The translations under genes were made by a program, and so were the position numbers. A stretch of 64,000 nt of DNA from Nitratireductor luteus (GTDB lineage Bacteria; Pseudomonadota; Alphaproteobacteria; Rhizobiales; Rhizobiaceae). This document shows positions 1 to 64,000 of this stretch, in pieces (the first letter of the stretch is position 1; each line of letters begins with the position of its first letter). The notes beneath the pieces are model-generated. The model was not told the DNA's origin, ran no database searches, and was given only the letters and a program-made list of their open reading frames with translations. The stretch is taken from the NCBI RefSeq assembly GCF_026162365.1, contig NZ_JAOANW010000002.1, forward strand, positions 1 through 64,000, in the 5' to 3' direction.

Positions 1-216
1 CAACCGTGCTGGGGATGATCCACCAGGAACAACCGTCATATGGCGCGGCTTCTCTCGCCTTGCCGACCTTGTCATAGGTTTCCAAACCCCAAAGCTAAGC
101 CCAACCCAACTTATGGGTAAGTGAAAGCTGTACACAACGCTTACCGAGCTCATACCGTAGCGTCCGCACGGTGAATCGCAATTGCATAATGGCGATATCC
201 ACAACCTATGGGAGCA
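1..216. other. Non-coding stretch downstream of prfC
   Basis: No open reading frame with family features is visible here. The stretch lies past the stop codon of prfC and runs to the window edge. It contains one 9-mer (195-203) a single base away from the DnaA box consensus, but no cluster of such boxes, so I do not call an origin. No terminator with a T run is seen. Confidence 0.5.
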
Positions 217-1806
217 TCAGGCAGCTTCGCGGGCCTGATAGTCCTTGATGGCGGTGAAGGTGATGGCCTTCCAGCGGTCGGCCTCGTATTTCAGGCCGAA
301 CTCGTGCTGGGCGAGGAAGACGGGATCGTCGTCGAGGTCGCGGGCGATATCGCCTCTATGGGCGGTGATGAAGCGGTCCACCTCGCCTTTTAGGTCCGAC
401 GATATCCAGCGGCAGACGGAAAAGCGCGCCATCTCGAAATCGACAGGCAGGGCATATTCGTTCTTGAGGCGCTCCTTGAGCACGTCGAGCTGCAGCGCGC
501 CGACCACGCCGACGATGGCGGGGGAGCCGTCTTCGGGCGTGAAGAGCTGGACGACGCCCTCCTCCGCCATCTGCTGGAGCGCTTCCTTCAGCTTCTTGGC
601 CTTCATTGCGTCGCCGAGCCGGACGCGGCGCAGGATTTCCGGCGCGAAGTTCGGCACTCCGCGGAACAGGAGCTCCTCGCCTTCTGTCAGCGTGTCGCCG
701 ATCCTCAGCGTTCCATGATTGGGGATGCCCACCACATCGCCGGCAAAGGCCTCGTCGGCGGTGATGCGGCTCTTGGCGAAGAAGAATTGCGGCGCCGACA
801 GGCTGATGGGCTTGCCGGTGCGCACCAGCTTGGCCTTCATGCCGCGCTCCAGCCGGCCCGAACAGACGCGCACGAAGGCGATGCGGTCGCGATGGTTGGG
901 GTCCATATTGGCCTGGATCTTGAACACGAAGGAGGTCATCTTCGGCTCCGTCGCCTCCACGCGGCGCGAATCAGCCTCCTGGGCGCGGGGCGGCGGGCCA
1001 TAGGCGCCCAGCGCCTCGATCAGATCGCGCACCCCGTAGTTCCTGAGCGCCGAGCCGAAATAGACCGGCGTCAGATGGCCTTCGCGAAAGGCCTGCAGGT
1101 CGAACGGGCGGCAGGCTTCCTGCGCCAGCGTCATCTCTTCGACCAGCATGTCGCGCTCGTGCTCGGGCAAAAGGCCGGCCACGGCGTCCGATTGCGGACC
1201 GTTGACCGCGAGAGGCTCGACATCGCCATCGGACCTGCGCATGGTGGAATTGGCGAGGTTGTAGGTGCCGGAAAAGCTCTTGCCCCGGCCGATAGGCCAG
1301 GTGACGGGCGCCGTGTCGAGCGCCAGCTTCTGCTCGATCTCGTCGAGGATGTCGAAGGGATCGCGGCTTTCCCGATCCATCTTGTTGACGAATGTGACGA
1401 TGGGAATGTCGCGCAGGCGGCAAACCTCGAAGAGTTTGAGGGTGCGCGGCTCGATGCCCTTGGCCGCGTCGATGACCATGATGGCACTGTCGACGGCGGT
1501 CAGCGTGCGGTAGGTATCGTCGGCGAAGTCCTCGTGGCCGGGCGTATCCAGAAGATTGAAGACGTGGTCGCCATATTCGAAGGTCATGACCGAGGTGACA
1601 ACGGAGATGCCGCGCTCGCGCTCGATATTCATCCAGTCCGAGCGCGTCTGGACCCTATTCTTCTTGGCCTTGACCTCGCCGGCCAACTGAATGGCGCCAC
1701 CGAAAAGAAGCAGCTTTTCGGTGAGCGTCGTCTTGCCCGCGTCGGGGTGCGAAATGATCGCGAAGGTGCGGCGGCGCGCCACCGCATCGGCGAGTTTCTC
1801 GGCCAT
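217..1806 (-). CDS. prfC: Peptide chain release factor 3
   Basis: Translational GTPase that recycles RF1 and RF2 from the ribosome after termination. The 529-residue length is normal for RF3. The GTP-binding motifs are complete: the P-loop SHPDAGKTT at residues 19-27, DTPGHEDF near 87-94 and NKMD near 141-144, followed by the RF3-type middle and C-terminal domains. The start ATG at 1806 opens the typical N-terminal segment just before the P-loop. The gene is transcribed away from the divergent ArsR gene, with 140 bp between the two starts. Long reading frames on the opposite strand are high-GC shadows. The family call is firm because RF3 is distinct from EF-G in size and in lacking domain IV. 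Confidence 0.96.
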   Translation of the reverse strand: MAEKLADAVARRRTFAIISHPDAGKTTLTEKLLLFGGAIQLAGEVKAKKNRVQTRSDWMNIERERGISVVTSVMTFEYGDHVFNLLDTPGHEDFADDTYRTLTAVDSAIMVIDAAKGIEPRTLKLFEVCRLRDIPIVTFVNKMDRESRDPFDILDEIEQKLALDTAPVTWPIGRGKSFSGTYNLANSTMRRSDGDVEPLAVNGPQSDAVAGLLPEHERDMLVEEMTLAQEACRPFDLQAFREGHLTPVYFGSALRNYGVRDLIEALGAYGPPPRAQEADSRRVEATEPKMTSFVFKIQANMDPNHRDRIAFVRVCSGRLERGMKAKLVRTGKPISLSAPQFFFAKSRITADEAFAGDVVGIPNHGTLRIGDTLTEGEELLFRGVPNFAPEILRRVRLGDAMKAKKLKEALQQMAEEGVVQLFTPEDGSPAIVGVVGALQLDVLKERLKNEYALPVDFEMARFSVCRWISSDLKGEVDRFITAHRGDIARDLDDDPVFLAQHEFGLKYEADRWKAITFTAIKDYQAREAA

Positions 1807-1911
1807 GTCCTGAAATCCCTTTGTCGGCCGGGCTCTTACCAGCCGGGGCCGCCGCTGTCGAATGGAATTCGGCTTAGATATGGGGAGGCTGAGGCCGGAT
1901 TCCAGCCGGGC

Positions 1912-1940
1912 TTGACCTTTTCATTAGTTTACACTAATGA
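1912..1940 (+). promoter_or_regulatory. Candidate promoter of the ArsR-SRPBCC pair
   Basis: TTGACC (1912-1917) and TAATGA (1935-1940) are separated by 17 bp. The -35 is good and the -10 is weak, matching the consensus at about three positions. The predicted transcription start is at about 1947, which is the start codon itself, so the mRNA would be leaderless. The assignment is an inference from spacing. Confidence 0.4.
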
Positions 1941-1955
1941 TTAGCAATGGCTAAT
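1923..1955. promoter_or_regulatory. Two tandem ArsR-type operator palindromes
   Basis: There are two perfect 6-bp inverted repeats with 4-bp spacers: ATTAGT/ACTAAT at 1923-1938 and ATTAGC/GCTAAT at 1940-1955. Their centres are 17 bp apart. The first overlaps the candidate -10 region and the second spans the ATG at 1947. The shape and position fit autorepression by the adjacent ArsR protein; binding is inferred. Confidence 0.7.
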
Positions 1956-2264
1956 GATATTGCACCGCTGACGGCACTTGCCGACCCTACCCGCCGGGCC
2001 GTCTTCGAACTGGTTGCGGAGCGGCCGCGCTCGGTGGCGGAGATCACACGGGCACTGCCGGTGACCCAGTCGGCGGTCTCGCAGCATCTGAAGGTGCTGA
2101 GAGAGGTGCAGCTTGTCCGCGCGACGCCCAAGGGCGCCAGCAACATCTACCATGTCGATCCCGACGGGCTGGCGCGCCTTCGCGCCGAACTCGACCGTTT
2201 CTGGAGCAAGACCCTGGCGGCCTACAAGGCGGCCGTCGAGCAACCACCGGAGGAAGAGCGATGA
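1947..2264 (+). CDS. ArsR/SmtB-family transcriptional regulator
   Basis: Small winged-helix repressor of 105 residues. The helix-turn-helix lies at about residues 28-65, with the recognition helix in the segment QSAVSQHLKVL. No cysteine metal site is seen, so this belongs to the non-metal ArsR subgroup that is commonly paired with SRPBCC proteins. No Shine-Dalgarno sequence precedes the ATG at 1947, and the start codon lies inside an operator palindrome, which suggests leaderless translation. Its stop overlaps the next start by 4 bp (ATGA), so the two genes are co-translated. Its likely role is to repress its own operon in response to an unknown ligand. Confidence 0.9.
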   Translation: MANDIAPLTALADPTRRAVFELVAERPRSVAEITRALPVTQSAVSQHLKVLREVQLVRATPKGASNIYHVDPDGLARLRAELDRFWSKTLAAYKAAVEQPPEEER

Positions 2265-2746
2265 GCACCCATGCAGCAGACACGTCAGTGAAACAGTCCA
2301 TCGTGGTCGAGGCGCCGATCGAGCGCGCATTCAGGGTCTTCACCGAGGAGTTCGGCAGCTTCAAGCCACGCGAGCACAACATGCTTGCCGTTCCGATCGC
2401 CGAGACGGTGTTCGAGCCCCGGGTCGGCGGCCACATCTATGACCGCGGCACCGACGGCAGCGAGTGCCGCTGGGCGCGCGTGCTGGCCTACGAGCCGCCC
2501 CATCGGGTGCTGCTGAGCTGGGACATCTCACCGCGGTGGCAGATCGAGACCGACCCCGACAAGGCGAGCGAGTGGGAGGTGCGGTTCACCGCCGAGGCGG
2601 AAAACCGGACCCGCGTCGAGATCGAGCACCGCAAGCTGGAACGCCACGGCGACGGCTGGGAAGGCATGCGCGACGGTGTCGCCGGGGATGGAGGCTGGCC
2701 GCTCTACCTGCAGCGTTTCGCCAACCTGCTGGCCCGCCGGGACTGA
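2261..2746 (+). CDS. SRPBCC (AHSA1-like) domain protein
   Basis: 161-residue single-domain protein of the START/Bet v1 superfamily, Aha1-type (AHSA1) branch. Hydrophobic ligand-cavity features fit the family: an early strand (VVEAPIERAF), a central VGGHIYDRGTDGSE segment and the late helix GDGWEGMRDGV. Its start overlaps the ArsR stop by 4 bp, so the pair is one operon. Such pairs are common in alphaproteobacteria and the ligand is usually unknown. It is not a true Hsp90 co-chaperone by itself. The function beyond binding or modifying a small hydrophobic molecule cannot be stated. Confidence 0.88.
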   Translation: MSTHAADTSVKQSIVVEAPIERAFRVFTEEFGSFKPREHNMLAVPIAETVFEPRVGGHIYDRGTDGSECRWARVLAYEPPHRVLLSWDISPRWQIETDPDKASEWEVRFTAEAENRTRVEIEHRKLERHGDGWEGMRDGVAGDGGWPLYLQRFANLLARRD

Positions 2747-2788
2747 CGGCTGCATATCGGTCGCGGGATTCAGGTGAGTTGGCGCGTG

Positions 2789-2830
2789 CCCTCACCCCGT
2801 CCTTCGACAGGCTCAGGATGAGGGTGAGGG
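2789..2830. repeat. Dispersed palindromic repeat with a 9-bp stem
   Basis: CCCTCACCC (2789-2797) pairs perfectly with GGGTGAGGG (2822-2830), with further pairing inside the loop. The core resembles a palindrome often seen between genes of high-GC alphaproteobacteria. Related inverted text occurs at about 2930-2960. It lies downstream of the SRPBCC gene and may act as a transcript end, but no T run follows. Confidence 0.6.
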
Positions 2831-2901
2831 CAAGGTGACGCCGGTGCAGCCCACAGGGTTCAGGGCGAGGGTGGCGGCAAGGCGACGCCGGTGCAGCACG
2901 G
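2814..2901. repeat. Two-copy tandem repeat, about 47-bp period
   Basis: Copies begin at 2814 and 2861. Both run through a GAGGGTG block and end in the shared GACGCCGGTGCAGC block, with about five differences over 41 aligned bases by eye. The repeat fills the gap between the SRPBCC gene and dut. No gene is visible in 2747-3082. Confidence 0.65.
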
Positions 2902-3082
2902 GGCGCCGGAGTGGAGGCGCAGCCGCCAGCCCTCATGGTGAGCTTGTCGAACCACGAGGGCGGGATGCCACCCGCAACCCGATCCGGCTTCAATTCATCA
3001 AGTTCCGCTGAAAGGCGTTGAAAAGAGCCCTGGCGGAAGACGGCGGAATTGACGCCCGCCGCCTCTCGCGCCAGATAGGGGC

Positions 3083-3568
3083 ATGGCCAATACGCTTTCC
3101 TCCATGCCGGTCATCGGCCCCACCCTCGGCTTCGTGCGCCTGCCGCATGCGGAGGGCATCGCCCTGCCCTCCTATGAGAGCGAGGGCGCGGCGGGCATGG
3201 ATCTGCGCGCGGCCGTACCGGAGGATCGCCAGATCATCCTCCTGCCGGGGCGGCGGGCGCTGGTTCCAACCGGGTTCATAGCGGAGATTCCGCAAGGCTT
3301 CGAAGGCCAGGTGCGGCCGCGCTCGGGGCTGGCGCTCAAGCACGGGATCACCTGTCTCAATACGCCCGGCACCATCGACTGGGACTATCGCGGCGAACTG
3401 CAGGTGCTGCTCGTAAACCACGGCGACGCGGATTTTGCGATAACGCGCGGCATGCGCATCGCCCAGCTCATCATTGCTTCCGTGACGCGGGTGACGACCG
3501 AGGAGCGCAGCCATGCAGAAGAGACGGCGCGCGGTGCGGGCGGCTTCGGCTCCACCGGAACGGTCTGA
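3083..3568 (+). CDS. dut: Deoxyuridine 5'-triphosphate nucleotidohydrolase (dUTPase)
   Basis: Hydrolyses dUTP to dUMP and pyrophosphate, which keeps uracil out of DNA and supplies dUMP for thymidylate. All five trimeric dUTPase motifs are visible in 161 residues: AAGMDLRA (about 36-43), [12 protein letters not shown] (about 78-89), [10 protein letters not shown] (about 97-106), GMRIAQLI (about 124-131) and the glycine-rich C-terminal arm [10 protein letters not shown]. The ATG at 3083 gives the usual length. The gene is preceded by a repeat-filled spacer and followed by a separate gene in the same direction. Confidence 0.97.
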
Positions 3569-3668
3569 GGCCGGGGCAATCGTCATGCGCGTGGTGCCGC
3601 CTTCTTGACAAGGCGCGCTTGCCGTCTCCCTCTATACGTCATCTGGTTGCCAGCAGAGAGACACTGTC

Positions 3669-4469
3669 ATGTCGGACCCCGATTTTCGCGCACTGCATCA
3701 CGGCGATACCGCTTTCATCATCCCCAACCCATGGGATATCGGCACGGCCAAGCTGTTGGCCGAGCTCGGCTTCAAGGCGCTGGCGACGACCAGTGCCGGC
3801 TATGCCTTCTCGCGCGGCCTGCCGGATGGCGGCGTGGGCTTCGAGGCGATGATCGAACACTGCCGGGAAATCGTGGGGGCGACACCCCTGCCGGTTTCCG
3901 CCGATCTGGAAAAGGGCAAGGGAGACAGTGGCGACAGCGCCGCCGAAACCATTTTCGCGGCCGATGCAGCCGGTCTGGCCGGCTGCTCCATCGAGGATGC
4001 GACGGGGGATCCCGATAACCCCATCTACGATTTTTCGCAGGCAGTGGAGCGGGTGGCCGCGGCGGCGGAGGCGGCGCGGGCGCTCAAGCGCGACTTCGTG
4101 TTCACGGCGCGGGCGGAGAACTTCCTCTGGGGCCGGCCCGACCTCGACGACACGATTGCCCGGCTCAAGGCCTTCGAGGAAGCTGGCGCCGACGTGCTGT
4201 ATGCGCCCGGTTTGAGCGACATTGAGCAGGTGCGCGAGATCTGCGCCGCGGTCTCCAAGCCGGTCAACGTGCTGGCGGTGGACGGCTTTTCCGTTGCCAG
4301 CCTTTCCGAGGCGGGGGCAAAACGCATTTCGCTCGGCTCGAAGCTCACCAACCTGGCCTTCGGCGCGGTCGAGCGGGCGGTGAACGAGATGCGGGAGACC
4401 GGCACCTTCACCTTCTCGCGCGACATCATGCCTTACGGCCGACTTCAGAAGATGTTCGGCGAAAGTTGA
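3669..4469 (+). CDS. Isocitrate lyase/phosphoenolpyruvate mutase family protein
   Basis: 266-residue TIM-barrel enzyme of the isocitrate lyase/PEP mutase superfamily. The N-terminal segment PNPWDIGTAKLL and the metal-site region VSADLEKG (about residues 78-85) match the family. Members cleave or form C-C or P-C bonds next to a carboxylate, for example 2-methylisocitrate lyase, oxaloacetate decarboxylase and phosphonopyruvate hydrolase. No neighbouring methylcitrate, glyoxylate or phosphonate genes narrow the choice, so the substrate is left open. It is transcribed alone, about 100 bp after dut. Confidence 0.85.
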   Translation: MSDPDFRALHHGDTAFIIPNPWDIGTAKLLAELGFKALATTSAGYAFSRGLPDGGVGFEAMIEHCREIVGATPLPVSADLEKGKGDSGDSAAETIFAADAAGLAGCSIEDATGDPDNPIYDFSQAVERVAAAAEAARALKRDFVFTARAENFLWGRPDLDDTIARLKAFEEAGADVLYAPGLSDIEQVREICAAVSKPVNVLAVDGFSVASLSEAGAKRISLGSKLTNLAFGAVERAVNEMRETGTFTFSRDIMPYGRLQKMFGES

Positions 4470-4630
4470 AACGGGGCCAATTGCCATTTCCCCATCGCCG
4501 TCATCGGGCTATGGTGCGCCTCCCGCCTGCGCCTGGCGCAAAATCCCTGTAGGCATCGTAGAGCAGATTGCCTAGATTTTGCTTCCTTTGCGCTACCACT
4601 GGCGCGGGCACAAACAAATCGGAGGAGCTC

Positions 4631-5587
4631 ATGTTCGGGTTGAAACGGAATCTTGTAACGGCTGGCGCGCTGGCGCTCAGTGTGGGCCTTGGCGGCGCTA
4701 CCACGAGCGCCCAGGAATTCATCAACGTGCTCACAGGCGGCACATCGGGCGTCTACTATCCGCTGGGCGTCGCGCTTTCCAAGATCTATGGCGACAATAT
4801 CGAAGGCGCGCGCACCCAGGTGCAGTCGACCAAGGCTTCGGTAGAGAATCTGAACCTGTTGCAGCAGGGACGCGGCGAGATCGCCTTCGCGCTGGGCGAT
4901 TCGGTGAAATCGGCATGGGAAGGCGATGAAGAGGCAGGCTTTCCCCAGAAGCTGGACAAGTTGCGCGGCATCGCCGCCATCTACCCGAACTACATCCAGA
5001 TCGTGGCTTCCGAAGAGTCCGGCATAAAGAATTTCGAGGATCTGAAGGGCAAGGGCCTTTCCGTGGGGGCGCCCAAGTCCGGAACCGAGCTGAACGCTCG
5101 GCGCATCTTCGATGCGATGGGCATGAGCTATGACGATCTTTCCAAAACCGAGTACCTGCCATTCGGCGAATCCGTAGAGCTCATCAAGAACCGCCAGCTC
5201 GACGCGACGCTGCAGTCCGCCGGCCTTGGCGTTTCCTCCATCAAGGATCTGGCGATCTCCCTGCCGGTGACCATCGTTTCGGTGCCGGAAAGCGTGGCCG
5301 AAACGCTGGGCGCGCCCTTCGTCGCCGCCACCATTCCCGCCGGGACATATGAAGGCCAGAGTGAAGACGTGCCGACGCTGGCCATCACCAATATCCTCGT
5401 CACGCATGAGGACGTCTCGGAGGAAACGGCCTATCAGATGACCAAGCAGCTCTTCGAGAATCTCGACGACATGGTCGCCGCCCACGCGGCCGCGAAGGCG
5501 ATCTCGCTCGAAAACGGCCCCAAGGGCGTGCCGCTGCCGCTGCATCCAGGCGCCGAGCGCTACTACAAGGAAAAGGGGCTGATGTAA
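4631..5587 (+). CDS. TAXI-family TRAP transporter solute-binding protein
   Basis: 318-residue periplasmic receptor. The start at 4631 is chosen because GGAGGAG lies 4-10 bp upstream and the first 27 residues form a classical signal peptide (basic MFGLKRN, hydrophobic core, ATTSAQ cleavage zone). Family signatures follow: TGGTSGVYYPLG near the mature N-terminus and LKGKGLSVGAPKSGTE in the middle. It captures an organic substrate, probably a carboxylate, for the fused permease encoded downstream. A terminator-like hairpin follows, so the receptor is probably made in excess over the permease. The ligand cannot be predicted. Confidence 0.93.
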   Translation: MFGLKRNLVTAGALALSVGLGGATTSAQEFINVLTGGTSGVYYPLGVALSKIYGDNIEGARTQVQSTKASVENLNLLQQGRGEIAFALGDSVKSAWEGDEEAGFPQKLDKLRGIAAIYPNYIQIVASEESGIKNFEDLKGKGLSVGAPKSGTELNARRIFDAMGMSYDDLSKTEYLPFGESVELIKNRQLDATLQSAGLGVSSIKDLAISLPVTIVSVPESVAETLGAPFVAATIPAGTYEGQSEDVPTLAITNILVTHEDVSEETAYQMTKQLFENLDDMVAAHAAAKAISLENGPKGVPLPLHPGAERYYKEKGLM

Positions 5588-5606
5588 CATCAGCTTTGCG
5601 CGGAAT

Positions 5607-5711
5607 GGGGGCGGGCGAGCCCCCTTTCTTGCAATACTAAAGGGCGTTGGCCCTTGAGTATTCCAGTTGTGATTTACCGCCGCGCAGGGCGCGGCGGGAA
5701 ACGCAACTGGA
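5607..5711 (+). promoter_or_regulatory. Three stacked hairpins between TRAP receptor and permease genes
   Basis: First is a GGGGGC/GCCCCC stem (5607-5612 with 5619-5624) followed by TTTCTT, resembling a leaky intrinsic terminator. Second is AAGGGC/GCCCTT (5640-5645 with 5650-5655). Third is a nested structure: outer TCCAGTTG/CAACTGGA (5662-5669 with 5704-5711) and inner CCGCCGCGC/GCGCGGCGG (5677-5685 with 5689-5697). All stems are perfect. They would reduce read-through and protect the 3' end of the receptor mRNA. Function is inferred. Confidence 0.65.
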
Positions 5712-5760
5712 GCAGCCAGCCTTCGACCAAGCCCAAGAAGCAACAAGAACGGGGAACGCC

Positions 5761-7878
5761 GTGAGCGACGCGACACCTACTGCCCAGCCGGGTGCGGACC
5801 TGCAGGACCCTACACACGGGGATTTCCACGACAGCGCCGAAGGCCGGCTTCTGATGTGGATCGCAGTCGTATTCTCGCTTTTCCAGATCGCGACCGCCGC
5901 CCACATCATCAGCCTGCCGAGCCAGATCATGCGCGGCTTCCATGTCGGCTTCCTGATGCTGCTCGTGTTTCCGCTGGTGGCCATGGCGCGCGATGCCGGA
6001 CCAGGGAAAAAGGCCTTGGCATGGGTGTTCGCGTTGGCCGGCGTCGCGGTCGCGCTTTACCAGTTCGTGGAGTATGAGCCGCTGCTTCTGCGGGCGGGAG
6101 ATCCCCTTTTCCGCGACATAGTGTTCGGCGTGATCGCGCTTACGACCGTCTTCACCGCCGCCTACATTTTGATGGGGCCGGCGCTGCCGATCATATCCGG
6201 CATCTTCCTGGCCTACTGCCTTCTCGGCCAGTATCTGCCCGCCCCGCTCGACCATCGCGGCTATGACTTTTCGCAGGTCATCGACCACATGGCTTATGGC
6301 ACGGAGGGCATTTACGGCATCCCCGTCTATGTCTCCGCCACCTATATCTTCCTGTTCATCCTGTTCGGCTCGTTCCTCGAGCGGGCGGGCATGATCAAGC
6401 TGTTCACCGACGTCTCGCTCGGCCTGGTCGGCCATGCGCGCGGCGGCGCGGCCAAGGTGTCGGTCATCTCGTCCGGGCTGATGGGCACGATCTCCGGATC
6501 GGGCGTGGCCAATGTAGTGACGACCGGCCAGTTCACCATTCCGCTGATGAAGCGCTTCGGCTATCGCGCCGCCTTTGCCGGCGGCGTCGAATCCACCGCC
6601 TCCATGGGCGGGCAGATCATGCCGCCGGTGATGGGCGCGGTCGCCTTCATCATGGCGGAGACGCTGGGCATCGAATATTACGAGGTGGTGAAGGCGGCGA
6701 TCATTCCCGCCGTGCTCTATTTCGCCTCCGCCTTCTGGATGGTGCATCTGGAAGCCGGCAAGCACGGCCTGCACGGCCTGCCGAAATCGGAACTGCCGTC
6801 AGCCGTCAAGGCGCTCAGGGAGCGGTGGTATCTGATCCTGCCGCTGGCTGTGCTCGTCTACCTTCTCTTCACCGGCTATACACCGCTTTTCGCCGGGACG
6901 ATCGGGCTTTCGATGACGGTGCTGCTGATCCTCGGAGGATCGGTCGCGCTGGGCCTGCCCAGCCAGGTGCTGCGGGTGATCTTCTGGATCGGCCTCGGCC
7001 TCGTGGCGGCGAGCTTCTTCCGGTTCGGCATCAATATCGTGCTGATAGCGGCCCTTCTGCTGATCGTCGCCAACATCTTCGTCGAAGGCGGGCGCAAGAC
7101 GCTCGACGTCTGCCGCGCCTCGCTTGCCGAGGGCGCGAAGACGGCGCTGCCGGTGGGTGTCGCCTGCGCCATCGTCGGCATCATCATCGGCACCATGACG
7201 CTGACAGGAGCGGCCAACACGTTCGGCCAGTTCATCGTGTCGGTGGGCGAGACCAGCCTGTTCCTGTCGCTGGTGCTCACCATGATCACCTGCATCATCC
7301 TGGGCATGGGTATCCCGACCATTCCCAACTACATCATCACATCGTCGATCGCCGGACCGGCGCTGCTGGCGCTGGGCGTGCCGCTGATCGTCAGCCACAT
7401 GTTCGTCTTCTATTTCGGCATTCTTGCCGACCTGACGCCGCCGGTGGCGCTGGCCTGCTTCGCGGCCGGCCCCATCGCCAGGGAAAGCGGGCTGAAGATC
7501 TCGATGGAAGCGATCAAGATCGCCGCCGCGGGCTTTGTCATCCCCTTCATGGCGGTCTATACGCCGGCGCTGATGCTGCAGGATGGCGGCCCCCTGGCCG
7601 AGGCATGGGGCTATTATACCGCTGTCGCCTACATCATCTTCAAGGCCGGCCTTGCCATCGCCCTTTGGGGCGGAGCGGTGATCGGATACCTGTCGCGGCC
7701 GCTGGCGGCCTGGGAACGGCTGCTCGCGACGGCGGCGGCCTTCACGCTGATAGCCGCCCTGCCGACGACGGATGAGATCGGCTTCGGGCTCGCAGCGATC
7801 TTCTTTGCCGTCCTCTATTTCATCAAGGGTAGCGCCCGGGGTCCGGCCGATACGGACAAGCAGGGCGCTGCCGAATGA
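5761..7878 (+). CDS. TRAP transporter fused permease (DctQ-DctM type, TAXI system)
   Basis: 705-residue inner-membrane protein with well over a dozen predicted helices. The N-terminal third is the small-subunit-like region and the rest is the DctM-type transport domain, with the signatures GTISGSGVANVVTTGQFTIP and GGVESTASMGGQIMPP and the later MGIPTIPNYI. The GTG at 5761 (MSDATPTAQ, GGGGA upstream) is preferred over an in-frame start at 5647, because that extension would encode across three strong hairpins. It uses an ion gradient to import the receptor's substrate. It overlaps the next gene by 4 bp. Confidence 0.92.
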   Translation: MSDATPTAQPGADLQDPTHGDFHDSAEGRLLMWIAVVFSLFQIATAAHIISLPSQIMRGFHVGFLMLLVFPLVAMARDAGPGKKALAWVFALAGVAVALYQFVEYEPLLLRAGDPLFRDIVFGVIALTTVFTAAYILMGPALPIISGIFLAYCLLGQYLPAPLDHRGYDFSQVIDHMAYGTEGIYGIPVYVSATYIFLFILFGSFLERAGMIKLFTDVSLGLVGHARGGAAKVSVISSGLMGTISGSGVANVVTTGQFTIPLMKRFGYRAAFAGGVESTASMGGQIMPPVMGAVAFIMAETLGIEYYEVVKAAIIPAVLYFASAFWMVHLEAGKHGLHGLPKSELPSAVKALRERWYLILPLAVLVYLLFTGYTPLFAGTIGLSMTVLLILGGSVALGLPSQVLRVIFWIGLGLVAASFFRFGINIVLIAALLLIVANIFVEGGRKTLDVCRASLAEGAKTALPVGVACAIVGIIIGTMTLTGAANTFGQFIVSVGETSLFLSLVLTMITCIILGMGIPTIPNYIITSSIAGPALLALGVPLIVSHMFVFYFGILADLTPPVALACFAAGPIARESGLKISMEAIKIAAAGFVIPFMAVYTPALMLQDGGPLAEAWGYYTAVAYIIFKAGLAIALWGGAVIGYLSRPLAAWERLLATAAAFTLIAALPTTDEIGFGLAAIFFAVLYFIKGSARGPADTDKQGAAE

Positions 7879-8240
7879 GCCTTTGCCTTATGGTCGCCGG
7901 GAAGCCCTTCGTCATAGCCACGACGATGTTCACCTTGTCCTGGACGCACTCGGTGGAAAAGGTCGAATGGCAGGAGCGCTGGGCGGTGGATTCCGCAGGC
8001 CTGAGGCTGGTGGAAGCGCGCATCCAGGGCTCCGGCGCAGGGATGGAGCCCCCGTCCGATGCCAAGCTGATCGATGGCTGGTGGGTCTACAGGCCTTCCT
8101 TGCCGCCGCAAAAGCAGCTGGTGCTGGCGGCATCCGGAAAAACAGAAGATGGGTGGAAGCTGTGCGCCGACGGGGAGGACCAATGCAGGACGCTGGGCGC
8201 CGGTGGCGGCGAGCCGGTCGTGCTCAAATCCTGCCGCTAG
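7875..8240 (+). CDS. DUF1850 domain-containing protein
   Basis: 121-residue protein matching the DUF1850 pattern: the segment FTLSWTHSVEKVEWQERW (about residues 21-38), then GSGAGMEPP and WWVYRP. It starts inside the permease stop (ATGA overlap), so it is the third gene of the TAXI TRAP operon. DUF1850 genes are a known companion of TAXI-type TRAP systems. The N-terminus looks like a short uncleaved or weak signal, so it may act at the membrane or in the periplasm. Its biochemical role is not established; an accessory role in substrate handling or assembly is an inference from context. Confidence 0.82.
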   Translation: MSLCLMVAGKPFVIATTMFTLSWTHSVEKVEWQERWAVDSAGLRLVEARIQGSGAGMEPPSDAKLIDGWWVYRPSLPPQKQLVLAASGKTEDGWKLCADGEDQCRTLGAGGGEPVVLKSCR

Positions 8241-8243
8241 GTC

Positions 8244-8341
8244 GGTTCACCGTTTCACAGAAACGTCGAACTAATCTAACTATTTGACTTTACGCAATGC
8301 CGGACGAAAAACCGGTTTCCACGTTTCCTGGAATTGCTCTG
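8244..8341. repeat. Dispersed repeat, family A copy 1
   Basis: About 98 bp beginning with a GTTCACCGTTTCACAGAAACG block and ending with TTTCCTGGAATTGCTCTG. A second copy lies at 48284-48380, with about four-fifths of positions identical by eye, and also sits just past the end of a gene. The right end resembles a palindromic element widespread in Rhizobiales. Confidence 0.8.
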
Positions 8342-8348
8342 GGGTCGC

Positions 8349-8412
8349 CGTGCGTCCATTCGGCGCACCAAGGGCGCTCTATCTTGTTGTTTTTTTCGCA
8401 TTATGCGGACGT
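8349..8412. repeat. Dispersed repeat, family A second module
   Basis: This contains a GGGCGCTCTATCTT block, a T-rich run and ATGCGGACGTC. The same order (GCGCTCTATCT, TTTTCCCGC, ATGCGGACGTC) recurs at 58882-58937. It abuts copy 1 of family A, so the gap 8241-8923 is a composite repeat followed by sequence with no recognisable gene. Confidence 0.6.
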
Positions 8413-8923
8413 CAGGCGATTTCACCTGGCTGCAAAATGCTATGGAGCGCGCGTCCAGCGACGTTACGCGTGGGCGGAATTATCGCCGTTTTCGCGCCGT
8501 GCGCAGGCCGGTCCCGGTCCACGCATATAGTGGCGTTCGGGATGATAGCGCGGCAGGAAAGCCTCCTGCATAGCATTGACGCATCGCACAATAAGCTTGA
8601 CCAAACCCATGGTCCCCGTGTCCTTGTCCTTCGCACCCTCCACCTTCTCACCCTAGCAACGCAGGGGTGAATGCTCTGTGAACGGCATCACATATCGCAG
8701 TGCAAAAAACACCCGTCCGTGGCGGAAAATGGGAATAATCCGGGCATCGCCGCGGCGAGCGGACGACTTTCCTGCGACTGTGGCCGAAACAGCACAGCGC
8801 CGGGCGCAAAAAATTCTCGAGAGAGGCATTTTCCCAGGGAACAGTAACCCGTTCCGCCGGTTGGGCGAAAACAGGCGGGGAGAGCCCTTTCCGCCGCACA
8901 ATGCCCAACAACGAGGTGAAGTC
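8413..8923. other. Gap without recognisable gene upstream of the YciE/YciF-like gene
   Basis: About 510 bp. Reading frames present have no family features. The segment probably holds the leader and promoter of the gene at 8924. I see no clear RNA gene. Confidence 0.5.
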
Positions 8924-9430
8924 ATGGGACTCTTTTCCAAAGACATCAAAACCATGGACGATCTGTTCGTCCACACGCTGCGTGACATCTACTATGCCGA
9001 AAAGCAGATCCTCAAGGCGCTGCCGAAGATGATCGACAAGGCGACGTCCACCGAGTTGAAGAACGGTTTCGAGAAGCACCGGAAGGAAACCGAAGACCAT
9101 ATCTCAAATGTGGAAGAGGTCTTCCGCATGCACGGGACCGAAGCCAAGGGCGTCGACTGCCCGGCCATCGACGGCATCATCCAGGAGGCCGAAGAAGTGG
9201 CAGGCGAGGTCGAGGACAAGCAGGTGCTGGACGCCGCGCTCATCGCCGCCGCACAGGCAGTGGAACACTACGAGATGACCCGCTACGGAACGTTGATCAC
9301 GTGGGCGCAGCAACTGGGTCGGAACGACTGCGCCGACGTGCTGAAGCGCAATCTGACTCAGGAAAAGGCAACAGACGAGAAGCTGACCCAACTCGCCAAG
9401 AACCGTATCAACGTCGCAGCAGCCGAGTAA
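8924..9430 (+). CDS. YciE/YciF ferroxidase family protein (DUF892)
   Basis: 168-residue four-helix bundle of the ferritin-like superfamily. The start at 8924 is set by the motif MGLFSKDIKTMDDLFVHTL and a GAGGTGAAG ribosome site; an in-frame extension back to 8678 lacks family similarity. Carboxylate and histidine positions fit a diiron centre: YYAEKQ near residues 21-26, ETEDHI near 53-58, and AVEHYEMTRY near 111-120. Homologues are stress-induced, often by osmotic or general stress. Iron handling in this organism is an inference. The next gene converges on it across a GC-rich hairpin. Confidence 0.92.
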   Translation: MGLFSKDIKTMDDLFVHTLRDIYYAEKQILKALPKMIDKATSTELKNGFEKHRKETEDHISNVEEVFRMHGTEAKGVDCPAIDGIIQEAEEVAGEVEDKQVLDAALIAAAQAVEHYEMTRYGTLITWAQQLGRNDCADVLKRNLTQEKATDEKLTQLAKNRINVAAAE

Positions 9431-9451
9431 CAGACTCCCATGCCGTTGACA

Positions 9452-9478
9452 CCGCCCGCCGGCTCCGGCCGCGGGCGG
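9452..9478. terminator. GC-rich hairpin between convergent genes
   Basis: CCGCCCGC (9452-9459) pairs with GCGGGCGG (9471-9478). The hairpin is centred between the end of the YciE/YciF-like gene and the end of the ArsR-like gene on the other strand. No T run follows, so it is a weak bidirectional terminator candidate. Confidence 0.45.
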
Positions 9479-9481
9479 GTA

Positions 9482-10165
9482 TCATTCCTTCCGCACCATC
9501 TCATCGAACGCCCGGCGGCCGGGCGGCGTGAACCGGAGCACGCGGCTGCCGGCCTCGCGACGCACCCAATGGAGCGCGACCATGCGCTCGAGCATCGCCG
9601 CGCCTAGCGAACCCGCCAGATGTGTGCGTCGCACGCTCCAGTCGAGACAGGTGCGGCAGAGCGGCCGGCGGCCTTTCCGGAGCGCCGGGAGTTCTATCCC
9701 GAATTCCGCGAAATAGCGTTCGCCATCGGCGGTGAGCTCGATCTTCTCACCCATCGTCGCGAGGTATCCGCGCCGCACGAAACCATCGAACATGGCGACA
9801 CCGTACTCGCCCGCGAGGTGGTCGTAGCAGATCCGCGCTTCCCGCATCGCCCCGTCGCGGGGGCCGGGCAGCACGCGCTTCGGCCCGAAGATCGCCGCAA
9901 CGCCCATGATGCTTTCCAGCATCGAAGCAACGCGGCTGTCCGTCAGCCGGTAGTAGCGATGACGGCCCTGGCGGGTTACCGCGATGAGACCGCCTTCCGT
10001 CAACTTCGACAAATGTGAGCTGGCGGTGGGCAGGCCGACGCCTGCCTCCATAGCGAGCTCGCTCGCCGTGAGCGCTGCTCCGCCCATCAGTGCCGCAAGC
10101 ATGTTGGCGCGCGCCGGATCGCCGACGAGGCTGCCGATCTGCGCGAGATCCGTTCCTGCCTTCAT
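9482..10165 (-). CDS. ArsR-type winged-helix transcriptional regulator (long form)
   Basis: 227 residues, about twice the size of a minimal ArsR protein. The N-terminal winged helix is at about residues 5-85 (GDPARANMLAALMGG, then LPTASSHLSKLTEGGLI and the wing RQGRHRYYRL). The remaining 140 residues form a C-terminal region with three cysteines (about positions 107, 167 and 171), including RRPLCRTCLDW. A CxxC-like pair could bind metal or respond to redox, but this is not established. It is divergent from the DUF1127 gene at 10234, a possible target. Close relatives in rhizobia are annotated only as HTH regulators. Confidence 0.85.
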   Translation of the reverse strand: MKAGTDLAQIGSLVGDPARANMLAALMGGAALTASELAMEAGVGLPTASSHLSKLTEGGLIAVTRQGRHRYYRLTDSRVASMLESIMGVAAIFGPKRVLPGPRDGAMREARICYDHLAGEYGVAMFDGFVRRGYLATMGEKIELTADGERYFAEFGIELPALRKGRRPLCRTCLDWSVRRTHLAGSLGAAMLERMVALHWVRREAGSRVLRFTPPGRRAFDEMVRKE

Positions 10166-10233
10166 GGTTTGACCATAATCGAACTATCTTCGTTCCACCA
10201 GGGCTATGTTGCTGCACCAGAAGGAGAACGGCG

Positions 10234-10452
10234 ATGCAGCACACGGCCCGCAACCCAATTTTGGCACTTCCCGCGCGCCTTCGGGTCGGTGCGGTGCGCG
10301 TCGTCGCGTGCTTGACCCGCATGGCCGACCGGCGGCGACAGCGCCTGCACCTGGCCGAGCTGGACGACCACCAGCTGGCCGATATCGGCCTGACGCGATG
10401 CGACGTCGAGCGCGAATGCGCCAAGCCGTTCTGGCGCACGGACGACCGATGA
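10234..10452 (+). CDS. DUF1127 (YjiS-like) small protein
   Basis: 72-residue arginine-rich protein. The DUF1127 core is at about residues 40-62 (LAELDDHQLADIGLTRCDVE), preceded by the basic stretch RMADRRRQR. The start at 10234 follows AAGGAG. Short DUF1127 proteins in alphaproteobacteria have been linked to RNA binding and to phosphate and carbon control, but the family is heterogeneous. It lies divergently from the ArsR-like gene with under 70 bp between starts, so the regulator may control it. It converges on mmcB. Confidence 0.85.
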   Translation: MQHTARNPILALPARLRVGAVRVVACLTRMADRRRQRLHLAELDDHQLADIGLTRCDVERECAKPFWRTDDR

Positions 10453-10502
10453 TAGATGCCCGGATTCGCCAGATGCTTCGATGCAGAACGAAGTGTCGGC
10501 GC

Positions 10503-11000
10503 TCACGTCTCGTCGTCGAAGGCAGGGATGGATACGCCGGCAAGCTCCGCCGCCGTCAGCCGGGCAGCGCTGGCGCGGGCGAAACGGAGCATCATCGCCT
10601 TTCGGGTCGCCGCGGCCAGCCGGTGCTCCGGCGCCTCGCGCAGAACCTCGGCGCCATAGCCGTCCGACAGGATGAACCCGCATTCGGAGGGGAATATTTC
10701 CTGTGGCACCTCGGGGTGCGAGGCAAAGAACAGGCGGTCGGAATGAAAACGGTATTCCGGCCATTTGCGATCGACCCGAAAATCCTCGATCGACGATTTG
10801 ATCTCAATGATCCAGATATCGCCCTTGCGGGTGAGCGCCACGAGGTCGGCGCGGCGGCCGGTGGCGAGCGTCAGCTCCGGCATCACTACGGCGCCCATCT
10901 CCAGGAGAAGGCGCTGCACGCCGCGGCGGATGACGAGAGCCCGCTCGGACTGGCGACCGTCGGCCAGCGGGTTGATGGGGATGGGCGACACAATCGGCAT
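10503..11000 (-). CDS. MmcB family DNA repair protein
   Basis: 165-residue protein matching the MmcB family (formerly DUF1052), a PD-(D/E)XK-fold protein found in alphaproteobacteria and connected with the LexA-controlled damage response in Caulobacter. The core nuclease-like motif is visible as RRADLVAL followed by IWIIEIKSS at about residues 49-72 (D, then E-x-K). Downstream segments RVDRKWPEYRFHSDRLFFA and FPSECGFILSDGYGAE are conserved in the family. It stands between the DUF1127 gene and the CueR gene. No LexA box was identified upstream. Confidence 0.9.
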   Translation of the reverse strand: MPIVSPIPINPLADGRQSERALVIRRGVQRLLLEMGAVVMPELTLATGRRADLVALTRKGDIWIIEIKSSIEDFRVDRKWPEYRFHSDRLFFASHPEVPQEIFPSECGFILSDGYGAEVLREAPEHRLAAATRKAMMLRFARASAARLTAAELAGVSIPAFDDET

Positions 11001-11069
11001 GGGACGATCTTGCCAGTATCCGCCCCATCAGGGAAGCGGGAGCGAACTCACTGCTGACAGTCCGTCACG

Positions 11070-11465
11070 TCAAACGGCAGGCGCAGCGGCCATGTCATCC
11101 AGGATCGGGCATTCGGGCCGGTCGTCTCCGTGACAGGCCGCGATGAGATGGAGCAGAGTGGCGCGCATGGATTCCAGCTCGCGTATCTTGGCCTCGACAG
11201 CCTCGACATGGGTAACGGCGATCTTCCGCACGTCATGGCTCGCGCGTGACCTGTCGGTGTAGAGAGCCAGGAGCTGGCGGCAATCGTCTATGGCAAAGCC
11301 GAGACTGCGCGCGCGCCTGAGAAAAGCGAGACGGTGCATGTCCTCGGGCGAGTACCGCCGATAGCCGTTCCCGGCGCGGTCTGGCCTGACGAGGCCGATA
11401 TCCTCGTAATAGCGAATCGTCTTGGCCGAGAGCCCGGAACGGGCGGCGACGTCTCCTACGTTCAT
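11070..11465 (-). CDS. cueR: Cu(I)-responsive MerR-family regulator
   Basis: 131 residues. The N-terminal MerR helix-turn-helix (MNVGDVAARSGLSAKTIRYYEDIGLV) is followed by the dimerisation helix. The C-terminal loop ACHGDDRPECPI (about residues 109-120) has the two cysteines that bind Cu(I) in CueR/HmrR proteins, and the conserved serine that marks monovalent sensing lies near residue 77. It would activate copper efflux ATPase or chaperone genes. No copper gene lies in this window, so its targets are elsewhere. Rhizobial copies are often named hmrR. Confidence 0.92.
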   Translation of the reverse strand: MNVGDVAARSGLSAKTIRYYEDIGLVRPDRAGNGYRRYSPEDMHRLAFLRRARSLGFAIDDCRQLLALYTDRSRASHDVRKIAVTHVEAVEAKIRELESMRATLLHLIAACHGDDRPECPILDDMAAAPAV

Positions 11466-11674
11466 GTTTGAACTCCCTTCAGGCCGGCTTGCTTGTTAAT
11501 TGGTGCCGGTGTTGCCAATATGCCATAGGTTGCAGCCAAGAACTTACCCCAACATAAGCCAACGCAAAGACGACTTGGCAAAACGTTAACGCTCACTTTA
11601 AGAGTATTGGCGAAAATGTGGCCGATTCCAGAGTCGCTTCAGCAACTCGAGCGGCCGGGGGACAGGAAATTCTC

Positions 11675-12298
11675 ATGAACTTGAAGCCATTTCTCATTGC
11701 AGCAGCCCTGGGACTTTCCGCCGCGCTGGCGGGCTGTGCCAGCATGGGTCCCGCGCGCATTTTCTCGTCGGACTACGGAGCGGTGAAGGATGCGGGCTAC
11801 CAGCTCCCCTCCATCCCGATCTCCCAGGTGCCCCGGCAGTATCACCGCCAGATCGTCCCCTTCGAGACCAAGGAGAAGCCGGGGACCATCATCGTAGATA
11901 CGCGCGAGAAGTTTCTCTATTTCGTAATGGAAGATGGCAAGGCCATGCGCTACGGCATTGGCGTCGGGCGCGAGGGCTTCGAGTGGGCGGGCACCGCACG
12001 CATCGCCATGAAGCGTGAATGGCCGACATGGACGCCGCCCCGGGCAATGATCGGCCGCCAGCCGGAACTTGCCAAATGGGCCCAGGGCATGCCGCCCGGT
12101 ATTTCCAACCCGCTCGGCGCGCGCGCGCTCTATCTTTTCAACAAGGGCGGGGATACGGGCTACCGTCTGCATGGGACGCCGGAATGGAAATCCATCGGCC
12201 GGGCCATGTCTTCCGGATGCATACGCCTGATCAACCAGGATATAATTGATCTTTACAATCGGGCAGAAGTTGGTGCAAAAGTAATCGTGAAGCGGTAA
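11675..12298 (+). CDS. L,D-transpeptidase, lipoprotein (YkuD domain)
   Basis: 207 residues. The start at 11675 gives a lipoprotein signal peptide with lipobox LAGC (Cys at residue 23). The YkuD domain follows (about 70-206): GTIIVDTREKFLYFV opens it and the catalytic motif HGTPEW...SSGCIRL closes it, with the nucleophilic cysteine near residue 186. Such enzymes make 3-3 peptidoglycan crosslinks or attach proteins to peptidoglycan. The lipid anchor places it in the periplasm on a membrane. The gene stands alone, divergent from cueR, and ends at a clear intrinsic terminator. Confidence 0.93.
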   Translation: MNLKPFLIAAALGLSAALAGCASMGPARIFSSDYGAVKDAGYQLPSIPISQVPRQYHRQIVPFETKEKPGTIIVDTREKFLYFVMEDGKAMRYGIGVGREGFEWAGTARIAMKREWPTWTPPRAMIGRQPELAKWAQGMPPGISNPLGARALYLFNKGGDTGYRLHGTPEWKSIGRAMSSGCIRLINQDIIDLYNRAEVGAKVIVKR

Positions 12299-12346
12299 GA
12301 ACCGTCTCGGTAACACTGGCGGGCCTTCGCACGGGCTGCCAAGAAT

Positions 12347-12377
12347 AAACCGGACCTGAAAAGGTCCGGTTTCTTTT
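12347..12377 (+). terminator. Intrinsic terminator of the L,D-transpeptidase gene
   Basis: A perfect 11-bp stem, AAACCGGACCT (12347-12357) with AGGTCCGGTTT (12362-12372), has a GAAA tetraloop and is followed by TTCTTTTT-type residues. This is the cleanest rho-independent terminator in the window. Confidence 0.93.
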
Positions 12378-12438
12378 TATCTGCATTCAAGACCGGGCGG
12401 CCGGGCCGAATGGGATGCGGCCCATCAACAGACCGGAC

Positions 12439-13008
12439 TCAAGCGACCTGCTCGACCTCGCGCACTTCCGGCACGAAATGATGCAGCAGGTTCTGGATGC
12501 CGTGCTTGAGCGTGGCGGTCGAGGACGGGCAGCCGGCGCAGGCGCCCTTCATGTGCAGGAACACGATTCCCTTTTCATAACCGCGGAAGGTGATGTCGCC
12601 GCCATCCTGGGCGACGGCCGGGCGCACGCGCGTTTCCAGAAGCTCCTTGATGGTGGCGACAATCTCCTCGTCGGCCGTGTCGTAGAACTCCTCGCCATCG
12701 GCTTTCGACGAGCTGGTCTCGGTGCCCGACATGACCGGCTGGCCGGACATGAAATGCTCCATGATCGTGCCGAGAATCGCCGGCTTCAGGTGCTGCCAGT
12801 CGCCGTCCGCCTTGGTAACGGTGACAAAATCATAGCCGAAGAAAACGCCGGTGACGCCGGGAACGTCGAAAAGGCGACCGGCGAGCGGCGACGAAGCGCG
12901 GGCCTGCTCGGCATCGCGGAAGTCGGCGGTGCCCGCCTCCATGACCACCCGCCCAGGCAAAAACTTGAGCGTGGCGGGATTGGGGGTAGCTTCGGTCTGG
13001 ATAAACAT
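12439..13008 (-). CDS. NifU-like Fe-S cluster scaffold/carrier (NFU)
   Basis: 189 residues. The start at 13008 is set by the conserved N-terminus MFIQTEATPNPATLKFLPG. The N-terminal Nfu_N domain (about 1-90) is followed by the NifU C-terminal domain with the CAGCPSS motif near residues 155-161, whose two cysteines bind a [4Fe-4S] cluster across a dimer. It delivers clusters to client enzymes. It is the last gene of a minus-strand group trpS-usp-nfu, an order I recall as common in Rhizobiales. Confidence 0.95.
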   Translation of the reverse strand: MFIQTEATPNPATLKFLPGRVVMEAGTADFRDAEQARASSPLAGRLFDVPGVTGVFFGYDFVTVTKADGDWQHLKPAILGTIMEHFMSGQPVMSGTETSSSKADGEEFYDTADEEIVATIKELLETRVRPAVAQDGGDITFRGYEKGIVFLHMKGACAGCPSSTATLKHGIQNLLHHFVPEVREVEQVA

Positions 13009-13100
13009 GGGCGGCGCTCCGCATCGCACTTCTTTGGAATAATTCTAAAATAGGCCGAATGACCGGCCAGTTCAAGCGGCATATGGGCACGGTGTCTTCA

Positions 13101-13592
13101 CTATGCCAGGCTTTCGATTTCCTCGTCCGTGAGGCTATGCGGCACAACGGTTACCGGAATGGGGAAAGCGGCACCCTTGCCGGCGATGGAGGAGACCAGC
13201 GGGCCCGGCCCTTCCTTCGCGTTGCCGGCCGCCAGCACCAGAATGGCGATGTCCTGGTCCTCTTCGATGAGCTTGTGTATTTCCTCGGCCGGCGTTCCTT
13301 CCCGAACCACAAGTTCGGGCTCGATGCCAACGCTTTCGCGGATCTTGGCGGCATGGCCGTCCAGCGTGGCATTGGCCGTTTCCATGGCCTCCTCGCGCAT
13401 GATCTGCTCGACGCCCAGCCAGTGCTGGAAGTCGCCGGGCTCGATCACGAAAAGAAGTGCCACAGCGCCGCCGGTGGATCGTGCCCGGCGCGCCGCATAG
13501 GCGACCGAGCGTTCGCACTCCGGCGTATCGTCCACGATCGCAAGAAACTTGCGGCGGTGGCCCGCTTCCCTACTCAGGCGTTTTGAGACCAT
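13101..13592 (-). CDS. Universal stress protein (UspA family)
   Basis: 163 residues with a single Usp domain. The N-terminal strand KFLAIVDDTPEC is followed by the later strand IAILVLAAG and a nucleotide-loop-like region (AGNAKEGPGPLVSSI). The canonical G2xG9xGS/T loop is imperfect, so ATP binding is uncertain. It sits between nfu and trpS on the same strand, consistent with the known rhizobial order. The role in stress endurance is assigned by family only. Confidence 0.9.
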   Translation of the reverse strand: MVSKRLSREAGHRRKFLAIVDDTPECERSVAYAARRARSTGGAVALLFVIEPGDFQHWLGVEQIMREEAMETANATLDGHAAKIRESVGIEPELVVREGTPAEEIHKLIEEDQDIAILVLAAGNAKEGPGPLVSSIAGKGAAFPIPVTVVPHSLTDEEIESLA

Positions 13593-13675
13593 TCACATGC
13601 CCTGTTCAGCCGGCAGGCCGCGCCCACCCCGGAGGCGCAATCTGCCATCGGCGCACCTTCGCCGCAAGCCTGCCA

Positions 13676-14743
13676 TCAGTCGGTGAGGAAACCGATGACC
13701 TCGCGCACCTTCTTCATCGTCGCCTCCGCGCGCGCGCCGGCGCGTTCGCCACCATCGCGCAGAACGCCATCGACATAGCCGGGATCGGCGGTGATGCGGC
13801 GCATTTCGGCGCTGATTGGCGCCAGCTTCTCGACGGCCAGTTCAGCGAGCGCCGGCTTGAATACCGAGAATTGCTGGCCCGCGAAATTGTCGATCACTTC
13901 CTGGCGTGTCTTGCCGGCGAGTGCGGCGTAAATCCCCACCAGGTTTTCGGCCTCGGGGCGTCCTGCGAGCCCGTCGATGTCGCCCGGCAGCGGTTCGGGA
14001 TCGGTCTTGGCCTTCCTGATCTTTTTGGCGATGGCGTCCGCATCGTCGGCGAGGTTGATGCGCGAAAGGTCCGACGGGTCGGATTTGGACATTTTCTTGG
14101 AGCCGTCGCGAAGGCTCATTACGCGCGGCGCCGGGCCTTCGATCAGCGGTTCGGTGAGTGGAAAGAAGCCCGAAACACGCTCCTCACCCACTTCCATTTC
14201 GACGCCGTAGCCGAGATCTGCGATGCGGTCGGAAAAATCGTTATTGAACTTCTGCGCGATGTCGCGGGCAAGCTCCAGATGCTGCTTCTGGTCGTCGCCG
14301 ACCGGTACATGGGTCGCGCGATACACGAGAATGTCGGAGGCCATGAGGCTCGGATAGGCGAGCAGGCCCAGCGAGGCATTCTCGCGGTCCTTGCCGGCCT
14401 TGTCCTTGAACTGCGTCATGCGGTTCATCCAGCCGATGCGGGCGACGCAATTGAAGATCCAGGCAAGCTCGGCGTGCTGGGGCACGCGGCTCTGGTTGAA
14501 GATAATGTTCTTCTTCGGGTCGAGGCCGGAGGCCAGATAGGCGGCGGCGATGGCGCGCGTCTGGTCGGCCAGGTCCTCATGAACAAGCTGGGCGGTGATC
14601 GAATGCATGTCCACCACGCAGTAGATGCAATCGTAGCTGTCCTGCAGCGCGACGAATTTCTGGAGCGCGCCCAGATAGTTGCCGAGATGGAGATTACCCG
14701 TCGGCTGCATGCCGGAAAAGACGAGTTGGCTGAATTCGCTCAT
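13676..14743 (-). CDS. trpS: Tryptophan--tRNA ligase
   Basis: Class I aminoacyl-tRNA synthetase of 355 residues that charges tRNA(Trp). The ATG at 14743 opens the typical [17 protein letters not shown] segment with the HIGH-type motif (GNLHLGN, about residues 16-22). The KMSKS motif ([10 protein letters not shown]) is near residues 216-225. The size fits bacterial TrpS. It heads the minus-strand trpS-usp-nfu group and is preceded by a dispersed repeat (14855-14960). Confidence 0.97.
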
Positions 14744-14854
14744 GGACCGTTCCTGAAAAACCTTGAGGCGCGCGATATGCGTGAAGGCTTATGGACGAGG
14801 GCCCGGGCAGGATCAAGCCCAGGGCGATCGGGTGAAACCGCTTGCCCCTCTCCT

Positions 14855-14960
14855 TTCTTGCCCCTCAAATGCCGGGCGGGCGCATCCGCGCCCTTGGCTT
14901 GCGGCGCACGATCGCCGGCCCCGGTCGGCCTTTCCATTTTTGCTGCGCAACAACGGAAGT
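14855..14960. repeat. Dispersed repeat, family C copy 1
   Basis: About 106 bp. Its core, GCGGGCGCATCCGCGCCC followed by TTGGCTTGCGG, is identical to the copy at 50680-50790 over about 31 bp and is close to the copy at 20831-20985. It ends with CATTTTTGCTGCGCAA. It lies between the acyltransferase end and the trpS start. Confidence 0.85.
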
Positions 14961-14988
14961 CGTCCCTGCCCTTCGCCCGCCTATAGGG

Positions 14989-16182
14989 CTATCTGCGGGC
15001 GGGCAGGGCTTGCCGCGTGGAGGCTGCCTTCGGCCGGGCTGCGGGCGGGTTGAGGCCGACCAGAAGAGCCAGCCGGCCGGGCGCCAGTTCGGCGACCATG
15101 GCGAAGAGCAGCGAGAAGCCGGCGGTTGCCGCAAACACGGCGGCAAAACTCACCCACGCGCCTGCGCCCCACGGCAGGACGTAATAGAGCGCGGCCACGA
15201 TCACCGTTTGATGGACCATGTAGAGCGGAAAGACCTTCTGGTTGAGCCAGCCGACGGCAGCGCTCTTGCGGTTGAGATGATGGGCGGCAAAGCCCACCAA
15301 AGTGAGGATCATCGACCATGCGAGCGCAAAAAGCGCGGTCTTGTAGAGCAGCGTCCGGTTGTTTTCGTCGCCTATGATGGGGCTGGAATTCCACGAGAAC
15401 ACATACAGGAAAAGGGCCAGATCAAAGGCGATGGCGGCGCTCAGAAGCCGCTTCTCGACAATGCCCGTGATCAACGCCTTGTGATGGCGCGCCATGAGAA
15501 AGCCGAGGCCGAACCAGCTTGCCCAGACGGCGAACCAGGCGCCGTCATTGTAGAGCGCGTTCGTCTGGCGCGGGAAGAACGGCGTGAAGATGACGTTGAG
15601 GACGAGCGGCAGCAGGAAGAAGAGGTAGATCCAGCCGGTTCCGGCGACCCGCTCGAACCATGCCATCACCGGCCGCGCCATGCGCGACTGGACCAGATGG
15701 AAGACGGGATAGCAGATAAGGCACATGACGAGCAGATAGGCGACGAACCACATATGCGCCCAGGTGAAATTGCCCTCCGGGTATTTTCCTTCGGTGAAAT
15801 AGCGCGTGACCCAGAAAGTGAGGAAAGAACCCTCATACCCGGCCTCATACATGCGCTCGTACCAGACCTGCGGAACGATGACGACGCACATGGCGAAGAT
15901 GAGCGGCGGGAACAGGCGGATGAAGCGCTGTTTCAGGAAATAAGGTCCGCTTTCACGCCGGAAGAGGAACCATGTTCCCATGCCGGAAACGAAAAACAGG
16001 AGCGCCAGCCGCCATGCGCGCGGGAACATCATGGCCTGTTCGAGCAAATAGCTCGTCTGCGGCGCATCGATGAGCCAATCCATACCGGGGAAGAAGGCGA
16101 CCGACGCGTGATAGGCGATCAGCAGCAGAAAGGCGCCCACACGCAGGGCATCGACATAATATAGTCGTTCCTGGCCCGCCAT
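14989..16182 (-). CDS. Acyltransferase 3 family membrane protein
   Basis: 397-residue integral membrane protein with about ten predicted helices. The N-terminal motif YYVDALRVGAFLLLIAYHAS holds the catalytic-type histidine of acyltransferase family 3 (about residue 25), and FFVSGMGTWF follows in the second helix pair. Family members O-acylate sugars in cell-surface glycans, LPS or membrane-derived glucans (OpgC-like). The acceptor is unknown because no glycan locus surrounds it. GGGGTGAAAA precedes the ATG at 16182. The gene is monocistronic on the minus strand. Confidence 0.87.
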   Translation of the reverse strand: MAGQERLYYVDALRVGAFLLLIAYHASVAFFPGMDWLIDAPQTSYLLEQAMMFPRAWRLALLFFVSGMGTWFLFRRESGPYFLKQRFIRLFPPLIFAMCVVIVPQVWYERMYEAGYEGSFLTFWVTRYFTEGKYPEGNFTWAHMWFVAYLLVMCLICYPVFHLVQSRMARPVMAWFERVAGTGWIYLFFLLPLVLNVIFTPFFPRQTNALYNDGAWFAVWASWFGLGFLMARHHKALITGIVEKRLLSAAIAFDLALFLYVFSWNSSPIIGDENNRTLLYKTALFALAWSMILTLVGFAAHHLNRKSAAVGWLNQKVFPLYMVHQTVIVAALYYVLPWGAGAWVSFAAVFAATAGFSLLFAMVAELAPGRLALLVGLNPPAARPKAASTRQALPARR

Positions 16183-16313
16183 TTTTCACCCCGTGCCCAT
16201 AACGCACCGGCCCGGGATAAAGATTCCGGGCGGCACGATGTACAAAGACCGGGGCGCCACCTGCCGATACCAGCAGGCAATGCCACAGCCGCGAGGGGCG
16301 GTGCTAGCACGAC

Positions 16314-16352
16314 CGACGTTCCCGTCCCGTTAACAACGGGACGGGAACGTCG
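16314..16352 (-). terminator. Perfect 18-bp hairpin after the hsp20-DUF1150 operon
   Basis: Arms at 16314-16331 and 16335-16352 are perfectly complementary with a 3-nt loop. The hairpin lies 18 bp past the DUF1150 stop codon on the minus strand. No T run follows, so it may be a transcript-stabilising or factor-assisted end rather than a textbook terminator. Confidence 0.7.
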
Positions 16353-16370
16353 ATATGTTCCGGAATTGCC

Positions 16371-16637
16371 TTAGTGCAGGCTCACCGGCTGGAGATCGTT
16401 TTGGAAGGCGCCGGCCAGCGCCGCATCGCGGGCGTCGGCAAGGAGGATGGGCTGGCCGTTGGCGGCGAAAAGCGCCCACAGCTTGGTGCCGGGAGCCAGC
16501 TCCGGCATTTCGGGCATTCCGGGGAACTTGCCGCGAAGGTCGGCGGCGTCCATCTCGCGCATATAGGCCACAGCGCCCTCGCCCAAATGAGCCAATTGCT
16601 GTTGCGTAACGGTAATCTTGTGTTCGTTCTCAGTCAT
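16371..16637 (-). CDS. DUF1150 family protein
   Basis: 88 residues with the DUF1150 pattern: QQLAHLGEGAVAYMREM (about residues 13-29), then LAPGTKLWALFAANGQPI (about 48-65). The ATG at 16637 follows GGAGGCTGAA. It lies 82 bp after hsp20 on the same strand, an arrangement repeated in Rhizobiales. The family has no proven function; the context points to heat-shock co-expression. The end is marked by the 18-bp hairpin. Confidence 0.9.
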   Translation of the reverse strand: MTENEHKITVTQQQLAHLGEGAVAYMREMDAADLRGKFPGMPEMPELAPGTKLWALFAANGQPILLADARDAALAGAFQNDLQPVSLH

Positions 16638-16719
16638 TTCAGCCTCCTATCCGGCGAGCTGTCTGTTAGACCAACCCGCCATAGAGCCATTGGGTTCCGG
16701 TGGTAGAGACGTCGAGGCG

Positions 16720-17145
16720 TCAATCCTGCACCGAAATGTCTATCTTTCTGACAAGGCGCTCGGGCTCCGGCCGGTCGAGGTCGATCGAGAGCAGCCCGTT
16801 TTTCAGGGCGGCGCCGATCACATGCATGCCGTCGGCGAGCAGGAAAACGCGCTGGAACTGGCGCGAGGCGATGCCGCGGTGCAGATATTCCCGTTCGCTT
16901 CCATCGTCCTGCCGACCGCGCACGATCAGCTGGTTTTCCTCGGTGGTCACGTCCAGGTCCTGTTCGGCGAAACCGGCTACGGCCAAAGTGATTCGCAGGC
17001 GTTCGCTGCCGCTTTCGTTGCCGCGAATGCGTTCGATATTGTAGGGCGGATAGCTGTCGCCCGATTTCGCAACACGTTCGAGCGTTTTTTCCATGCTATC
17101 GAACCCCAAAAGCAGCGGATTCGAGAAAGGCGTCATGCGCGTCAT
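16720..17145 (-). CDS. Small heat-shock protein, Hsp20 family
   Basis: 141-residue alpha-crystallin-type chaperone that holds unfolding proteins. The N-terminus MTRMTPFSNPLLLGFDSMEKTL is typical of rhizobial class A small Hsps. The alpha-crystallin domain (about 33-130) includes YPPYNIERI, LAVAGFAEQDLDV and ENQLIVRGRQ. The start at 17145 is preferred to the in-frame ATG at 17160, because the latter lies inside the sequence that forms the ribosome-site hairpin. A sigma-32-type promoter and a ROSE-like leader lie upstream. The DUF1150 gene is co-transcribed. Confidence 0.95.
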   Translation of the reverse strand: MTRMTPFSNPLLLGFDSMEKTLERVAKSGDSYPPYNIERIRGNESGSERLRITLAVAGFAEQDLDVTTEENQLIVRGRQDDGSEREYLHRGIASRQFQRVFLLADGMHVIGAALKNGLLSIDLDRPEPERLVRKIDISVQD

Positions 17146-17204
17146 ATTTCCTGTCCTCATAGAGCGACGTGGACAAGCAAAAACCCTGATGGCGTTTCTG
17201 CTTG
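17146..17204 (-). promoter_or_regulatory. ROSE-like RNA thermometer in the hsp20 leader
   Basis: The 59-nt leader folds into two hairpins by eye. Hairpin one spans 17174-17204, pairing CAAGCA with TGCTTG and AAAC with GTTT around a short loop. Hairpin two spans 17153-17168, pairing GTC-G-CTC with GAGGAC. The bulged G inside a TCGCT segment lies opposite the AGGA ribosome site, as in ROSE elements. A second AGGA pairs with an upstream TCC. The layout fits heat-released translation. Confidence 0.8.
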
Positions 17205-17212
17205 CACCCTTG

Positions 17213-17241
17213 ATATGGTCCGCCGCAACGCAGAGTTCAAG
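17213..17241 (-). promoter_or_regulatory. Sigma-32 (RpoH)-type promoter of hsp20
   Basis: CTTGAA (minus strand, 17241-17236) and CCATAT (17218-17213) are separated by exactly 17 bp, matching the heat-shock sigma pattern CTTGA-N17-CYATNT. The predicted transcript start near 17205 falls right at the first base of the ROSE-like hairpin. Confidence 0.8.
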
Positions 17242-17258
17242 AACATTGGAGATTGCCC

Positions 17259-18200
17259 ATGGCGCCGGCGCGCAAGATCATAATCGACACGGATCCCGGC
17301 CAGGACGACGCGCTGGCGATCCTGTTGGCGCTGGCAAGCCCGGAGCTGGACGTGCTGGGAATCACGGCCGTGGCCGGCAATGTGCCGCTGCCCCTCACGG
17401 AGAAGAACGCGCTCAAGATATGCGAGCTCGCCGGCAAGCTGGAAACGCCCGTTTTCGCCGGCGCGAGCCGCCCGCTGGTCCGTGATCTCGTGACCGCCGA
17501 GCATGTGCACGGGAAGACCGGCCTCGACGGCCCGGACCTGCCCGAGCCCACAATGGCGCTGAGGGAGCAGCATGCGGTCGACTTCATCGTCGAGACGCTG
17601 ATGAGCCACGACGAGGGCCAGGTCACGCTGTGCCCGCTCGGCCCGCTCACCAACATAGCCCTCGCCCTGGTGCGCGAGCCGAAGATCGCCCACAGGATCA
17701 AGGAGATCGTGCTGATGGGCGGTGGCTTTTTCGAGGGTGGCAACATCACACCGACGGCCGAGTTCAACATCTATGTCGACCCGCACGCGGCCGACGTCGT
17801 GTTCCGCTCGGGCGCGCCGATCGTCATGATGCCGCTCGACGTGACGCACAAGGCCATGACGACGGCCAGGCGGGTCGCGGCCTTTCGCGACCTTGGAACC
17901 CGCGTGGGCGCGGCGGTCGCCGAAATGCTGGAGTTCTACGAGCGCTTCGACGAGGAGAAATACGGCTCCGACGGCGGCCCCCTGCACGATCCCTGCGTCA
18001 TCGCCTGGCTGTTGCAGCCGGAGCTTTTCAAGGGCCGGCAGTGCAATGTCGTGATCGAGACCATGTCGGAGCTGACCATGGGCATGACCGTCGTCGATTG
18101 GTGGGGCGTGACCGAGCGCCGGAAGAACGCACATGTGATGCGCGACATCGACCATGAGGGGTTCTTCGCACTGCTGACGGAGCGGCTGGGGCGGCTTTAA
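17259..18200 (+). CDS. Inosine-uridine preferring nucleoside hydrolase
   Basis: 313 residues. It hydrolyses the N-glycosidic bond of ribonucleosides to base plus ribose. The N-terminal calcium-binding motif IIIDTDPGQDDALA (about residues 7-20) is the hallmark, supported by LCPLGPLTNIA and EIVLMGGGF in the middle and HDPCVIAWLL near residue 245. The ATG at 17259 is preferred to the TTG two codons before it. It is divergent from hsp20. Ribokinase lies about 700 bp further on, so released ribose could be phosphorylated locally. Confidence 0.94.
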   Translation: MAPARKIIIDTDPGQDDALAILLALASPELDVLGITAVAGNVPLPLTEKNALKICELAGKLETPVFAGASRPLVRDLVTAEHVHGKTGLDGPDLPEPTMALREQHAVDFIVETLMSHDEGQVTLCPLGPLTNIALALVREPKIAHRIKEIVLMGGGFFEGGNITPTAEFNIYVDPHAADVVFRSGAPIVMMPLDVTHKAMTTARRVAAFRDLGTRVGAAVAEMLEFYERFDEEKYGSDGGPLHDPCVIAWLLQPELFKGRQCNVVIETMSELTMGMTVVDWWGVTERRKNAHVMRDIDHEGFFALLTERLGRL

Positions 18201-18225
18201 AGCAATTCCAGGGAATATGGGAACC
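18201..18225. repeat. Degenerate end of a family A repeat
   Basis: AGCAATTCCAGG and the bases after it match the reverse complement of the right end of the repeat at 8244-8341 at about four-fifths of 25 positions. It begins directly after the nucleoside hydrolase stop codon. Confidence 0.45.
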
Positions 18226-18237
18226 AGTTTGAAGAAA

Positions 18238-18266
18238 AAAGGAATGACTATGGCTGTCATTCTTTT
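18238..18266 (+). terminator. Intrinsic terminator of the nucleoside hydrolase gene
   Basis: GAATGAC (18242-18248) pairs with GTCATTC (18256-18262) around a 7-nt loop. It is preceded by an A run and followed by TTTT, so the stem extends with A-T pairs. The surrounding 18201-18440 stretch is visibly richer in A+T than the rest of the window and holds no gene. Confidence 0.65.
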
Positions 18267-18382
18267 GCCGTTATAGTCTTCTTTATTATAGCGTTGTGCG
18301 TCCGTTTGGTTATCACGATATACGTCTTGTATAGACGCAGAATGGACGCTGCAGGCCAATGCATCTGCGCATCATTTTTTTC

Positions 18383-18402
18383 GAAAAATCGATTCCGATT
18401 TT
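18383..18402. terminator. A/T-rich hairpin AAAAATCG/CGATTTTT
   Basis: A perfect 8-bp stem (18383-18390 with 18395-18402) has a 4-nt loop and two more T residues after it. It could be a second terminator, or a secondary structure upstream of the small gene at 18492. It sits about 180 bp past the nucleoside hydrolase. Confidence 0.45.
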
Positions 18403-18491
18403 TTTCGGGCGGCGCTGTAGACGCACGGTAGCGTTACTAAAGATAGCGGAGTATACCACCCTAGGGGTAAGTTTTGGGACAGGGTGCTGGA

Positions 18492-18716
18492 ATGAATAAG
18501 TTCACCAGTGAGCTGGTCACGGACGATGGCCGGAAGGTGACGGTCGTCTGGGCGTGGTCGGAGGAAGAACAGTGCGCCTATATGCTTGACGCGTGGGACG
18601 CCGAGGGCGGCTTCGAAATTCCCGTCATGTCCTTTACTGAGGCCGAAGTGGACCGTTTCACCGATTTCATAGGGGCGCTCGATCCGTTCCCGCCCTACAC
18701 CGACTGGGGATTCTGA
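18492..18716 (+). CDS. Small hypothetical acidic protein
   Basis: 74 residues from the ATG at 18492, with GGTGCTGGA upstream. I do not recognise the family. The protein is acidic and rich in aromatic residues: an amphipathic start (MNKFTSELVTDDGRKVTVVW), then WSEEEQCAYMLDAWD, and the end DPFPPYTDWGF. It has no signal peptide and no membrane segment. Its codon use looks like that of its neighbours, so it is probably a real gene. It is isolated between the A/T-rich gap and the ribokinase/LysE end. Confidence 0.65.
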   Translation: MNKFTSELVTDDGRKVTVVWAWSEEEQCAYMLDAWDAEGGFEIPVMSFTEAEVDRFTDFIGALDPFPPYTDWGF

Positions 18717-18747
18717 GGCCAGGTATCAAGAGTTTCGCCGGACAGCT

Positions 18748-18864
18748 TCAGGCTGCCCCACCGAACCGTTCACGCGCCCGGGAAAAGGCGAGCCAGAGGC
18801 CGCCGCCGACAAGGAAGCCGCCGCCGATACGCGCGATCTGGCGGCATGGGCTTTCTCCCTTCAC
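18748..18864 (-). pseudogene. C-terminal remnant of a LysE-family exporter
   Basis: On the minus strand, the frame ending at 18748 reads RQIARIGGGFLVGGGLWLAF followed by SRARERFGG and a stop. This looks like the last transmembrane helix and tail of a LysE/RhtB amino-acid exporter. A stop codon (18868-18870) cuts the frame upstream and the rest of a ~200-residue gene is missing; ribokinase begins to end at 18897. It is read as a decayed fragment and the family match rests on this helix only. Confidence 0.5.
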
Positions 18865-18896
18865 AGACTACAACACTGAACCGGCCGGCCCCGTGA

Positions 18897-19796
18897 TCAC
18901 ACCGTCAGCGCGATTTCCACCTCGTCCCGGTGGGGGATCGAGGGCTGCGCGCCCGGTTTCAGGCAGGCGAGTGCGCCGGCCGCCGAGGCACGCGCGAGAG
19001 CAGGTTCAAGTGCCATTCCCTCGGCCAGCGCCGCGCCCAGATAGCCGCAGAACGTGTCGCCCGCGCCCACCGTGTCGACCGGCGTGATCTTAAGGGCGGG
19101 CACGCGGAAGAACGCGTCGGGCGTGGCCGCCATGACGCCGTCGGCGCCCAGCGTGACGACGAGCGTGCGGCCGCTCATTTTCACGAACGCGTTCATGCGG
19201 GCCTCGCGGTCCCGTCCGGCCAGTTTCAGAGCTTCGGCATAAAGATCGAATTCGGTCTCGTTGGCGATGACGTAGTCCGCCTTGGCCAACAGATGCGCGG
19301 CATCGGCCTTGAAAGGAGCGGTGTTGAGCAGGGAAACGGCGCCTGCCCCGCGCGCGGCGTCGATGGCCGCCTCGACCGCCGCCAACGGTATCTCGTTTTG
19401 CAGGAGAACATATTCGCCGGCTTCCATGCGCGCCTCGCGCACGGCGGCCGCGTCCACAGAGCCATTGGCGCCCGGTATGACGGCGATCACGTTCTCGCCG
19501 TCGCCGCCCACCAGGATGACGGCGATGCCGGTCGCGCCGTCCCATCTTCTTACCGCCGACAGATCGACGCCGGCCTCGTCCAGCAGCGCCACCGCCTGGT
19601 CCGCGAAATGATCGGTGCCGACGGCACCCACCATGCGCACCGGCCCACCCGCCCGCCGGGCGGCCAGCGCCTGGTTGGCGCCCTTGCCGCCGGCGGCGGT
19701 GGAGAAGCGATCGCCCGGGACCGTCTCGCCGGGTGCGGGAAGCCGTTCGACGCGGGCGATCAGATCGAGATTGATGGAACCCACAATGGTGATCAA
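18897..19796 (-). CDS. rbsK: Ribokinase
   Basis: 299-residue PfkB-family kinase converting ribose to ribose-5-phosphate. The N-terminal signature GSINLDLIARVERLPAPGET (about residues 5-24), the GGKGANQALAARRAGG motif (about 36-51) and the C-terminal DTVGAGDTFCGYLGAAL with the catalytic aspartate (about 248) are intact. Together with the nucleoside hydrolase it can salvage nucleoside ribose. A LysE-like remnant follows its stop. Upstream is the Ada/Ogt-type gene in the same direction, with an 80-bp gap. Confidence 0.93.
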   Translation of the reverse strand: MITIVGSINLDLIARVERLPAPGETVPGDRFSTAAGGKGANQALAARRAGGPVRMVGAVGTDHFADQAVALLDEAGVDLSAVRRWDGATGIAVILVGGDGENVIAVIPGANGSVDAAAVREARMEAGEYVLLQNEIPLAAVEAAIDAARGAGAVSLLNTAPFKADAAHLLAKADYVIANETEFDLYAEALKLAGRDREARMNAFVKMSGRTLVVTLGADGVMAATPDAFFRVPALKITPVDTVGAGDTFCGYLGAALAEGMALEPALARASAAGALACLKPGAQPSIPHRDEVEIALTV

Positions 19797-19876
19797 GGCG
19801 CTTCCTCCGGCGATCTGGGATGCCGGAAGCTACCTCGTCCACGGCGGGCGTCAATGGGCTTGGCCGGCCTGACGCC

Positions 19877-20758
19877 TCATCCCGCCTGAAGCTGGCACGC
19901 TTCCCAGCCGAGGATCGCACGCTTGCGAGTGAGCCCCCAGTGGTAGCCGGTCAGCGCGCCGGACTTGCCGACGGCGCGATGGCAGGGGACGACGAAAGAT
20001 AGCGGGTTGGCGCCCACCGCGGCGCCCACGGCGCGCGAGGCCTTGGGCTTGCCGATTTCGGCCGCGATGTCGGAATAGGCACGGGCGCGGCCCATGGGGA
20101 TCTTCATGAGCGCCTCCCACACGCGAACCTGGAAATCGGTACCGATGAGGACGATGCGGAGCGGCTCTTCCGCGCGCCAGCGCGCCGGCTCGAAGACCCG
20201 GCCGGCATAGGGCATGGTGGCGGCCAGATCCTCCACATAGGTCGCGCCCGGCCAGCGCCGGCTCATATCCTCGAAAGCTTCCTTCTCGCCGCCCGCATCG
20301 GCAAATGCCAGGCCCGCCAGGCCGCGGTCCGTCACCATCACCAGGGCTATGCCGAAGGGCGAGACGTGGTATCCGTAGCGGATGACGAGGCCCTCGCCCC
20401 GCGCCTTGTATTCGCCGGGCGAAATGGCCTCGTGGGTGACGAAAAGGTCGTGCAGGCGTCCCGGCCCGGACATGCCGAGCTCGAACGAGGCCTCCAGCAG
20501 CGGCATACCGTCGTCGAGCAGGCGCCGGGCATGGTCCAGCGTCACCGCCTGCAGGAAAGCCTTGGGCGACAGCCCGGCCCAGCGCGTGAACAGCTTCTGC
20601 AGGCTTGTCGGCGTCTCGCCGACATCCGCCGCCAGATCCTCCAGCGAAGGCTGGTCGCGGTAGTCGAGGCTGATCTTCTCCACCACCCGGCGCACGATCT
20701 CGTAGTCGGTGCCCTCGGGCGTGATGTCGCGTTCAAGAATGGCGAGTTCTGCGTTCAT
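19877..20758 (-). CDS. AraC-type HTH / methylated-DNA--cysteine S-methyltransferase fusion
   Basis: 293 residues, an Ada-like protein without the N-terminal phosphotriester domain. The N-terminal AraC-type helix-turn-helix (about 20-110: LEDLAADVGETPTSLQKLF, later FELGMSGPGRLHDLF) is followed by the alkyltransferase domain with the active-site motif VVPCHRAVG near residues 257-265. It directly repairs O6-alkylguanine and may regulate an adaptive response. The start at 20758 (MNAELAIL) is chosen because the longer in-frame extension reads into a dispersed repeat. Confidence 0.92.
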   Translation of the reverse strand: MNAELAILERDITPEGTDYEIVRRVVEKISLDYRDQPSLEDLAADVGETPTSLQKLFTRWAGLSPKAFLQAVTLDHARRLLDDGMPLLEASFELGMSGPGRLHDLFVTHEAISPGEYKARGEGLVIRYGYHVSPFGIALVMVTDRGLAGLAFADAGGEKEAFEDMSRRWPGATYVEDLAATMPYAGRVFEPARWRAEEPLRIVLIGTDFQVRVWEALMKIPMGRARAYSDIAAEIGKPKASRAVGAAVGANPLSFVVPCHRAVGKSGALTGYHWGLTRKRAILGWEACQLQAG

Positions 20759-20830
20759 GGTTCTGTCTCCTTGAACGCCAATATGGCGGGTGCGAGATGG
20801 GTTCTCCACCCGATTCTTGCGCTTCTTCCG

Positions 20831-20985
20831 TTCCTCAAGCGCCGGCGGGCGCATCCGCGCCCTTGGCTCGCGCCATCAGGGCGCGACGGCCGGGCGGCTA
20901 CGCCGCCCTGTATTGAGTCAAAGGCGCACCTGCGGTGCGCCGGCGGCCTTGCCTGTTCGCTTGCGCGAAAAGGGTTCTCACCGCC
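20831..20985. repeat. Dispersed repeat, family C copy 2 (longer, diverged)
   Basis: The core GGCGGGCGCATCCGCGCCC then TTGGCTCGCG matches the copies at 14855 and 50680. An internal palindromic insert (GGCGGCTACGCCGCC) makes it about 50 bp longer. It ends in GTTCGCTTGCGCGAA. It lies between the Ada-like start and the end of the DUF2244 gene, slightly overlapping the latter's 3' end. Confidence 0.7.
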
Positions 20986-21463
20986 CCTTGGCGGATGCCA
21001 GGGCGGCGCCGAAGGCCTCGGCGAAGCTTGCCCTATCGTCCGGGTTGAGGAAAGCGCCCAGCCCCACCTGTTTCTGCCGCGCCTCGACGGTCATGCGGGT
21101 GACGCCGATCTCGGCGTGACGCTCAACCTTGAACCGCGACCAGAACGGATTGAAGTCGAATTCCTGCGCCGGGCCCGACGGCGGAACCTTGCGGATATAC
21201 AGGCTGGTGCGCGACAGCGACACTTCCTCGCGCTGGCGTGCCTGGCGGTAGTTGATGCGGAAGGCGATATAGACAGCCAGCAGATCGAGACCGAAGAAAC
21301 CGACCACGGGCCAGGCGCCAAGGCTCCAGAAAAATGCGGCCACCGAAAGCCACAGCACCAGCAGCACGCCCATGAGAATGGCAAAGCCTCTCCTGCCCAG
21401 CGAACGGTGGGGAACGAGAAGCGCCTTGAAGATGGGCTGGTCCGGCTGGCTTGTGTCATCCAT
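20978..21463 (-). CDS. DUF2244 domain-containing membrane protein
   Basis: 161 residues. The start at 21463 gives MDDTSQPDQPIFKALLVPHRSL. Two membrane helices (about residues 30-75: FAILMGVLLVLWLSVAAFFW and WPVVGFFGLDLLAVYIAFRI) are followed by a cytoplasmic domain with VSLSRTSLYIRK and FNPFWSRFKV. The pattern is that of DUF2244, a membrane protein common in alphaproteobacteria and of unknown function. Its start codon is only 21 bp from the divergent nth start, and a perfect TATAAT ends 7 bp before its ATG, suggesting a leaderless mRNA. Confidence 0.88.
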   Translation of the reverse strand: MDDTSQPDQPIFKALLVPHRSLGRRGFAILMGVLLVLWLSVAAFFWSLGAWPVVGFFGLDLLAVYIAFRINYRQARQREEVSLSRTSLYIRKVPPSGPAQEFDFNPFWSRFKVERHAEIGVTRMTVEARQKQVGLGAFLNPDDRASFAEAFGAALASAKGR

Positions 21464-21470
21464 GGAAGGA

Positions 21471-21498
21471 ATTATAGAGGCCGTATGGAAAAGCCCAA
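21471..21498 (-). promoter_or_regulatory. Candidate leaderless promoter of the DUF2244 gene
   Basis: On the minus strand TTGGGC (21498-21493) and a perfect TATAAT (21476-21471) are separated by 16 bp. The ATG begins 8 bp after the -10, where transcription would start. The -35 lies inside the first codons of nth. Confidence 0.55.
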
Positions 21499-22207
21499 GT
21501 CCCAAAAAGCCGCGCGCCGTCCGCACAGGCGCATTTCAGCCTATAGTCGCGACGAGATTTCGGAGATCTGCCGGCGGTTCAGCATTCAGCGCCCGGAACC
21601 GCGCGGCGAGCTCGAACATGTCAACCCCTTCACGCTGCTCGTTGCCGTCGTGCTTTCCGCGCAGGCGACCGACGTCGGCGTGAACAAGGCGACGCGCGGC
21701 CTCTTCGAGATCGCCGATACGCCGGAAAAGATGGTCGCGCTGGGCGAGGAGAAGGTGGGCGATCATATCCGCACCATCGGGCTGTGGCGCAACAAGGCCA
21801 AGAATGTCATCGCGCTCTCGCAGGCGCTGATCGACGAGCATGACGGCGAGGTGCCGGGCGACCGCGATGCGCTGGTGAAGCTGCCGGGCGTCGGCCGCAA
21901 GACGGCCAATGTCGTCCTCAACATGGCCTTCGGCCAGCCGACCATGGCGGTCGACACCCATATTTTCCGCATCGCCAACCGGCTGAGCCTTGCGCCCGGG
22001 AAAACGCCCGAGAAGGTCGAGAAGGCGCTGGTCTCGGTTATCCCGGAGGAATATCTGCACCACGCCCATCACTGGCTGATCCTGCACGGACGCTATGTCT
22101 GCAAGGCCCGCAAGCCCGACTGCCCGGCCTGCGTCATCGCCGACATATGCAAGGCGCCGGAAAAGACGACGGATGTGCCAGCGCCGCTGGTGGAACTGGC
22201 AGGATAG
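21485..22207 (+). CDS. nth: Endonuclease III
   Basis: 240-residue bifunctional DNA glycosylase/AP lyase for oxidised pyrimidines. The helix-hairpin-helix with catalytic lysine (LPGVGRKTANVVL, about residues 135-147), the catalytic aspartate in VDTHIFRI (about 158-165) and the [4Fe-4S] ligands C-x6-C-x2-C-x5-C (about 202-218) are all present. The start at 21485 follows GAGG. A long in-frame extension upstream reads through repeat and antisense sequence and is rejected. It is divergent from the DUF2244 gene with 21 bp between the start codons. Confidence 0.96.
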   Translation: MEKPKSQKAARRPHRRISAYSRDEISEICRRFSIQRPEPRGELEHVNPFTLLVAVVLSAQATDVGVNKATRGLFEIADTPEKMVALGEEKVGDHIRTIGLWRNKAKNVIALSQALIDEHDGEVPGDRDALVKLPGVGRKTANVVLNMAFGQPTMAVDTHIFRIANRLSLAPGKTPEKVEKALVSVIPEEYLHHAHHWLILHGRYVCKARKPDCPACVIADICKAPEKTTDVPAPLVELAG

Positions 22208-22212
22208 GCTCC

Positions 22213-22656
22213 CTATCCGGTCCAGCGGGCCATCATCGCCGCGAATATGAGGATGAAGGCAAAGGCCACGATCTGGAAGACGAGGAATCGGCGGGCGGCG
22301 GCGATCTCCACGTCGGGAACGACATAAGCGCCGTCCTTGCCGGCGCGGCTCCATGCCAGGATGCGTATGGTCGGCCTGATCGACAGCAGCGCGACGATGA
22401 GGAACGCCAGCATCTTGCCCCAGAAGGCATGGTTGCCGGCGTAATATTCCCAGCCCTTCAGCCCGTAGAACACGCGGCCGAGCCCGACGGCGATGACGGC
22501 CAGCGCCAGCACGCCATACATGCGGTCGATATGGGCGAGGATCTTGAGCTCCCTTCCGCCGAGCCCCTTGCGCATCAGCACGAACTCGCCCGCCAGAATG
22601 CCGGCGAGCGTGAAGACAAGGAGATGATGGAGAATGGCTAGCACGAGATCGGTCAT
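22213..22656 (-). CDS. DUF2214 family membrane protein
   Basis: 147 residues with four predicted membrane helices: one at about 5-25 (VLAILHHLLVFTLAGILAGE), then about 45-65, 80-97 and 122-143. The histidine pair near the N-terminus (HH at residues 10-11) and the segment RVFYGLKGWEYYAGNHAFWG are family features. The function is unknown; the histidines could suggest a heme or metal contact, but that is speculation. It converges tail-to-tail with nth, 5 bp apart. Confidence 0.85.
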   Translation of the reverse strand: MTDLVLAILHHLLVFTLAGILAGEFVLMRKGLGGRELKILAHIDRMYGVLALAVIAVGLGRVFYGLKGWEYYAGNHAFWGKMLAFLIVALLSIRPTIRILAWSRAGKDGAYVVPDVEIAAARRFLVFQIVAFAFILIFAAMMARWTG

Positions 22657-22742
22657 GGAAAGCTCCGTGGGAATGCTGGCTTTGGAGGGATCAGGCGGGT
22701 TCCGTTCGGTCTGGCACCTTCATGTCATGGCCTTCCAGGTGA

Positions 22743-25028
22743 TCAGGCTCCCGCGCTGTAGGCGGCGATGGCGGCCATGTTGACGATGTCGGAGTCCTTG
22801 GCGTTCAGGGAGACGATCTGCACCGGCTTGTTGAGGCCCACGAGCAGCGGGCCGATGACGGTCGAGCCGCCGAGCTCCTGCAGCATCTTGGTGGAGATCG
22901 AGGCTGAGTGGAAGGCCGGCATTACCAGCACATTGGCCGGTCCCGACAGGCGGCAGAAGGGGTATTGCTGCATCAGCCGCGGGTTGAGCGCGACATCGGC
23001 GGCCATCTCGCCATCATATTCGAAATCGACGCGGCGCTTGTCGAGTATCTTCACCGCTTCCTGCACGCGCTCTGAACGCTCGCCGGGCGGGTGGCCGAAA
23101 GTGGAGTAGGCGAGCATGGCGATACGCGGCTCATAGCCCATGCGGCGGGCGAAGTTGGCCGCTTCCTCCGCGATGTCGGCGATCTGGTGAGCGTCGGGCA
23201 TGTCGTGGACGGCGGTGTCCGCAACGATGACGGTGCGCCCGCGCGCCAGCACAATGGAGGCGCCGATCACCCGGTGCCCCGGCTTGGCGTCGATCACACG
23301 TCGAACGTCGTCGAGGGCAGTGGAATAGTTGCGGGTCATGCCCGTCACCATCGCATCGGCATCGCCCAAAGCCACCATGGTGGCGGCGAAATGGTTACGG
23401 TCGTTGTTGATGATGCGCTGGCAGTCGCGGAAGAGATAACCCTTCCGCTGCAGGCGCTCGTAGAGATGGTCGGCATAGATGCCATTGCGGCGCGAAAGCC
23501 TGGCATTGATGATCTCGATGCCGGGCTTGGAAAGGTCGACGCCGGCGTTCTTCGCCGTTTCCTTGATCTGTTCTTCCCGGCCGAGAAGGATTGCCGTGCC
23601 GAGCTTCTGGTTGGCGTAGGAGACCGCCGCCCGCATCACCTGTTCCTCCTCGCCCTCGGCAAAGACCACGCGCTTGGGCTGGCGGCGCACGCGGTCGTAG
23701 ATGCGCTGCAGCGTGGAGGCGATGGGATCGCGGCGGGCGGAAAGCTCGTTGGTGTATTTCTCGAGGTCGAGAATCGGCTTGCGCGCCACGCCCGAATCCA
23801 TCGCCGCCTGCGCGACGGCCACCGGGATCGCCGAGATCAGCCGGGGGTCGAACGGCACCGGGATAATGTAGTTCGGCCCGTATTTCGGCCGGTTGCCCTG
23901 ATAGGCGGCGGCCACGTCATCCGGCACGTCCTGGCGCGCCAGATCGGCCAAGGCCTGGGCGGCGGCCACCTTCATCGCGTCATTGATGGTGGTCGCCCGC
24001 ACGTCGAGCGCGCCCCGGAAGATATAGGGGAAGCCAAGCACGTTGTTGACCTGGTTCGGGTAGTCGGAACGGCCGGTCGCCATGATGGCGTCGGTGCGGA
24101 TTTCCGCCACCTCCTCCGGCGTGATTTCCGGGTCGGGATTGGCCATGGCGAAGATGATGGGATTCTTGGCCATCGACTGGACCATGGCCGGCGTCAGCGA
24201 GCCCTTGGCCGACAGGCCGAAGAAGACGTCGGCCCCGTCCAGCGCCTCAGCGAGCGTGCGCCTGTCCGTCTCCACGGCGTGGGCCGACTTCCACTGGTTC
24301 ATGCCTTCGGCCCGGCCCTTGTGGACGACGCCCTTGGTGTCGCAGAGGATCACGTTTTCAGGCCGGAATCCCAGCGACTTGACGAGTTCGATGCAGGCGA
24401 TGCCGGCGGCGCCCGCGCCGTTGCACACGAGCCGGGTCGACTGCATGTCGCGGCCGGTCAGGTGCAGCGCGTTGATGAGGCCGGCGATGGCGATGATCGC
24501 CGTGCCGTGCTGGTCGTCATGAAAGACGGGAATGTCCATCGCTTCGCGCAGCCGCTGCTCGATGATGAAGCATTCGGGCGCCTTGATGTCCTCGAGATTG
24601 ATGCCGCCGAAGGACGGCCCGAGCAGCTTCACGCAATTCACGAAAGCGTCGGCGTCTTCCGTGTCGACCTCCAGATCGATGGAATCGACATCGGCGAAGC
24701 GCTTGAACAGCACCGCCTTGCCCTCCATCACCGGCTTGGAGGCCAATGCTCCCAGGTTGCCGAGGCCGAGGATTGCCGTGCCGTTGGAAATCACCGCCAC
24801 GAGATTGCCGCGCGTCGTGTAGTCGAAGGCGCGGCTGGGATCTTCCGCGATGGCCTGAACCGGCACCGCGACTCCGGGCGAATAGGCGAGCGACAGGTCG
24901 CGTTGCGTGGCCATCGGCTTGGTCGGCGTGATCTCCAGCTTTCCGGGCCGCCCCATGGAATGGAAATCGAGCGCTTCTTGCGGGCTGACCGAGGGGCCTT
25001 GCCGTTCCTTCTTTTCCTTATCGGGCAT
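22743..25028 (-). CDS. maeB: NADP-dependent malic enzyme with phosphotransacetylase-like domain
   Basis: 761 residues, the MaeB type. The N-terminal malic enzyme half (about 1-430) includes the substrate and Mg site region YSPGVAVPVQAIAEDP, DDQHGTAIIAIAGL and the NAD(P) fold VCNGAGAAGIACIEL. The C-terminal half (about 440-761) resembles phosphate acetyltransferase, with VFAEGEEEQVMRAA and ARGRTVIVADTAVHDMP. It makes pyruvate and NADPH from malate, and in rhizobia the C-terminal domain is regulatory rather than catalytic. The start at 25028 (MPDKEKKERQ) follows GGAGGATC. It is divergent from mutS. Confidence 0.95.
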   Translation of the reverse strand: MPDKEKKERQGPSVSPQEALDFHSMGRPGKLEITPTKPMATQRDLSLAYSPGVAVPVQAIAEDPSRAFDYTTRGNLVAVISNGTAILGLGNLGALASKPVMEGKAVLFKRFADVDSIDLEVDTEDADAFVNCVKLLGPSFGGINLEDIKAPECFIIEQRLREAMDIPVFHDDQHGTAIIAIAGLINALHLTGRDMQSTRLVCNGAGAAGIACIELVKSLGFRPENVILCDTKGVVHKGRAEGMNQWKSAHAVETDRRTLAEALDGADVFFGLSAKGSLTPAMVQSMAKNPIIFAMANPDPEITPEEVAEIRTDAIMATGRSDYPNQVNNVLGFPYIFRGALDVRATTINDAMKVAAAQALADLARQDVPDDVAAAYQGNRPKYGPNYIIPVPFDPRLISAIPVAVAQAAMDSGVARKPILDLEKYTNELSARRDPIASTLQRIYDRVRRQPKRVVFAEGEEEQVMRAAVSYANQKLGTAILLGREEQIKETAKNAGVDLSKPGIEIINARLSRRNGIYADHLYERLQRKGYLFRDCQRIINNDRNHFAATMVALGDADAMVTGMTRNYSTALDDVRRVIDAKPGHRVIGASIVLARGRTVIVADTAVHDMPDAHQIADIAEEAANFARRMGYEPRIAMLAYSTFGHPPGERSERVQEAVKILDKRRVDFEYDGEMAADVALNPRLMQQYPFCRLSGPANVLVMPAFHSASISTKMLQELGGSTVIGPLLVGLNKPVQIVSLNAKDSDIVNMAAIAAYSAGA

Positions 25029-25108
25029 GTGCGTCTGATCCTCCCGGAACGCCTTCTTGTGGAGTTTTGTCGAAGTCGAGTGCATAAGGCTACACTCCGG
25101 CTCCGTAA

Positions 25109-27889
25109 ATGGCCAAGAAGGGACATGGTTGGAGATTCCGCAAGGGGCGTGTTTTGAACGACGAGACGCTGATCGCCGCGCGCCCGGCCGAGCCGGCCGC
25201 ACCGCCGCCCGCCAATGCCGGCGCGACGCCCATGATGCAGCAATATCTGGAGATAAAGGCGGTCAACGCCGATTCGCTGCTGTTCTATCGCATGGGCGAC
25301 TTCTACGAGCTCTTTTTCGAGGACGCCGAGATTGCCAGCCGGGCGCTCGGCATCACGCTGACCAAGCGCGGCAAGCACCAGGGCGACGACATACCCATGT
25401 GCGGCGTGCCGGTGCATGCGGCGGACGACTATCTGCAAAGGCTTATCGGGCTCGGGCACCGGGTCGCCGTATGCGAGCAGATGGAAGATCCGGCGGAGGC
25501 GAAGAAGCGCGGCTCGAAATCGGTGGTGCGGCGCGATGTCGTGCGGCTGGTGACGCCCGGCACCATCACCGAGGAAAAGCTGCTCGACCCCGCCCAAGCG
25601 AACTATCTGATGGCGCTCGGCCGCGTGAAGGGCGGAGACGAACCGTCGCTGGCGCTCGCCTGGATCGACATTTCGACCGGCATCTTTCGCGTCGCCGCCA
25701 CCAGCGCCGACCGGCTTCTGGCCGATATTCTCCGCATCGACCCGCGCGAATTGGTGATGGCCGAAACGGTCTATCACGACCCCGCGCTGCGGCCGGTTCT
25801 CGACGCGCTCGGCCGCATCGCCGGGCCGCAGCCGACCAGCACCTTCGACAGCGCCAGCGCGGAAATGCGGCTGACGCGCTTTTACGGCGTGGCGACGCTC
25901 GACGGGTTCGGGCAGTTCTCGCGGGCCGAGCTTTCGGCCATCGCCGGGGCGGTCGCCTATGTGGAGAAGACGCAGGTTTCCGAGCGCCCGCCGCTCGGCC
26001 GGCCCGAACGCGACGACGAGAGCCGGAGCCTGTTCATCGACCCTGCCACCCGCGCCAATCTGGAGCTGACGCGCACGCTTTCGGGAAACCGGGAGGGCAG
26101 CCTTTTGAAGGCCATCGACCGCACCGTGACGGGAGCGGGCGGACGGCTTCTGGCCGAGCGGCTTACCGCGCCGCTGACGGACCCGTCCATAATCGCCGAG
26201 CGGCTCGATTCGGTCTCCTTCTTCCTGGCCGAGCCCAGCCTGCGCGATCAGTTGCGGGAGACCCTGAAGGGCGTGCCCGATTTCGCCCGGGCCTTGTCGC
26301 GCATCGCGCTCAACCGCGGCGGGCCGCGCGATCTGGGCGCGCTGTCGGCGGGCCTGACGGCGGCGCGGGAGGCGGCGGGGCTGCTTGCCGCTAAGGAACT
26401 GCCGGCGGAATTGCGCGCGGCCGTCGAAAAGATCGAGGCGCTGCCTGGCGAGCTCGCCGCCCATCTCGACCGCGCGCTGGCGGACGAGCTGCCCCTTCTC
26501 AAGCGGGACGGCGGTTTCGTGCGCGCCACCTATAACGGCGAACTGGACGAAATGCGCGCGCTGCGCGACCAGTCGCGCCGCATCATCGCGGGAATGGAAA
26601 AGGACCTGATCGAGGAAACGGGCATCCGCTCGCTCAAGATCCGGCACAACAATGTGCTGGGCTACTATATCGAGGTCACGGCCAACAACGCCCAGGCGTT
26701 GAACGGCTCCGACGAGGCCAAGGCGCGCTTCATCCACCGGCAGACGATGGCCAGCGCGATGCGCTTCACCACCACGGAACTGGCCGAGCTGGAAACAAAG
26801 ATCGCCAACGCCGCCGACCGCGCGCTGGGCATAGAACTTGCCGTGTTCGAACGGCTGGTGGGCGAGGTGGTGGCGGCTTCGGACGCCTTGCGGGCGGGGG
26901 CCGCGGCGCTGGCCGTGCTCGACGTTTCGGCGGCGCTGGCCGTGCTGGCGGAGACCGAGGATTACTGCCGGCCGCAGGTCGACGACAGCCTGGATTTCCA
27001 CATCGAGGGCGGCCGGCATCCGGTGGTGGAGCAGGCGCTGCGCAAGCAGTTGGCAGAGCCCTTCGTGGCCAACGATTGCGATCTTTCACCAGCTGAAAGT
27101 GCAAAATACGGGGCAATCTGGCTGTTAACCGGCCCCAATATGGGCGGAAAATCCACCTTTTTGCGCCAAAATGCGCTGATTTCGGTCCTGGCTCAGATGG
27201 GATCCTTCGTCCCGGCCCGGCAGGTCCGGCTCGGCGTGGTGGACCGCCTGTTCTCGCGCGTCGGCGCCTCCGACGATCTGGCGCGGGGCCGTTCCACCTT
27301 CATGGTGGAGATGGTGGAGACGGCGGCGATCCTAAACCAGGCGGGCGAGCGGTCGCTGGTGATCCTCGACGAGATCGGCCGGGGCACGGCCACTTTCGAC
27401 GGGTTGTCGATCGCCTGGGCGGCGGTGGAATATCTGCATGAGCACAATCGCTGCCGGGCGCTCTTTGCCACCCATTTCCACGAGATGACGGCGCTTTCGG
27501 AAAAGCTCGGCCGGCTTGCCAATGTGACGATGCGGGTGAAGGAATTCGAGGGCGACGTCATTTTCCTGCACGAGATCGGCAAGGGCGCGGCCGACCGCTC
27601 CTACGGTGTCCAGGTCGCGCGGCTGGCGGGCTTGCCGCCGGCGGTCGTCGAGCGGGCGCGCGCCGTGCTGCACGAGCTGGAGGAAGGCGAAACCACGGGC
27701 AAGGCGGCGCGCCTTGTCGACGACCTGCCGCTATTCACGGCTGCGGTGCGGCAGGAGCCGGAGAAGCCGAAAAGGCCGGACCGTCTTTCGCAAATGCTGG
27801 CCGGCCTCAATCCCGACGAGATGACGCCGCGCGAAGCGCTGGAGGCGCTTTACCGGCTGAAGGAGGAAGCGGGACGGCGGGGAAGCTGA
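25109..27889 (+). CDS. mutS: DNA mismatch repair protein MutS
   Basis: Mismatch-recognition ATPase of 926 residues from the ATG at 25109. The mismatch-binding domain contains the phenylalanine wedge motif in [13 protein letters not shown] (about 60-72). The ATPase domain has Walker [10 protein letters not shown] (about 676-684) and Walker [17 protein letters not shown]. The start is uncertain: no ribosome site precedes 25109, whereas TTG at 25154 follows AAGGGG and would give 911 residues. Downstream, glnD follows after about 117 bp in the same direction. The mutS-glnD-murJ order is typical for Rhizobiales. Confidence 0.97.
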
Positions 27890-28006
27890 AGGGCGCATGG
27901 CCTGCGATTTATCGAAAGCGCGGCCGCGCGTTGCCATTTCACCGCCGCCGCAAAAGCGCTATAGACGCCGGAACGTGGCGCGCTGCGCCGCCGGCGAGAG
28001 GCGTAT

Positions 28007-30814
28007 ATGGCAAGAATTCCCCTTAAGCTCGACCAGATCATCGACGGCGCGAAACTGCGCGAGAATCTTGCGGCAATCGGCAAGAATGTCGACGCGGGTT
28101 CTGCCGAGGCCCGCGCAAGCATCATGAAGCTCCTGAAATCGACACTGGCCGAAGGGCGCGCGGCCGCCGAGGCGATGTTGGGAGAAGACGGCGGCGGCAC
28201 GGCCTGCGCCATCCGCCTTTCCCATCTCATGGACGAGATCGTCCGCGCGCTCTACGATTTCGCGGGCACTCACGTCTACAAGTCCGAGAACCCGTCGACC
28301 GCCGAGCGCATGGCGGTGATCGCCGTCGGCGGCTATGGGCGCGGCACACTGGCTCCCGGTTCCGACATCGACCTGCTTTTCCTGCTGCCGTACAAGCAGA
28401 CGCCCTGGGGCGAGCAGGTGGCCGAATACATGCTCTACATGTTCTGGGACATGGGGCTGAAGGTCGGCCACGCGACCCGCAATCTCGATGAATGCGTGCG
28501 GCTGGCGCGCACTGATTACACCATCAGCACCGCCGTCCTGGAAGCGCGCTTCATATGCGGCGAGGTCGCGCTCTACGATGATCTCATCACCCGTTTCGAC
28601 AACGAAGTGGTCAGGGACACGGGCGCCGACTACATCCAGGCCAAGCTTGCCGAGCGCGATACGCGCCACTCGAAAGCGGGCGAAAGCCGCTACCTCGTCG
28701 AGCCCAATATCAAGGACGGCAAGGGCGGACTGCGCGACCTGCACACGCTTTTCTGGATCGGCAAATATTATTACCGCGTGCGCGAGGCCGAGGAACTGGT
28801 GGCGAAAGGCGTCTTCACCCGCCGAGAGTATCTGCAATTCCGCAAGGCCGAGGATTTCCTGTGGGCAGTGCGCTGCCATCTGCATTTCCTCACCGGCAAG
28901 CCGGAAGAGCGCCTGCATTTCGATGTCCAGCGCGATATCGCGGAGCGGCTCGGCTATACCAGCCATCCGGGATTGTCGGCCGTCGAGCGCTTCATGAAAC
29001 ACTACTTCCTCACCGCGAAGTCGGTGGGCGACCTCACCCGCATCTTCTGCGCCGCGCTCGAAGAGGAGCAGGCCAAGCATGTGCCAGGCTTCAATCGCAT
29101 CTTCCAGACCTTCTCGCGGCGCAAGCGGAAGCTCGCCGGCACCAGCGATTTCATCGTCGACAATCACCGCATCAACATCGCCGACGAGGGGGTGTTCGAG
29201 CGCGACCCGGTCAACATGCTGCGCATGTTCTGGTTCGCCGACCGGCATGGGCTGGAGTATCACCCAGAAGCGCTGAAGCTGCTCACCCGCTCGTTAAAGC
29301 TCATCGACCGGAATCTGCGCCGCAATGAGGAAGCCAACCAGCTTTTCATGGATTTGCTCACCTCGAGCCGCGATCCCGAACTCAACATGCGCCGCATGAA
29401 CGAAGCGGGGGTGCTGGGCAAGCTCATCCCAGAGTTCAACAAGATCGTGGCGATGATGCAGTTCTCCATGTACCACCATTATACGGTGGACGAGCACCTG
29501 ATCCGCTGCATCGGCGTTCTGGCGGAGATCGACCGCGGCGAAGGCGACAAGGCGCATCCGCTCGCCCATGAGCTGATGAAGGGCCTGAAGGCGTTCCGCC
29601 CGGTGCTCTATACGGCCATGCTGCTTCATGACATTGCCAAGGGCAGGCCGGAAGACCATTCAGTCGCAGGCGCGAAGATCGCGCGCAGGCTGTGCCCACA
29701 TATGGGCTTCGACAAGGCGGATACAGAGCTTATCGCGTGGCTGGTCGAACAGCATCTGGCCATGTCGATGACCGCGCAGACCCGGGATCTCAACGACCGC
29801 AAGACCATCCAGGACTTTGCCGATGCGGTGCAGTCGGTCGACCGGCTCAAGCTGCTTCTCGTATTGACCGTCTGCGACATTCGCGGCGTCGGCCCGGGCG
29901 TGTGGAACGGCTGGAAGGGACAGCTCCTGCGCACGCTTTACTACGAGACCGAGCTGCTCTTGACCGGCGGCTTCTCCGAGGCTTCCCGCGCCACCCGCGC
30001 CGAGCGCGCCCGCGCCGAACTTGCCGAGGGCCTTGCCAATGCGGGCTGGGAGGAGAGCGAGGCGCAGCGCTATGTGCGGCTGCATTATGAAAACTACCTT
30101 TTGGCGGTCGACCACAAGGACCAGCTCCGCCATGCCGCCTTTATCCGCGCCGCCGACCGCGAGGGCAAGGCACTGGCCACCATGGTCAAGCCGCACACGT
30201 TCGAGGCGGTGACCGAGATCACCGTGCTGGCGCCCGATCATCCGCGCCTGCTGTCGGTGATCGCCGGAGCGTGCTCGGCGGCCCAAGCCAATATCGTGGA
30301 CGCACAGGTCTTCACCACGACGGACGGACGGGCGCTCGACACGATCCTGATCAACCGCGCCTTCGACTTCGATGCCGACGAGCGCCGACGAGCCGAGCGG
30401 GTGGGCAAGCTGATCGAGGACGTGCTTGCGGGCAGGACCTATCTGCCCGAGGTCATCGAGCAGAGGGCCAAACCCCGGCGAGGCGCGAAAGCATTCAGCG
30501 TCGAGCCGCGCGCGGAAGTGCGCAACACACTGTCGAACCGCTTTTCCGTTATCGAGATCGAATGCCTGGACCGGCCGGGACTGCTGTCTGAGATCACCGG
30601 CACGCTGTCGAACCTGTCCCTCGACATCGCCTCGGCTCACATCACGACCTTCGGCGAGAAGGTCATCGACACGTTCTACGTGACCGACCTGACGGGGCAG
30701 AAGATCGACAATCCCGACCGGCTGGAGGCGATCAGCCGCAAGCTGCTGGCGACGCTGGAAAAGGCACCGGCCGGCAACGGGGCCAGGAGCAAGACAAAGG
30801 CAATGGCGGAATGA
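28007..30814 (+). CDS. glnD: Bifunctional uridylyltransferase/uridylyl-removing enzyme
   Basis: 935-residue nitrogen sensor that uridylylates PII when glutamine is low and reverses this when glutamine is high. The nucleotidyltransferase motif [18 protein letters not shown] (about 109-126) carries the two metal-binding aspartates. The HD domain is near 500-600 ([15 protein letters not shown]). Two C-terminal ACT domains (about 744-820 and 850-925) sense glutamine. It lies between mutS and murJ on one strand and its output would feed rpoN-dependent genes. A 43-bp inverted repeat follows its stop. Confidence 0.97.
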
Positions 30815-30844
30815 TGATCATCGCGCATGCTTGCTCCCGCACAC

Positions 30845-30996
30845 CCCCCTCTGCCCTGCCGGGCATCTCCCCCTCAAGGGGGGAGATCGGCCTTCACAAA
30901 CGACTTGCATCCCCGGCAGCGTTGAAGATTGGCAAAATCTTCGAGGCCGTCCAATCTCCCCCCTTGAGGGGGAGATGCCCGGCAGGGCAGAGGGGG
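30845..30996. repeat. Composite inverted repeat with perfect 43-bp arms
   Basis: The left arm 30845-30887 and right arm 30954-30996 are exact reverse complements over 43 bp, around a 66-bp centre. Each arm also contains its own small palindrome (ATCTCCCCC/GGGGGGAGAT). It resembles intergenic mosaic or REP-type elements of rhizobia. It separates glnD from murJ and would form a very stable RNA stem in read-through transcripts. Confidence 0.92.
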
Positions 30997-31037
30997 ATGG
31001 TGCAGAGGCGCCGCCGCAAATCCGGCTTCTTCCTCTC

Positions 31038-32615
31038 ATGAGTCTTATCGGAAAATTCGCCAGCGTGGGCAGCGCGACGATGGCGAGCCGGGTGCTGGGT
31101 TTCGCGCGCGAGGCGCTGATCGCGGCGGCGCTTGGCGCGGGGCCGGTGACCGATGCCTTCTACGCGGCCTTCCGCTTTCCCAATCTCTTTCGCCGGCTCT
31201 TTGCCGAGGGTGCGTTCAACACGGCTTTCATCCCGCTCTTCGCCAAGGAGATGGAGGGCGGCGGGATGGAGGCAGCCCGCAAGTTCGGCGAGGATGTGCT
31301 GGCGGTGCTGGTGACGGCGCTGGTCGCGCTGTCGGCGCTGGCCATGATCGCCATGCCGTTCCTGGTCGCGACGGTCGTTGCCCCCGGCTTTTCCGACACG
31401 CCCGAAAAATTCGACCTCACGGTGGCGATGACGCGGATCATGTTTCCGTATCTCTTCTGCATGTCGCTGGTCGCCATGCTGTCGGGGGTCATGAATTCGA
31501 TGCGGCGGTTCTTTCTGGCCGCGCTTGTTCCCGTGCTGCTCAACGTCATTCTCATCGCCGTGCTTATCGCCGCCCTGGCGGGCGGCTTCGACGCACGCGT
31601 GACCGGACATTGGCTGGCATGGGGGGTATTCGTTTCGGGTTTCGCCCAGCTCGGCATTCTGGTGGTCGCCGTACGTCGGCACGGCTTTTCGGTGCGGCTG
31701 CGGGCACCGCGCTTGACGCCTTCGGTCAAGCGGCTTCTGGTGCTGATGGGGCCCGCGCTGCTGACCGGCGGGATCATGCAGATCAATCTGCTGGTTGGCC
31801 AGATCATCGCGTCGCAGCAGGACAAGGCGATTTCTCTGCTCAATTTCGCCGACCGCATCAACCAGCTGCCGCTCGGCGTGATCGGCATTGCCGTCGGGGT
31901 CGTGCTCCTGCCGGAGCTTTCCCGATCGCTCAAGGCCGGCGACCTCGCCGACGCGCAGCATCTGCAGAACCGTTCGCTGGAATTCGCGCTTGGTCTGACG
32001 GTGCCGGCGGCGGTCGGGCTCATGGTCATGCCCGCGCCCCTCATCGCCTTGCTCTACGAGCGGGGCGAGTTCACCGCGCTAGATACGGTCATGACCGCGT
32101 CGGCGCTTGCCGCCTTCGCCAGCGGCCTGCCCGCCTATGTGCTGGCCAAGGTCTTCCAGCCGGGCTTCTTCGCGCGCGAGGATATGAAGACGCCGATGTG
32201 GTATTCGCTGGCGTCGGTGGTGACCAATATCGCCGTCAGCCTGGCGCTGTTTCCCTATCTCGGCCATGTCGCCATCGCCATCGGCACGTCGGCCTCGGCC
32301 TGGCTCAATGTGGCGCTGTTGGCGGGCACGCTGTGGCGGCGGGATTATTTCCGTCCCTCGGCGCTTACCCTGCGGCGGGTCGTGATGATCGTGCTTTCCA
32401 GTGCCCTCATGGGGCTCGTGGTCTGGGCGCTGATGTCCGCCCTTGCCGGCACGCTGGCCGGGGGCAGCGCTTGGCTGCGCGGGCTCGCCGTGCTTCTGAT
32501 CGTTGCGCTCGGGGCGCTTTCCTATCTGGTGCTGGCCGTGCTGACCGGGGCTGTGGACCGCAACGAGCTCAAGGGGATGTTTCGCAGGCGCAGGCGCCCT
32601 GGCCAGGTGAGATAG
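31038..32615 (+). CDS. murJ: Lipid II flippase MurJ
   Basis: 525-residue MATE/MOP-superfamily membrane protein with about fourteen helices that flips lipid II to the periplasm. The N-terminal motif MSLIGKFASVGSATMASRVL and GFAREALIAAALGAG and the conserved FRLFAEGAFNTAFIP-like segment (about residues 45-60) match MurJ. The start at 31038 is chosen because the upstream frame crosses the inverted repeat. It follows glnD in the same direction. In relatives trpS commonly comes next; here ptsN converges instead. Confidence 0.95.
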   Translation: MSLIGKFASVGSATMASRVLGFAREALIAAALGAGPVTDAFYAAFRFPNLFRRLFAEGAFNTAFIPLFAKEMEGGGMEAARKFGEDVLAVLVTALVALSALAMIAMPFLVATVVAPGFSDTPEKFDLTVAMTRIMFPYLFCMSLVAMLSGVMNSMRRFFLAALVPVLLNVILIAVLIAALAGGFDARVTGHWLAWGVFVSGFAQLGILVVAVRRHGFSVRLRAPRLTPSVKRLLVLMGPALLTGGIMQINLLVGQIIASQQDKAISLLNFADRINQLPLGVIGIAVGVVLLPELSRSLKAGDLADAQHLQNRSLEFALGLTVPAAVGLMVMPAPLIALLYERGEFTALDTVMTASALAAFASGLPAYVLAKVFQPGFFAREDMKTPMWYSLASVVTNIAVSLALFPYLGHVAIAIGTSASAWLNVALLAGTLWRRDYFRPSALTLRRVVMIVLSSALMGLVVWALMSALAGTLAGGSAWLRGLAVLLIVALGALSYLVLAVLTGAVDRNELKGMFRRRRRPGQVR

Positions 32616-32630
32616 GTCTTCTGCTGAGCG

Positions 32631-33095
32631 TCAGGCGGCGTTCGAGGCGGGGGCCTGGGACAGGAACGTGTGGATGGCGGTCGCATCCTTGGTGCCGCGG
32701 ATCTTGGCGGTCGTGTCGCCGTCGCGCAGGACCCGGGCGATGCGGGACAGGGCCTTCAGGTGATCGGCGCCCGCGCCCTCCGGGGCCAGAAGCAGGAAGA
32801 CCAGATCCACCGGCAGGTCGTCGAGGGCGTCGAACTCGACCGGATGGTCCAGTCGGGCGAAGACGCCCTTGATCTCCTTGATGCCAGGTAGTTTTCCATG
32901 GGGGATGGCTATGCCGTTGCCCACGCCGGTTGATCCAAGCCGCTCACGCTGAAGAATCGTATCGAAGATTTCGCGCTCGGAGAGTCCGGTGACGGCGGCG
33001 GCCTTTTCCGACAGGAGTTGCAGAACCTGTTTCTTGGAGTTGGCCTTCAAGGCGGGCACAACGGCCTCGACCTCGATCAGATCGCTCAAATCCAT
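32631..33095 (-). CDS. ptsN: Nitrogen-PTS EIIA-like regulatory protein PtsN
   Basis: 154-residue EIIA(Ntr) protein. The phosphorylatable histidine lies in NGIAIPHGKLPG (about residues 58-69), followed by GVFARLDHPVEFDA and VFLLLAPEGAGADHLKAL. As the end of the PTSNtr phosphorelay it regulates potassium, carbon and nitrogen functions by protein contact. The ATG at 33095 (MDLSDLIEVEAVV) is preferred over one three codons upstream, because AGAGGA is then at proper spacing. It follows hpf and rpoN on the same strand, the canonical linkage. Confidence 0.95.
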   Translation of the reverse strand: MDLSDLIEVEAVVPALKANSKKQVLQLLSEKAAAVTGLSEREIFDTILQRERLGSTGVGNGIAIPHGKLPGIKEIKGVFARLDHPVEFDALDDLPVDLVFLLLAPEGAGADHLKALSRIARVLRDGDTTAKIRGTKDATAIHTFLSQAPASNAA

Positions 33096-33143
33096 GTCAT
33101 GCATCCTCTGCTTCGGCGCTGGCTGCAAGGCCGCCGGCCGGAA

Positions 33144-33719
33144 TCATCCGTTGGCGACAACCGACGGGTCGATCCAGCCGATATTGCCGTCCGCACGGCG
33201 ATAGACAATGTTCACCTCGTTGCTGCCGGCGTTGCGGAACACAAAAACGGGGCTGTCTTTCGTGTCGAGTTCGATAACCGCCGAGGCGACCGACATCGAC
33301 CTCAAGGCCAGACGCGATTCGGCCACCACGGTGGGGGCGTAATCGTCCGGCACCTCGTCGTCCTCATCGGCGACCGGCGCCATGACCCTGTAGGCGATGT
33401 CCAGCGGGTCCTGACCGTCGCCGGTGGGGTGTGACTTCAGCCGGCGCTTGTAGCGGCGCAGGCGCTTTTCCACGCGCTCGGCGGCGGCATCGAAGGCAAG
33501 CTGAGGTTCCATGGCCTTGCCGGAACCCTGCAGGCTCATGCCGGTGTCGAGGTGAATGGAGCAGTCGGCGGCGAAGCCGGACCCGGACTTTTCAACGGTG
33601 ACGCGGCCGGCAAATCCGCCATCGAAATATTTGTCGACGGCCTCACCGATCCTGCCTTCGATGCGGGTGCGGAACGCATCGCCGATGTCCATGTTCTTGC
33701 CAGAAATGCGGAGGCTCAT
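33144..33719 (-). CDS. hpf: Ribosome hibernation promoting factor, long form
   Basis: 191 residues. The N-terminal HPF/RaiA domain (about 1-100: LRISGKNMDIGDAFRTRIEG, later KRLRRYKRRLKSH) is followed by a C-terminal dimerisation domain (about 125-190, SPVFVFRNAGSNEVNIVYRR). The long form dimerises ribosomes into inactive 100S particles during stationary phase. It lies between rpoN and ptsN. The 216-bp gap upstream contains a hairpin and a possible -10 (TATAAA), so it may also have its own promoter. Confidence 0.95.
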   Translation of the reverse strand: MSLRISGKNMDIGDAFRTRIEGRIGEAVDKYFDGGFAGRVTVEKSGSGFAADCSIHLDTGMSLQGSGKAMEPQLAFDAAAERVEKRLRRYKRRLKSHPTGDGQDPLDIAYRVMAPVADEDDEVPDDYAPTVVAESRLALRSMSVASAVIELDTKDSPVFVFRNAGSNEVNIVYRRADGNIGWIDPSVVANG

Positions 33720-33846
33720 GTGAGAAAGGACCTTCCCTCAAGTGAATGTTCGGGTCTGAGAGTTTATACCTGTGGCCTGCGCAAACAAGGTTTCGCAACG
33801 GTAATTCGGAGCCGCCTAGCGATTCTCGCACCATGAGAGCAAGGCA

Positions 33847-33899
33847 GGAAGCCACCGCTCCAACCGCTATCTCATGCGGGCGGGCTTCTAGTGGCTTCC
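33847..33899 (-). other. Hairpin between rpoN and hpf
   Basis: GGAAGCCAC (33847-33855) and GTGGCTTCC (33891-33899) are exact reverse complements with a 35-nt interval that can pair further. It sits 37 bp past the rpoN stop. Without a T run it is a partial terminator or processing site at best. Confidence 0.4.
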
Positions 33900-33935
33900 C
33901 GCGGGCTTGTCAATGAACTCCCAAGGGGCGGAACC

Positions 33936-35447
33936 TCACCCGCCGGCGCCGGCCAGCGCCTTTTTCTCGCGGCGGCGCTGGACGGAAGAGGGAATGTTCA
34001 TTGCTTCCCGGTATTTGGCGACCGTGCGACGGGCGATGTCGATGCCTTCGCCGTGCAGGATATCCACAATCGCATCGTCGGAAAGAACCCTCGCCGCCGC
34101 CTCCGCATCGATCAATCCGCGGATGCGGTCCCGCACGGCTTCGGAAGAATGGGCGTCGCCGCCATCGGCCGACTGGATGGCGGCGGTGAAGAAATAGCGC
34201 AGTTCGAAAACGCCGCGAGGGGTCATCATGTATTTGTTGGCGGCGACGCGGCTGATGGTGGATTCGTGCATGCCGATGGCTTCGGCGACGGTGCGCAGCT
34301 TCAGCGGGCGCAAGTGGCGCACGCCACGGACCAGGAACGCATCCTGCTGGCGAACGATCTCCGAGGCAACCTTGAGAATGGTGCGGGCGCGCTGGTCGAG
34401 GCTGCGGGCGATCCAGTTGGCGCTCTGGAAGCACTCGCTCAGGAACGTCTTCTCCTGCTTGCTGGCATTGGCGGAGACGGTGGCGAAATAGGTTTCGTTG
34501 ACGAGCACACGCGGCAGCGCGTCGGTGTTGACCTCAACGGCCCAGGCGCCATCCGGCGCCGGGCGGACGATGACGTCCGGCACGATGGCATCGGCGCCGC
34601 CGCTCGTGAACCCCGCTCCCGGCTTGGGATCGAGGGCGCGGATTTCGGCGAGCATGTCGACCAGATCTTCCTCATCGACCCCGCAGATCCGCTTCAGCGC
34701 ATGGAAATCTCGGCGAGCCAGCAGCCCCAGATTGTCGAGCAGGGCCCGCATCGCCGGGTCCAGACGGTCACGGGCGCGAAGCTGGAGGGCCAGGCATTCG
34801 GCGAGGTCGCGGGCGAAAAGGCCGGCCGGCTCGAAACCCTGGCAGACCTCCAGCACATGCGCGACGGCCGCCTCCTCCACTCCGTAGCGCTCGGCGATCT
34901 CGGCCAGCTCGCCCTGGAAATAGCCGGCTTCGTCGAGCCCTTCCGAAAGCTCGGCCGCGAGCAGCCGCTCTGCCGGTTCATCGAAGGCGAGGCCTATCTG
35001 CTCGCGCACGTGATCGCGCAGGGTAACCGGAGCGGCGGCGACGTTTTCGAGGCTCCATTCCTCGCCGCTTGAGACGGCGAGCCCGTTGCCGCCTGCCGAG
35101 CGCCATTGCGCCGAAAGGTCAGGTCCTATGGATTCATGCGTGCCCGGATCGTCCGGGAACAGGTTTTCGAGGGAGCTGTCGAGGCGGTCGGAGATGGATT
35201 CGGAGGAAGGGCGTTCCGCTTCGTCCCAATCGCGGGCGGCAAGATCCTGCAGGCCGTCCGGTAAGGTTTCGCCATCCGCGGCGCCGCGCTCGTCGCGCTC
35301 CAGTAGGGGATTGCGCTCGATCTCCTCCTCAAGGAAACGCTCCAGCTCGACATTGGTGAGCTGAAGCAGCCGGATCGACTGCAGCAACTGGGGCGTCATG
35401 ACCAGCGATTGCGACTGACGCAGATTTAGCCTGGGTGTGAGCGCCAT
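33936..35447 (-). CDS. rpoN: RNA polymerase sigma-54 factor
   Basis: 503 residues. The N-terminal activator-interacting region (LRQSQSLVMTPQLLQSIRLL, about 7-26, glutamine and leucine rich) is followed by an acidic linker, the core-binding region, the DNA-binding HTH (VAEAIGMHESTISRVAANKY) and the RpoN box ARRTVAKYRE near residue 477. It directs transcription of nitrogen assimilation and other enhancer-dependent genes. It heads rpoN-hpf-ptsN and follows lptC-lptA-lptB on the same strand, the standard proteobacterial neighbourhood. Confidence 0.97.
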   Translation of the reverse strand: MALTPRLNLRQSQSLVMTPQLLQSIRLLQLTNVELERFLEEEIERNPLLERDERGAADGETLPDGLQDLAARDWDEAERPSSESISDRLDSSLENLFPDDPGTHESIGPDLSAQWRSAGGNGLAVSSGEEWSLENVAAAPVTLRDHVREQIGLAFDEPAERLLAAELSEGLDEAGYFQGELAEIAERYGVEEAAVAHVLEVCQGFEPAGLFARDLAECLALQLRARDRLDPAMRALLDNLGLLARRDFHALKRICGVDEEDLVDMLAEIRALDPKPGAGFTSGGADAIVPDVIVRPAPDGAWAVEVNTDALPRVLVNETYFATVSANASKQEKTFLSECFQSANWIARSLDQRARTILKVASEIVRQQDAFLVRGVRHLRPLKLRTVAEAIGMHESTISRVAANKYMMTPRGVFELRYFFTAAIQSADGGDAHSSEAVRDRIRGLIDAEAAARVLSDDAIVDILHGEGIDIARRTVAKYREAMNIPSSVQRRREKKALAGAGG

Positions 35448-35551
35448 GTATCGTCTTCACTGCGGGTCGATGCGCAGGCTTGCCTTGGCGGCACTCCTTC
35501 AGCGCAGGCGTGAATATGAACTGGCCTGACATTTGCTTGTCAAGGAAATGC

Positions 35552-35574
35552 GCGCTTTCGGGCGGTAAAAGCGC
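35552..35574. terminator. Hairpin between lptB and rpoN
   Basis: GCGCTTT (35552-35558) pairs with AAAGCGC (35568-35574). On the lpt transcript it is 30 nt past the stop codon but lacks a following U run; the T-rich side is on the opposite strand. It is a weak candidate. Confidence 0.3.
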
Positions 35575-35603
35575 AATTTTGATTAATATTGTGCGCGCAA
35601 CAG

Positions 35604-36425
35604 CTACATGGTGAACGCTTCGCCCAGATACAGGCGACGCACATCGGCGTTGCCGACGATATCTTCCGGACGGCCGTGGGTCAGCACCTGCCCGGCGTGG
35701 ATGATGTAGGCGCGGTCGATCAGCCCCAGCGTCTCGCGCACATTGTGATCTGTGATCAGGACGCCGATGCCGCGGCTGGTGAGGTGCCGCACGAGCTGCT
35801 GGATGTCGGTGACGGCGATCGGATCGATGCCGGCGAAGGGCTCGTCGAGCAGCATGAAATTGGGCTTGGAGGCCAGCGCGCGGGCGATCTCGAGGCGGCG
35901 ACGCTCGCCACCCGACAGGGCGACCGAGGGCGACTTGCGCAAATGGGAGATGTGGAACTCCTCGAGCAGCGCGTCGAGGGTCTTTTCCCGTTCCTTCCGG
36001 CTCTTCTCGACCACTTCGAGGATCGCGCGGATATTGCCTTCCACGGTCAGTCCGCGAAAGATCGAGGCTTCCTGCGGCAGATAGCCGATGCCGAGGCGGG
36101 CGCGGCGATACATGGGCATGGAGGTGACGTCGTGGCCGTCGATCTGGATCGTGCCGCGATCAACGGGAACAAGGCCGGTGACCATGTAGAAGCAGGTTGT
36201 CTTGCCGGCACCGTTGGGGCCCAGGAGACCGACCGCCTCGCCGGCGCGCACGCCGAGCGATACGCCGGAGACGACCTGGCGGCTCTTGTAGGATTTGGTC
36301 AGGCCGCGGGCGATAAGGGTGCCCTTGTAGCGCGCAAGCTCTTCGGCCGTCGGCGCGCGCTGGGCGGAGGCCTGCCGGCCGGTGCCTCTCAGTCGGGAAA
36401 GGAATGTCACTGGACCGCCGCTCAC
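35604..36425 (-). CDS. lptB: LPS export ABC transporter ATP-binding protein LptB
   Basis: 273-residue ATPase that powers extraction of LPS from the inner membrane. Walker A (LLGPNGAGKTTCFY, about residues 69-82), the signature LSGGERRRLEIARAL (about 168-182) and Walker B FMLLDEPFAGIDP are complete. About 30 residues precede the usual N-terminus (KGTLIARGLTKSYKS), as in many rhizobial LptB proteins. It overlaps lptA by 4 bp, so translation is coupled. Partner permeases LptF/G are not in the window. Confidence 0.95.
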   Translation of the reverse strand: MSGGPVTFLSRLRGTGRQASAQRAPTAEELARYKGTLIARGLTKSYKSRQVVSGVSLGVRAGEAVGLLGPNGAGKTTCFYMVTGLVPVDRGTIQIDGHDVTSMPMYRRARLGIGYLPQEASIFRGLTVEGNIRAILEVVEKSRKEREKTLDALLEEFHISHLRKSPSVALSGGERRRLEIARALASKPNFMLLDEPFAGIDPIAVTDIQQLVRHLTSRGIGVLITDHNVRETLGLIDRAYIIHAGQVLTHGRPEDIVGNADVRRLYLGEAFTM

Positions 36426-36970
36426 CTGTCCTGCGAACCGGGGGTGAGCAGCATCCTGACGCGGCCGCCTGTCTTGCCGTCCTTGCAGCTTTCGAGCTTT
36501 GCCTGGCCCGAATTCATCTGCACAGTGAGCTTGCAGCCGACGATGACGTTTTCGCCCTCCGACAGGACCACTTCATCACCCGACATGACGAGAACCTGCG
36601 TCTGCATGTCGAAGGTGGCGCGGTCGCCGGTGGCGACCTGGGTCTGCGACTTCACATAGACGCCGCCGTCCACCTCGATACGGTCGATATTGGCGCTGCC
36701 GGTGGTGGCGGAGCCCGCGTCACCCGCGTAAAAGACCTTCATGCGCCCGGATTTCATGGTGGTTTCACCCTGAACGACGGTCACGTTGCCGGAAAAGATG
36801 CCGACGCTCTGATTCTCGTCCACATCGAGGCGCGCGCTTTCGATCTGGATGGGCTCGTCGCCCGACAGCTTCAAGCCGGTCATGCGGTCGGCCGAACTTT
36901 GCGCATGGGCGGCAAATCCGCTCATGAGGACAATTGCAACGGCCGCCCCGAGGCGAATTGAATTCATCAT
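36422..36970 (-). CDS. lptA: LPS transport periplasmic protein LptA
   Basis: 182 residues with a signal peptide (about 1-24, ending HAQSSA). The OstA-like domain follows: EPIQIESARLDVDENQSVGIFSGNV at the start (split here only for identification, about residues 39-63), then VQGETTMKSGRMKVFY and later TQVLVMSGDEVVLSEGENVI. It forms the beta-jellyroll bridge that carries LPS across the periplasm. It overlaps lptC upstream and lptB downstream by 4 bp each, giving a tight lptC-lptA-lptB operon. Confidence 0.92.
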   Translation of the reverse strand: MMNSIRLGAAVAIVLMSGFAAHAQSSADRMTGLKLSGDEPIQIESARLDVDENQSVGIFSGNVTVVQGETTMKSGRMKVFYAGDAGSATTGSANIDRIEVDGGVYVKSQTQVATGDRATFDMQTQVLVMSGDEVVLSEGENVIVGCKLTVQMNSGQAKLESCKDGKTGGRVRMLLTPGSQDR

Positions 36971-37680
36971 TGCTGCGGTTCCCCTTGCGCCCGCCTGATA
37001 TTTTCCGGATCCAGCGTTACACGCACCCGGCGGTCGAAGACCAGCTTTTTTCCGCCGTCGGACGCCCTGAAGGCGTCGGCCTCTATGCTCATTCCGTTGA
37101 GTTCTATAGCAACAGGGTCATCTGTGGAAAGCGTGCCGGCGGCAATGTCGATATCGGCGGACGACAGGCGCGCGCGGATGCCCGATGTCGTTTCCAGCGT
37201 GATCGCCGTGTCGAGGCTGAGAGCGTTTCCCTGGCGATCGAAGGTGCCGGCCTCGGCGCTGATGCTGGCGCTGTTGCCGTTGTCGATCGGCACCGTCGCT
37301 TCGATCCCTTCCAGCTCGATGGCTGCCGTCTCGCTGCCGATTGCCTGGCGCGCGCGGGTGGCCGTCATGTGGTAAGGCAGGTTGTCGTTGGTGAAACCGT
37401 CGAGAGAGGGGTTGGACATCACAAGCTTGCCGTTCTCTATGGAGGCCGAACCCAGGTCGACCGACGCCATCCCCCCGGGTGAAAGCAGGGAATAGCCGAG
37501 AAAAACGACGGCCACCACGGCCGCGGTGGTAGGCAGCACGAATTTCAGGACGCGAACGTTCCGCGAATGGCGCGCGGCCTGTGCAAAGGCTTCCGCCCCG
37601 CGCTCGGACGGCCGGAAGGCCCGGGCCCGGCGTTCGCCGTCAGCCTGTTCAGCCTGAGTTTCCTTGCTTGGGCTAGGCAT
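36967..37680 (-). CDS. lptC: LPS export system protein LptC
   Basis: 237 residues. A single membrane helix (about 44-64, LKFVLPTTAAVVAVVFLGYS) follows a cytoplasmic, charged N-terminus, and the rest is a periplasmic LptC-type domain (MSNPSLDGFTNDNLPYHMTA, later LSSADIDIAAGTLSTDDPVA). It hands LPS from the inner-membrane complex to LptA. It is the first gene of the lpt operon. The N-terminal tail is about 40 residues longer than in E. coli, as is usual in Rhizobiales. Confidence 0.9.
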   Translation of the reverse strand: MPSPSKETQAEQADGERRARAFRPSERGAEAFAQAARHSRNVRVLKFVLPTTAAVVAVVFLGYSLLSPGGMASVDLGSASIENGKLVMSNPSLDGFTNDNLPYHMTATRARQAIGSETAAIELEGIEATVPIDNGNSASISAEAGTFDRQGNALSLDTAITLETTSGIRARLSSADIDIAAGTLSTDDPVAIELNGMSIEADAFRASDGGKKLVFDRRVRVTLDPENIRRAQGEPQQ

Positions 37681-38013
37681 CGGACCGTCCGAGAACCGGG
37701 TCCGATTTCCGGACCGACATGTTCGAGCCGTTCATTCAATTGCTCCTGCAGAGAGACTGGGCTATCCGGCATGCCGATGCCGACGCCTTCGCCGCGCATG
37801 GCGACAGGCACCTACAGGCGTCCCACCCCCACTGCTTGCCCCTTTCACTCGGTTACATCGCAATATGGCTATTTTTGGGTTAATGTCAGGAGGTTAGCTG
37901 GAAAAAAGTGATCCCGCAGACGCGCATTTACCGCCAGAACCCGGTGGCCCGCTGCATCGGCTTGGGCTACAAAGCGCGGTTGACGCACCAAGTTTGAACA
38001 AGCGAGGCCCTCA
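37681..38013. other. Intergenic region between divergent lptC and sppA
   Basis: 333 bp without a supported gene. The frame of 88 residues on the minus strand mostly overlaps lptC in another phase. The stretch should contain both promoters; I could not place them with confidence. Confidence 0.5.
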
Positions 38014-38985
38014 ATGTCCCTCCGAGCCGACGACCTTATCGACCGCCGCCGTCTCAGGCGCAAGCTGACCTTCTGGCGGGTGGTGGCTTTTGTGGTGATC
38101 GCCGTGGCGCTGTTTGCGGGCGCACGCTGGATTTTTGCCGACGAGCTCGGCGCCGCCGGAAATCATATTGCGCAGCTGCGCATCGAAGGCACCATCCTGG
38201 AAGACGACGAATTGCTCGACCGGATCAAGCGTATCCGCGAAAGCAGCGCGGCAAAGGGCGTGATCATCACGGTCGATTCGCCGGGCGGGACCACCGCCGG
38301 CGGCGAAGCCATCTACGAGGAAATCCGCCTGCTTGCGCAGGAAAAGCCGGTGGTGGCGCAGGTCGGCACCCTGGCCGCCTCGGCCGGCTACATGGTGGCG
38401 AGCGCGGCCGATCATATCGTCGCGCGCCAATCCTCCATCGTCGGCTCCATCGGTGTGCTCATGCAGTATCCAGACGTGACCGGGCTCATGGACAAGGTGG
38501 GCGTGAAGCTCGAGGCGATCAAATCCAGCCCGCTCAAGGCCGAGCCCAACCCCTTCAATCCTACCACCGATGAAGAGCGGGCCATGATCCGCGCCATGAT
38601 CCTCGACAGCTACGACTGGTTCGTCGACCTCGTGGCCGAGCGCCGCCCGCTGACACGCGACGAGGCGCTGCGGCTGGCCGACGGTTCCGTCTTCACCGGC
38701 CGGCAGGCGGCCGAGCGCAAGCTGGTGGATGCGCTGGGCGGCGAACGCGAAGCCAAGGAATGGCTGGCGGGAAAGGGCGTCGACGCAAATCTCGAGGTGG
38801 TGGAGTGGAAGGAGCGGGAAAGCAGCGCCTCGCTGCTGTTGCCGGGAATAGCCGGGCGCCTGCTGGCAGGCGTGCTGGGTATCGAGACACAAGGCGGCCT
38901 GATACGCGCGCTGGGCGCAGAGCGCATCTTCCTTGACGGTCTGCTGTCGGTCTGGCAACCTGAAAAATCGCGCCTGACGGATTGA
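38014..38985 (+). CDS. sppA: Signal peptide peptidase SppA
   Basis: 323-residue S49 serine protease that degrades cleaved signal peptides in the membrane. An N-terminal helix (about 19-38, VVAFVVIAVALFAGARWIF) anchors it. Conserved blocks follow: VDSPGGTTAGGEAIYEEI (about 89-106), LAASAGYMVASAAD with the nucleophilic serine, SIVGSIGV, and IKSSPLKAEPNPF with the catalytic lysine. The short form matches the single-domain SppA. It is followed by ihfB and the lapA-like gene in the same direction. Confidence 0.93.
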   Translation: MSLRADDLIDRRRLRRKLTFWRVVAFVVIAVALFAGARWIFADELGAAGNHIAQLRIEGTILEDDELLDRIKRIRESSAAKGVIITVDSPGGTTAGGEAIYEEIRLLAQEKPVVAQVGTLAASAGYMVASAADHIVARQSSIVGSIGVLMQYPDVTGLMDKVGVKLEAIKSSPLKAEPNPFNPTTDEERAMIRAMILDSYDWFVDLVAERRPLTRDEALRLADGSVFTGRQAAERKLVDALGGEREAKEWLAGKGVDANLEVVEWKERESSASLLLPGIAGRLLAGVLGIETQGGLIRALGAERIFLDGLLSVWQPEKSRLTD

Positions 38986-39083
38986 AAATGCGTGCAAAAT
39001 CACGCAGATAAGCAAGGCTTACTGGAAACCACCAAGGCGAACGACCAAGGCGAACCCGGCAATCGAAGCGGCGGAACGAGACA

Positions 39084-39368
39084 ATGATCAAGTCTGAGCT
39101 TGTGCAGACCATAGCGAACAGGAACCCGCATCTGTTTTTGCGAGACGTCGAAAACATCGTCAACGCGATCTTCGACGAAATCACCGACGCGCTCGCCGAA
39201 GGCAACAGGGTGGAGTTGCGGGGCTTCGGCGCCTTCTCGGTCAAGAACCGGCCCCCGCGTACCGGACGCAATCCGCGTACCGGCGAATCGGTCCATGTCG
39301 AGGAAAAATGGGTGCCGTTCTTCAAGACCGGTAAGGAACTGCGCGAGCGGCTGAATTCCGACGGGTAA
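39084..39368 (+). CDS. ihfB: Integration host factor beta subunit
   Basis: 94-residue DNA-bending protein of the HU/IHF family. The N-terminal [20 protein letters not shown] is that of the beta subunit, and the beta-arm motif [20 protein letters not shown] (about 52-71) with the intercalating proline is intact. It pairs with IhfA and is often needed at sigma-54 enhancers, which fits the presence of rpoN nearby. It sits 98 bp after sppA and 40 bp before the lapA-like gene. Confidence 0.96.
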
Positions 39369-39408
39369 AGCGCCCTGTATTCTTTTGGCAATATCTTGGG
39401 AGCGTGAA

Positions 39409-39744
39409 ATGCTCAATCGCATCGTGACAGTCATCGTGCTTGTGCCGCTGGCGATCATCATCGTCACGCTGGCGGTTGCCAACCGCGCGCTCGTCCCCTT
39501 CACGCTCGACCCTTTCAATCCCGGCAATCCGGCGCTGACGGCGCAGATGCCGCTTTTCGTGTTTCTGTTCGCCGCCATGGTGATCGGCATGGTCATCGGT
39601 AGTGTTGCAACATGGTTCCGGCAGGGCCGCTACCGCCGCATCGCACGCCAGCGCGGCCATGAGGTCGATCGCCTGCGCAAGGCGGAAAACGCCAACGAAC
39701 CGCGAAACACGGGCGGGACGGCGCTGACGCGGCACAGCGCCTGA
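39409..39744 (+). CDS. LapA family (DUF1049) membrane protein
   Basis: 111 residues. Two membrane helices (about 3-24, RIVTVIVLVPLAIIIVTLAV, and about 47-68, FVFLFAAMVIGMVIGSVATW) are followed by a basic cytoplasmic tail ending in a coiled segment (RRIARQRGHEVDRLRKAE). This is the LapA domain arrangement, in E. coli tied to LPS assembly control with LapB. The start at 39409 follows GGGAGCG. Following ihfB is a widely conserved linkage. Confidence 0.9.
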   Translation: MLNRIVTVIVLVPLAIIIVTLAVANRALVPFTLDPFNPGNPALTAQMPLFVFLFAAMVIGMVIGSVATWFRQGRYRRIARQRGHEVDRLRKAENANEPRNTGGTALTRHSA

Positions 39745-40035
39745 AAATATCCTGCTTCACCAGGAACATCTCCCGCGCAAATCGCTTTCCAGCGACACGA
39801 TGACACTTCCACGCGGCCGTCATGGCAACCTGGCAGCCAGGCTCTCTTCCGGACGATTTAAGACAATCCGCATACGGTGGGAGACCGGACATATCCTCAT
39901 GCCGGGGTTAAAGCTGCCGGGGCTTCCATGTGCGATGGCCGCGCTGGCGCTCATACGCCGCTGACGCGATACGTTGCGTGTCAAATTTCGCTGTGGCAGA
40001 AGCGGCGGAGACAGTCGCTAGCCCCGGAGCCCTTC

Positions 40036-41064
40036 TTGAAGTCCTCGCATGCCAAGCATCGACCGCAACGCGGCAAGCGTGCCGGCGACAGGCGACAGGA
40101 AGCCGAGGGTGGCAGCGCACCTGCGCCAGCAAGCCGGCAAGGCGAAAAGCGCCGCCGGCAGGGGCCGCTGCCGGAGGAAAAGCTGCCGCTGATCCTCGAG
40201 GTCCTACCCAATGAAGACTACGCACTGATCGATTCGGGCGCGGGGCGGAAACTGGAACAGTACGGCCCCTACAGAATCGTGCGCCCGGAGGGGCAGGCGC
40301 TCTGGTTGCCGGCGCTTTCCGAGACGGAATGGGAGAAAGCCGGCGCCGTCTTCACCGGAGACATGGACGAGGAGGGCATGGGCCGCTGGCGTTTTCCCGG
40401 CACGCCGCTCGGCGAAACATGGCCGATGCGTCATGACGGCATAAGCTATCAGGGCCGCTTCACCTCGTTCCGGCATGTCGGCGTCTTTCCCGAGCAGGCC
40501 TCGCACTGGGCGCATATGGAAAGCCTGATCGTCGGCGCGCGGCGGCCGGTGAAAGTTCTGAACCTGTTCGGCTATACAGGGCTTGCCTCGCTGGTCGCGG
40601 CGCGCGCGGGCGCACAGGTGACGCATGTGGACGCCTCCAAGAAGGCGATCACCTGGGCGCGCGAGAACCAGGAACTGGCGGGGCTGAGCGACCGGCCCAT
40701 CCGCTGGATATGCGAGGACGCGATGAAATTCGCCGAGCGCGAATCCAGGCGCGGCAATGGCTACGACATCATCCTGCTCGACCCGCCCGCCTATGGCCGC
40801 GGGCCGAAAGGCGAGGTCTGGCAGCTTTTCGAGCATCTGCCGGCACTGGTGGAGACCTGCCGCGAAATCCTGTCGCCGAGGCCGCTGGCGATGGTGCTGA
40901 CCGCCTACTCCATCCGCGCCTCCTTCTTCGCCATGCATGCATTGATGCGGGACGAATTCGCCGGGATGGGCGGGCGCGTCGAATCCGGTGAATTGATCAT
41001 TCGCGAGAAGGCCGCTGGGCGGGCGCTGTCGACATCGCTGTTTTCGCGGTGGGTGGCCGTATGA
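40036..41064 (+). CDS. Class I SAM-dependent rRNA methyltransferase (RlmI-like)
   Basis: The 342-residue call starts at TTG 40036, which follows CGGAG. GTG 39877 and ATG 39928 are in-frame alternatives but add sequence without family features. After a basic, low-complexity N-terminus comes the conserved LPLILEVLPNEDYALIDSGA, then the SAM-binding motif VLNLFGYTGLASLVAARAGA (about 176-195) and the catalytic region IILLDPPAYGRGP (about 247-259). The most likely substrate is 23S rRNA (m5C or 2'-O), by family only. It overlaps the next methyltransferase gene by 4 bp. Confidence 0.85.
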   Translation: MKSSHAKHRPQRGKRAGDRRQEAEGGSAPAPASRQGEKRRRQGPLPEEKLPLILEVLPNEDYALIDSGAGRKLEQYGPYRIVRPEGQALWLPALSETEWEKAGAVFTGDMDEEGMGRWRFPGTPLGETWPMRHDGISYQGRFTSFRHVGVFPEQASHWAHMESLIVGARRPVKVLNLFGYTGLASLVAARAGAQVTHVDASKKAITWARENQELAGLSDRPIRWICEDAMKFAERESRRGNGYDIILLDPPAYGRGPKGEVWQLFEHLPALVETCREILSPRPLAMVLTAYSIRASFFAMHALMRDEFAGMGGRVESGELIIREKAAGRALSTSLFSRWVAV

Positions 41065-41915
41065 GCGAAAACCGGCGGGAGATCCGCGCCCCGGGGCAGG
41101 TGAAGGAGATCACCAGCCTGACCAACCCGATCATCAAGGACATCCGCGCGCTGTCGATGAAGAAGTTCCGCGACCGGGACCACCTCTTCATGGCCGAGGG
41201 GCTGAAGCTGGTGATCGACGCGCTCGACACGGGCTGGACGATCCGCACCCTGATCTATGCCAAGGCAGGACGCGGCAACAAAGCCGTCGAAACGGCCGCC
41301 GCGCGAACGGTTGGCGCGGGCGGGCTGGTGCTCGAGGTGAGCGAGAAGGTGCTGTCGGCCATCACGAGGCGCGACAACCCGCAAATGGTGGTTGGCGTCT
41401 TCGAGCAGCGGTACCGCGCGCTGAAGGATGTGCGGCCCGCCGACGGCGATGTGTGGGTGGCGCTCGACCGGGTGCGCGATCCCGGCAATCTGGGCACCAT
41501 CATCCGCACCGTGGATGCGGTGGGCGCCAAAGGCGTTATACTGGTCGGCGACTGCACCGACCCCTTCTCGATCGAAACCGTTCGGGCCACGATGGGCTCC
41601 CTGTTTTCCGTGCCGCTTTCGCGCGCGGCCCCGCAGGAGTTTCTCGGCTGGCGCGCCCGCTTCGGCGGGCTGGTGGCGGGGACCCATCTGAAGGGCTCGG
41701 TCGACTACCGGACGGTGGACTATGAGAAAGGACCGATCGTCCTGCTCATGGGCAACGAGCAGCAGGGGCTGCCCGAGGAACTGGCCGCGTGCTGCGACCG
41801 GCTGGTGCGCATTCCGCAGGCAGGGCGGGCCGATTCCCTCAATCTCGCGGTGGCGACGGGCGTGATGCTCTATGAAATCCGCCGCGGCGTGCTGCCCCTG
41901 GAGAACAATGCATGA
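41061..41915 (+). CDS. TrmH-family RNA 2'-O-methyltransferase (SpoU)
   Basis: 284-residue SPOUT-class enzyme. An N-terminal substrate-binding domain (about 1-105, ITSLTNPIIKDIRALSMKKF) precedes the SpoU domain with the three trefoil-knot motifs: DRVRDPGNLGTIIRTVDA (about 138-155), VLLMGNEQQGLPEEL (about 229-243) and IPQAGRADSLNLAVATGVM (about 253-271). The start at 41061 overlaps the preceding stop (ATGA). It methylates a ribose in rRNA or tRNA; the exact site is unknown. It overlaps lspA by 4 bp. Confidence 0.92.
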   Translation: MSENRREIRAPGQVKEITSLTNPIIKDIRALSMKKFRDRDHLFMAEGLKLVIDALDTGWTIRTLIYAKAGRGNKAVETAAARTVGAGGLVLEVSEKVLSAITRRDNPQMVVGVFEQRYRALKDVRPADGDVWVALDRVRDPGNLGTIIRTVDAVGAKGVILVGDCTDPFSIETVRATMGSLFSVPLSRAAPQEFLGWRARFGGLVAGTHLKGSVDYRTVDYEKGPIVLLMGNEQQGLPEELAACCDRLVRIPQAGRADSLNLAVATGVMLYEIRRGVLPLENNA

Positions 41916-42397
41916 AACTGCGCCGGATCGCGCCCTATGCCGGCATCGTCCTTGCCGCTCTCATCATCGACCAGATGATCAAGAGACTGGTGGAAGCATC
42001 CTTGCCGCTGCATGAGCCTATCGACATCCTGCCCTTCCTGGCGCTCTACCACTCCCGCAACACCGGCGTTGCCTTTTCCATGCTCTCCGGTGTCGATGGA
42101 CCATGGCTGAGCCTGCTGGTGCTCGCCATCCTCCTCGTCGTCGTGGTGCTGGCATTCAAGACGGAGACCACACAGATCTATTCGCGGCTGGGTTTTGCGC
42201 TGATCGTCGGCGGGGCGCTCGGCAATCTCGCCGATCGCAGCACGCTGGGCTATGTGGTGGATTATATCTATTTCCACACGCCGGTCTGGTCCTTCGCGAT
42301 CTTCAATCTGGCGGACATCTTCATCACAATCGGCGCGGGACTGGTCATCCTGGACGAGGTTCTCGGCTGGCGGCGCGAGCGGGCCAGCGATCGTTGA
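41912..42397 (+). CDS. lspA: Lipoprotein signal peptidase (signal peptidase II)
   Basis: 161-residue membrane aspartyl protease that cleaves prolipoprotein signal peptides. Four helices are visible. The catalytic aspartates lie in GGALGNLADRSTLGYVVDYI (about 98-117) and FNLADIFITIG (about 131-141), and the first helix carries the conserved IIDQMIKRLV. It would process the L,D-transpeptidase and LpoA-like lipoproteins of this window. It is the third member of a tightly overlapping operon with two RNA methyltransferases. Confidence 0.95.
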   Translation: MKLRRIAPYAGIVLAALIIDQMIKRLVEASLPLHEPIDILPFLALYHSRNTGVAFSMLSGVDGPWLSLLVLAILLVVVVLAFKTETTQIYSRLGFALIVGGALGNLADRSTLGYVVDYIYFHTPVWSFAIFNLADIFITIGAGLVILDEVLGWRRERASDR

Positions 42398-42465
42398 GGC
42401 GATCGTTAAAATACAAAGATTAGGCCAAAAGATTCCGAAACCGTCGGCGTGTTTCATTCCGCGCC

Positions 42466-44706
42466 ATGACAAACGCAACGATCAAAAAACTCCTGAAACG
42501 CATGCGGTCCGGCCTGAAAATGCCTGGCCCGCGACGGCGCGTGCAACTGCGCGGCCGCGAGTTCGCGCTGGCCCTTTGCGTGCTTTTCACGGCCAGCATC
42601 TCCTATCTCACCGGGGCGGCGATGCTGGTGACGCTCATGTTGCTCGGCATCGGGCTGGCCGCCGGCGCCATGGCGCTTTCCATACGGCCGAAGGAAGCCG
42701 CTACGCCGGCCCTGCCCGCGGATGCGGACAAGGTCGAGCGGATGGAAGTGCTCGCCGACCGCATGTGGGAGATGCAGGAAAGCGAGCAACGCTTCTACGG
42801 CCTGCTCGAGGCGCTGGGCGATCTCGTGGTGCACCGCGACCGCGACGGGCGCGTCCTTTATGCCAACAGCGTGCTTGGCGATCTGATGGGGACGGATACG
42901 AGCAACCTGTTCGGCAAGACGCTGAGCCAGATCGGCATCGAGATCAGCGTCGTGCCCGAACAGGCGTTTTCGGAAGGCGAGCGCATCAGCTCCACCGATG
43001 TGGCGATTTACGCCAAGAGCGGATTGCGCTGGTTCGCATGGACCGAATTGTCCCTGCGCGATCGCAACAGCGGCAACGTTTCGCACTGGGCCATCGCCCG
43101 CGACATCACCGCGCGGAAGCGAGCGGAGACGGCGCTGGTGAATGCACGCGAGCGGGCGGAGATGGCGAGCCTCGCGAAATCACGGTTTCTGGCCACGGTC
43201 AGCCATGAGATCCGCACGCCGATGAACGGTATAATGGGCATGGCCACGCTGCTTGCCGACACACAGCTTTCAGCTGAGCAGCGTACCTATGTCGGCGCGG
43301 TCTCGACATCGGCGAGCGCGCTTCTCGCCATCATCGAGGACCTGCTGGACTATTCCAAGATCGAGGCTGGCAAGCTGGAAATCGAGCCTCAGCGGATGAG
43401 CGTGCGCGAGCTTGTGGAGAATATCGTCGAGCTCATGGCCTCGCGGGCCTTTGCCAAGAATATCGGCCTTGGATGCCATGTGGCGCCGGATGTGCCGGAA
43501 ATGGTGATGGCCGATCCTGGCCGGCTGCGCCAGGTCCTGCTCAACCTTCTGGGCAACGCCATCAAGTTCACCGAGGTCGGAGGCGTGCTTGTGGTGGTGT
43601 CGCTCGACAAGAGCGAAAACGGGCCGGTGCTCTCCTTCAAGGTAGAGGATACCGGGCCGGGCCTGGAAGAAGACGCCCAGCAACGCATTTTCGAGGAGTT
43701 CGAGCAGGCCGACACCAGCTCGACGCGCAAGCATGGCGGAGCAGGCCTGGGGCTGGCCATCACACGGCGGCTGGTGGAGGCCATGCAGGGGACCATCGGG
43801 GTTGAGAGCGAGCCTGGCGAGGGTGCTACGTTCACGGTCCGTCTGCCGTTGAACGATGCGGAGGACGCACCCGACAATGGGCGGGCGCTGAAGGGATGGG
43901 ACGTCCTCATCGTGACGCCGCACATGGTGGAGGCCGAGGCGCTGGCGCAAAGCGTGAGGGCCCACGGAGGCCGCGCCCGGGCCATGCCCGACGTGACGGC
44001 CGCGAAGGCGACGTTGAAAAGCGGCCGCACCCGGTGCGACGCGATCCTGATCGACGCCTCCCTGGAGACCGACAATGGCGAGGCGCTGGCGGGGCTGCGC
44101 CGTGCCGGCGCCCAGGGGGCAGAGGCGCTGACTCTGATCGCGCCAACCGACCGCGGCAGGCTGGGCACGTTCCGCGCCCATGGCTATTCCGGCTTCCTGG
44201 CACGGCCCGCGCGCACGAGGACATTGCTGCGGATGCTTCTGAATGCACAGCAGGATGCCGAAACCGGTGTGCAATCCGACAGCGAAGACGCATTTCGTGC
44301 GGCGCTGGGCGGACCCGCCGGCAGGGAACAGCGCATCCTGGTGGCCGAGGACAACGAGATCAACGCCATGCTGGCGCGCGTTACGCTGACCAAGGCCGGA
44401 TACGCCGTCGAGGTGGTCTCGAACGGCCGAGCCGCCGTGGACGCGCTCACCCATGTCGACCGCGCCTTCGACATCGTGCTTATGGACCTGCATATGCCCG
44501 TCATGGACGGGCTGGACGCCATATCGGCCGTGCGTCGCTTTGAAGAAGAAAACGGCATGGCGGCCATACCCATACTGGTGCTGACCGCCGATGGACAGGA
44601 AAAGACCCGGCATGGCGTGCTGGCGCATGGGGCGAGCGGCTTCGTCACGAAGCCGATCGACCCGGACAAGCTGCTTACGGCCATCGAGATGAACATAGCG
44701 GCCTGA
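42466..44706 (+). CDS. PAS-containing hybrid sensor histidine kinase/response regulator
   Basis: 746 residues. Two N-terminal membrane helices (about 30-68) are followed by a PAS domain (about 104-220: [20 protein letters not shown]). HisKA has the phosphoacceptor His247 in [10 protein letters not shown], and the HATPase domain has N box [11 protein letters not shown] and [11 protein letters not shown] degenerate receiver follows (about 480-595): [10 protein letters not shown] lacks the acidic pair and FLARPAR replaces the usual lysine-proline. A complete receiver (about 625-745) has Asp674 in LMDLHMP. Its stimulus and partners are unknown. It is 68 bp after lspA. Confidence 0.93.
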
Positions 44707-44852
44707 GCTGATATTCAGGTCTGGACGGGCTGCAAACGGCGTTTTCCGGTTTCCGGCCCATTCCGTGGCCAGTGGTAAGCCGACCACCTTCCTGTCATTG
44801 TTTTGTCGCAGCGTACCTCTATGTGACCTCATGGAACCGTGGAGAATCAGTC

Positions 44853-45743
44853 GTGCAGCCACTGACGCTGGAAGAAAATCTCTGCCACGAGAGCAAGGAT
44901 GCATTGCCGCTGGGCGATCAGCTAGCCGGCAATCTGTCCGGCGGGCCCGTCCTCGGCCGCATTGGGCCGCTGCTGGTGCGCCTGGCGCGCAGCGAGCAGG
45001 AAATCGCCGCCGCACAGTCGATCCGCTACAAGGTTTTCTGTCAGGAAATGGGCGCGCGTTCGGCTGCGGCGGGAGCACTGGAAGAGCGCGATTCCGACCG
45101 CTTCGACGCGATATGCGATCATCTTCTGGTCATCGACAGCTCGCTGCCCGGCACCGAGCAGGACAGGATCGTCGGCACATATCGGCTGTTGCCGCAGGAT
45201 GAGGCGGTCATTGCGGGCGGGTTCTACTCCGAGGACGAATTCGAGCTGAAGGCGCTGGTTGGGCGCCATCCCGGCCGCCGCTTCCTGGAGCTTGGCCGTT
45301 CCTGCGTTTTGCCGCCTTACCGTTCCAAGCGCACCATCGAGCTGTTGTGGCAGGGCATCTGGGCCTATTGCCGGCGCAGGAAGATCGACGTCATGACAGG
45401 CTGCGCCTCCTTTCCCGGTACGGTGCCGGCGATGCATGCCGAGGCGCTGTCGTTCCTTCATCATTTCTGCGCGGCAGAGGGTGTCTGGAAGGTTCGGGCC
45501 AACCCGGCCCGCTACATGCCTATGGACCTCATGCCGGAGGAGGCGGTCGTCGCCAGGCAGGCGCTGTTCGCCATGCCGCCGCTCATCAAGGGCTATCTGC
45601 GCCTTGGCGCGAAGTTCGGCGATGGCTGCGTGGTCGACCATGAATTCGGCACCACCGATGTGCTGGTGGTCCTGCCGGTCGAGCAAATTTCCGACCGCTA
45701 CATCAGCTACTACGGCGCTGAGGCCGAGCGGTTCGCCGGCTGA
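44853..45743 (+). CDS. olsB: L-ornithine N-alpha-acyltransferase OlsB
   Basis: 296 residues, GNAT-fold acyltransferase. It transfers a 3-hydroxyacyl chain from ACP to ornithine, the first step of ornithine lipid synthesis. Family blocks are present: AQSIRYKVFCQEMGA (about 58-72), DHLLVID, FLELGRSCVLPPYRS (about 145-159), MTGCASFPGT and the late ANPARYMPMDLMP. The GTG at 44853 follows GGAG; an in-frame ATG at 44772 extends into sequence without similarity. No olsA is adjacent. The 3' end overlaps the convergent CysZ-like gene by 34 bp. Confidence 0.9.
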   Translation: MQPLTLEENLCHESKDALPLGDQLAGNLSGGPVLGRIGPLLVRLARSEQEIAAAQSIRYKVFCQEMGARSAAAGALEERDSDRFDAICDHLLVIDSSLPGTEQDRIVGTYRLLPQDEAVIAGGFYSEDEFELKALVGRHPGRRFLELGRSCVLPPYRSKRTIELLWQGIWAYCRRRKIDVMTGCASFPGTVPAMHAEALSFLHHFCAAEGVWKVRANPARYMPMDLMPEEAVVARQALFAMPPLIKGYLRLGAKFGDGCVVDHEFGTTDVLVVLPVEQISDRYISYYGAEAERFAG

Positions 45744-46447
45744 AAGGCCGGCGTTTCGGCCGAGACCATCTTGTGCAGATGCACCATCATGGCTGCGGCA
45801 AAGAGCGGCGTCAGAAGGTTGAGAAACGGCACCGCCAGGAAGGCCGCGATGACCAGGCCGGCCAGGAACACGGTCGAGCCGTGCCGGCGGCGCAGGGCCT
45901 TGGCTTCCGCTTCCGGGCGGTAGCGCATGGCGGCGAACTCGAAGAATTCGCGGCCCAGCAGATAGCCGTTGACGATGAAAAACGCGATCATGTTGACGCC
46001 GGGCACGAGCAGAAGCAGCAGCGCCAGCAGATTGCCCAGGATCACCACCCCCAGGAACTTGATCGACATGACGATAGCGGGCACCAGGGGCACCGGACTG
46101 CCCGGCGGGTCGTCGGGGTAGCTCGTCGTTTCGACGGCTTCGGCAACATCGTCGAGGAACAGGCCGGCGATGATGGCGGTGATGGGCGCAATCAGAAGGG
46201 CAAGGCCGAGCGCCAGGCCGATGCCGGCGAAAAGCGCGCCGACGAGACCCAGCCAGCCGGCCCAGCCCGGCAGGTCCGGCATGAAGACGTTGAGAAACGG
46301 CAGCACGTAGAACTCGAAAAGCTCCCGCAGGCCGAACCACAGACCGGCGAGGACCAGAAGGGTAAGCCCGAGCGACTTGAAGAACGCGCCGCGGAAGGGT
46401 CGCGTGAAGAGCTGGCTTGCGGCGGCGCGCGCGGCGTCGAGGATCAT
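45710..46447 (-). CDS. CysZ-like/EI24 domain membrane protein
   Basis: 245 residues of the EI24/CysZ family. Helices are at about 20-45 (FFKSLGLTLLVLAGLWFGL), 65-95, 130-160 and 200-225, with the conserved region LLIAPITAIIAGLFLDDVAEAVE and PGVNMIAFFIVNGYLLGREFF. CysZ mediates sulfate uptake in enterobacteria, but many alphaproteobacterial homologues are not tied to sulfur genes, and none are nearby. The substrate is therefore left open. It overlaps the end of olsB on the other strand. Confidence 0.85.
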   Translation of the reverse strand: MILDAARAAASQLFTRPFRGAFFKSLGLTLLVLAGLWFGLRELFEFYVLPFLNVFMPDLPGWAGWLGLVGALFAGIGLALGLALLIAPITAIIAGLFLDDVAEAVETTSYPDDPPGSPVPLVPAIVMSIKFLGVVILGNLLALLLLLVPGVNMIAFFIVNGYLLGREFFEFAAMRYRPEAEAKALRRRHGSTVFLAGLVIAAFLAVPFLNLLTPLFAAAMMVHLHKMVSAETPAFQPANRSASAP

Positions 46448-46610
46448 CTTGGCGTTCGCCCTTCTTGTCCGGTGTCATCAGCGACATAGGTGGGCGGCGG
46501 CGCAAGCGCAATGGTTGCGGCGAAGCGCGCCTTCCAAATTTGCCGGCGATGTTCTACATCGGCTTAAACCCGTTCCCGCCCATATAGACTATCGCTTTCC
46601 GGAGACCTTC

Positions 46611-47603
46611 ATGAGCAAATTTGACGTGCTGTGCGTCGGCAATGCGATCGTGGACATCATCGCGCGATGCGACGAGGCCTTCCTGACGGAGAACGGCATC
46701 ATCCGGGGCGCGATGAACCTGATCGACGTCGAGCGCTCGACGCTGCTCTACCAGCGCATGGGGCCGGCGATCGAAACCTCGGGCGGCAGCGCGGGCAACA
46801 CAGCCGCGGGCGTAGCCAGCCTGGGCGGCAAGGCGGCGTTCTTCGGCAAGGTCTCCAACGACCAACTCGGCGAAATCTATACGCATGACATTCGCGCCCA
46901 GGGCGTCGCCTTCGACACACGGCCGCTGGAAGGTCACCCGCCGACCGCGCGTTCGATGATCTTCGTGACGCCGGACGGTGAGCGGTCCATGAACACCTAT
47001 CTGGGCGCCTGCGTGGAGCTCGGCCCCGAGGATGTCGAGGAAGACAAGGCGCGGGGCGCCAGGGTCAGCTATTTCGAGGGATATCTGTGGGACCCACCGC
47101 GCGCCAAGGAGGCAATCCGCCAGACCGCCGACCTGACCCATGCCGCTGGCGGAGAAATGGCGATGTCGCTGTCCGATCCGTTTTGCGTCGACCGCTATCG
47201 CGGCGAGTTCCTGGAGTTGATGCGGTCGGGCCGGGTCGACATCGTCTTCGCCAATCAGCACGAGCTTCTGGCGCTCTACCAGACATCCTCGTTCGACGAC
47301 GCCGTCGAGGCCATCCGCCAGGATTGCTCGGTCGCGGCCATCACCATGTCGGAAAAGGGCTCGCTGGTCGTGCGCGGGCAGGAAACGGCGCGAGTGGATG
47401 TCGTGCCGGTGGAGCAGGTTGTGGACACGACGGGCGCCGGCGACCTTTACGCCGCAGGCTTCCTGTTCGGCTATACAAATGGCCGCAACCTCGCCGATTG
47501 CGGCCGTCTCGGCTCATTTGCCGCTGCCCAGGTCATCAAGCAGGTGGGACCGCGCCTGCAATTCTCGCTCAAGGAAGCAGCACAGCAGACGGGCCTGTTG
47601 TAG
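46611..47603 (+). CDS. PfkB-family carbohydrate/adenosine kinase
   Basis: 330 residues. The PfkB fold is clear: MSKFDVLCVGNAIVDIIARC at the N-terminus, SGGSAGNTAAGVASLGG (about 59-75) for substrate binding, and VVDTTGAGDLYAAGFLFGY (about 271-289) with the catalytic aspartate. The closest functional class by these motifs is adenosine kinase as annotated in rhizobia, but sugar substrates cannot be excluded. The start at 46611 follows GGAG. It is flanked by convergent membrane-protein genes and appears monocistronic. Confidence 0.88.
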   Translation: MSKFDVLCVGNAIVDIIARCDEAFLTENGIIRGAMNLIDVERSTLLYQRMGPAIETSGGSAGNTAAGVASLGGKAAFFGKVSNDQLGEIYTHDIRAQGVAFDTRPLEGHPPTARSMIFVTPDGERSMNTYLGACVELGPEDVEEDKARGARVSYFEGYLWDPPRAKEAIRQTADLTHAAGGEMAMSLSDPFCVDRYRGEFLELMRSGRVDIVFANQHELLALYQTSSFDDAVEAIRQDCSVAAITMSEKGSLVVRGQETARVDVVPVEQVVDTTGAGDLYAAGFLFGYTNGRNLADCGRLGSFAAAQVIKQVGPRLQFSLKEAAQQTGLL

Positions 47604-47616
47604 GCTGGATACCCGC

Positions 47617-48249
47617 TCAGGGAATGTCTTCCGGCCGGCGGCCAGGACGCGGCTTGTAGCGCGGCACCGTCCAGCCGAAGCGCAAGGCGCCGCCGCGCAC
47701 CAGGAAGGCGGCGGCGAAGGCCATCAGCGAGGCCGGAGCGAGCGTGAGGCCGGCAAGATCGGCCCCGGTGAAGACGGCGGCGCCGGTGAGCGCCGCGCTC
47801 ACATAGATTTCGGGCCGCAGCAGGACCGACGGCTCTCCCGCCAGGAGATCGCGGATGATGCCGCCGAAAGTGGCCGTCAATACGCCCGTGACCAGCGCCA
47901 CGATGGGCGAGCCCGACGCCGCAAGCCCGACGGCGGCGCCCAGAACGCCATAGGCCGAAAGGCCGACCGCATCCAGCCAGAGCAGAAGGCGATAGCGCGA
48001 TTCGACCAGATGGGCGGTGAAATAGACAAGGCCGCCGACGGCGGCGCAGACCGCGACATAGGTCGGATTGACCACCCAGAAGACCGGCAAGCCCAACACC
48101 AGGTCACGCAGCGTGCCGCCGCCCGTGCCGGTGACGCCGGCGAAGAACAGGAAGCCGATGATGTCCAGCTGCTTCCGCGAGGCGGCCAGCGCGCCGGTGG
48201 CCGCAAAGACGGCCACGCCCGCATAGTCGAGAATCAGCAAGGGGTTCAT
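47617..48249 (-). CDS. Trimeric intracellular cation channel family protein (YadS/UPF0126)
   Basis: 210 residues with seven predicted helices arranged as two repeats of three plus one. Each repeat carries the glycine-rich kink of prokaryotic TRIC channels: FFAGVTGTGGGTLRDLVLG (about 36-54) and a second at TATFGGIIRDLLAGE (about 125-139). Homologues form trimeric potassium-permeable channels, and some have been linked to glycine uptake. It converges with the PfkB kinase gene, 13 bp apart. Confidence 0.92.
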   Translation of the reverse strand: MNPLLILDYAGVAVFAATGALAASRKQLDIIGFLFFAGVTGTGGGTLRDLVLGLPVFWVVNPTYVAVCAAVGGLVYFTAHLVESRYRLLLWLDAVGLSAYGVLGAAVGLAASGSPIVALVTGVLTATFGGIIRDLLAGEPSVLLRPEIYVSAALTGAAVFTGADLAGLTLAPASLMAFAAAFLVRGGALRFGWTVPRYKPRPGRRPEDIP

Positions 48250-48283
48250 CGGCGGCTCCGCGCGGCAACTTGGCCGCCAGATC

Positions 48284-48380
48284 AGTTCACCGTTTCACAG
48301 AAACGCCGAGCTGGTCCAACTATCGGGTTTTACGCAATTGCGGACGGAGAACGGGCTCCACCTTCCTGGAACTGCCCCAG
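48284..48380. repeat. Dispersed repeat, family A copy 2
   Basis: It begins GTTCACCGTTTCACAGAAACG like the copy at 8244 and ends CCTTCCTGGAACTGCCCCAG. It lies just upstream of the TRIC-type gene start and downstream of grpE, so one copy follows a gene end while this one is also in a divergent-looking gap. Confidence 0.8.
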
Positions 48381-48458
48381 CGCGAAAGCTCATGGGGCGG
48401 GAAGAGGAAGGTGAGGCGGGACGCGCCCACGCACCCCTACCGCCGCCCAGATTCGTTT

Positions 48459-49106
48459 TCAGGCCGCTCCGCCCGGCCGTTCATCCGTTTCGGCCGCCTG
48501 CGGGTCCTTCGGTGCGGCGCCTTCCTTGGGGCCGCCCTTGGCCACGCCGACCATGGCGGGGCGCAGGACGCGCTCGCCGATGACATAGCCCGTCTGCACC
48601 ACCTGAACGACGGTGTTGACCGCCACGTCCGGATTGGGAACTTCGAACATGGCCTGATGGAAATGCGGGTCGAACTTTTCGCCCTTGGGATCGATGCGCT
48701 TGACGCCGTGGCGCTCCAGCGTCGACAGCATGGCGCGCTCCGTCATCTCAACGCCTTCGACCAGCGCCTTGAGCCCGGCATCCGCGTTCTCCCGCGATTC
48801 TGCAGGCACCGCCTCCAGAGCGCGCTGAAGATTGTCGGAGACCTGCAGCATGTCGCGGGCGAAATTGGCGACACCATAGGCGCGCGCGTCGGCAACATCG
48901 CGCTGCGTGCGCTTGCGCAGGTTTTCCATCTCGGCGGCAAGCCGCAGCGCCTGCTCCTTCAATTCCTCGTTCTCCCTGGCCAGACGCAGAAGAACATCTT
49001 CCTCCGAAACGCCTTCGCCCTCGGCTTCCACGTTCTCGGCCGGAATCTCTTCGTTCTCCGCCTCGATATTGTTGAACGCGTCGTCGTCCTTGCGATGGGT
49101 GTTCAT
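48459..49106 (-). CDS. grpE: Nucleotide exchange factor GrpE
   Basis: 215-residue co-chaperone that releases ADP from DnaK. An acidic N-terminal tail (about 1-35) leads to a long coiled coil (about 38-100: [20 protein letters not shown], then [20 protein letters not shown]) and the beta-wing domain (about 140-195: [20 protein letters not shown], then [20 protein letters not shown]). It is on the same strand as hrcA, separated by a monooxygenase-domain gene. A heat-shock-type promoter lies directly upstream. Confidence 0.97.
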
Positions 49107-49143
49107 TGCCTGTCCGTGTTTTGCGAATTCAAAGTCGGGCCGG

Positions 49144-49172
49144 ATATCGAGCTTTGCGGCTGGAAAATCAAG
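49144..49172 (-). promoter_or_regulatory. Sigma-32-type promoter of grpE
   Basis: CTTGAT (minus strand, 49172-49167) and CGATAT (49149-49144) are separated by 17 bp, the same geometry as the hsp20 promoter at 17213-17241. It lies between the monooxygenase-domain gene and grpE, so grpE can be heat induced independently of hrcA. Confidence 0.6.
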
Positions 49173-49190
49173 GGGTGCGTGCGACGGTCG

Positions 49191-49487
49191 TCAGCCGGGA
49201 AGGCCGGCGCCACCCACGGGCACGGTGCGGATGCGGGAATCGAAACCGGCGATGAGCGGCCGTGCCCTGGCGATCGCCGCCTGCACCTGCGGCAGGGAAA
49301 GCGAGGCCTTGTGGTTGTCCTCACCGTTCCAGACTTCGGTAATCCAGATGCCGTCCTCATCCTCTTCGTCCCGCGCTACAACGTAGCTGAGGCAGCCGGG
49401 CATTTCACCGGTGGATTCGAGCAGGATGGCGATGAGCGCATCCCTTTGCCCGGGCTGTGCCCGCATCTTTCCAATCAGACCGAACAT
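49191..49487 (-). CDS. Antibiotic biosynthesis monooxygenase (ABM) domain protein
   Basis: 98 residues, a dimeric alpha+beta-barrel of the YgiN/ABM type. Family features are FGLIGKMRAQPGQRDALIAI at the start, the middle GCLSYVVARDEED and WITEVWNGEDNHKASLSLPQ. Members act on quinols, heme or polyketides, or have no known substrate. It is placed 26 bp after hrcA on the same strand, so it is probably co-transcribed with it. Why it separates hrcA from grpE is not clear. Confidence 0.87.
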   Translation of the reverse strand: MFGLIGKMRAQPGQRDALIAILLESTGEMPGCLSYVVARDEEDEDGIWITEVWNGEDNHKASLSLPQVQAAIARARPLIAGFDSRIRTVPVGGAGLPG

Positions 49488-49513
49488 CTCTCCCTCTCCG
49501 TGCCGAAACTGTT

Positions 49514-50584
49514 TTACCGCAGCAGGCGGCCGACCAGTTGTGCCGTGTAGTCGACCATCGGCACGATGCGGGCATAGTTGAGCCGGGTCGGGCCGATAAT
49601 GCCAAGCGCGCCGACGATGCGCGAATCCTGATCCCTGTAGGGCGCGACCACGAGCGAGGAGCCCGACAGCGAGAAGAGCTTGTTCTCCGAGCCGATGAAA
49701 ATGCGCACCCCGGGACCATCCTCGGCGAGCTCCAGAAGCTGGACGAGCGCCTCCTTGGTCTCCAGATCCTGGAACAGATGGCGAAGGAGCTCGATGTCTG
49801 CCTGGGCGGTGACGTTTTCGAGCAGGTTCGCCCGGCCGCGCACGATGAGCCTGGCGGGGGCATCGCTGCCTGCCCCGGCCCAGACCGCCAGCCCCTGCTC
49901 GACCAGGGACTGGGACAGCGAATCGAGGGCGGCGCGCGTTTCTTCCTTCAGCCGCGCCATCTCGGCCTTTGCCTCCGCAAGGGTCCGGCCCCTGATATGG
50001 GCGTTGAGGAAGTTCGACGCTTCGATGAGTTGCGAGGCGGTGACGCCGGCGGGCAGGTCCAGCACACGGTTTTCCACATCGCCATTCTGCGAGACGAGAA
50101 CGGCCAGCGCCTTGCGCGGCTCGAGTTGGATGAACTCGATGTGCTTGAGCGCGGCTTCGCTCTTGGTAGCCAGCACAAGACCGGCGCCGCGCGACAGGCC
50201 AGACAGCATCTGGCTCGCCTCGGTGAGCATGTGTTCGAGCGACTGGCTCTTGCCGGCTGTCTTTATCTGCGCCTCGATCACCTGGCGCTCCTCCTCGGAG
50301 AGATCGCCGATCTCCATGAAGGCATCGACGAAGAAGCGCAGGCCCTGCTGCGTGGGTAGCCGCCCCGCCGACACGTGCGGCGCATAGATGAGCCCCAGAT
50401 GCTCGAGGTCGCTCATCACGTTGCGAATGGTCGCGGGCGAGAGCTGCTGCGGCAGCATGCGCGACAGGTTGCGCGAGCCGAGCGGCTCTCCGTCGTGCAG
50501 ATAGGTCTCGACGATCAGGCGAAAGATGTCGCGCGAACGGGCGTCGAGGGACTGCAGGTTGGTGTCGGTTACGGGCTTGGTCAT
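49514..50584 (-). CDS. hrcA: Heat-inducible transcription repressor HrcA
   Basis: 356 residues. The N-terminal winged helix (about 10-85: [54 protein letters not shown]) is followed by the GAF-like and dimerisation domains ([17 protein letters not shown], later [20 protein letters not shown]). HrcA represses groESL and sometimes dnaK through CIRCE elements. No CIRCE is visible in this window, so its targets are elsewhere. Its ATG is directly preceded by a strong hairpin that overlaps the ribosome site. It is divergent from rph. Confidence 0.96.
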
Positions 50585-50604
50585 GGGTCAGGGACTCCTG
50601 ACCC
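50585..50604 (-). promoter_or_regulatory. Hairpin over the hrcA ribosome binding site
   Basis: GGGTCAGG (minus strand, 50604-50597) and CCTGACCC (50592-50585) form a perfect 8-bp stem with a 4-nt loop. The last paired base touches the ATG. The AGGAG ribosome site is shared between the 5' arm and the loop, 10 nt before the start. Confidence 0.75.
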
Positions 50605-50607
50605 GTG

Positions 50608-50635
50608 AATATAAGCCTTGCCGCTCACATCACAA
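50608..50635 (-). promoter_or_regulatory. Candidate housekeeping promoter of hrcA
   Basis: TTGTGA (50635-50630) and TATATT (50613-50608) are separated by 16 bp on the minus strand. The predicted transcript starts within a few bases of the hairpin at 50585-50604, so the leader would be little more than that hairpin. Confidence 0.55.
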
Positions 50636-50679
50636 CTGCGCTCAGGTAATCGGGGTGACCCTGATTACCCTTCCTTTTT

Positions 50680-50790
50680 TTCTTGCCCCTCAAGCGCCGG
50701 GCGGGCGCATCCGCGCCCTTGGCTTGCGGCACATCAGCGCCGACGGCCGGTCGGCCTTGCCATTTTCGCTGCGCAAAAATGGAGATCACC
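50680..50790. repeat. Dispersed repeat, family C copy 3
   Basis: It shares TTCTTGCCCCTCAA and the 31-bp core with the copy at 14855-14960 and ends CATTTTCGCTGCGCAAAAATGG. It lies in the 361-bp gap between divergent hrcA and rph. The rest of that gap shows no gene. Confidence 0.85.
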
Positions 50791-50945
50791 GCCAAAGCCG
50801 CTTCAAAGCAGCAGATCGTTCTCTCTCCCCCATTGTCCTCAAACAGGCGGGATGGCGCGGTTTTCCTTTGCGTCGGGGGAGACGGAAAGTTACAAGCCCA
50901 GCCACGATCAACCCTCGACCAGTCCACTCAGGAGATGCCCGAACC

Positions 50946-51662
50946 ATGCGACCATCCAAACGGCAGGCGGACGAGATGCGCGCCGTCAGCTTCGAGCGCG
51001 GCATGTCCAAACATGCCGAAGGCTCCTGCCTCGTCAAATTCGGCGACACGCATGTGCTGTGCACGGCGAGCCTGGAAGAGAAGGTGCCGGGCTGGCTGCG
51101 CAATACGGGAAAGGGCTGGGTGACGGCCGAATACGGCATGCTGCCGCGCTCGACCGGAGACCGCATGCGGCGCGAGGCCTCGTCCGGCAAGCAGGGCGGG
51201 CGCACGCTGGAAATCCAGCGGCTGATCGGGCGCTCGCTGCGCTCGGTCGTGGATCTGCAGGCGCTCGGCGAACTGCAGATCACCGTCGATTGCGACGTGA
51301 TCCAGGCCGATGGCGGAACGCGCACGGCGGCAATCACCGGCGGGTTCGTGGCGCTGCACGACTGCCTGAGCTGGATGCAGGCCCGGCAGATGATTTCCAT
51401 CGAAAAAGTGCTGAAGGACCATGTTGCCGCCATTTCCTGCGGTATTTGTGATGGTACGCCGGTACTGGATCTCGACTATGCCGAGGATTCGGCCGCCGAG
51501 ACCGACGCCAATTTCGTGATGACCGGCATGGGCGGCATCGTCGAAATCCAGGGCACGGCCGAGGGCGCGCCCTTTTCGGAGGAAGAATTCAGCGCGCTGC
51601 TGTCGCTGGCGAAGCAGGGCGTGCAGCGACTGGTGGATCTGCAGAAGATGGCCGTCTCGTAG
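50946..51662 (+). CDS. rph: Ribonuclease PH
   Basis: 238-residue phosphorolytic 3'-5' exoribonuclease that trims tRNA ends. The ATG at 50946 gives the usual start [20 protein letters not shown]; a longer frame upstream reads through a repeat. Conserved blocks are [36 protein letters not shown] with the catalytic arginines, [15 protein letters not shown] and [18 protein letters not shown]. It opens the operon rph-VOC-rdgB-hemW, divergent from hrcA as in most alphaproteobacteria. Confidence 0.97.
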
Positions 51663-51673
51663 GACAGGAGCCG

Positions 51674-52087
51674 ATGAAGCCCAAAGCCATACTCGAAGCC
51701 GCGCTTTATGTGAGCGACCTCAATGAGGCCGAGCGCTTCTATGGCCAGGTGCTCGGGCTGGAGCGCATCGCCAGAGTGGAAGGCAGGCATGTCTTCTTCC
51801 GTTGCGGTGAGGCCTTGGTGCTGCTGTTCGATCCCGAGGCGACCAAGGTGCCGCCGCCGCCCGAGGCCAAGCTGCCAGTGCCGCCGCACGGCGCGGTCGG
51901 CGAAGGGCATTTGTGCTTTGCGGCCGATGCCGCCGAAATCGAGCAATGGCAGGGCCGGCTCGAAGCGGCGGGGATCGGCATCGAGGCGGATTTCGAGTGG
52001 CCGGCAGGCGGCCGCTCCATCTATTTTCGCGACCCGTTCGGCAATTCGCTCGAATTCGCCGAACCACGCATCTGGGGTTTTTCGTGA
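51674..52087 (+). CDS. VOC-superfamily (glyoxalase/bleomycin-resistance type) protein
   Basis: 137 residues forming two beta-alpha-beta-beta-beta modules. The first starts [20 protein letters not shown] and the second at [20 protein letters not shown], ending with the metal-site region [20 protein letters not shown]. The family includes glyoxalases, extradiol dioxygenases and resistance proteins. No specific substrate can be read. Its position between rph and rdgB (GTG start of rdgB overlaps its stop) suggests co-expression rather than a shared pathway. Confidence 0.9.
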
Positions 52088-52731
52088 GAGAAATTAAGGA
52101 CCGGAAGTTTGTTCTTGCAAGCCACAACAAGGGCAAGCTGAAGGAGTTTGCCGGGCTGCTGCAGCCCTTCGGCTTCGAGGTGCGCTCGGCCGCCGAACTG
52201 GGACTGGCCGAGCCCGAGGAGACGGGAACGTCGTTCGAGGAGAACGCCTATATCAAGGCGCTGGCCGCCGCCAAGGCGACCGGCATACCGGCGCTGGCCG
52301 ACGATTCGGGCATGTGCGCCGATGCGCTCGACAGCGCGCCGGGCGTCTATACCGCCGACTGGGCGACCCTGCCGGACGGCAGCCGCGATTTCGGCGTTGC
52401 CATGGAGAAGGTGGAAAGGCTGTTGCGGGAAAAGGGCGCGGAGACCCCGCAGGAGCGCCGGGCGCGTTTCGTCGCGGTGCTTTGCCTTTGCCTGCCCGAC
52501 GGCGAGGCCGAATATTACCGCGGCGAAGTGGAAGGCCATCTCGTCTGGCCGCCGAGGGGCGAACTGGGCTTCGGCTACGATCCGGTGTTTCAGCCGGAGG
52601 GTTATTCCACCACATTCGGCGAGATGAGCGCCGACCAGAAGCACGGCTGGAAGCCGGGCGAGGAAACCGCGCTTTCCCACCGCGCCCGCGCGTTCAAGCT
52701 GTTCGCCGAGGCAAGACTGGCAAGGCCATGA
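52084..52731 (+). CDS. rdgB: dITP/XTP pyrophosphatase
   Basis: 215-residue Ham1-family enzyme that removes inosine and xanthosine triphosphates from the nucleotide pool. The N-terminal [17 protein letters not shown] (about 10-26) binds substrate. [20 protein letters not shown] carries the metal-binding acidic residues, and [20 protein letters not shown] and SHRARAF complete the site. The GTG at 52084 overlaps the preceding stop (GTGA). It overlaps hemW by 4 bp. With dut it shields DNA from abnormal nucleotides. Confidence 0.95.
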
Positions 52732-53891
52732 CGGAAATTCTCGACCGGGACCCCGGTTTCGGCATCTATGTGCACTGGCCGTTCTGCGCGGCCAAGTGCC
52801 CCTATTGCGACTTCAACAGCCATGTGCGCCATCAGCCGGTGGACCAAGTGCGCTTCGGCGCGGCCTTTGCCCGCGAGCTGGCGACGATGCGCCAGCGGAC
52901 AGGGCCGCGCGAGGTGACGAGCATCTTCCTGGGCGGCGGAACGCCGTCTCTTATGGACCCACAGACTGTCGGCGGCATTCTCGATGCCATCGCTGCGGAA
53001 TGGACGGTGCCGCAGAACGTCGAAATCACGCTCGAGGCCAATCCCTCCTCGGTGGAGGCGGACCGGTTTCGCGGCTATCGCATGGCCGGCGTCAACCGGG
53101 TCTCGCTGGGCGTTCAGGCGCTCAACGACAAGGATCTGCGCTTCCTGGGACGGCTGCACGACGTGAGCGAGGCGCTGCACGCCATAGAGCTGGCGCGCGC
53201 CAACTTTCCCCGGCTCTCCTTCGACCTGATCTATGCGCGGCCCGGCCAGACAGTGGAGGACTGGAGCCGAGAACTGGAGCGGGCGATCTCGTACGCCGCC
53301 GACCATCTGTCGCTCTATCAGCTTACCATCGAGCAGGGGACGCCGTTCTTCGCGCTGCGCGCGGCCGGCAAGCTGAGCGTGCCCGGCGCCGAGCAGGCGG
53401 CGCAGCTTTACGAAGCGACGCAGGCGGTGACGGCGGCGCAGGGACTGCCGGCCTATGAGATTTCCAACCACGCGAAATCGGGCGCGGAAAGCAGGCACAA
53501 TCTCATCTACTGGCGCTATGGCGAATATGTCGGCGTCGGCCCCGGCGCGCATGGCCGCTTCATCGAAAACGGACAGCGGATCGTGACCTTCACCGAGCGC
53601 GTGCCGGAAACCTGGCTCGACCTCGTGGAGCGCAAGGGCCAGGGCGTGACAGGCGGTGAAACCTTGTCGCGGGTGGAGGAAGCGGACGAATTCCTGCTGA
53701 TGGGCCTGCGGCTGGTGGAGGGGATCAACCTCGTCCGTTTCGAGAAGCTCGCCGGGCGGCCGCTGGAGCCCCGGCGCATAGCCGTTCTGCGCGAGGAAGG
53801 GCTGATCGAGCCCGTCGGCAATTCCGGTCTGCGCGCGACGCCGGCGGGAATGGTCGTGCTGGACGCGGTAGTTGCGGATCTGGCGCGGTAG
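52728..53891 (+). CDS. hemW: Radical SAM heme chaperone HemW
   Basis: 387 residues. The radical SAM motif [10 protein letters not shown] (C-x3-C-x2-C, about residues 18-27) is followed by [11 protein letters not shown] and the TIM-barrel region, then a C-terminal HemN-like domain. It lacks the longer N-terminus of true HemN, so heme trafficking (HemW) is more likely than coproporphyrinogen oxidation. The start at 52728 overlaps the rdgB stop. It is the last gene of the rph operon, ending 6 bp before the convergent LpoA-like gene. Confidence 0.93.
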
Positions 53892-53897
53892 GCGACG

Positions 53898-55100
53898 CTA
53901 ACTCTGCCCCGCCAGGCTGGCGGGGGCGGGGCTGATGAGCACCGGCTGGCCCTCCCGTATCTCGTAGACGGCATAGCCCCTTTCCGCCGTGCCGTCCGGA
54001 CGGAAGCGGAAGATGCCGCCATAGCCGGCATAGCCAGAGGCGCGGGTGAGATTGGCCGGGGCGAAGGCCTCGGCGCCGCCGCGCTGGCCGAGGGCGATGG
54101 CGAGCGTGACGGTGTCGTAGCCGAGCGCCGCGGTCAGGCTGGGCTCGGTGCCGTACCGGGCGCGGTAGCGCTCCTTGAAGCGGTTCATGCGCTCGTGCTC
54201 CACATCCGCATACCAGCCGCCTTGAAGCGCCGGGCTCGACAGGTCGGCGCTGGCCCACTGGCCGGTGCCCAGAAGCCGCTTGCCCGACAGATCGACACCC
54301 ATGCCGGAAAGCGAGGCGGCGATCGCCGCCGGCGCGTTGCCGCCATCCGGCAGGAGGATAGCATCCGCCTCCTGAACGGCGAGGGCAACTTCCTGCGCGG
54401 CTCTGAGCACCGAAGCTGTGTCGAAATCGTAGCGGGCGACGGCGGTGAGGCTGCCGCCGGTGCGCTGCAAGGTCTGGCGCGCCTGGCTTTCGGCCAGTGC
54501 GCCGCCGGCATCGTTGGGCACGATCGCGACGACCCTCGACATCCCTTGCGAGGCAGCATGGGAGATGACGCGATCGACGAGGCCCTCGGGCTGATGGGAA
54601 TTCAGGAACACGCCGGGGCCGGCGACGCTGCTGTCCGAGGAGAAGGCGATCATGGTCGTTCCGCGCGGGCGCAGCACGTCGGCCGCGGCGCGCACATTGG
54701 CGGCAAAGACCGGGCCTAGGACGAGGGCCGTATCCTCCCCGGCTGCGCTGGCCGCCGCAGCGGTGGCGCCTTCGGGCGTGCCGGCGGTATCCTTGACGAC
54801 AAGCTGCAGGGAGGACGAACCGCGATCCTCCAGCGCCAGCAACGCGGCGTTGCGAATTTCAGCGGCCACGGCCCCGCCTCTCTCGCCGGCGCTCAGGGGC
54901 AGAAGCAAGGCCACGCGGATATCGCCATTGCCGAAGACCTCGCCGCTCGGCCGGGCGGCGGCTGGCGCATCGGGAGCGGGTGTCACGGCGGGCAGGCCGC
55001 GGCCTACCTGCTGCTGGGCGCAGGCGGCGAGGCCGGCGATCAGCATGAAAATGCCGCAGGCCCGCCCAAGGCCGGCGCGAGTGGTGTTCGTCTGTGTCAT
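53898..55100 (-). CDS. Penicillin-binding protein activator, LpoA-like lipoprotein
   Basis: 400 residues. A lipoprotein signal (lipobox LAAC, about residues 24-27) leads to a periplasmic-binding-protein fold of type I (about 60-395: IRVALLLPLSAGERGGAVAA, later PDGGNAPAAIAASLSGMGVD and GYDTVTLAIALG). In E. coli the LpoA C-terminal domain of this fold activates PBP1A; rhizobial versions lack the N-terminal repeat domain, as here. The start at 55100 (MTQTNTTRAG) sets a normal signal length. It is divergent from rsmI. Confidence 0.88.
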   Translation of the reverse strand: MTQTNTTRAGLGRACGIFMLIAGLAACAQQQVGRGLPAVTPAPDAPAAARPSGEVFGNGDIRVALLLPLSAGERGGAVAAEIRNAALLALEDRGSSSLQLVVKDTAGTPEGATAAAASAAGEDTALVLGPVFAANVRAAADVLRPRGTTMIAFSSDSSVAGPGVFLNSHQPEGLVDRVISHAASQGMSRVVAIVPNDAGGALAESQARQTLQRTGGSLTAVARYDFDTASVLRAAQEVALAVQEADAILLPDGGNAPAAIAASLSGMGVDLSGKRLLGTGQWASADLSSPALQGGWYADVEHERMNRFKERYRARYGTEPSLTAALGYDTVTLAIALGQRGGAEAFAPANLTRASGYAGYGGIFRFRPDGTAERGYAVYEIREGQPVLISPAPASLAGQS

Positions 55101-55213
55101 GTTCCTCGCAAAGTCCCGTCCGCCGCTGTAGCTGACGAATTTGCAACCCCGGTGAACGCGTGTCAAAGAAGGCGGTGTGAATCCATGAATTTAGCGGTGG
55201 AAGGTTGGCGGGC

Positions 55214-56125
55214 GTGAACGAGAGGAAAGCGGCAGAACGGCGGCATTACGTGGTCGCCGGCGTGGAGGTGGCCGCGCCGCCGCTGGAGCCAGCGCTCTAT
55301 CTCGTCGCCACCCCGATCGGCAATCTTTCAGATATCACGCTGCGGGCGCTGCAGGTGCTGGCAGGTGCCGACATCGTGGCCTGCGAGGACACGCGGGTCA
55401 CCCGCGTGCTCCTCGACCGCTATGGCATCAGCCGCCGAATGGCGGCCTATCACGAGCACAACGCCGGCGAAGCAGGGCCGCGGCTGCTTGCCGCCATCGA
55501 GGCAGGCGGGAGCGTGGCGCTGGCCAGCGACGCGGGAACGCCGCTGATCTCCGATCCGGGCTTCAGGCTGGTGGAGCGGGTTCAGGACGCGGGGCTGAAG
55601 GTGGTGCCCATTCCGGGACCATCGGCCGTGCTTGCCGCGCTGACGGCATCGGGGCTGCCCACCGACGCGTTCATGTTCGCGGGGTTTCTGCCGGTCAAGG
55701 CCGGGCAACGGGAAAGCCGGCTGCAGGAGCTTTCGGGCGTGCCGGCGACGCTGATCTTATTCGAATCCCCGCGCCGGCTGGCATCGAGCCTTGCGACGAT
55801 GGCCAAGGTGCTGGGCGACCGGCCGGCGGCGGTGGCGCGGGAAATGACGAAGGCCTTCGAGGAAGTGCGCCGGGACGGGCTTGCCGCGCTCGCCGCGCAT
55901 TATGCCGAAGCCGGCGCGCCGAAGGGTGAGGTGGTGGTCTGCATCGGACCGCCCGGCGAGGCACAGCCGACGGACGCGGCGACGGTGGATCGGCTCCTGA
56001 TCTCGCTATCACGAGAGATGCCGGCGGCGAAGGCGGCTGGCGAGGCCGCGCGCATGACCGGGGAGAAGAAATCCGACCTCTACCAGCGCCTGCTTGCGCT
56101 CAAGGATGAGGGCCGTGGCGGCTGA
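55214..56125 (+). CDS. rsmI: 16S rRNA (cytidine1402-2'-O)-methyltransferase
   Basis: 303 residues of the tetrapyrrole-methylase fold. [20 protein letters not shown] (about 27-46) opens the domain. [32 protein letters not shown] and [18 protein letters not shown] are RsmI blocks. It methylates the ribose of C1402 in 16S rRNA, in the P site. GTG 55214 is preferred, because GGAAGG lies about 10 bp before it; TTG 55205 sits on top of that site. It overlaps yraN by 20 bp. Confidence 0.94.
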
Positions 56126-56492
56126 CGGCGCGCGAAAGCGCCTCAAGGCCTATCGCCGGGGCCATCGCGGCGAGTGGCTGGCGGCATTCGCGCTGATGCT
56201 TAAGGGTTACCGCATCGTCGCCCGCCGCTATCGCACGAGATTGGGCGAAATCGACCTGATTGCCCGGCGCGGCACGCTCGTCGCCATTGTCGAGGTGAAG
56301 GCGCGGCCAAGCCTGGAACAGGCGATGGATGCCGTCGGACATTACGCGCAACGGCGCATCGATGCGGCGGCCGACCTGTGGCTCGCGCGCCAGTCGGACA
56401 GGGCGCGCCTGTCCATCCGCTACGACCTGGTGGCGATCCTGCCCCGGCGCTGGCCGGTGCATGTGGAGAACATATACATCGCCGACAATTGA
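56106..56492 (+). CDS. YraN/UPF0102 family nuclease-like protein
   Basis: 128 residues. The endonuclease-like fold is visible: [20 protein letters not shown] (about 19-38), [20 protein letters not shown] (about 44-63, with the D and E-x-K of a PD-(D/E)XK site), then [14 protein letters not shown]. The function is unproven. The start may be ATG 56106 or GTG 56115. It follows rsmI, its usual neighbour. In relatives, as I recall, glutathione synthetase comes next; here a cyclase gene follows. Confidence 0.9.
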
Positions 56493-56571
56493 CCTGCGCG
56501 CCGCCCCTTGCAGGCGGCTGGCGGCGGGCGCATTCTTGCTTTCCTCCATAAACACCAGAGGGAACAAGACG

Positions 56572-57399
56572 ATGTGCCATCATTGCGTAACCGAGAGCGT
56601 GAAGTCGCGCATGTTGAACCGCCGCGACTTTTTCCGCCGCAGCGCGGTCGCGGGTGCGGCGGCTGCCGCGACGATTTCTGCCCCGCAGGCCCTGTTCGCG
56701 CAGAAGGCGATGCCGACGAAGGTGGAGGACATGACCCATACGCTGACCGAGGATTTTCCCACCTATTTCGGCGACCAGCAGTTCTTCGTCAAACCGCTGT
56801 TCAATTATGCGGAGCACAAGTTCAACATCAACGAGTGGCGGCTTAACGAGCATACCGGCACGCATATGGACGCGCCGCTGCACTTTTCCGCCGACGGATC
56901 GTCGGTGGACGAGATTCCCGTCGGCGACCTGGTCTGCCCGCTGGCGGTCATCGACATCAGGGAGAAGGCTTCCGCCGATCCCGATGCGCAGGTGACGCCC
57001 GACGACATCAAGGCGTGGGTCGAGGCCAATGGGGACATTCCTGAGGGGGCGTGCGTGGCCATGCTGTCAGGCTGGGGCGAGCACGTGGCGACCGACAAGT
57101 TCCGCAATGTCGGCGAGGACGGAAAGACGATGCATTTCCCCGGCTTCCACATCGAGGCCGCGCAGATGCTGATGGAAGAGACGAGCACCAAGGGCATCGC
57201 CGTCGACACGCTCTCGCTCGACCATGGCCCCTCGCCCGATTTCGCCGTGCACTATGACTGGCTGCCATCGGGCCGGTGGGGCCTGGAATGCATCGCCAAT
57301 CTGGAAGCGCTGCCGGCGGCGGGCGCGACGCTGGTGGTCGGCGCGCCCAAGGTCAAGGGTGGTTCCGGCGGGCCCGCGCGCGTGTTCGCTATGGTTTAG
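56572..57399 (+). CDS. Tat-exported cyclase family protein (kynurenine formamidase-like)
   Basis: 275 residues. A twin-arginine signal (NRRDFFRRSAVAGAAAAA, about 17-34) precedes a metal-dependent hydrolase domain. The cyclase motif HTGTHMDAPLHF (about 98-109) supplies the metal-binding histidine and aspartate residues. LDHGPSPDFAVHYDWLPSGR near 217-236 adds late family positions. Relatives hydrolyse amides or lactones, for example N-formylkynurenine, but no tryptophan catabolism genes are near. The start at 56572 follows AGAGGGA. It ends 11 bp inside the convergent P450 gene. Confidence 0.88.
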   Translation: MCHHCVTESVKSRMLNRRDFFRRSAVAGAAAAATISAPQALFAQKAMPTKVEDMTHTLTEDFPTYFGDQQFFVKPLFNYAEHKFNINEWRLNEHTGTHMDAPLHFSADGSSVDEIPVGDLVCPLAVIDIREKASADPDAQVTPDDIKAWVEANGDIPEGACVAMLSGWGEHVATDKFRNVGEDGKTMHFPGFHIEAAQMLMEETSTKGIAVDTLSLDHGPSPDFAVHYDWLPSGRWGLECIANLEALPAAGATLVVGAPKVKGGSGGPARVFAMV

Positions 57400-58783
57400 C
57401 GCCAAGGCTGCGCCGGCGCGTCACCTTCATCGGCAAGCCTCCCTGGGGCTGGGTGGTCAGCTTTTGCACCGGCCACGGCCTGGTCTGCGGCGTGACGTCG
57501 AAGCGGTAGCGCGACATCAGGACGGCGAGCGCGATGACGGCCTCCTGCATGGCGAAGGTCGCGCCGATGCAGATGCGCGGACCGGCGCCGAAGGGCAGAT
57601 ACTGGAAGCGGTCGATCGCCTCGCGGTTTTCGGGATGAAAGCGGGAGGGGCGATAGGCTTCCGGGTCGTCCCACAGCTTGCGGTGGCGATGGACCGTCCA
57701 GGGCATGACCAGCACCTGAGTGCCCTTGGGAATGTCGAGATCGGCGAAGCGGTCGTCTTCTATCGCCTCGCGATTGATCGAAGGGGCCGGCGGATAAAGC
57801 CGCATCGCCTCCTCGAAGGCGGCGCGCGTGAGCGGCATGGCGTCCAGCCATTTGACCGGATCGGGCTCGGCGGCCAGCACCGCGTCGATCTCCGCTTCGA
57901 TGCGTTCGCGCTCGGCCGGCAGCATGGCGAGGCAATAGATGGTCCAGCCGAGAGCGCGGGCGGTCGTCTCGTGGCCGGCGCCGATGAAGGTGATGATATT
58001 GTCCTCGATCTCGGCGCGGGCAAGACCTTCCGGCCCCTCGGCGCGCAGGAGTAGCGTGAGGAAGTCCTCCGGCACGCCGTCGCCGCGCGCCATCTTCTCC
58101 TCGCGCATTTCGATGGTGCGGGAGACGATATCGCGGAAGAAGGCCAGCGAGTTGCGGCCCAGAAGGCGGGTGACGCGCGGCAGCCAGTCCGGCGCGCCCA
58201 GAAGATCGAGCGGGTCGACCCTGCCCATGGTCTCGAACAGGCGGTCGACCTGGGAGGCGAAACTGTCCGGCTCGCCGGCGATCTCGCCGGAAAACAGGGT
58301 CTCGGCCAATATGTCGAAGGTGAGCATCGTCATGTCGCGGGAGACGTCGACCGTGCCGCCCACCGCCGCTTCGTAGCGGGCGGCGAAAACTTCCGCCTCG
58401 CGCAGCATGGGAGCGGCGAAACCGGCGATGTGGCGCGGTGTGAAGACCGGCGCCATGGCCTTGCGCGAACGCTTCCAGACCTCGCCTTCGGCGGTCAGAA
58501 GCCCGTCGCGCAGGATCGGTCGCAATATCTTCTGGCGCACGCGCGCCATCTTGTAGTTGCGGGCGTTGTCGACGAGCACGTGCCGGATGAGGCCGGGGTC
58601 GTTGGCGATGAGGAGCGGCCCGCCGATACCGCCGGTGATCGAAATCCACGGCTCGTTATAGGAGGGCTCGCCCCACAGTTCGAGCGGGTTTCGATAGACG
58701 ATCCGCATCATCTGCAGCGTCGACGGCGGCTTCTGGCGCGGCTTGGGGGCCGGCGGGCGGAATGAGGTGGCGGCGGTGTCCAT
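57389..58783 (-). CDS. Cytochrome P450
   Basis: 464 residues, soluble, with no membrane anchor. The heme-binding loop FGAGPRICIGATFAMQE (about 405-421) has the ligand cysteine. The I-helix motif GAGHETTARAL (about 268-278) and the K-helix ExxR in FEEAMRLYPPAP (about 324-335) are intact. It would hydroxylate an unidentified substrate using external redox partners; no ferredoxin or reductase gene is adjacent. The 3' end overlaps the Tat-cyclase gene by 11 bp tail-to-tail. Confidence 0.93.
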   Translation of the reverse strand: MDTAATSFRPPAPKPRQKPPSTLQMMRIVYRNPLELWGEPSYNEPWISITGGIGGPLLIANDPGLIRHVLVDNARNYKMARVRQKILRPILRDGLLTAEGEVWKRSRKAMAPVFTPRHIAGFAAPMLREAEVFAARYEAAVGGTVDVSRDMTMLTFDILAETLFSGEIAGEPDSFASQVDRLFETMGRVDPLDLLGAPDWLPRVTRLLGRNSLAFFRDIVSRTIEMREEKMARGDGVPEDFLTLLLRAEGPEGLARAEIEDNIITFIGAGHETTARALGWTIYCLAMLPAERERIEAEIDAVLAAEPDPVKWLDAMPLTRAAFEEAMRLYPPAPSINREAIEDDRFADLDIPKGTQVLVMPWTVHRHRKLWDDPEAYRPSRFHPENREAIDRFQYLPFGAGPRICIGATFAMQEAVIALAVLMSRYRFDVTPQTRPWPVQKLTTQPQGGLPMKVTRRRSLGAKP

Positions 58784-58881
58784 TGGCGTATCCGATCCAC
58801 CGAGAAGTACGACTTATGCCGCCTGCTTTCAATCGCATACAGCCAGGGCCAATCGCGGCTCCCAAAAACGCCCAGAGCGCT

Positions 58882-58937
58882 GCGCGTCGATGTGGACGCG
58901 CGGCGCTCTATCTCCTTTTCCCGCGTTCATGCGGACG
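58882..58937. repeat. Family A second module, copy in the P450-znuA gap
   Basis: GCGCGTC (58882-58888) pairs with GACGCGC (58895-58901). Then GCGCTCTATCT, TTTTCCCGC and ATGCGGACGTC follow in the order seen at 8349-8412. The 188-bp gap between the P450 start and the znuA end contains nothing else recognisable. Confidence 0.6.
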
Positions 58938-58971
58938 TCGGATGACGCCATCCGACCGCACGATGCTCCGG

Positions 58972-60030
58972 TCAGGACTGGCCGGACAGGCAATCCACGA
59001 GCGAGGCGGTCATGTTGTCGACCAGCTCGAAATAAAGCTCCGGCCCATCTTCGAGCGATGCGCCCAGCGGGTCGAGGACGCCGGCGCGGGCCTGCGTGCC
59101 CTCGGTGACGACTTCGACCAGCTTCGGCTCGAATTGCGGCTCGGAGAAAACGCAAGCGGCGCCGAGTTCCTCGACCTTGTCGTGGATTTCGCCGACGCGG
59201 CGCGCACCGGGGATGGTTTCGGGGCTGACCGTGATGGAGCCGGCGGCGGGAATGTCGAAGCGGTTCTCGTAATACTGATAGGCGTCATGGAAGACGATGA
59301 ACGGCTTGCCCCGCACGGATGCCAGGCGCTCGTCGGTCTCGGTGATCAGATCGTCCAACCGGGCTTCGTAGTCGGCAAGGTTCCGGCGGTAGAGCGCGCT
59401 GTTGGCGGGATCGCTTTCGGCCAGCACGCCGGCGATGCGGTTCGCCATGGCGCGGGCGTTTTCCGGGTCAAGCCAGAGGTGCATGTCGAATTCACCATGA
59501 TCGTGATCGTGATGCTCGTCCGCGTGATCGACCTCGGCGTGTTCCTCATGTCCCGCCTCTTCATGGTGATCGTCATGATCTTCATGGGCGGCATGATCCT
59601 CGTGGCCGTGGTCTTCCTTCCCCGCTTCATGCTCATGTTCGCCAGCCTCATGCTCATGCGCCTCGAAAGGTCCACCCTCGCGCAGCTTGAGTTCCGTCAG
59701 GCCGGAGGCATGCGACAACTCGACGATGCGCGCGCCCTGCCCCAGCGTCTCAAGGGGCTTTTCCAGGAACGACTCGAGCTCCGGACCGACCCAGAATACG
59801 ATCTTGGCCGATTCCAGCGATGCCGCTTCCGACGGGCGCATGGAATAGGCGTGGGGGGAGGCCGCTCCCTTCACGATCAGCGCCGGCTCGCCCGCGCCCT
59901 GCATGATGGCGGAGACAATGGAATGGACGGGTTTGATCGAGGCAATAACCCCTTCGGCGGCTTGTGCCGGCATGCCGGCCGTCGAAAGCAAAAGGGCGGA
60001 GACAATGGGAAGGGTGTGCGCAAGTTTCAT
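58972..60030 (-). CDS. znuA: Zinc ABC transporter substrate-binding protein ZnuA
   Basis: 352 residues. A signal peptide (about 1-24, ending PAQA) is followed by the cluster A-I metal-receptor fold: SIKPVHSIVSAIMQGAGEP with a ligand histidine, SPHAYSMRPS with the second, and FDMHLWLDPENARAMA with the third. Between them is a histidine/acid loop (about 148-210) with 18 histidines, a zinc-collecting feature. The start at 60030 (MKLAHTLP) is chosen for the signal. It is divergent from znuC across a region with two palindromes. Confidence 0.96.
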   Translation of the reverse strand: MKLAHTLPIVSALLLSTAGMPAQAAEGVIASIKPVHSIVSAIMQGAGEPALIVKGAASPHAYSMRPSEAASLESAKIVFWVGPELESFLEKPLETLGQGARIVELSHASGLTELKLREGGPFEAHEHEAGEHEHEAGKEDHGHEDHAAHEDHDDHHEEAGHEEHAEVDHADEHHDHDHGEFDMHLWLDPENARAMANRIAGVLAESDPANSALYRRNLADYEARLDDLITETDERLASVRGKPFIVFHDAYQYYENRFDIPAAGSITVSPETIPGARRVGEIHDKVEELGAACVFSEPQFEPKLVEVVTEGTQARAGVLDPLGASLEDGPELYFELVDNMTASLVDCLSGQS

Positions 60031-60096
60031 CGGTCGAACCTTTTCTTTCTCGTCTTTCTCGGCCAGTCGGATTTCAATCCAGGTGAACATCGCGTA

Positions 60097-60138
60097 TAAT
60101 GTTATGACATTACATCGACATTGCGTTACCCTATAACG
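60097..60138. promoter_or_regulatory. Two Zur-box-like palindromes in the znuA-znuC intergenic region
   Basis: TAATGT (60097-60102) and ACATTA (60107-60112) form one perfect palindrome with 4 bp between. CGTTA (60124-60128) and TAACG (60134-60138) form a second with 5 bp between. Both resemble alphaproteobacterial Zur sites and serve two divergent zinc-uptake units. Binding is inferred from context with zur in the same operon. Confidence 0.7.
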
Positions 60139-60173
60139 TGTGCAATATGGCCTGACAAGAAGGCTTTCGAAGA

Positions 60174-61013
60174 ATGTTGCAACAGACCGAAAATCCGGCC
60201 GAAGTGCTGGTGGAAATGCACAATGCCGGCATCCATCGGGCAAGACGCTGGCTTGTGCGGGGCGTGGACCTGACGGTGCGGCGCGGCGAGATCGTCACGC
60301 TGATCGGCCCAAACGGCTCGGGAAAGAGCACCACGGCCAAGACCGCCATTGGCGTGCTCAAGCCCGACGAGGGAACCGTGAAGCGCTCGCGCGGCCTGAA
60401 GGTCGGCTACATCCCGCAGAAGATGAGCCTCGACTGGACGATGCCGCTGACAGTGGACCGGCTGATGCGGCTGACGGGGCCGCTGCCGCGCGCGCGCATC
60501 GACGCGGCGCTGGAGGCGGCGGGCGTCGCCCATTTGAAGAATGCGGAAGTGCAGGCGCTTTCGGGCGGCGAATTTCAGCGGACCCTGCTTGCCCGCGCAC
60601 TGGCGCGAGAACCGGACCTTCTGGTGCTTGACGAGCCGGTGCAGGGCGTGGATTTTCCCGGCGAAGTGGCCCTCTACCGCCTCATCCGCGAGATACGCGA
60701 CCGGACGAAATGCGGGATCCTGCTGATCTCGCACGATCTGCATGTGGTGATGAAGGAGACCGATACCGTGATCTGCCTGAACGGCCACGTATGCTGCCGG
60801 GGCACGCCGGAAAACGTGGCGCAGAGCGCGGAGTACCAGACGCTCTTCGGCGCGCGCGGCAGCGATACGCTGGCGATCTATCGTCACCACCACGATCATA
60901 CGCATCTTTCCGATGGCCGGATCCGCCACGCCGACGGCACTGTCGGCGATGCCTGCGACGGCCAACATGACCACGGAAACCATCACAGCGAGAAGGCCAC
61001 GCCGGATGCTTGA
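60174..61013 (+). CDS. znuC: Zinc ABC transporter ATP-binding protein ZnuC
   Basis: 279 residues. The ATPase core has Walker A LIGPNGSGKSTTAK (about 43-56), Q-loop GYIPQKMSLDW, signature LSGGEFQRTLLARAL (about 127-141) and Walker B LLVLDEPVQGVD. After residue 235 comes a histidine-rich tail (RHHHDHTH, later GQHDHGNHH; ten histidines in 44 residues), which may sense or buffer zinc. The start at 60174 has only a weak ribosome site. It overlaps znuB by 8 bp. Confidence 0.95.
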   Translation: MLQQTENPAEVLVEMHNAGIHRARRWLVRGVDLTVRRGEIVTLIGPNGSGKSTTAKTAIGVLKPDEGTVKRSRGLKVGYIPQKMSLDWTMPLTVDRLMRLTGPLPRARIDAALEAAGVAHLKNAEVQALSGGEFQRTLLARALAREPDLLVLDEPVQGVDFPGEVALYRLIREIRDRTKCGILLISHDLHVVMKETDTVICLNGHVCCRGTPENVAQSAEYQTLFGARGSDTLAIYRHHHDHTHLSDGRIRHADGTVGDACDGQHDHGNHHSEKATPDA

Positions 61014-61821
61014 CGACTTCTTCACCCGGGCAATCGTGGCGGGCGTCGGCCTGGCGGTCGTCGCGGGGCCGCTCGGCTGCTTCGTCGTGTGGCGGCGAAT
61101 GGCCTATTTCGGCGACACAATGGCGCATTCGGCGCTGCTGGGCGTGGCGCTGGGATTTCTGTTCGAGATCAACCTCACCGTGGGCGTCTTCATCGTGGCT
61201 GCCGCGGCGTCCATCGTGCTTCTCATGCTGCAGCGCCGGGACGGGCTTTCGACGGATGCGCTGCTGGGCATCCTGTCGCACTCGACGCTGGCGCTGGGGC
61301 TGGTGATGGTTGCGTTCATGAGCTGGATCCGCATCGACCTTATGAGCTTCCTTTTCGGAGACATCCTGGCCGTATCAAAGCTCGATATCGCGATCATCTA
61401 TGCCGGCGGCGCGCTGGTTCTCGCGCTGCTTGTCTATCTTTGGCGACCGTTGCTGGCGGCCACCGTCAATGTCGACATCGCCGAGGCCGAGGGCCTGAAA
61501 CCGGAGCGCGCGCGCTTCGTCTTCATGCTGCTGATGGCCGCGGTGATCGCGATCGCCATGAAGGTGGTGGGCATATTGCTCATCACGTCGCTGCTCATCA
61601 TTCCGGCCGCCACCGCCCGGCGCTTTTCGGCCACGCCCGAGGCCATGGCGGTGTTCGCCTCGCTTGCCGGCATGCTCGCGGTTGTAGGTGGGCTTTCCAC
61701 CTCGCTGCGCTTCGATACGCCGTCGGGGCCGTCCATCGTGGTTGCAGCTTTCATACTGTTCCTGCTCAGCCTGACGCGGCTGCCCGTGCGGCGGCCACCC
61801 GGCATGGAGACCCGCCGATGA
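61006..61821 (+). CDS. znuB: Zinc ABC transporter permease ZnuB
   Basis: 271-residue ABC-3-type permease with about eight helices. VWRRMAYFGDTMAHSALLGV (about 29-48) holds the conserved cytoplasmic loop and histidine. DALLGILSHSTLALG, FGDILAVSKLDIAI and VGILLITSLLIIPAATARRF match the family. The start at 61006 lies inside the end of znuC, and its stop overlaps zur by 4 bp. It pairs with ZnuA and ZnuC for high-affinity zinc import. Confidence 0.95.
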   Translation: MLDDFFTRAIVAGVGLAVVAGPLGCFVVWRRMAYFGDTMAHSALLGVALGFLFEINLTVGVFIVAAAASIVLLMLQRRDGLSTDALLGILSHSTLALGLVMVAFMSWIRIDLMSFLFGDILAVSKLDIAIIYAGGALVLALLVYLWRPLLAATVNVDIAEAEGLKPERARFVFMLLMAAVIAIAMKVVGILLITSLLIIPAATARRFSATPEAMAVFASLAGMLAVVGGLSTSLRFDTPSGPSIVVAAFILFLLSLTRLPVRRPPGMETRR

Positions 61822-62219
61822 CAACGCGCAACCAGCTGACCCGGAACCAGAACCTTGTCATGCACGCGCTCGACAGCGCGGCGGGGCCGCTCAGCGCCTA
61901 TACGATCCTCGACCGGCTGCGCGACGACGGTTTCCGCGCGCCGCTGCAGGTCTATCGCGCGCTGGAAAAGCTGCAGGAGATGGGCCTCGTCCACCGGCTG
62001 GAAAGCATCAACGCCTTCGTCGCCTGCGCCCATCCCGATTGCCACTCGCATGACATGATCGCTTTCGCCATCTGCGAAAAATGCGGAAAGGTCGACGAAT
62101 TCTCGGACGATGTGGTGCAGGAGCGCCTGGGCGCCTGGACGGCCCGACACCGCTTCAAGCCATCAAAGACGACTGTCGAGATTCGCGGCCACTGCGCTTC
62201 CTGTTCGGCAGACGGGTAA
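61818..62219 (+). CDS. zur: Zinc uptake regulator Zur (Fur family)
   Basis: 133 residues. The winged helix (about 8-75: LTRNQNLVMHALDSAAGPLS, then YRALEKLQEMGLVHRLESI) is followed by the metal domain with two CxxC pairs, CEKCGKVDEF (about 87-96) and CASCSADG at the end, binding structural zinc. The HPDCHSHDMIAF segment carries regulatory ligands. Its place as the last gene of znuCB-zur and the Zur-like palindromes upstream make autoregulated zinc control likely. A longer in-frame upstream start would run through znuB and is rejected. Confidence 0.95.
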   Translation: MTTRNQLTRNQNLVMHALDSAAGPLSAYTILDRLRDDGFRAPLQVYRALEKLQEMGLVHRLESINAFVACAHPDCHSHDMIAFAICEKCGKVDEFSDDVVQERLGAWTARHRFKPSKTTVEIRGHCASCSADG

Positions 62220-62241
62220 GCCGGGAAACGGTCCCTCGGTT

Positions 62242-63237
62242 CTAATTCCCGAACAATCCCTTTTCGGAAAGCGTGATGCCGGCGGGGCCGAGGATGATGG
62301 CGAACAGGACCGGCAGGAAGAAGATGATCATCGGGACGGTCAGCTTGGGCGGCAGCGCAGCAGCCTTCTTTTCGGCCGCCGTCATCCGCTCCTCGCGGCT
62401 TTCATTGGCGAGCACCCGCAGGGCGTGACTGACCGGCGTGCCGTAGCGCTCGGCCTGGATCAGGGCCTGCGAAACGCTTCTCACCGTTTCGAGGCCGGTG
62501 CGGGCGGCCAGATTCTCATAAGCCTGCCGCCGCTCCTGCAGGAACGACAATTCGGCGTTCGTCAGCACGAATTCCTCGGCGAGCGCCACGGACTGGCTGC
62601 CGATCTCGTCCGCCACCCGGCGGAAGGCGGCCTCCACGGACATGCCGGATTCGACGCAGATGAGCAGCAGGTCGAGCGCATCCGGCCAGGCACGCTGGAT
62701 CGATTGCTTGCGCTTGCTGGCGCGATTGGAGACATACATGACCGGTGCATAGAAGCCAGCATAGGCCGCCAAGATGCAGACGAAAACCTGCATGAAGAAC
62801 GGCTTGTCCGCGAGCGCACCGAGCGCGAAAATATAGAAGGCAGCCAGTCCGAAACCCGCGAACGGCAGGACAAGACGGAAGAACAGAAGCTTGGTCAGGG
62901 GGTTCTGGCCCCGGAAGCCCGCCATGCGCAGCTTTGCCACCGTCTGCTCGTCGGCCAAGGCGCGCTTCAGGTCGAGACTGTCGACGATACTGCGGATTCT
63001 GCCGCCTTCCTCCTCGCGAAGGCCCCGGCGCTTGCGGTCACTCTCAGCGGCGAGCCGCGCGCGCTGCTTGGCGCGCAATTCGTCGCGCTCCAGCGCCACG
63101 GAGCGCATACGCGACTTCAGCGTGTCGCCCGACGATACCGGCAGCAGCGTGAAAACGGTGGCGAAGACGGCCACCGCCACGAGCAAAGCAATGAGGAATG
63201 CCGGTTCGAAGAGGGCACTGGCGATACCGTCGGTCAT
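62242..63237 (-). CDS. tadC: Tad pilus assembly protein TadC (type II secretion F family)
   Basis: 331 residues. An N-terminal helix (about 10-32, FLIALLVAVAVFATVFTLLP) is followed by a cytoplasmic segment, then the T2SF domain (about 180-300: WPDALDLLLICVESGMSVEA with AAFRRVADEIG) and further helices near the C-terminus. It forms part of the inner-membrane platform of the Flp/Tad pilus. The start at 63237 (MTDGIASALF) excludes an upstream frame that reads through a palindrome. The tadB gene precedes it on the same strand, 71 bp away. Confidence 0.93.
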   Translation of the reverse strand: MTDGIASALFEPAFLIALLVAVAVFATVFTLLPVSSGDTLKSRMRSVALERDELRAKQRARLAAESDRKRRGLREEEGGRIRSIVDSLDLKRALADEQTVAKLRMAGFRGQNPLTKLLFFRLVLPFAGFGLAAFYIFALGALADKPFFMQVFVCILAAYAGFYAPVMYVSNRASKRKQSIQRAWPDALDLLLICVESGMSVEAAFRRVADEIGSQSVALAEEFVLTNAELSFLQERRQAYENLAARTGLETVRSVSQALIQAERYGTPVSHALRVLANESREERMTAAEKKAAALPPKLTVPMIIFFLPVLFAIILGPAGITLSEKGLFGN

Positions 63238-63262
63238 GATTGCTCCCTCATCCCTTGCTTTA

Positions 63263-63307
63263 GCATGATCTTTCCCGAAAACCGGCGCCCACTTTTCGGG
63301 ATCATGC
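63263..63307. repeat. Rhizobiales-type palindrome between tadB and tadC
   Basis: GCATGATC (63263-63270) and GATCATGC (63300-63307), with inner CCCGAAAA (63274-63281) and TTTTCGGG (63293-63300), form a long imperfect hairpin. This palindrome type is widespread in Rhizobiales genomes from memory. It ends two bases before the tadB stop codon. Confidence 0.85.
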
Positions 63308-63308
63308 T

Positions 63309-64000
63309 CTAGACGTCGAAATTCATCATCTGGCGCATGACGAAGATGCCCATGCTCATCCATAGCGCGGACGCACCCAGGATAATGTGGCCCATGCCGG
63401 TCGTGAAAAGCGGCATGATGTAATTCGGGCTCGTGATATAGACGAGGAACGCGACGATGATGGGCAGCGAGCCGATCACGACGGCAGACGCCTTGGCCTC
63501 CATCGACAGGGCGCCGACCTTCGCCTTCATCTTCTTGCGGTCGCGCAGCACCTTGGAAAGGTTGCCCAGGGCTTCCGAAAGGTTGCCGCCGGCCTGGCTC
63601 TGGATCTGGATGACGATGCCGAAGAACGAGGCTTCCGAGCAGGGCATGGTTTCGCTCATGCGCAGGGTGGATTCGGCCATGGACATGCCGAGCTGCTGGC
63701 CTTCCACGACGCGGCGGAACTCTCCGCGAACCGGTTCCGGCGCCTCGGCGGCGATCATGCGCACGGCATCGTTGAGCGGCAGGCCCGACTTGACGGAACG
63801 GACGATGATGTCGAGCGCGTTGGGAAACTCGTTCAGGAAAGCCTTGACGCGGCGCGCGCGCAGGAAGGCCACGGCCCAGCGCGGCAGACCCAACGCCCCG
63901 ACCAGGAGCACGCCTGGCACTGCGAAAAGCGGGGCGCCGGCGATGAAGGCCAGCAACGCCAGCAGGACGCCGGCAATGACCGAATAGACATAGAAGCGTT
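63309..64000 (-). CDS. tadB: Tad pilus assembly protein TadB (partial)
   Basis: The C-terminal 229 residues are present; the frame stays open through the window edge, so the N-terminus is missing. Visible features are a helix (FYVYSVIAGVLLALLAFIAG), then the T2SF domain: FPNALDIIVRSVKSGLPLND (about 50 residues in), GGNLSEALGNLSKVLRDRKK, and the C-terminal helices IVAFLVYITSP and ALWMSMGIFVM. This matches TadB, partner of TadC. The rest of the tad locus (tadA, cpa genes) should lie beyond position 64000. Confidence 0.92.
   Translation of the reverse strand, partial: RFYVYSVIAGVLLALLAFIAGAPLFAVPGVLLVGALGLPRWAVAFLRARRVKAFLNEFPNALDIIVRSVKSGLPLNDAVRMIAAEAPEPVRGEFRRVVEGQQLGMSMAESTLRMSETMPCSEASFFGIVIQIQSQAGGNLSEALGNLSKVLRDRKKMKAKVGALSMEAKASAVVIGSLPIIVAFLVYITSPNYIMPLFTTGMGHIILGASALWMSMGIFVMRQMMNFDV

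Follow-up and report, generated by a model that had tools for sequence, protein, structure and literature searches.

The minus strand of the 64,000-nucleotide stretch of Nitratireductor luteus DNA considered here (the window) encodes a small heat-shock protein, hsp20 (16720-17145, with its ATG at 17145), whose 141-residue product matches PF00011 with 63.5 bits and is assigned to class A (IbpA/HspH-like) from its likeness to Escherichia coli IbpA. A DUF1150 gene (16371-16637; PF06620, 93.9 bits), presumed to be the second cistron, follows on the same strand. Divergently, a nucleoside hydrolase gene (PF01156) begins on the plus strand with its ATG at 17259, and the leader of interest occupies the minus strand between this gene and hsp20, where the coordinates and letters given in an earlier note are correct. 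The Shine-Dalgarno sequence, GAGGA (17154-17158, minus strand), stands 8 nt from the hsp20 start codon.

Relatives of this locus were gathered from a scan of one genome per species across 84,980 species, which yielded 404 candidate stretches encoding an Hsp20 relative, the best 80 of which were kept. Since these belong mostly to Mesorhizobium and Chelativorans, the set was widened to the GTDB family, where 147 of 151 genomes bear an Hsp20 match at E<=1e-20. The resulting family set is comprised of 130 orthologues, namely 30 with loci (including the window) and the next 100 among the matches listed, with weaker ones omitted; the start codon, where placed, is ATG in 126 of the 130.

The leader is preceded by a -35-like CTTGAA (17236-17241) and a -10-like CCATAT (17213-17218) on the minus strand, each assigned from sequence and conservation and separated by a 17-nt spacer (17241-17213). 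The RpoH consensus of alphaproteobacteria combines CTTGAA, a 17-nt spacer and a CCATAT-type -10, and the window displays each of these parts. The pattern CTTGAA-N17-CCATAT occurs once in the window and in none of 100 shuffles, and CTTGA[AT]-N17-[CA]CATAT is kept in all 81 close leaders (the window and 80 relatives), which confirms the earlier description of this pattern before a two-hairpin leader. Within the GTDB family the exactly spaced form, CTTG-N19-CCATAT, is found in 103 of 130 upstream regions and in none of 20 shuffled sets, and CCATAT, where present (104 leaders), ends a median of 66 nt from the hsp20 ATG; at the level of the class the exactly spaced form is less common (6 of 63 upstreams). 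Judged solely from the position of the -10, the hsp20 transcript would start near 17205, and the leader following the promoter spans about 60 nt of the minus strand. The nucleoside hydrolase ATG at 17259 lies only 17 bp from the hsp20 -35 at 17241, so the promoter of that gene is most likely located in or behind the hsp20 leader, and an antisense overlap of the two transcripts is possible.

The minimum-energy fold contains both hairpins, hairpin I at 17204-17174 and the core of hairpin II at 17168-17153, and the region 17209-17125 folds better than all 200 of its shuffles (z -2.53). Hairpin I is a long and stable stem of the minus strand in which G17193 is bulged, within C[G]CC..GGG. The core of hairpin II, the proposed thermosensor, reads GTCGCTCTATGAGGAC at 17168-17153 on the minus strand and takes the form GUC[G]CUC-UAU-GAGGAC, in which GUC[G]CUC pairs with GAGGAC, itself containing the ribosome site GAGGA, and leaves a single G bulged at 17165. 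Together with a lower UCC/GGA extension, hairpin II reaches from 17173 to 17149 in the fold.

A looser pattern, GTCGCT-N4-10-AGGAC, has a single match in the window but is also met in 18 of 100 shuffles and is therefore, taken alone, not beyond chance; the observation is confirmed as real because the promoter and the hairpin core are conserved among relatives. GTCGCT-N3-9-AGGA is present in 81/81 leaders (the window and the best 80 of the 404 relatives; 59 distinct leaders). A first motif for the family, T[CT]GCT-N2-14-AGGA within the last 60 nt, was found in 113 of the 130 orthologues and was revised because its misses had AGGG or a longer distance. The revised motif, GT[CT]GCT-N2-16-AGG[AG][CT] within 70 nt, is found in 121 of the 130, the window among them, and is absent from the other nine, while sets of dinucleotide shuffles gave a mean of 0.25 and at most 2 (20 sets). 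All but two of the 121 core matches end within 15 nt of the start codon, the spacing from Shine-Dalgarno to start being similar in 119 of these leaders; the match of L235 ends at 29 nt and that of L241, at 53 nt, is chance-like. With the bulge position left free in the motif, the base is G in 121 of the 130 and the remaining nine show no match at all, so that the bulged G claimed earlier for the TCGCT segment opposite AGGA is borne out both by G17165 in the fold and by these free-base matches. Among 1302 sites pairing a Shine-Dalgarno sequence with an ATG (the window and L006-L085, both strands), the strict motif has 82 matches, every one in an hsp20 leader; the looser core T[CT]GCT..AGG[AG] is found at 109, hence at some outside hsp20 leaders.

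The pair that closes the loop of hairpin II varies among C-G (53), U-A (49), U-G (16) and G-C (1), with two leaders unpaired. It is of the Watson-Crick type in 103 of 121 leaders versus 58 in shuffles, none of 5000 of which reach 103, a comparison from which relatedness is not removed; as the leaders share descent, these conservation counts do not represent independent events. That the lower stem of this hairpin is a general feature was considered and rejected, as it displays no covariation over the 121 leaders (p 0.48). An RNAalifold consensus of 38 close leaders (L034 being misaligned) shows double changes at five of its 16 pairs, all outside hairpin II, which is nearly invariant in this set.

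An upstream ATG (17158-17160, minus strand) lies within hairpin II, where it straddles the loop, and shares the frame of the ATG at 17145. It is probably not the hsp20 start; by eye, the other 37 aligned close leaders have no ATG at this place. The earlier caution that it could mislead annotation is a fair one, and extends to other genomes in a different form: 43 of the 80 relatives (L006-L085; for example L012, L024 and L025) possess an in-frame upstream ATG, always in ATGTCGCTC at the foot of hairpin II and never at the place seen in the window, and automatic calls of the hsp20 start may err in these relatives.

The arms of hairpin I covary. In the 112 leaders with a match to the sequence anchor, cognate arms pair at -7.7 kcal/mol versus about -4.0 kcal/mol for swapped arms (difference -3.7, p 5e-19). 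When the part before the core is folded, a single-base bulge on the 5' side, one to four pairs below the loop, appears in 94 of 121 family leaders (7.5 in shuffles) and is a G in 91 of the 94; in the class set it appears in 20 of 43 leaders (3.4 in shuffles) and is always G. The form Y-G-C-Y..R-G-G is shared by 117 of the 121 family leaders (23 in shuffles) and 37 of the 43 class leaders (10.6 in shuffles). The role of hairpin I in ROSE elements is called not fully understood in PMC3669281, and the conserved bulged G offers a precise mutation target for this question. A limited literature search yielded no mention of the bulge in hairpin I, a slender basis for considering it unreported.

The leader extends well beyond the close relatives. 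A covariance model built on the 38 close leaders (R1) matched 29 of 297 genomes of the order at E<=0.1, and 26 of these matches stand directly before an hsp20 of this kind, eight in the same family (including the window) and 18 outside it; the three weakest (E 0.025-0.088) do not precede such a gene. DUF1150 adjoins hsp20 in 22 of the 26 hsp20-linked matches, and one of the other four lies at a contig end. R1 spans 12 coding positions, so its matches are partly scored on these and are not wholly independent of the gene. These positions were kept because a second, leader-only model was given up after MAFFT misplaced gaps around the loops (44 of 77 picked leaders). On 90 chosen loci R1 yields 83 matches at E<=0.05, including one (the second of L162) on the wrong strand. 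At the level of the class, the Hsp20 protein is found in 179 of 289 genomes at E<=1e-25; the 69 upstream regions taken from these include 29 new loci (three from the same order) and 40 chosen ones, with five unplaceable. The looser core is present in 44 of the 64 placed upstreams versus 1.45 in shuffles and absent from 20, and 21 of the 29 longer loci have DUF1150 nearby. A short leader of the ROSE type thus accompanies this hsp20, often with DUF1150 after it, in many alphaproteobacterial families.

Predicted melting is modest. The folding model gives the ribosome site a probability of being free of 2.0% at 25 °C and of 6.6% at 42 °C. On the same model this value climbs from 0.0000 to 0.0042 for the canonical ROSE element of this genome, and from 0.110 to 0.123 for the proven E. 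coli ibpA thermometer, with a 5' end chosen by the analyst. Because this proven leader hardly changes on it, the folding model is a poor judge, and nearest-neighbour melting was dropped as proof of function, the E. coli leader being nearly flat though the canonical ROSE changes. The hairpin II core alone is computed at -4.9 kcal/mol at 25 °C and -2.45 kcal/mol at 42 °C; without the bulged G these values become -9.0 and -6.1 kcal/mol.

Published data touch one orthologue. M. loti MAFF303099 holds four class A matches, one on the plus strand of C1 (the orthologue), two on the minus strand of C1 and one on the minus strand of C3. Under the locus-tag convention, mlr presumably denotes the plus strand, so that among mll2387, mll3033, mlr3192 and mll9627 only mlr3192 would bear a plus-strand tag; from the strand, order and replicon of the four genes, the M. 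loti orthologue, 82% identical and with the same promoter and leader as the window, is therefore almost certainly mlr3192. All four of these class A genes are said to carry a ROSE element in PMC3989490, the only paper found in a literature search on mll3033 and mlr3192. The same source describes the mlr3192 mRNA as unaltered by heat in a microarray (PMC3989490), a result that counts against a strong heat-driven rise in transcription of this gene under the conditions used. For S. meliloti, two ROSE-like elements are named in PMC2873474, before ibpA and SMb21295, and a literature search combining DUF1150 with hsp20 found no paper.

Taken together, these features make it very probable that the leader is a short RNA thermometer of the ROSE-like kind, built of two hairpins and expressed from a heat-shock promoter of the RpoH type, and the pairing of such a promoter with a ROSE-like leader, as envisaged in the earlier note, is supported by comparison across the GTDB family, with the hairpin core reaching beyond it. 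The ROSE-like identity of the leader appears well supported by sequence comparison, and the RNA most likely keeps the ribosome site out of reach until the temperature of the cell rises. Transcription would begin near 17205 from the RpoH-type promoter; at growth temperature hairpin II would block the ribosome, and warming would melt hairpin II while leaving hairpin I closed, allowing translation of hsp20 and probably of DUF1150 too. The bulged G may be what leaves hairpin II weak enough for this melting. We infer that hsp20-DUF1150 is controlled at both transcription and translation.

An unlikely alternative is that the leader serves mainly as the target of self-feedback by Hsp20, in the manner of E. 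coli IbpA repressing its own mRNA, with heat acting by drawing the chaperone to unfolded proteins, although thermometer and feedback may coexist. E. coli IbpA is described as binding its own 5' UTR; R93 is essential and Y34, R97 and K98 matter, position 34 having to be aromatic and positions 97 and 98 basic, and the possibility that alphaproteobacteria share this self-suppression is raised by the authors themselves (PMC10474464). Counterparts of R93 and R97, together with a [YFW]PPYN motif, occur in 80/80 close orthologues, R93 and R97 in 30/30 family proteins (including the window and overlapping in part with the 80), and R93 in 28 of 29 class proteins; the conserved hairpin I motif, which hiding the ribosome site does not explain, is also in keeping with feedback. 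The Hsp20 of the window retains equivalents of R93, of the aromatic 34 and of the basic 97, but has V at 98, and this position is never basic in the 80, 30 and 29 orthologues, whereas E. coli requires a basic residue there. Feedback also leaves the bulged-G pairing over the ribosome site unexplained, and a narrow literature search found no binding data for alphaproteobacteria. A leader with two inputs, in which hairpin II would sense temperature and hairpin I, with its bulged G in Y[G]CC..GGG, would be recognised, most likely by the encoded Hsp20, is held to be quite unlikely; it would let the mRNA read heat and free chaperone together, and the chaperone-feedback role given to hairpin I is a guess.

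The strong conservation of the promoter within the GTDB family and the modest predicted melting would also suit a simpler arrangement, in which hairpin II just lowers translation at every temperature and heat acts solely on transcription, by way of the RpoH-type promoter. This is improbable, as the bulged G found in all 121 core-bearing leaders is needless for a mere attenuator, temperature does control the proven short leaders of this ROSE-like build (PMC3669281), and no rise of the M. loti mRNA was seen in the one microarray noted above (PMC3989490). That the hairpins arose by chance, the conservation being due to promoter DNA or to the divergent gene, draws on the shuffle frequency of the hairpin II pattern (18 of 100 for the window) and on the nearby start of the nucleoside hydrolase at 17259. 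It is already disfavoured and seems extremely improbable, for the hairpin I arms and the loop-closing pair of hairpin II covary and all 82 strict matches at the 1302 sites are hsp20 leaders.

The mark of ROSE-like elements is U(U/C)GCU imperfectly paired with the Shine-Dalgarno sequence in the 3'-proximal hairpin, with a bulged G (PMC3669281 and PMC11342760). The window leader presents UCGCU with AGGA at 17167-17154, has G17165 bulged opposite the Shine-Dalgarno sequence in the minimum-energy fold, and precedes a small heat-shock gene (PF00011), a setting that is usual for such elements but not exclusive to them. By score it is a member of neither Rfam family of ROSE elements considered here. 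The earlier note had proposed a search with the ROSE covariance models, and for the window it is negative: the Rfam scan gave no ROSE match at the gathering score and none at E<=10 in 16900-17400, RF00435 having no match in the window and no ROSE match being found in 10 relatives. As RF00435 detects a canonical ROSE element (81 bits) before another hsp20 pair of the same genome, the negative result concerns the subtype. RF02523 (ROSE_3; cut-off 43 bits) likewise has no match in the window and none over its cut-off in 151 family genomes, with orthologue L177, among 20 loci scanned, at 42.0 bits. Over the 151 genomes it marks 17 places in 16 genomes at E<=0.1; five of the six best (E<0.005) lie on an hsp20 start and the other 12 places elsewhere. 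The Rfam scan was therefore dropped as a decisive test, since the models are insensitive to this subtype in relatives too. The leader is a probable further case of the known ROSE-like switch, missed by standard RNA-family models, and, as these models overlook most such leaders, the number of small heat-shock genes under ROSE control is probably underestimated.

The canonical element stands on contig C24 before a two-gene small heat-shock operon (L005/L002), upstream of which a long reading frame appears transposase-like by eye. A third class A small heat-shock gene of the same genome (L003, contig C45; the MRHVDFSP gene) is preceded by a leader that looks by eye like a two-hairpin ROSE-like RNA, with GAAACGCC..GGGTTTC and TGTTGCTCAAATGGAGGAC; this leader was found by neither Rfam nor R1.

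With canonical RF00435 the window leader shares UYGCU/AGGA with a bulged G, and a hairpin I bearing [G]CC..GG, a feature that recurs in the RF02523 consensus and when the E. coli ibpA leader is folded; a middle hairpin and a far longer thermosensor stem enclosing the AUG, both lacking in the window, set the RF00435 consensus apart. The RF02523 consensus resembles the window leader in its two-hairpin build and in the bulged-G build of its hairpin I, and, judged by this consensus, the family seems to model the leader type of Pseudomonas ibpA. Those Pseudomonas leaders, of 61-62 nt, fold into two hairpins; hairpin II melts, whereas hairpin I remains closed (PMC3669281). The window leader differs from them in its alphaproteobacterial host, in the DUF1150 gene after hsp20, in having no RF02523 match, and in that its thermometer role is putative. 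They are the closest tested thermometers to it, sharing with it a length of about 60 nt, a hairpin I that is stable and a hairpin II that is weak, U(U/C)GCU facing the ribosome site and a class A small heat-shock gene downstream.
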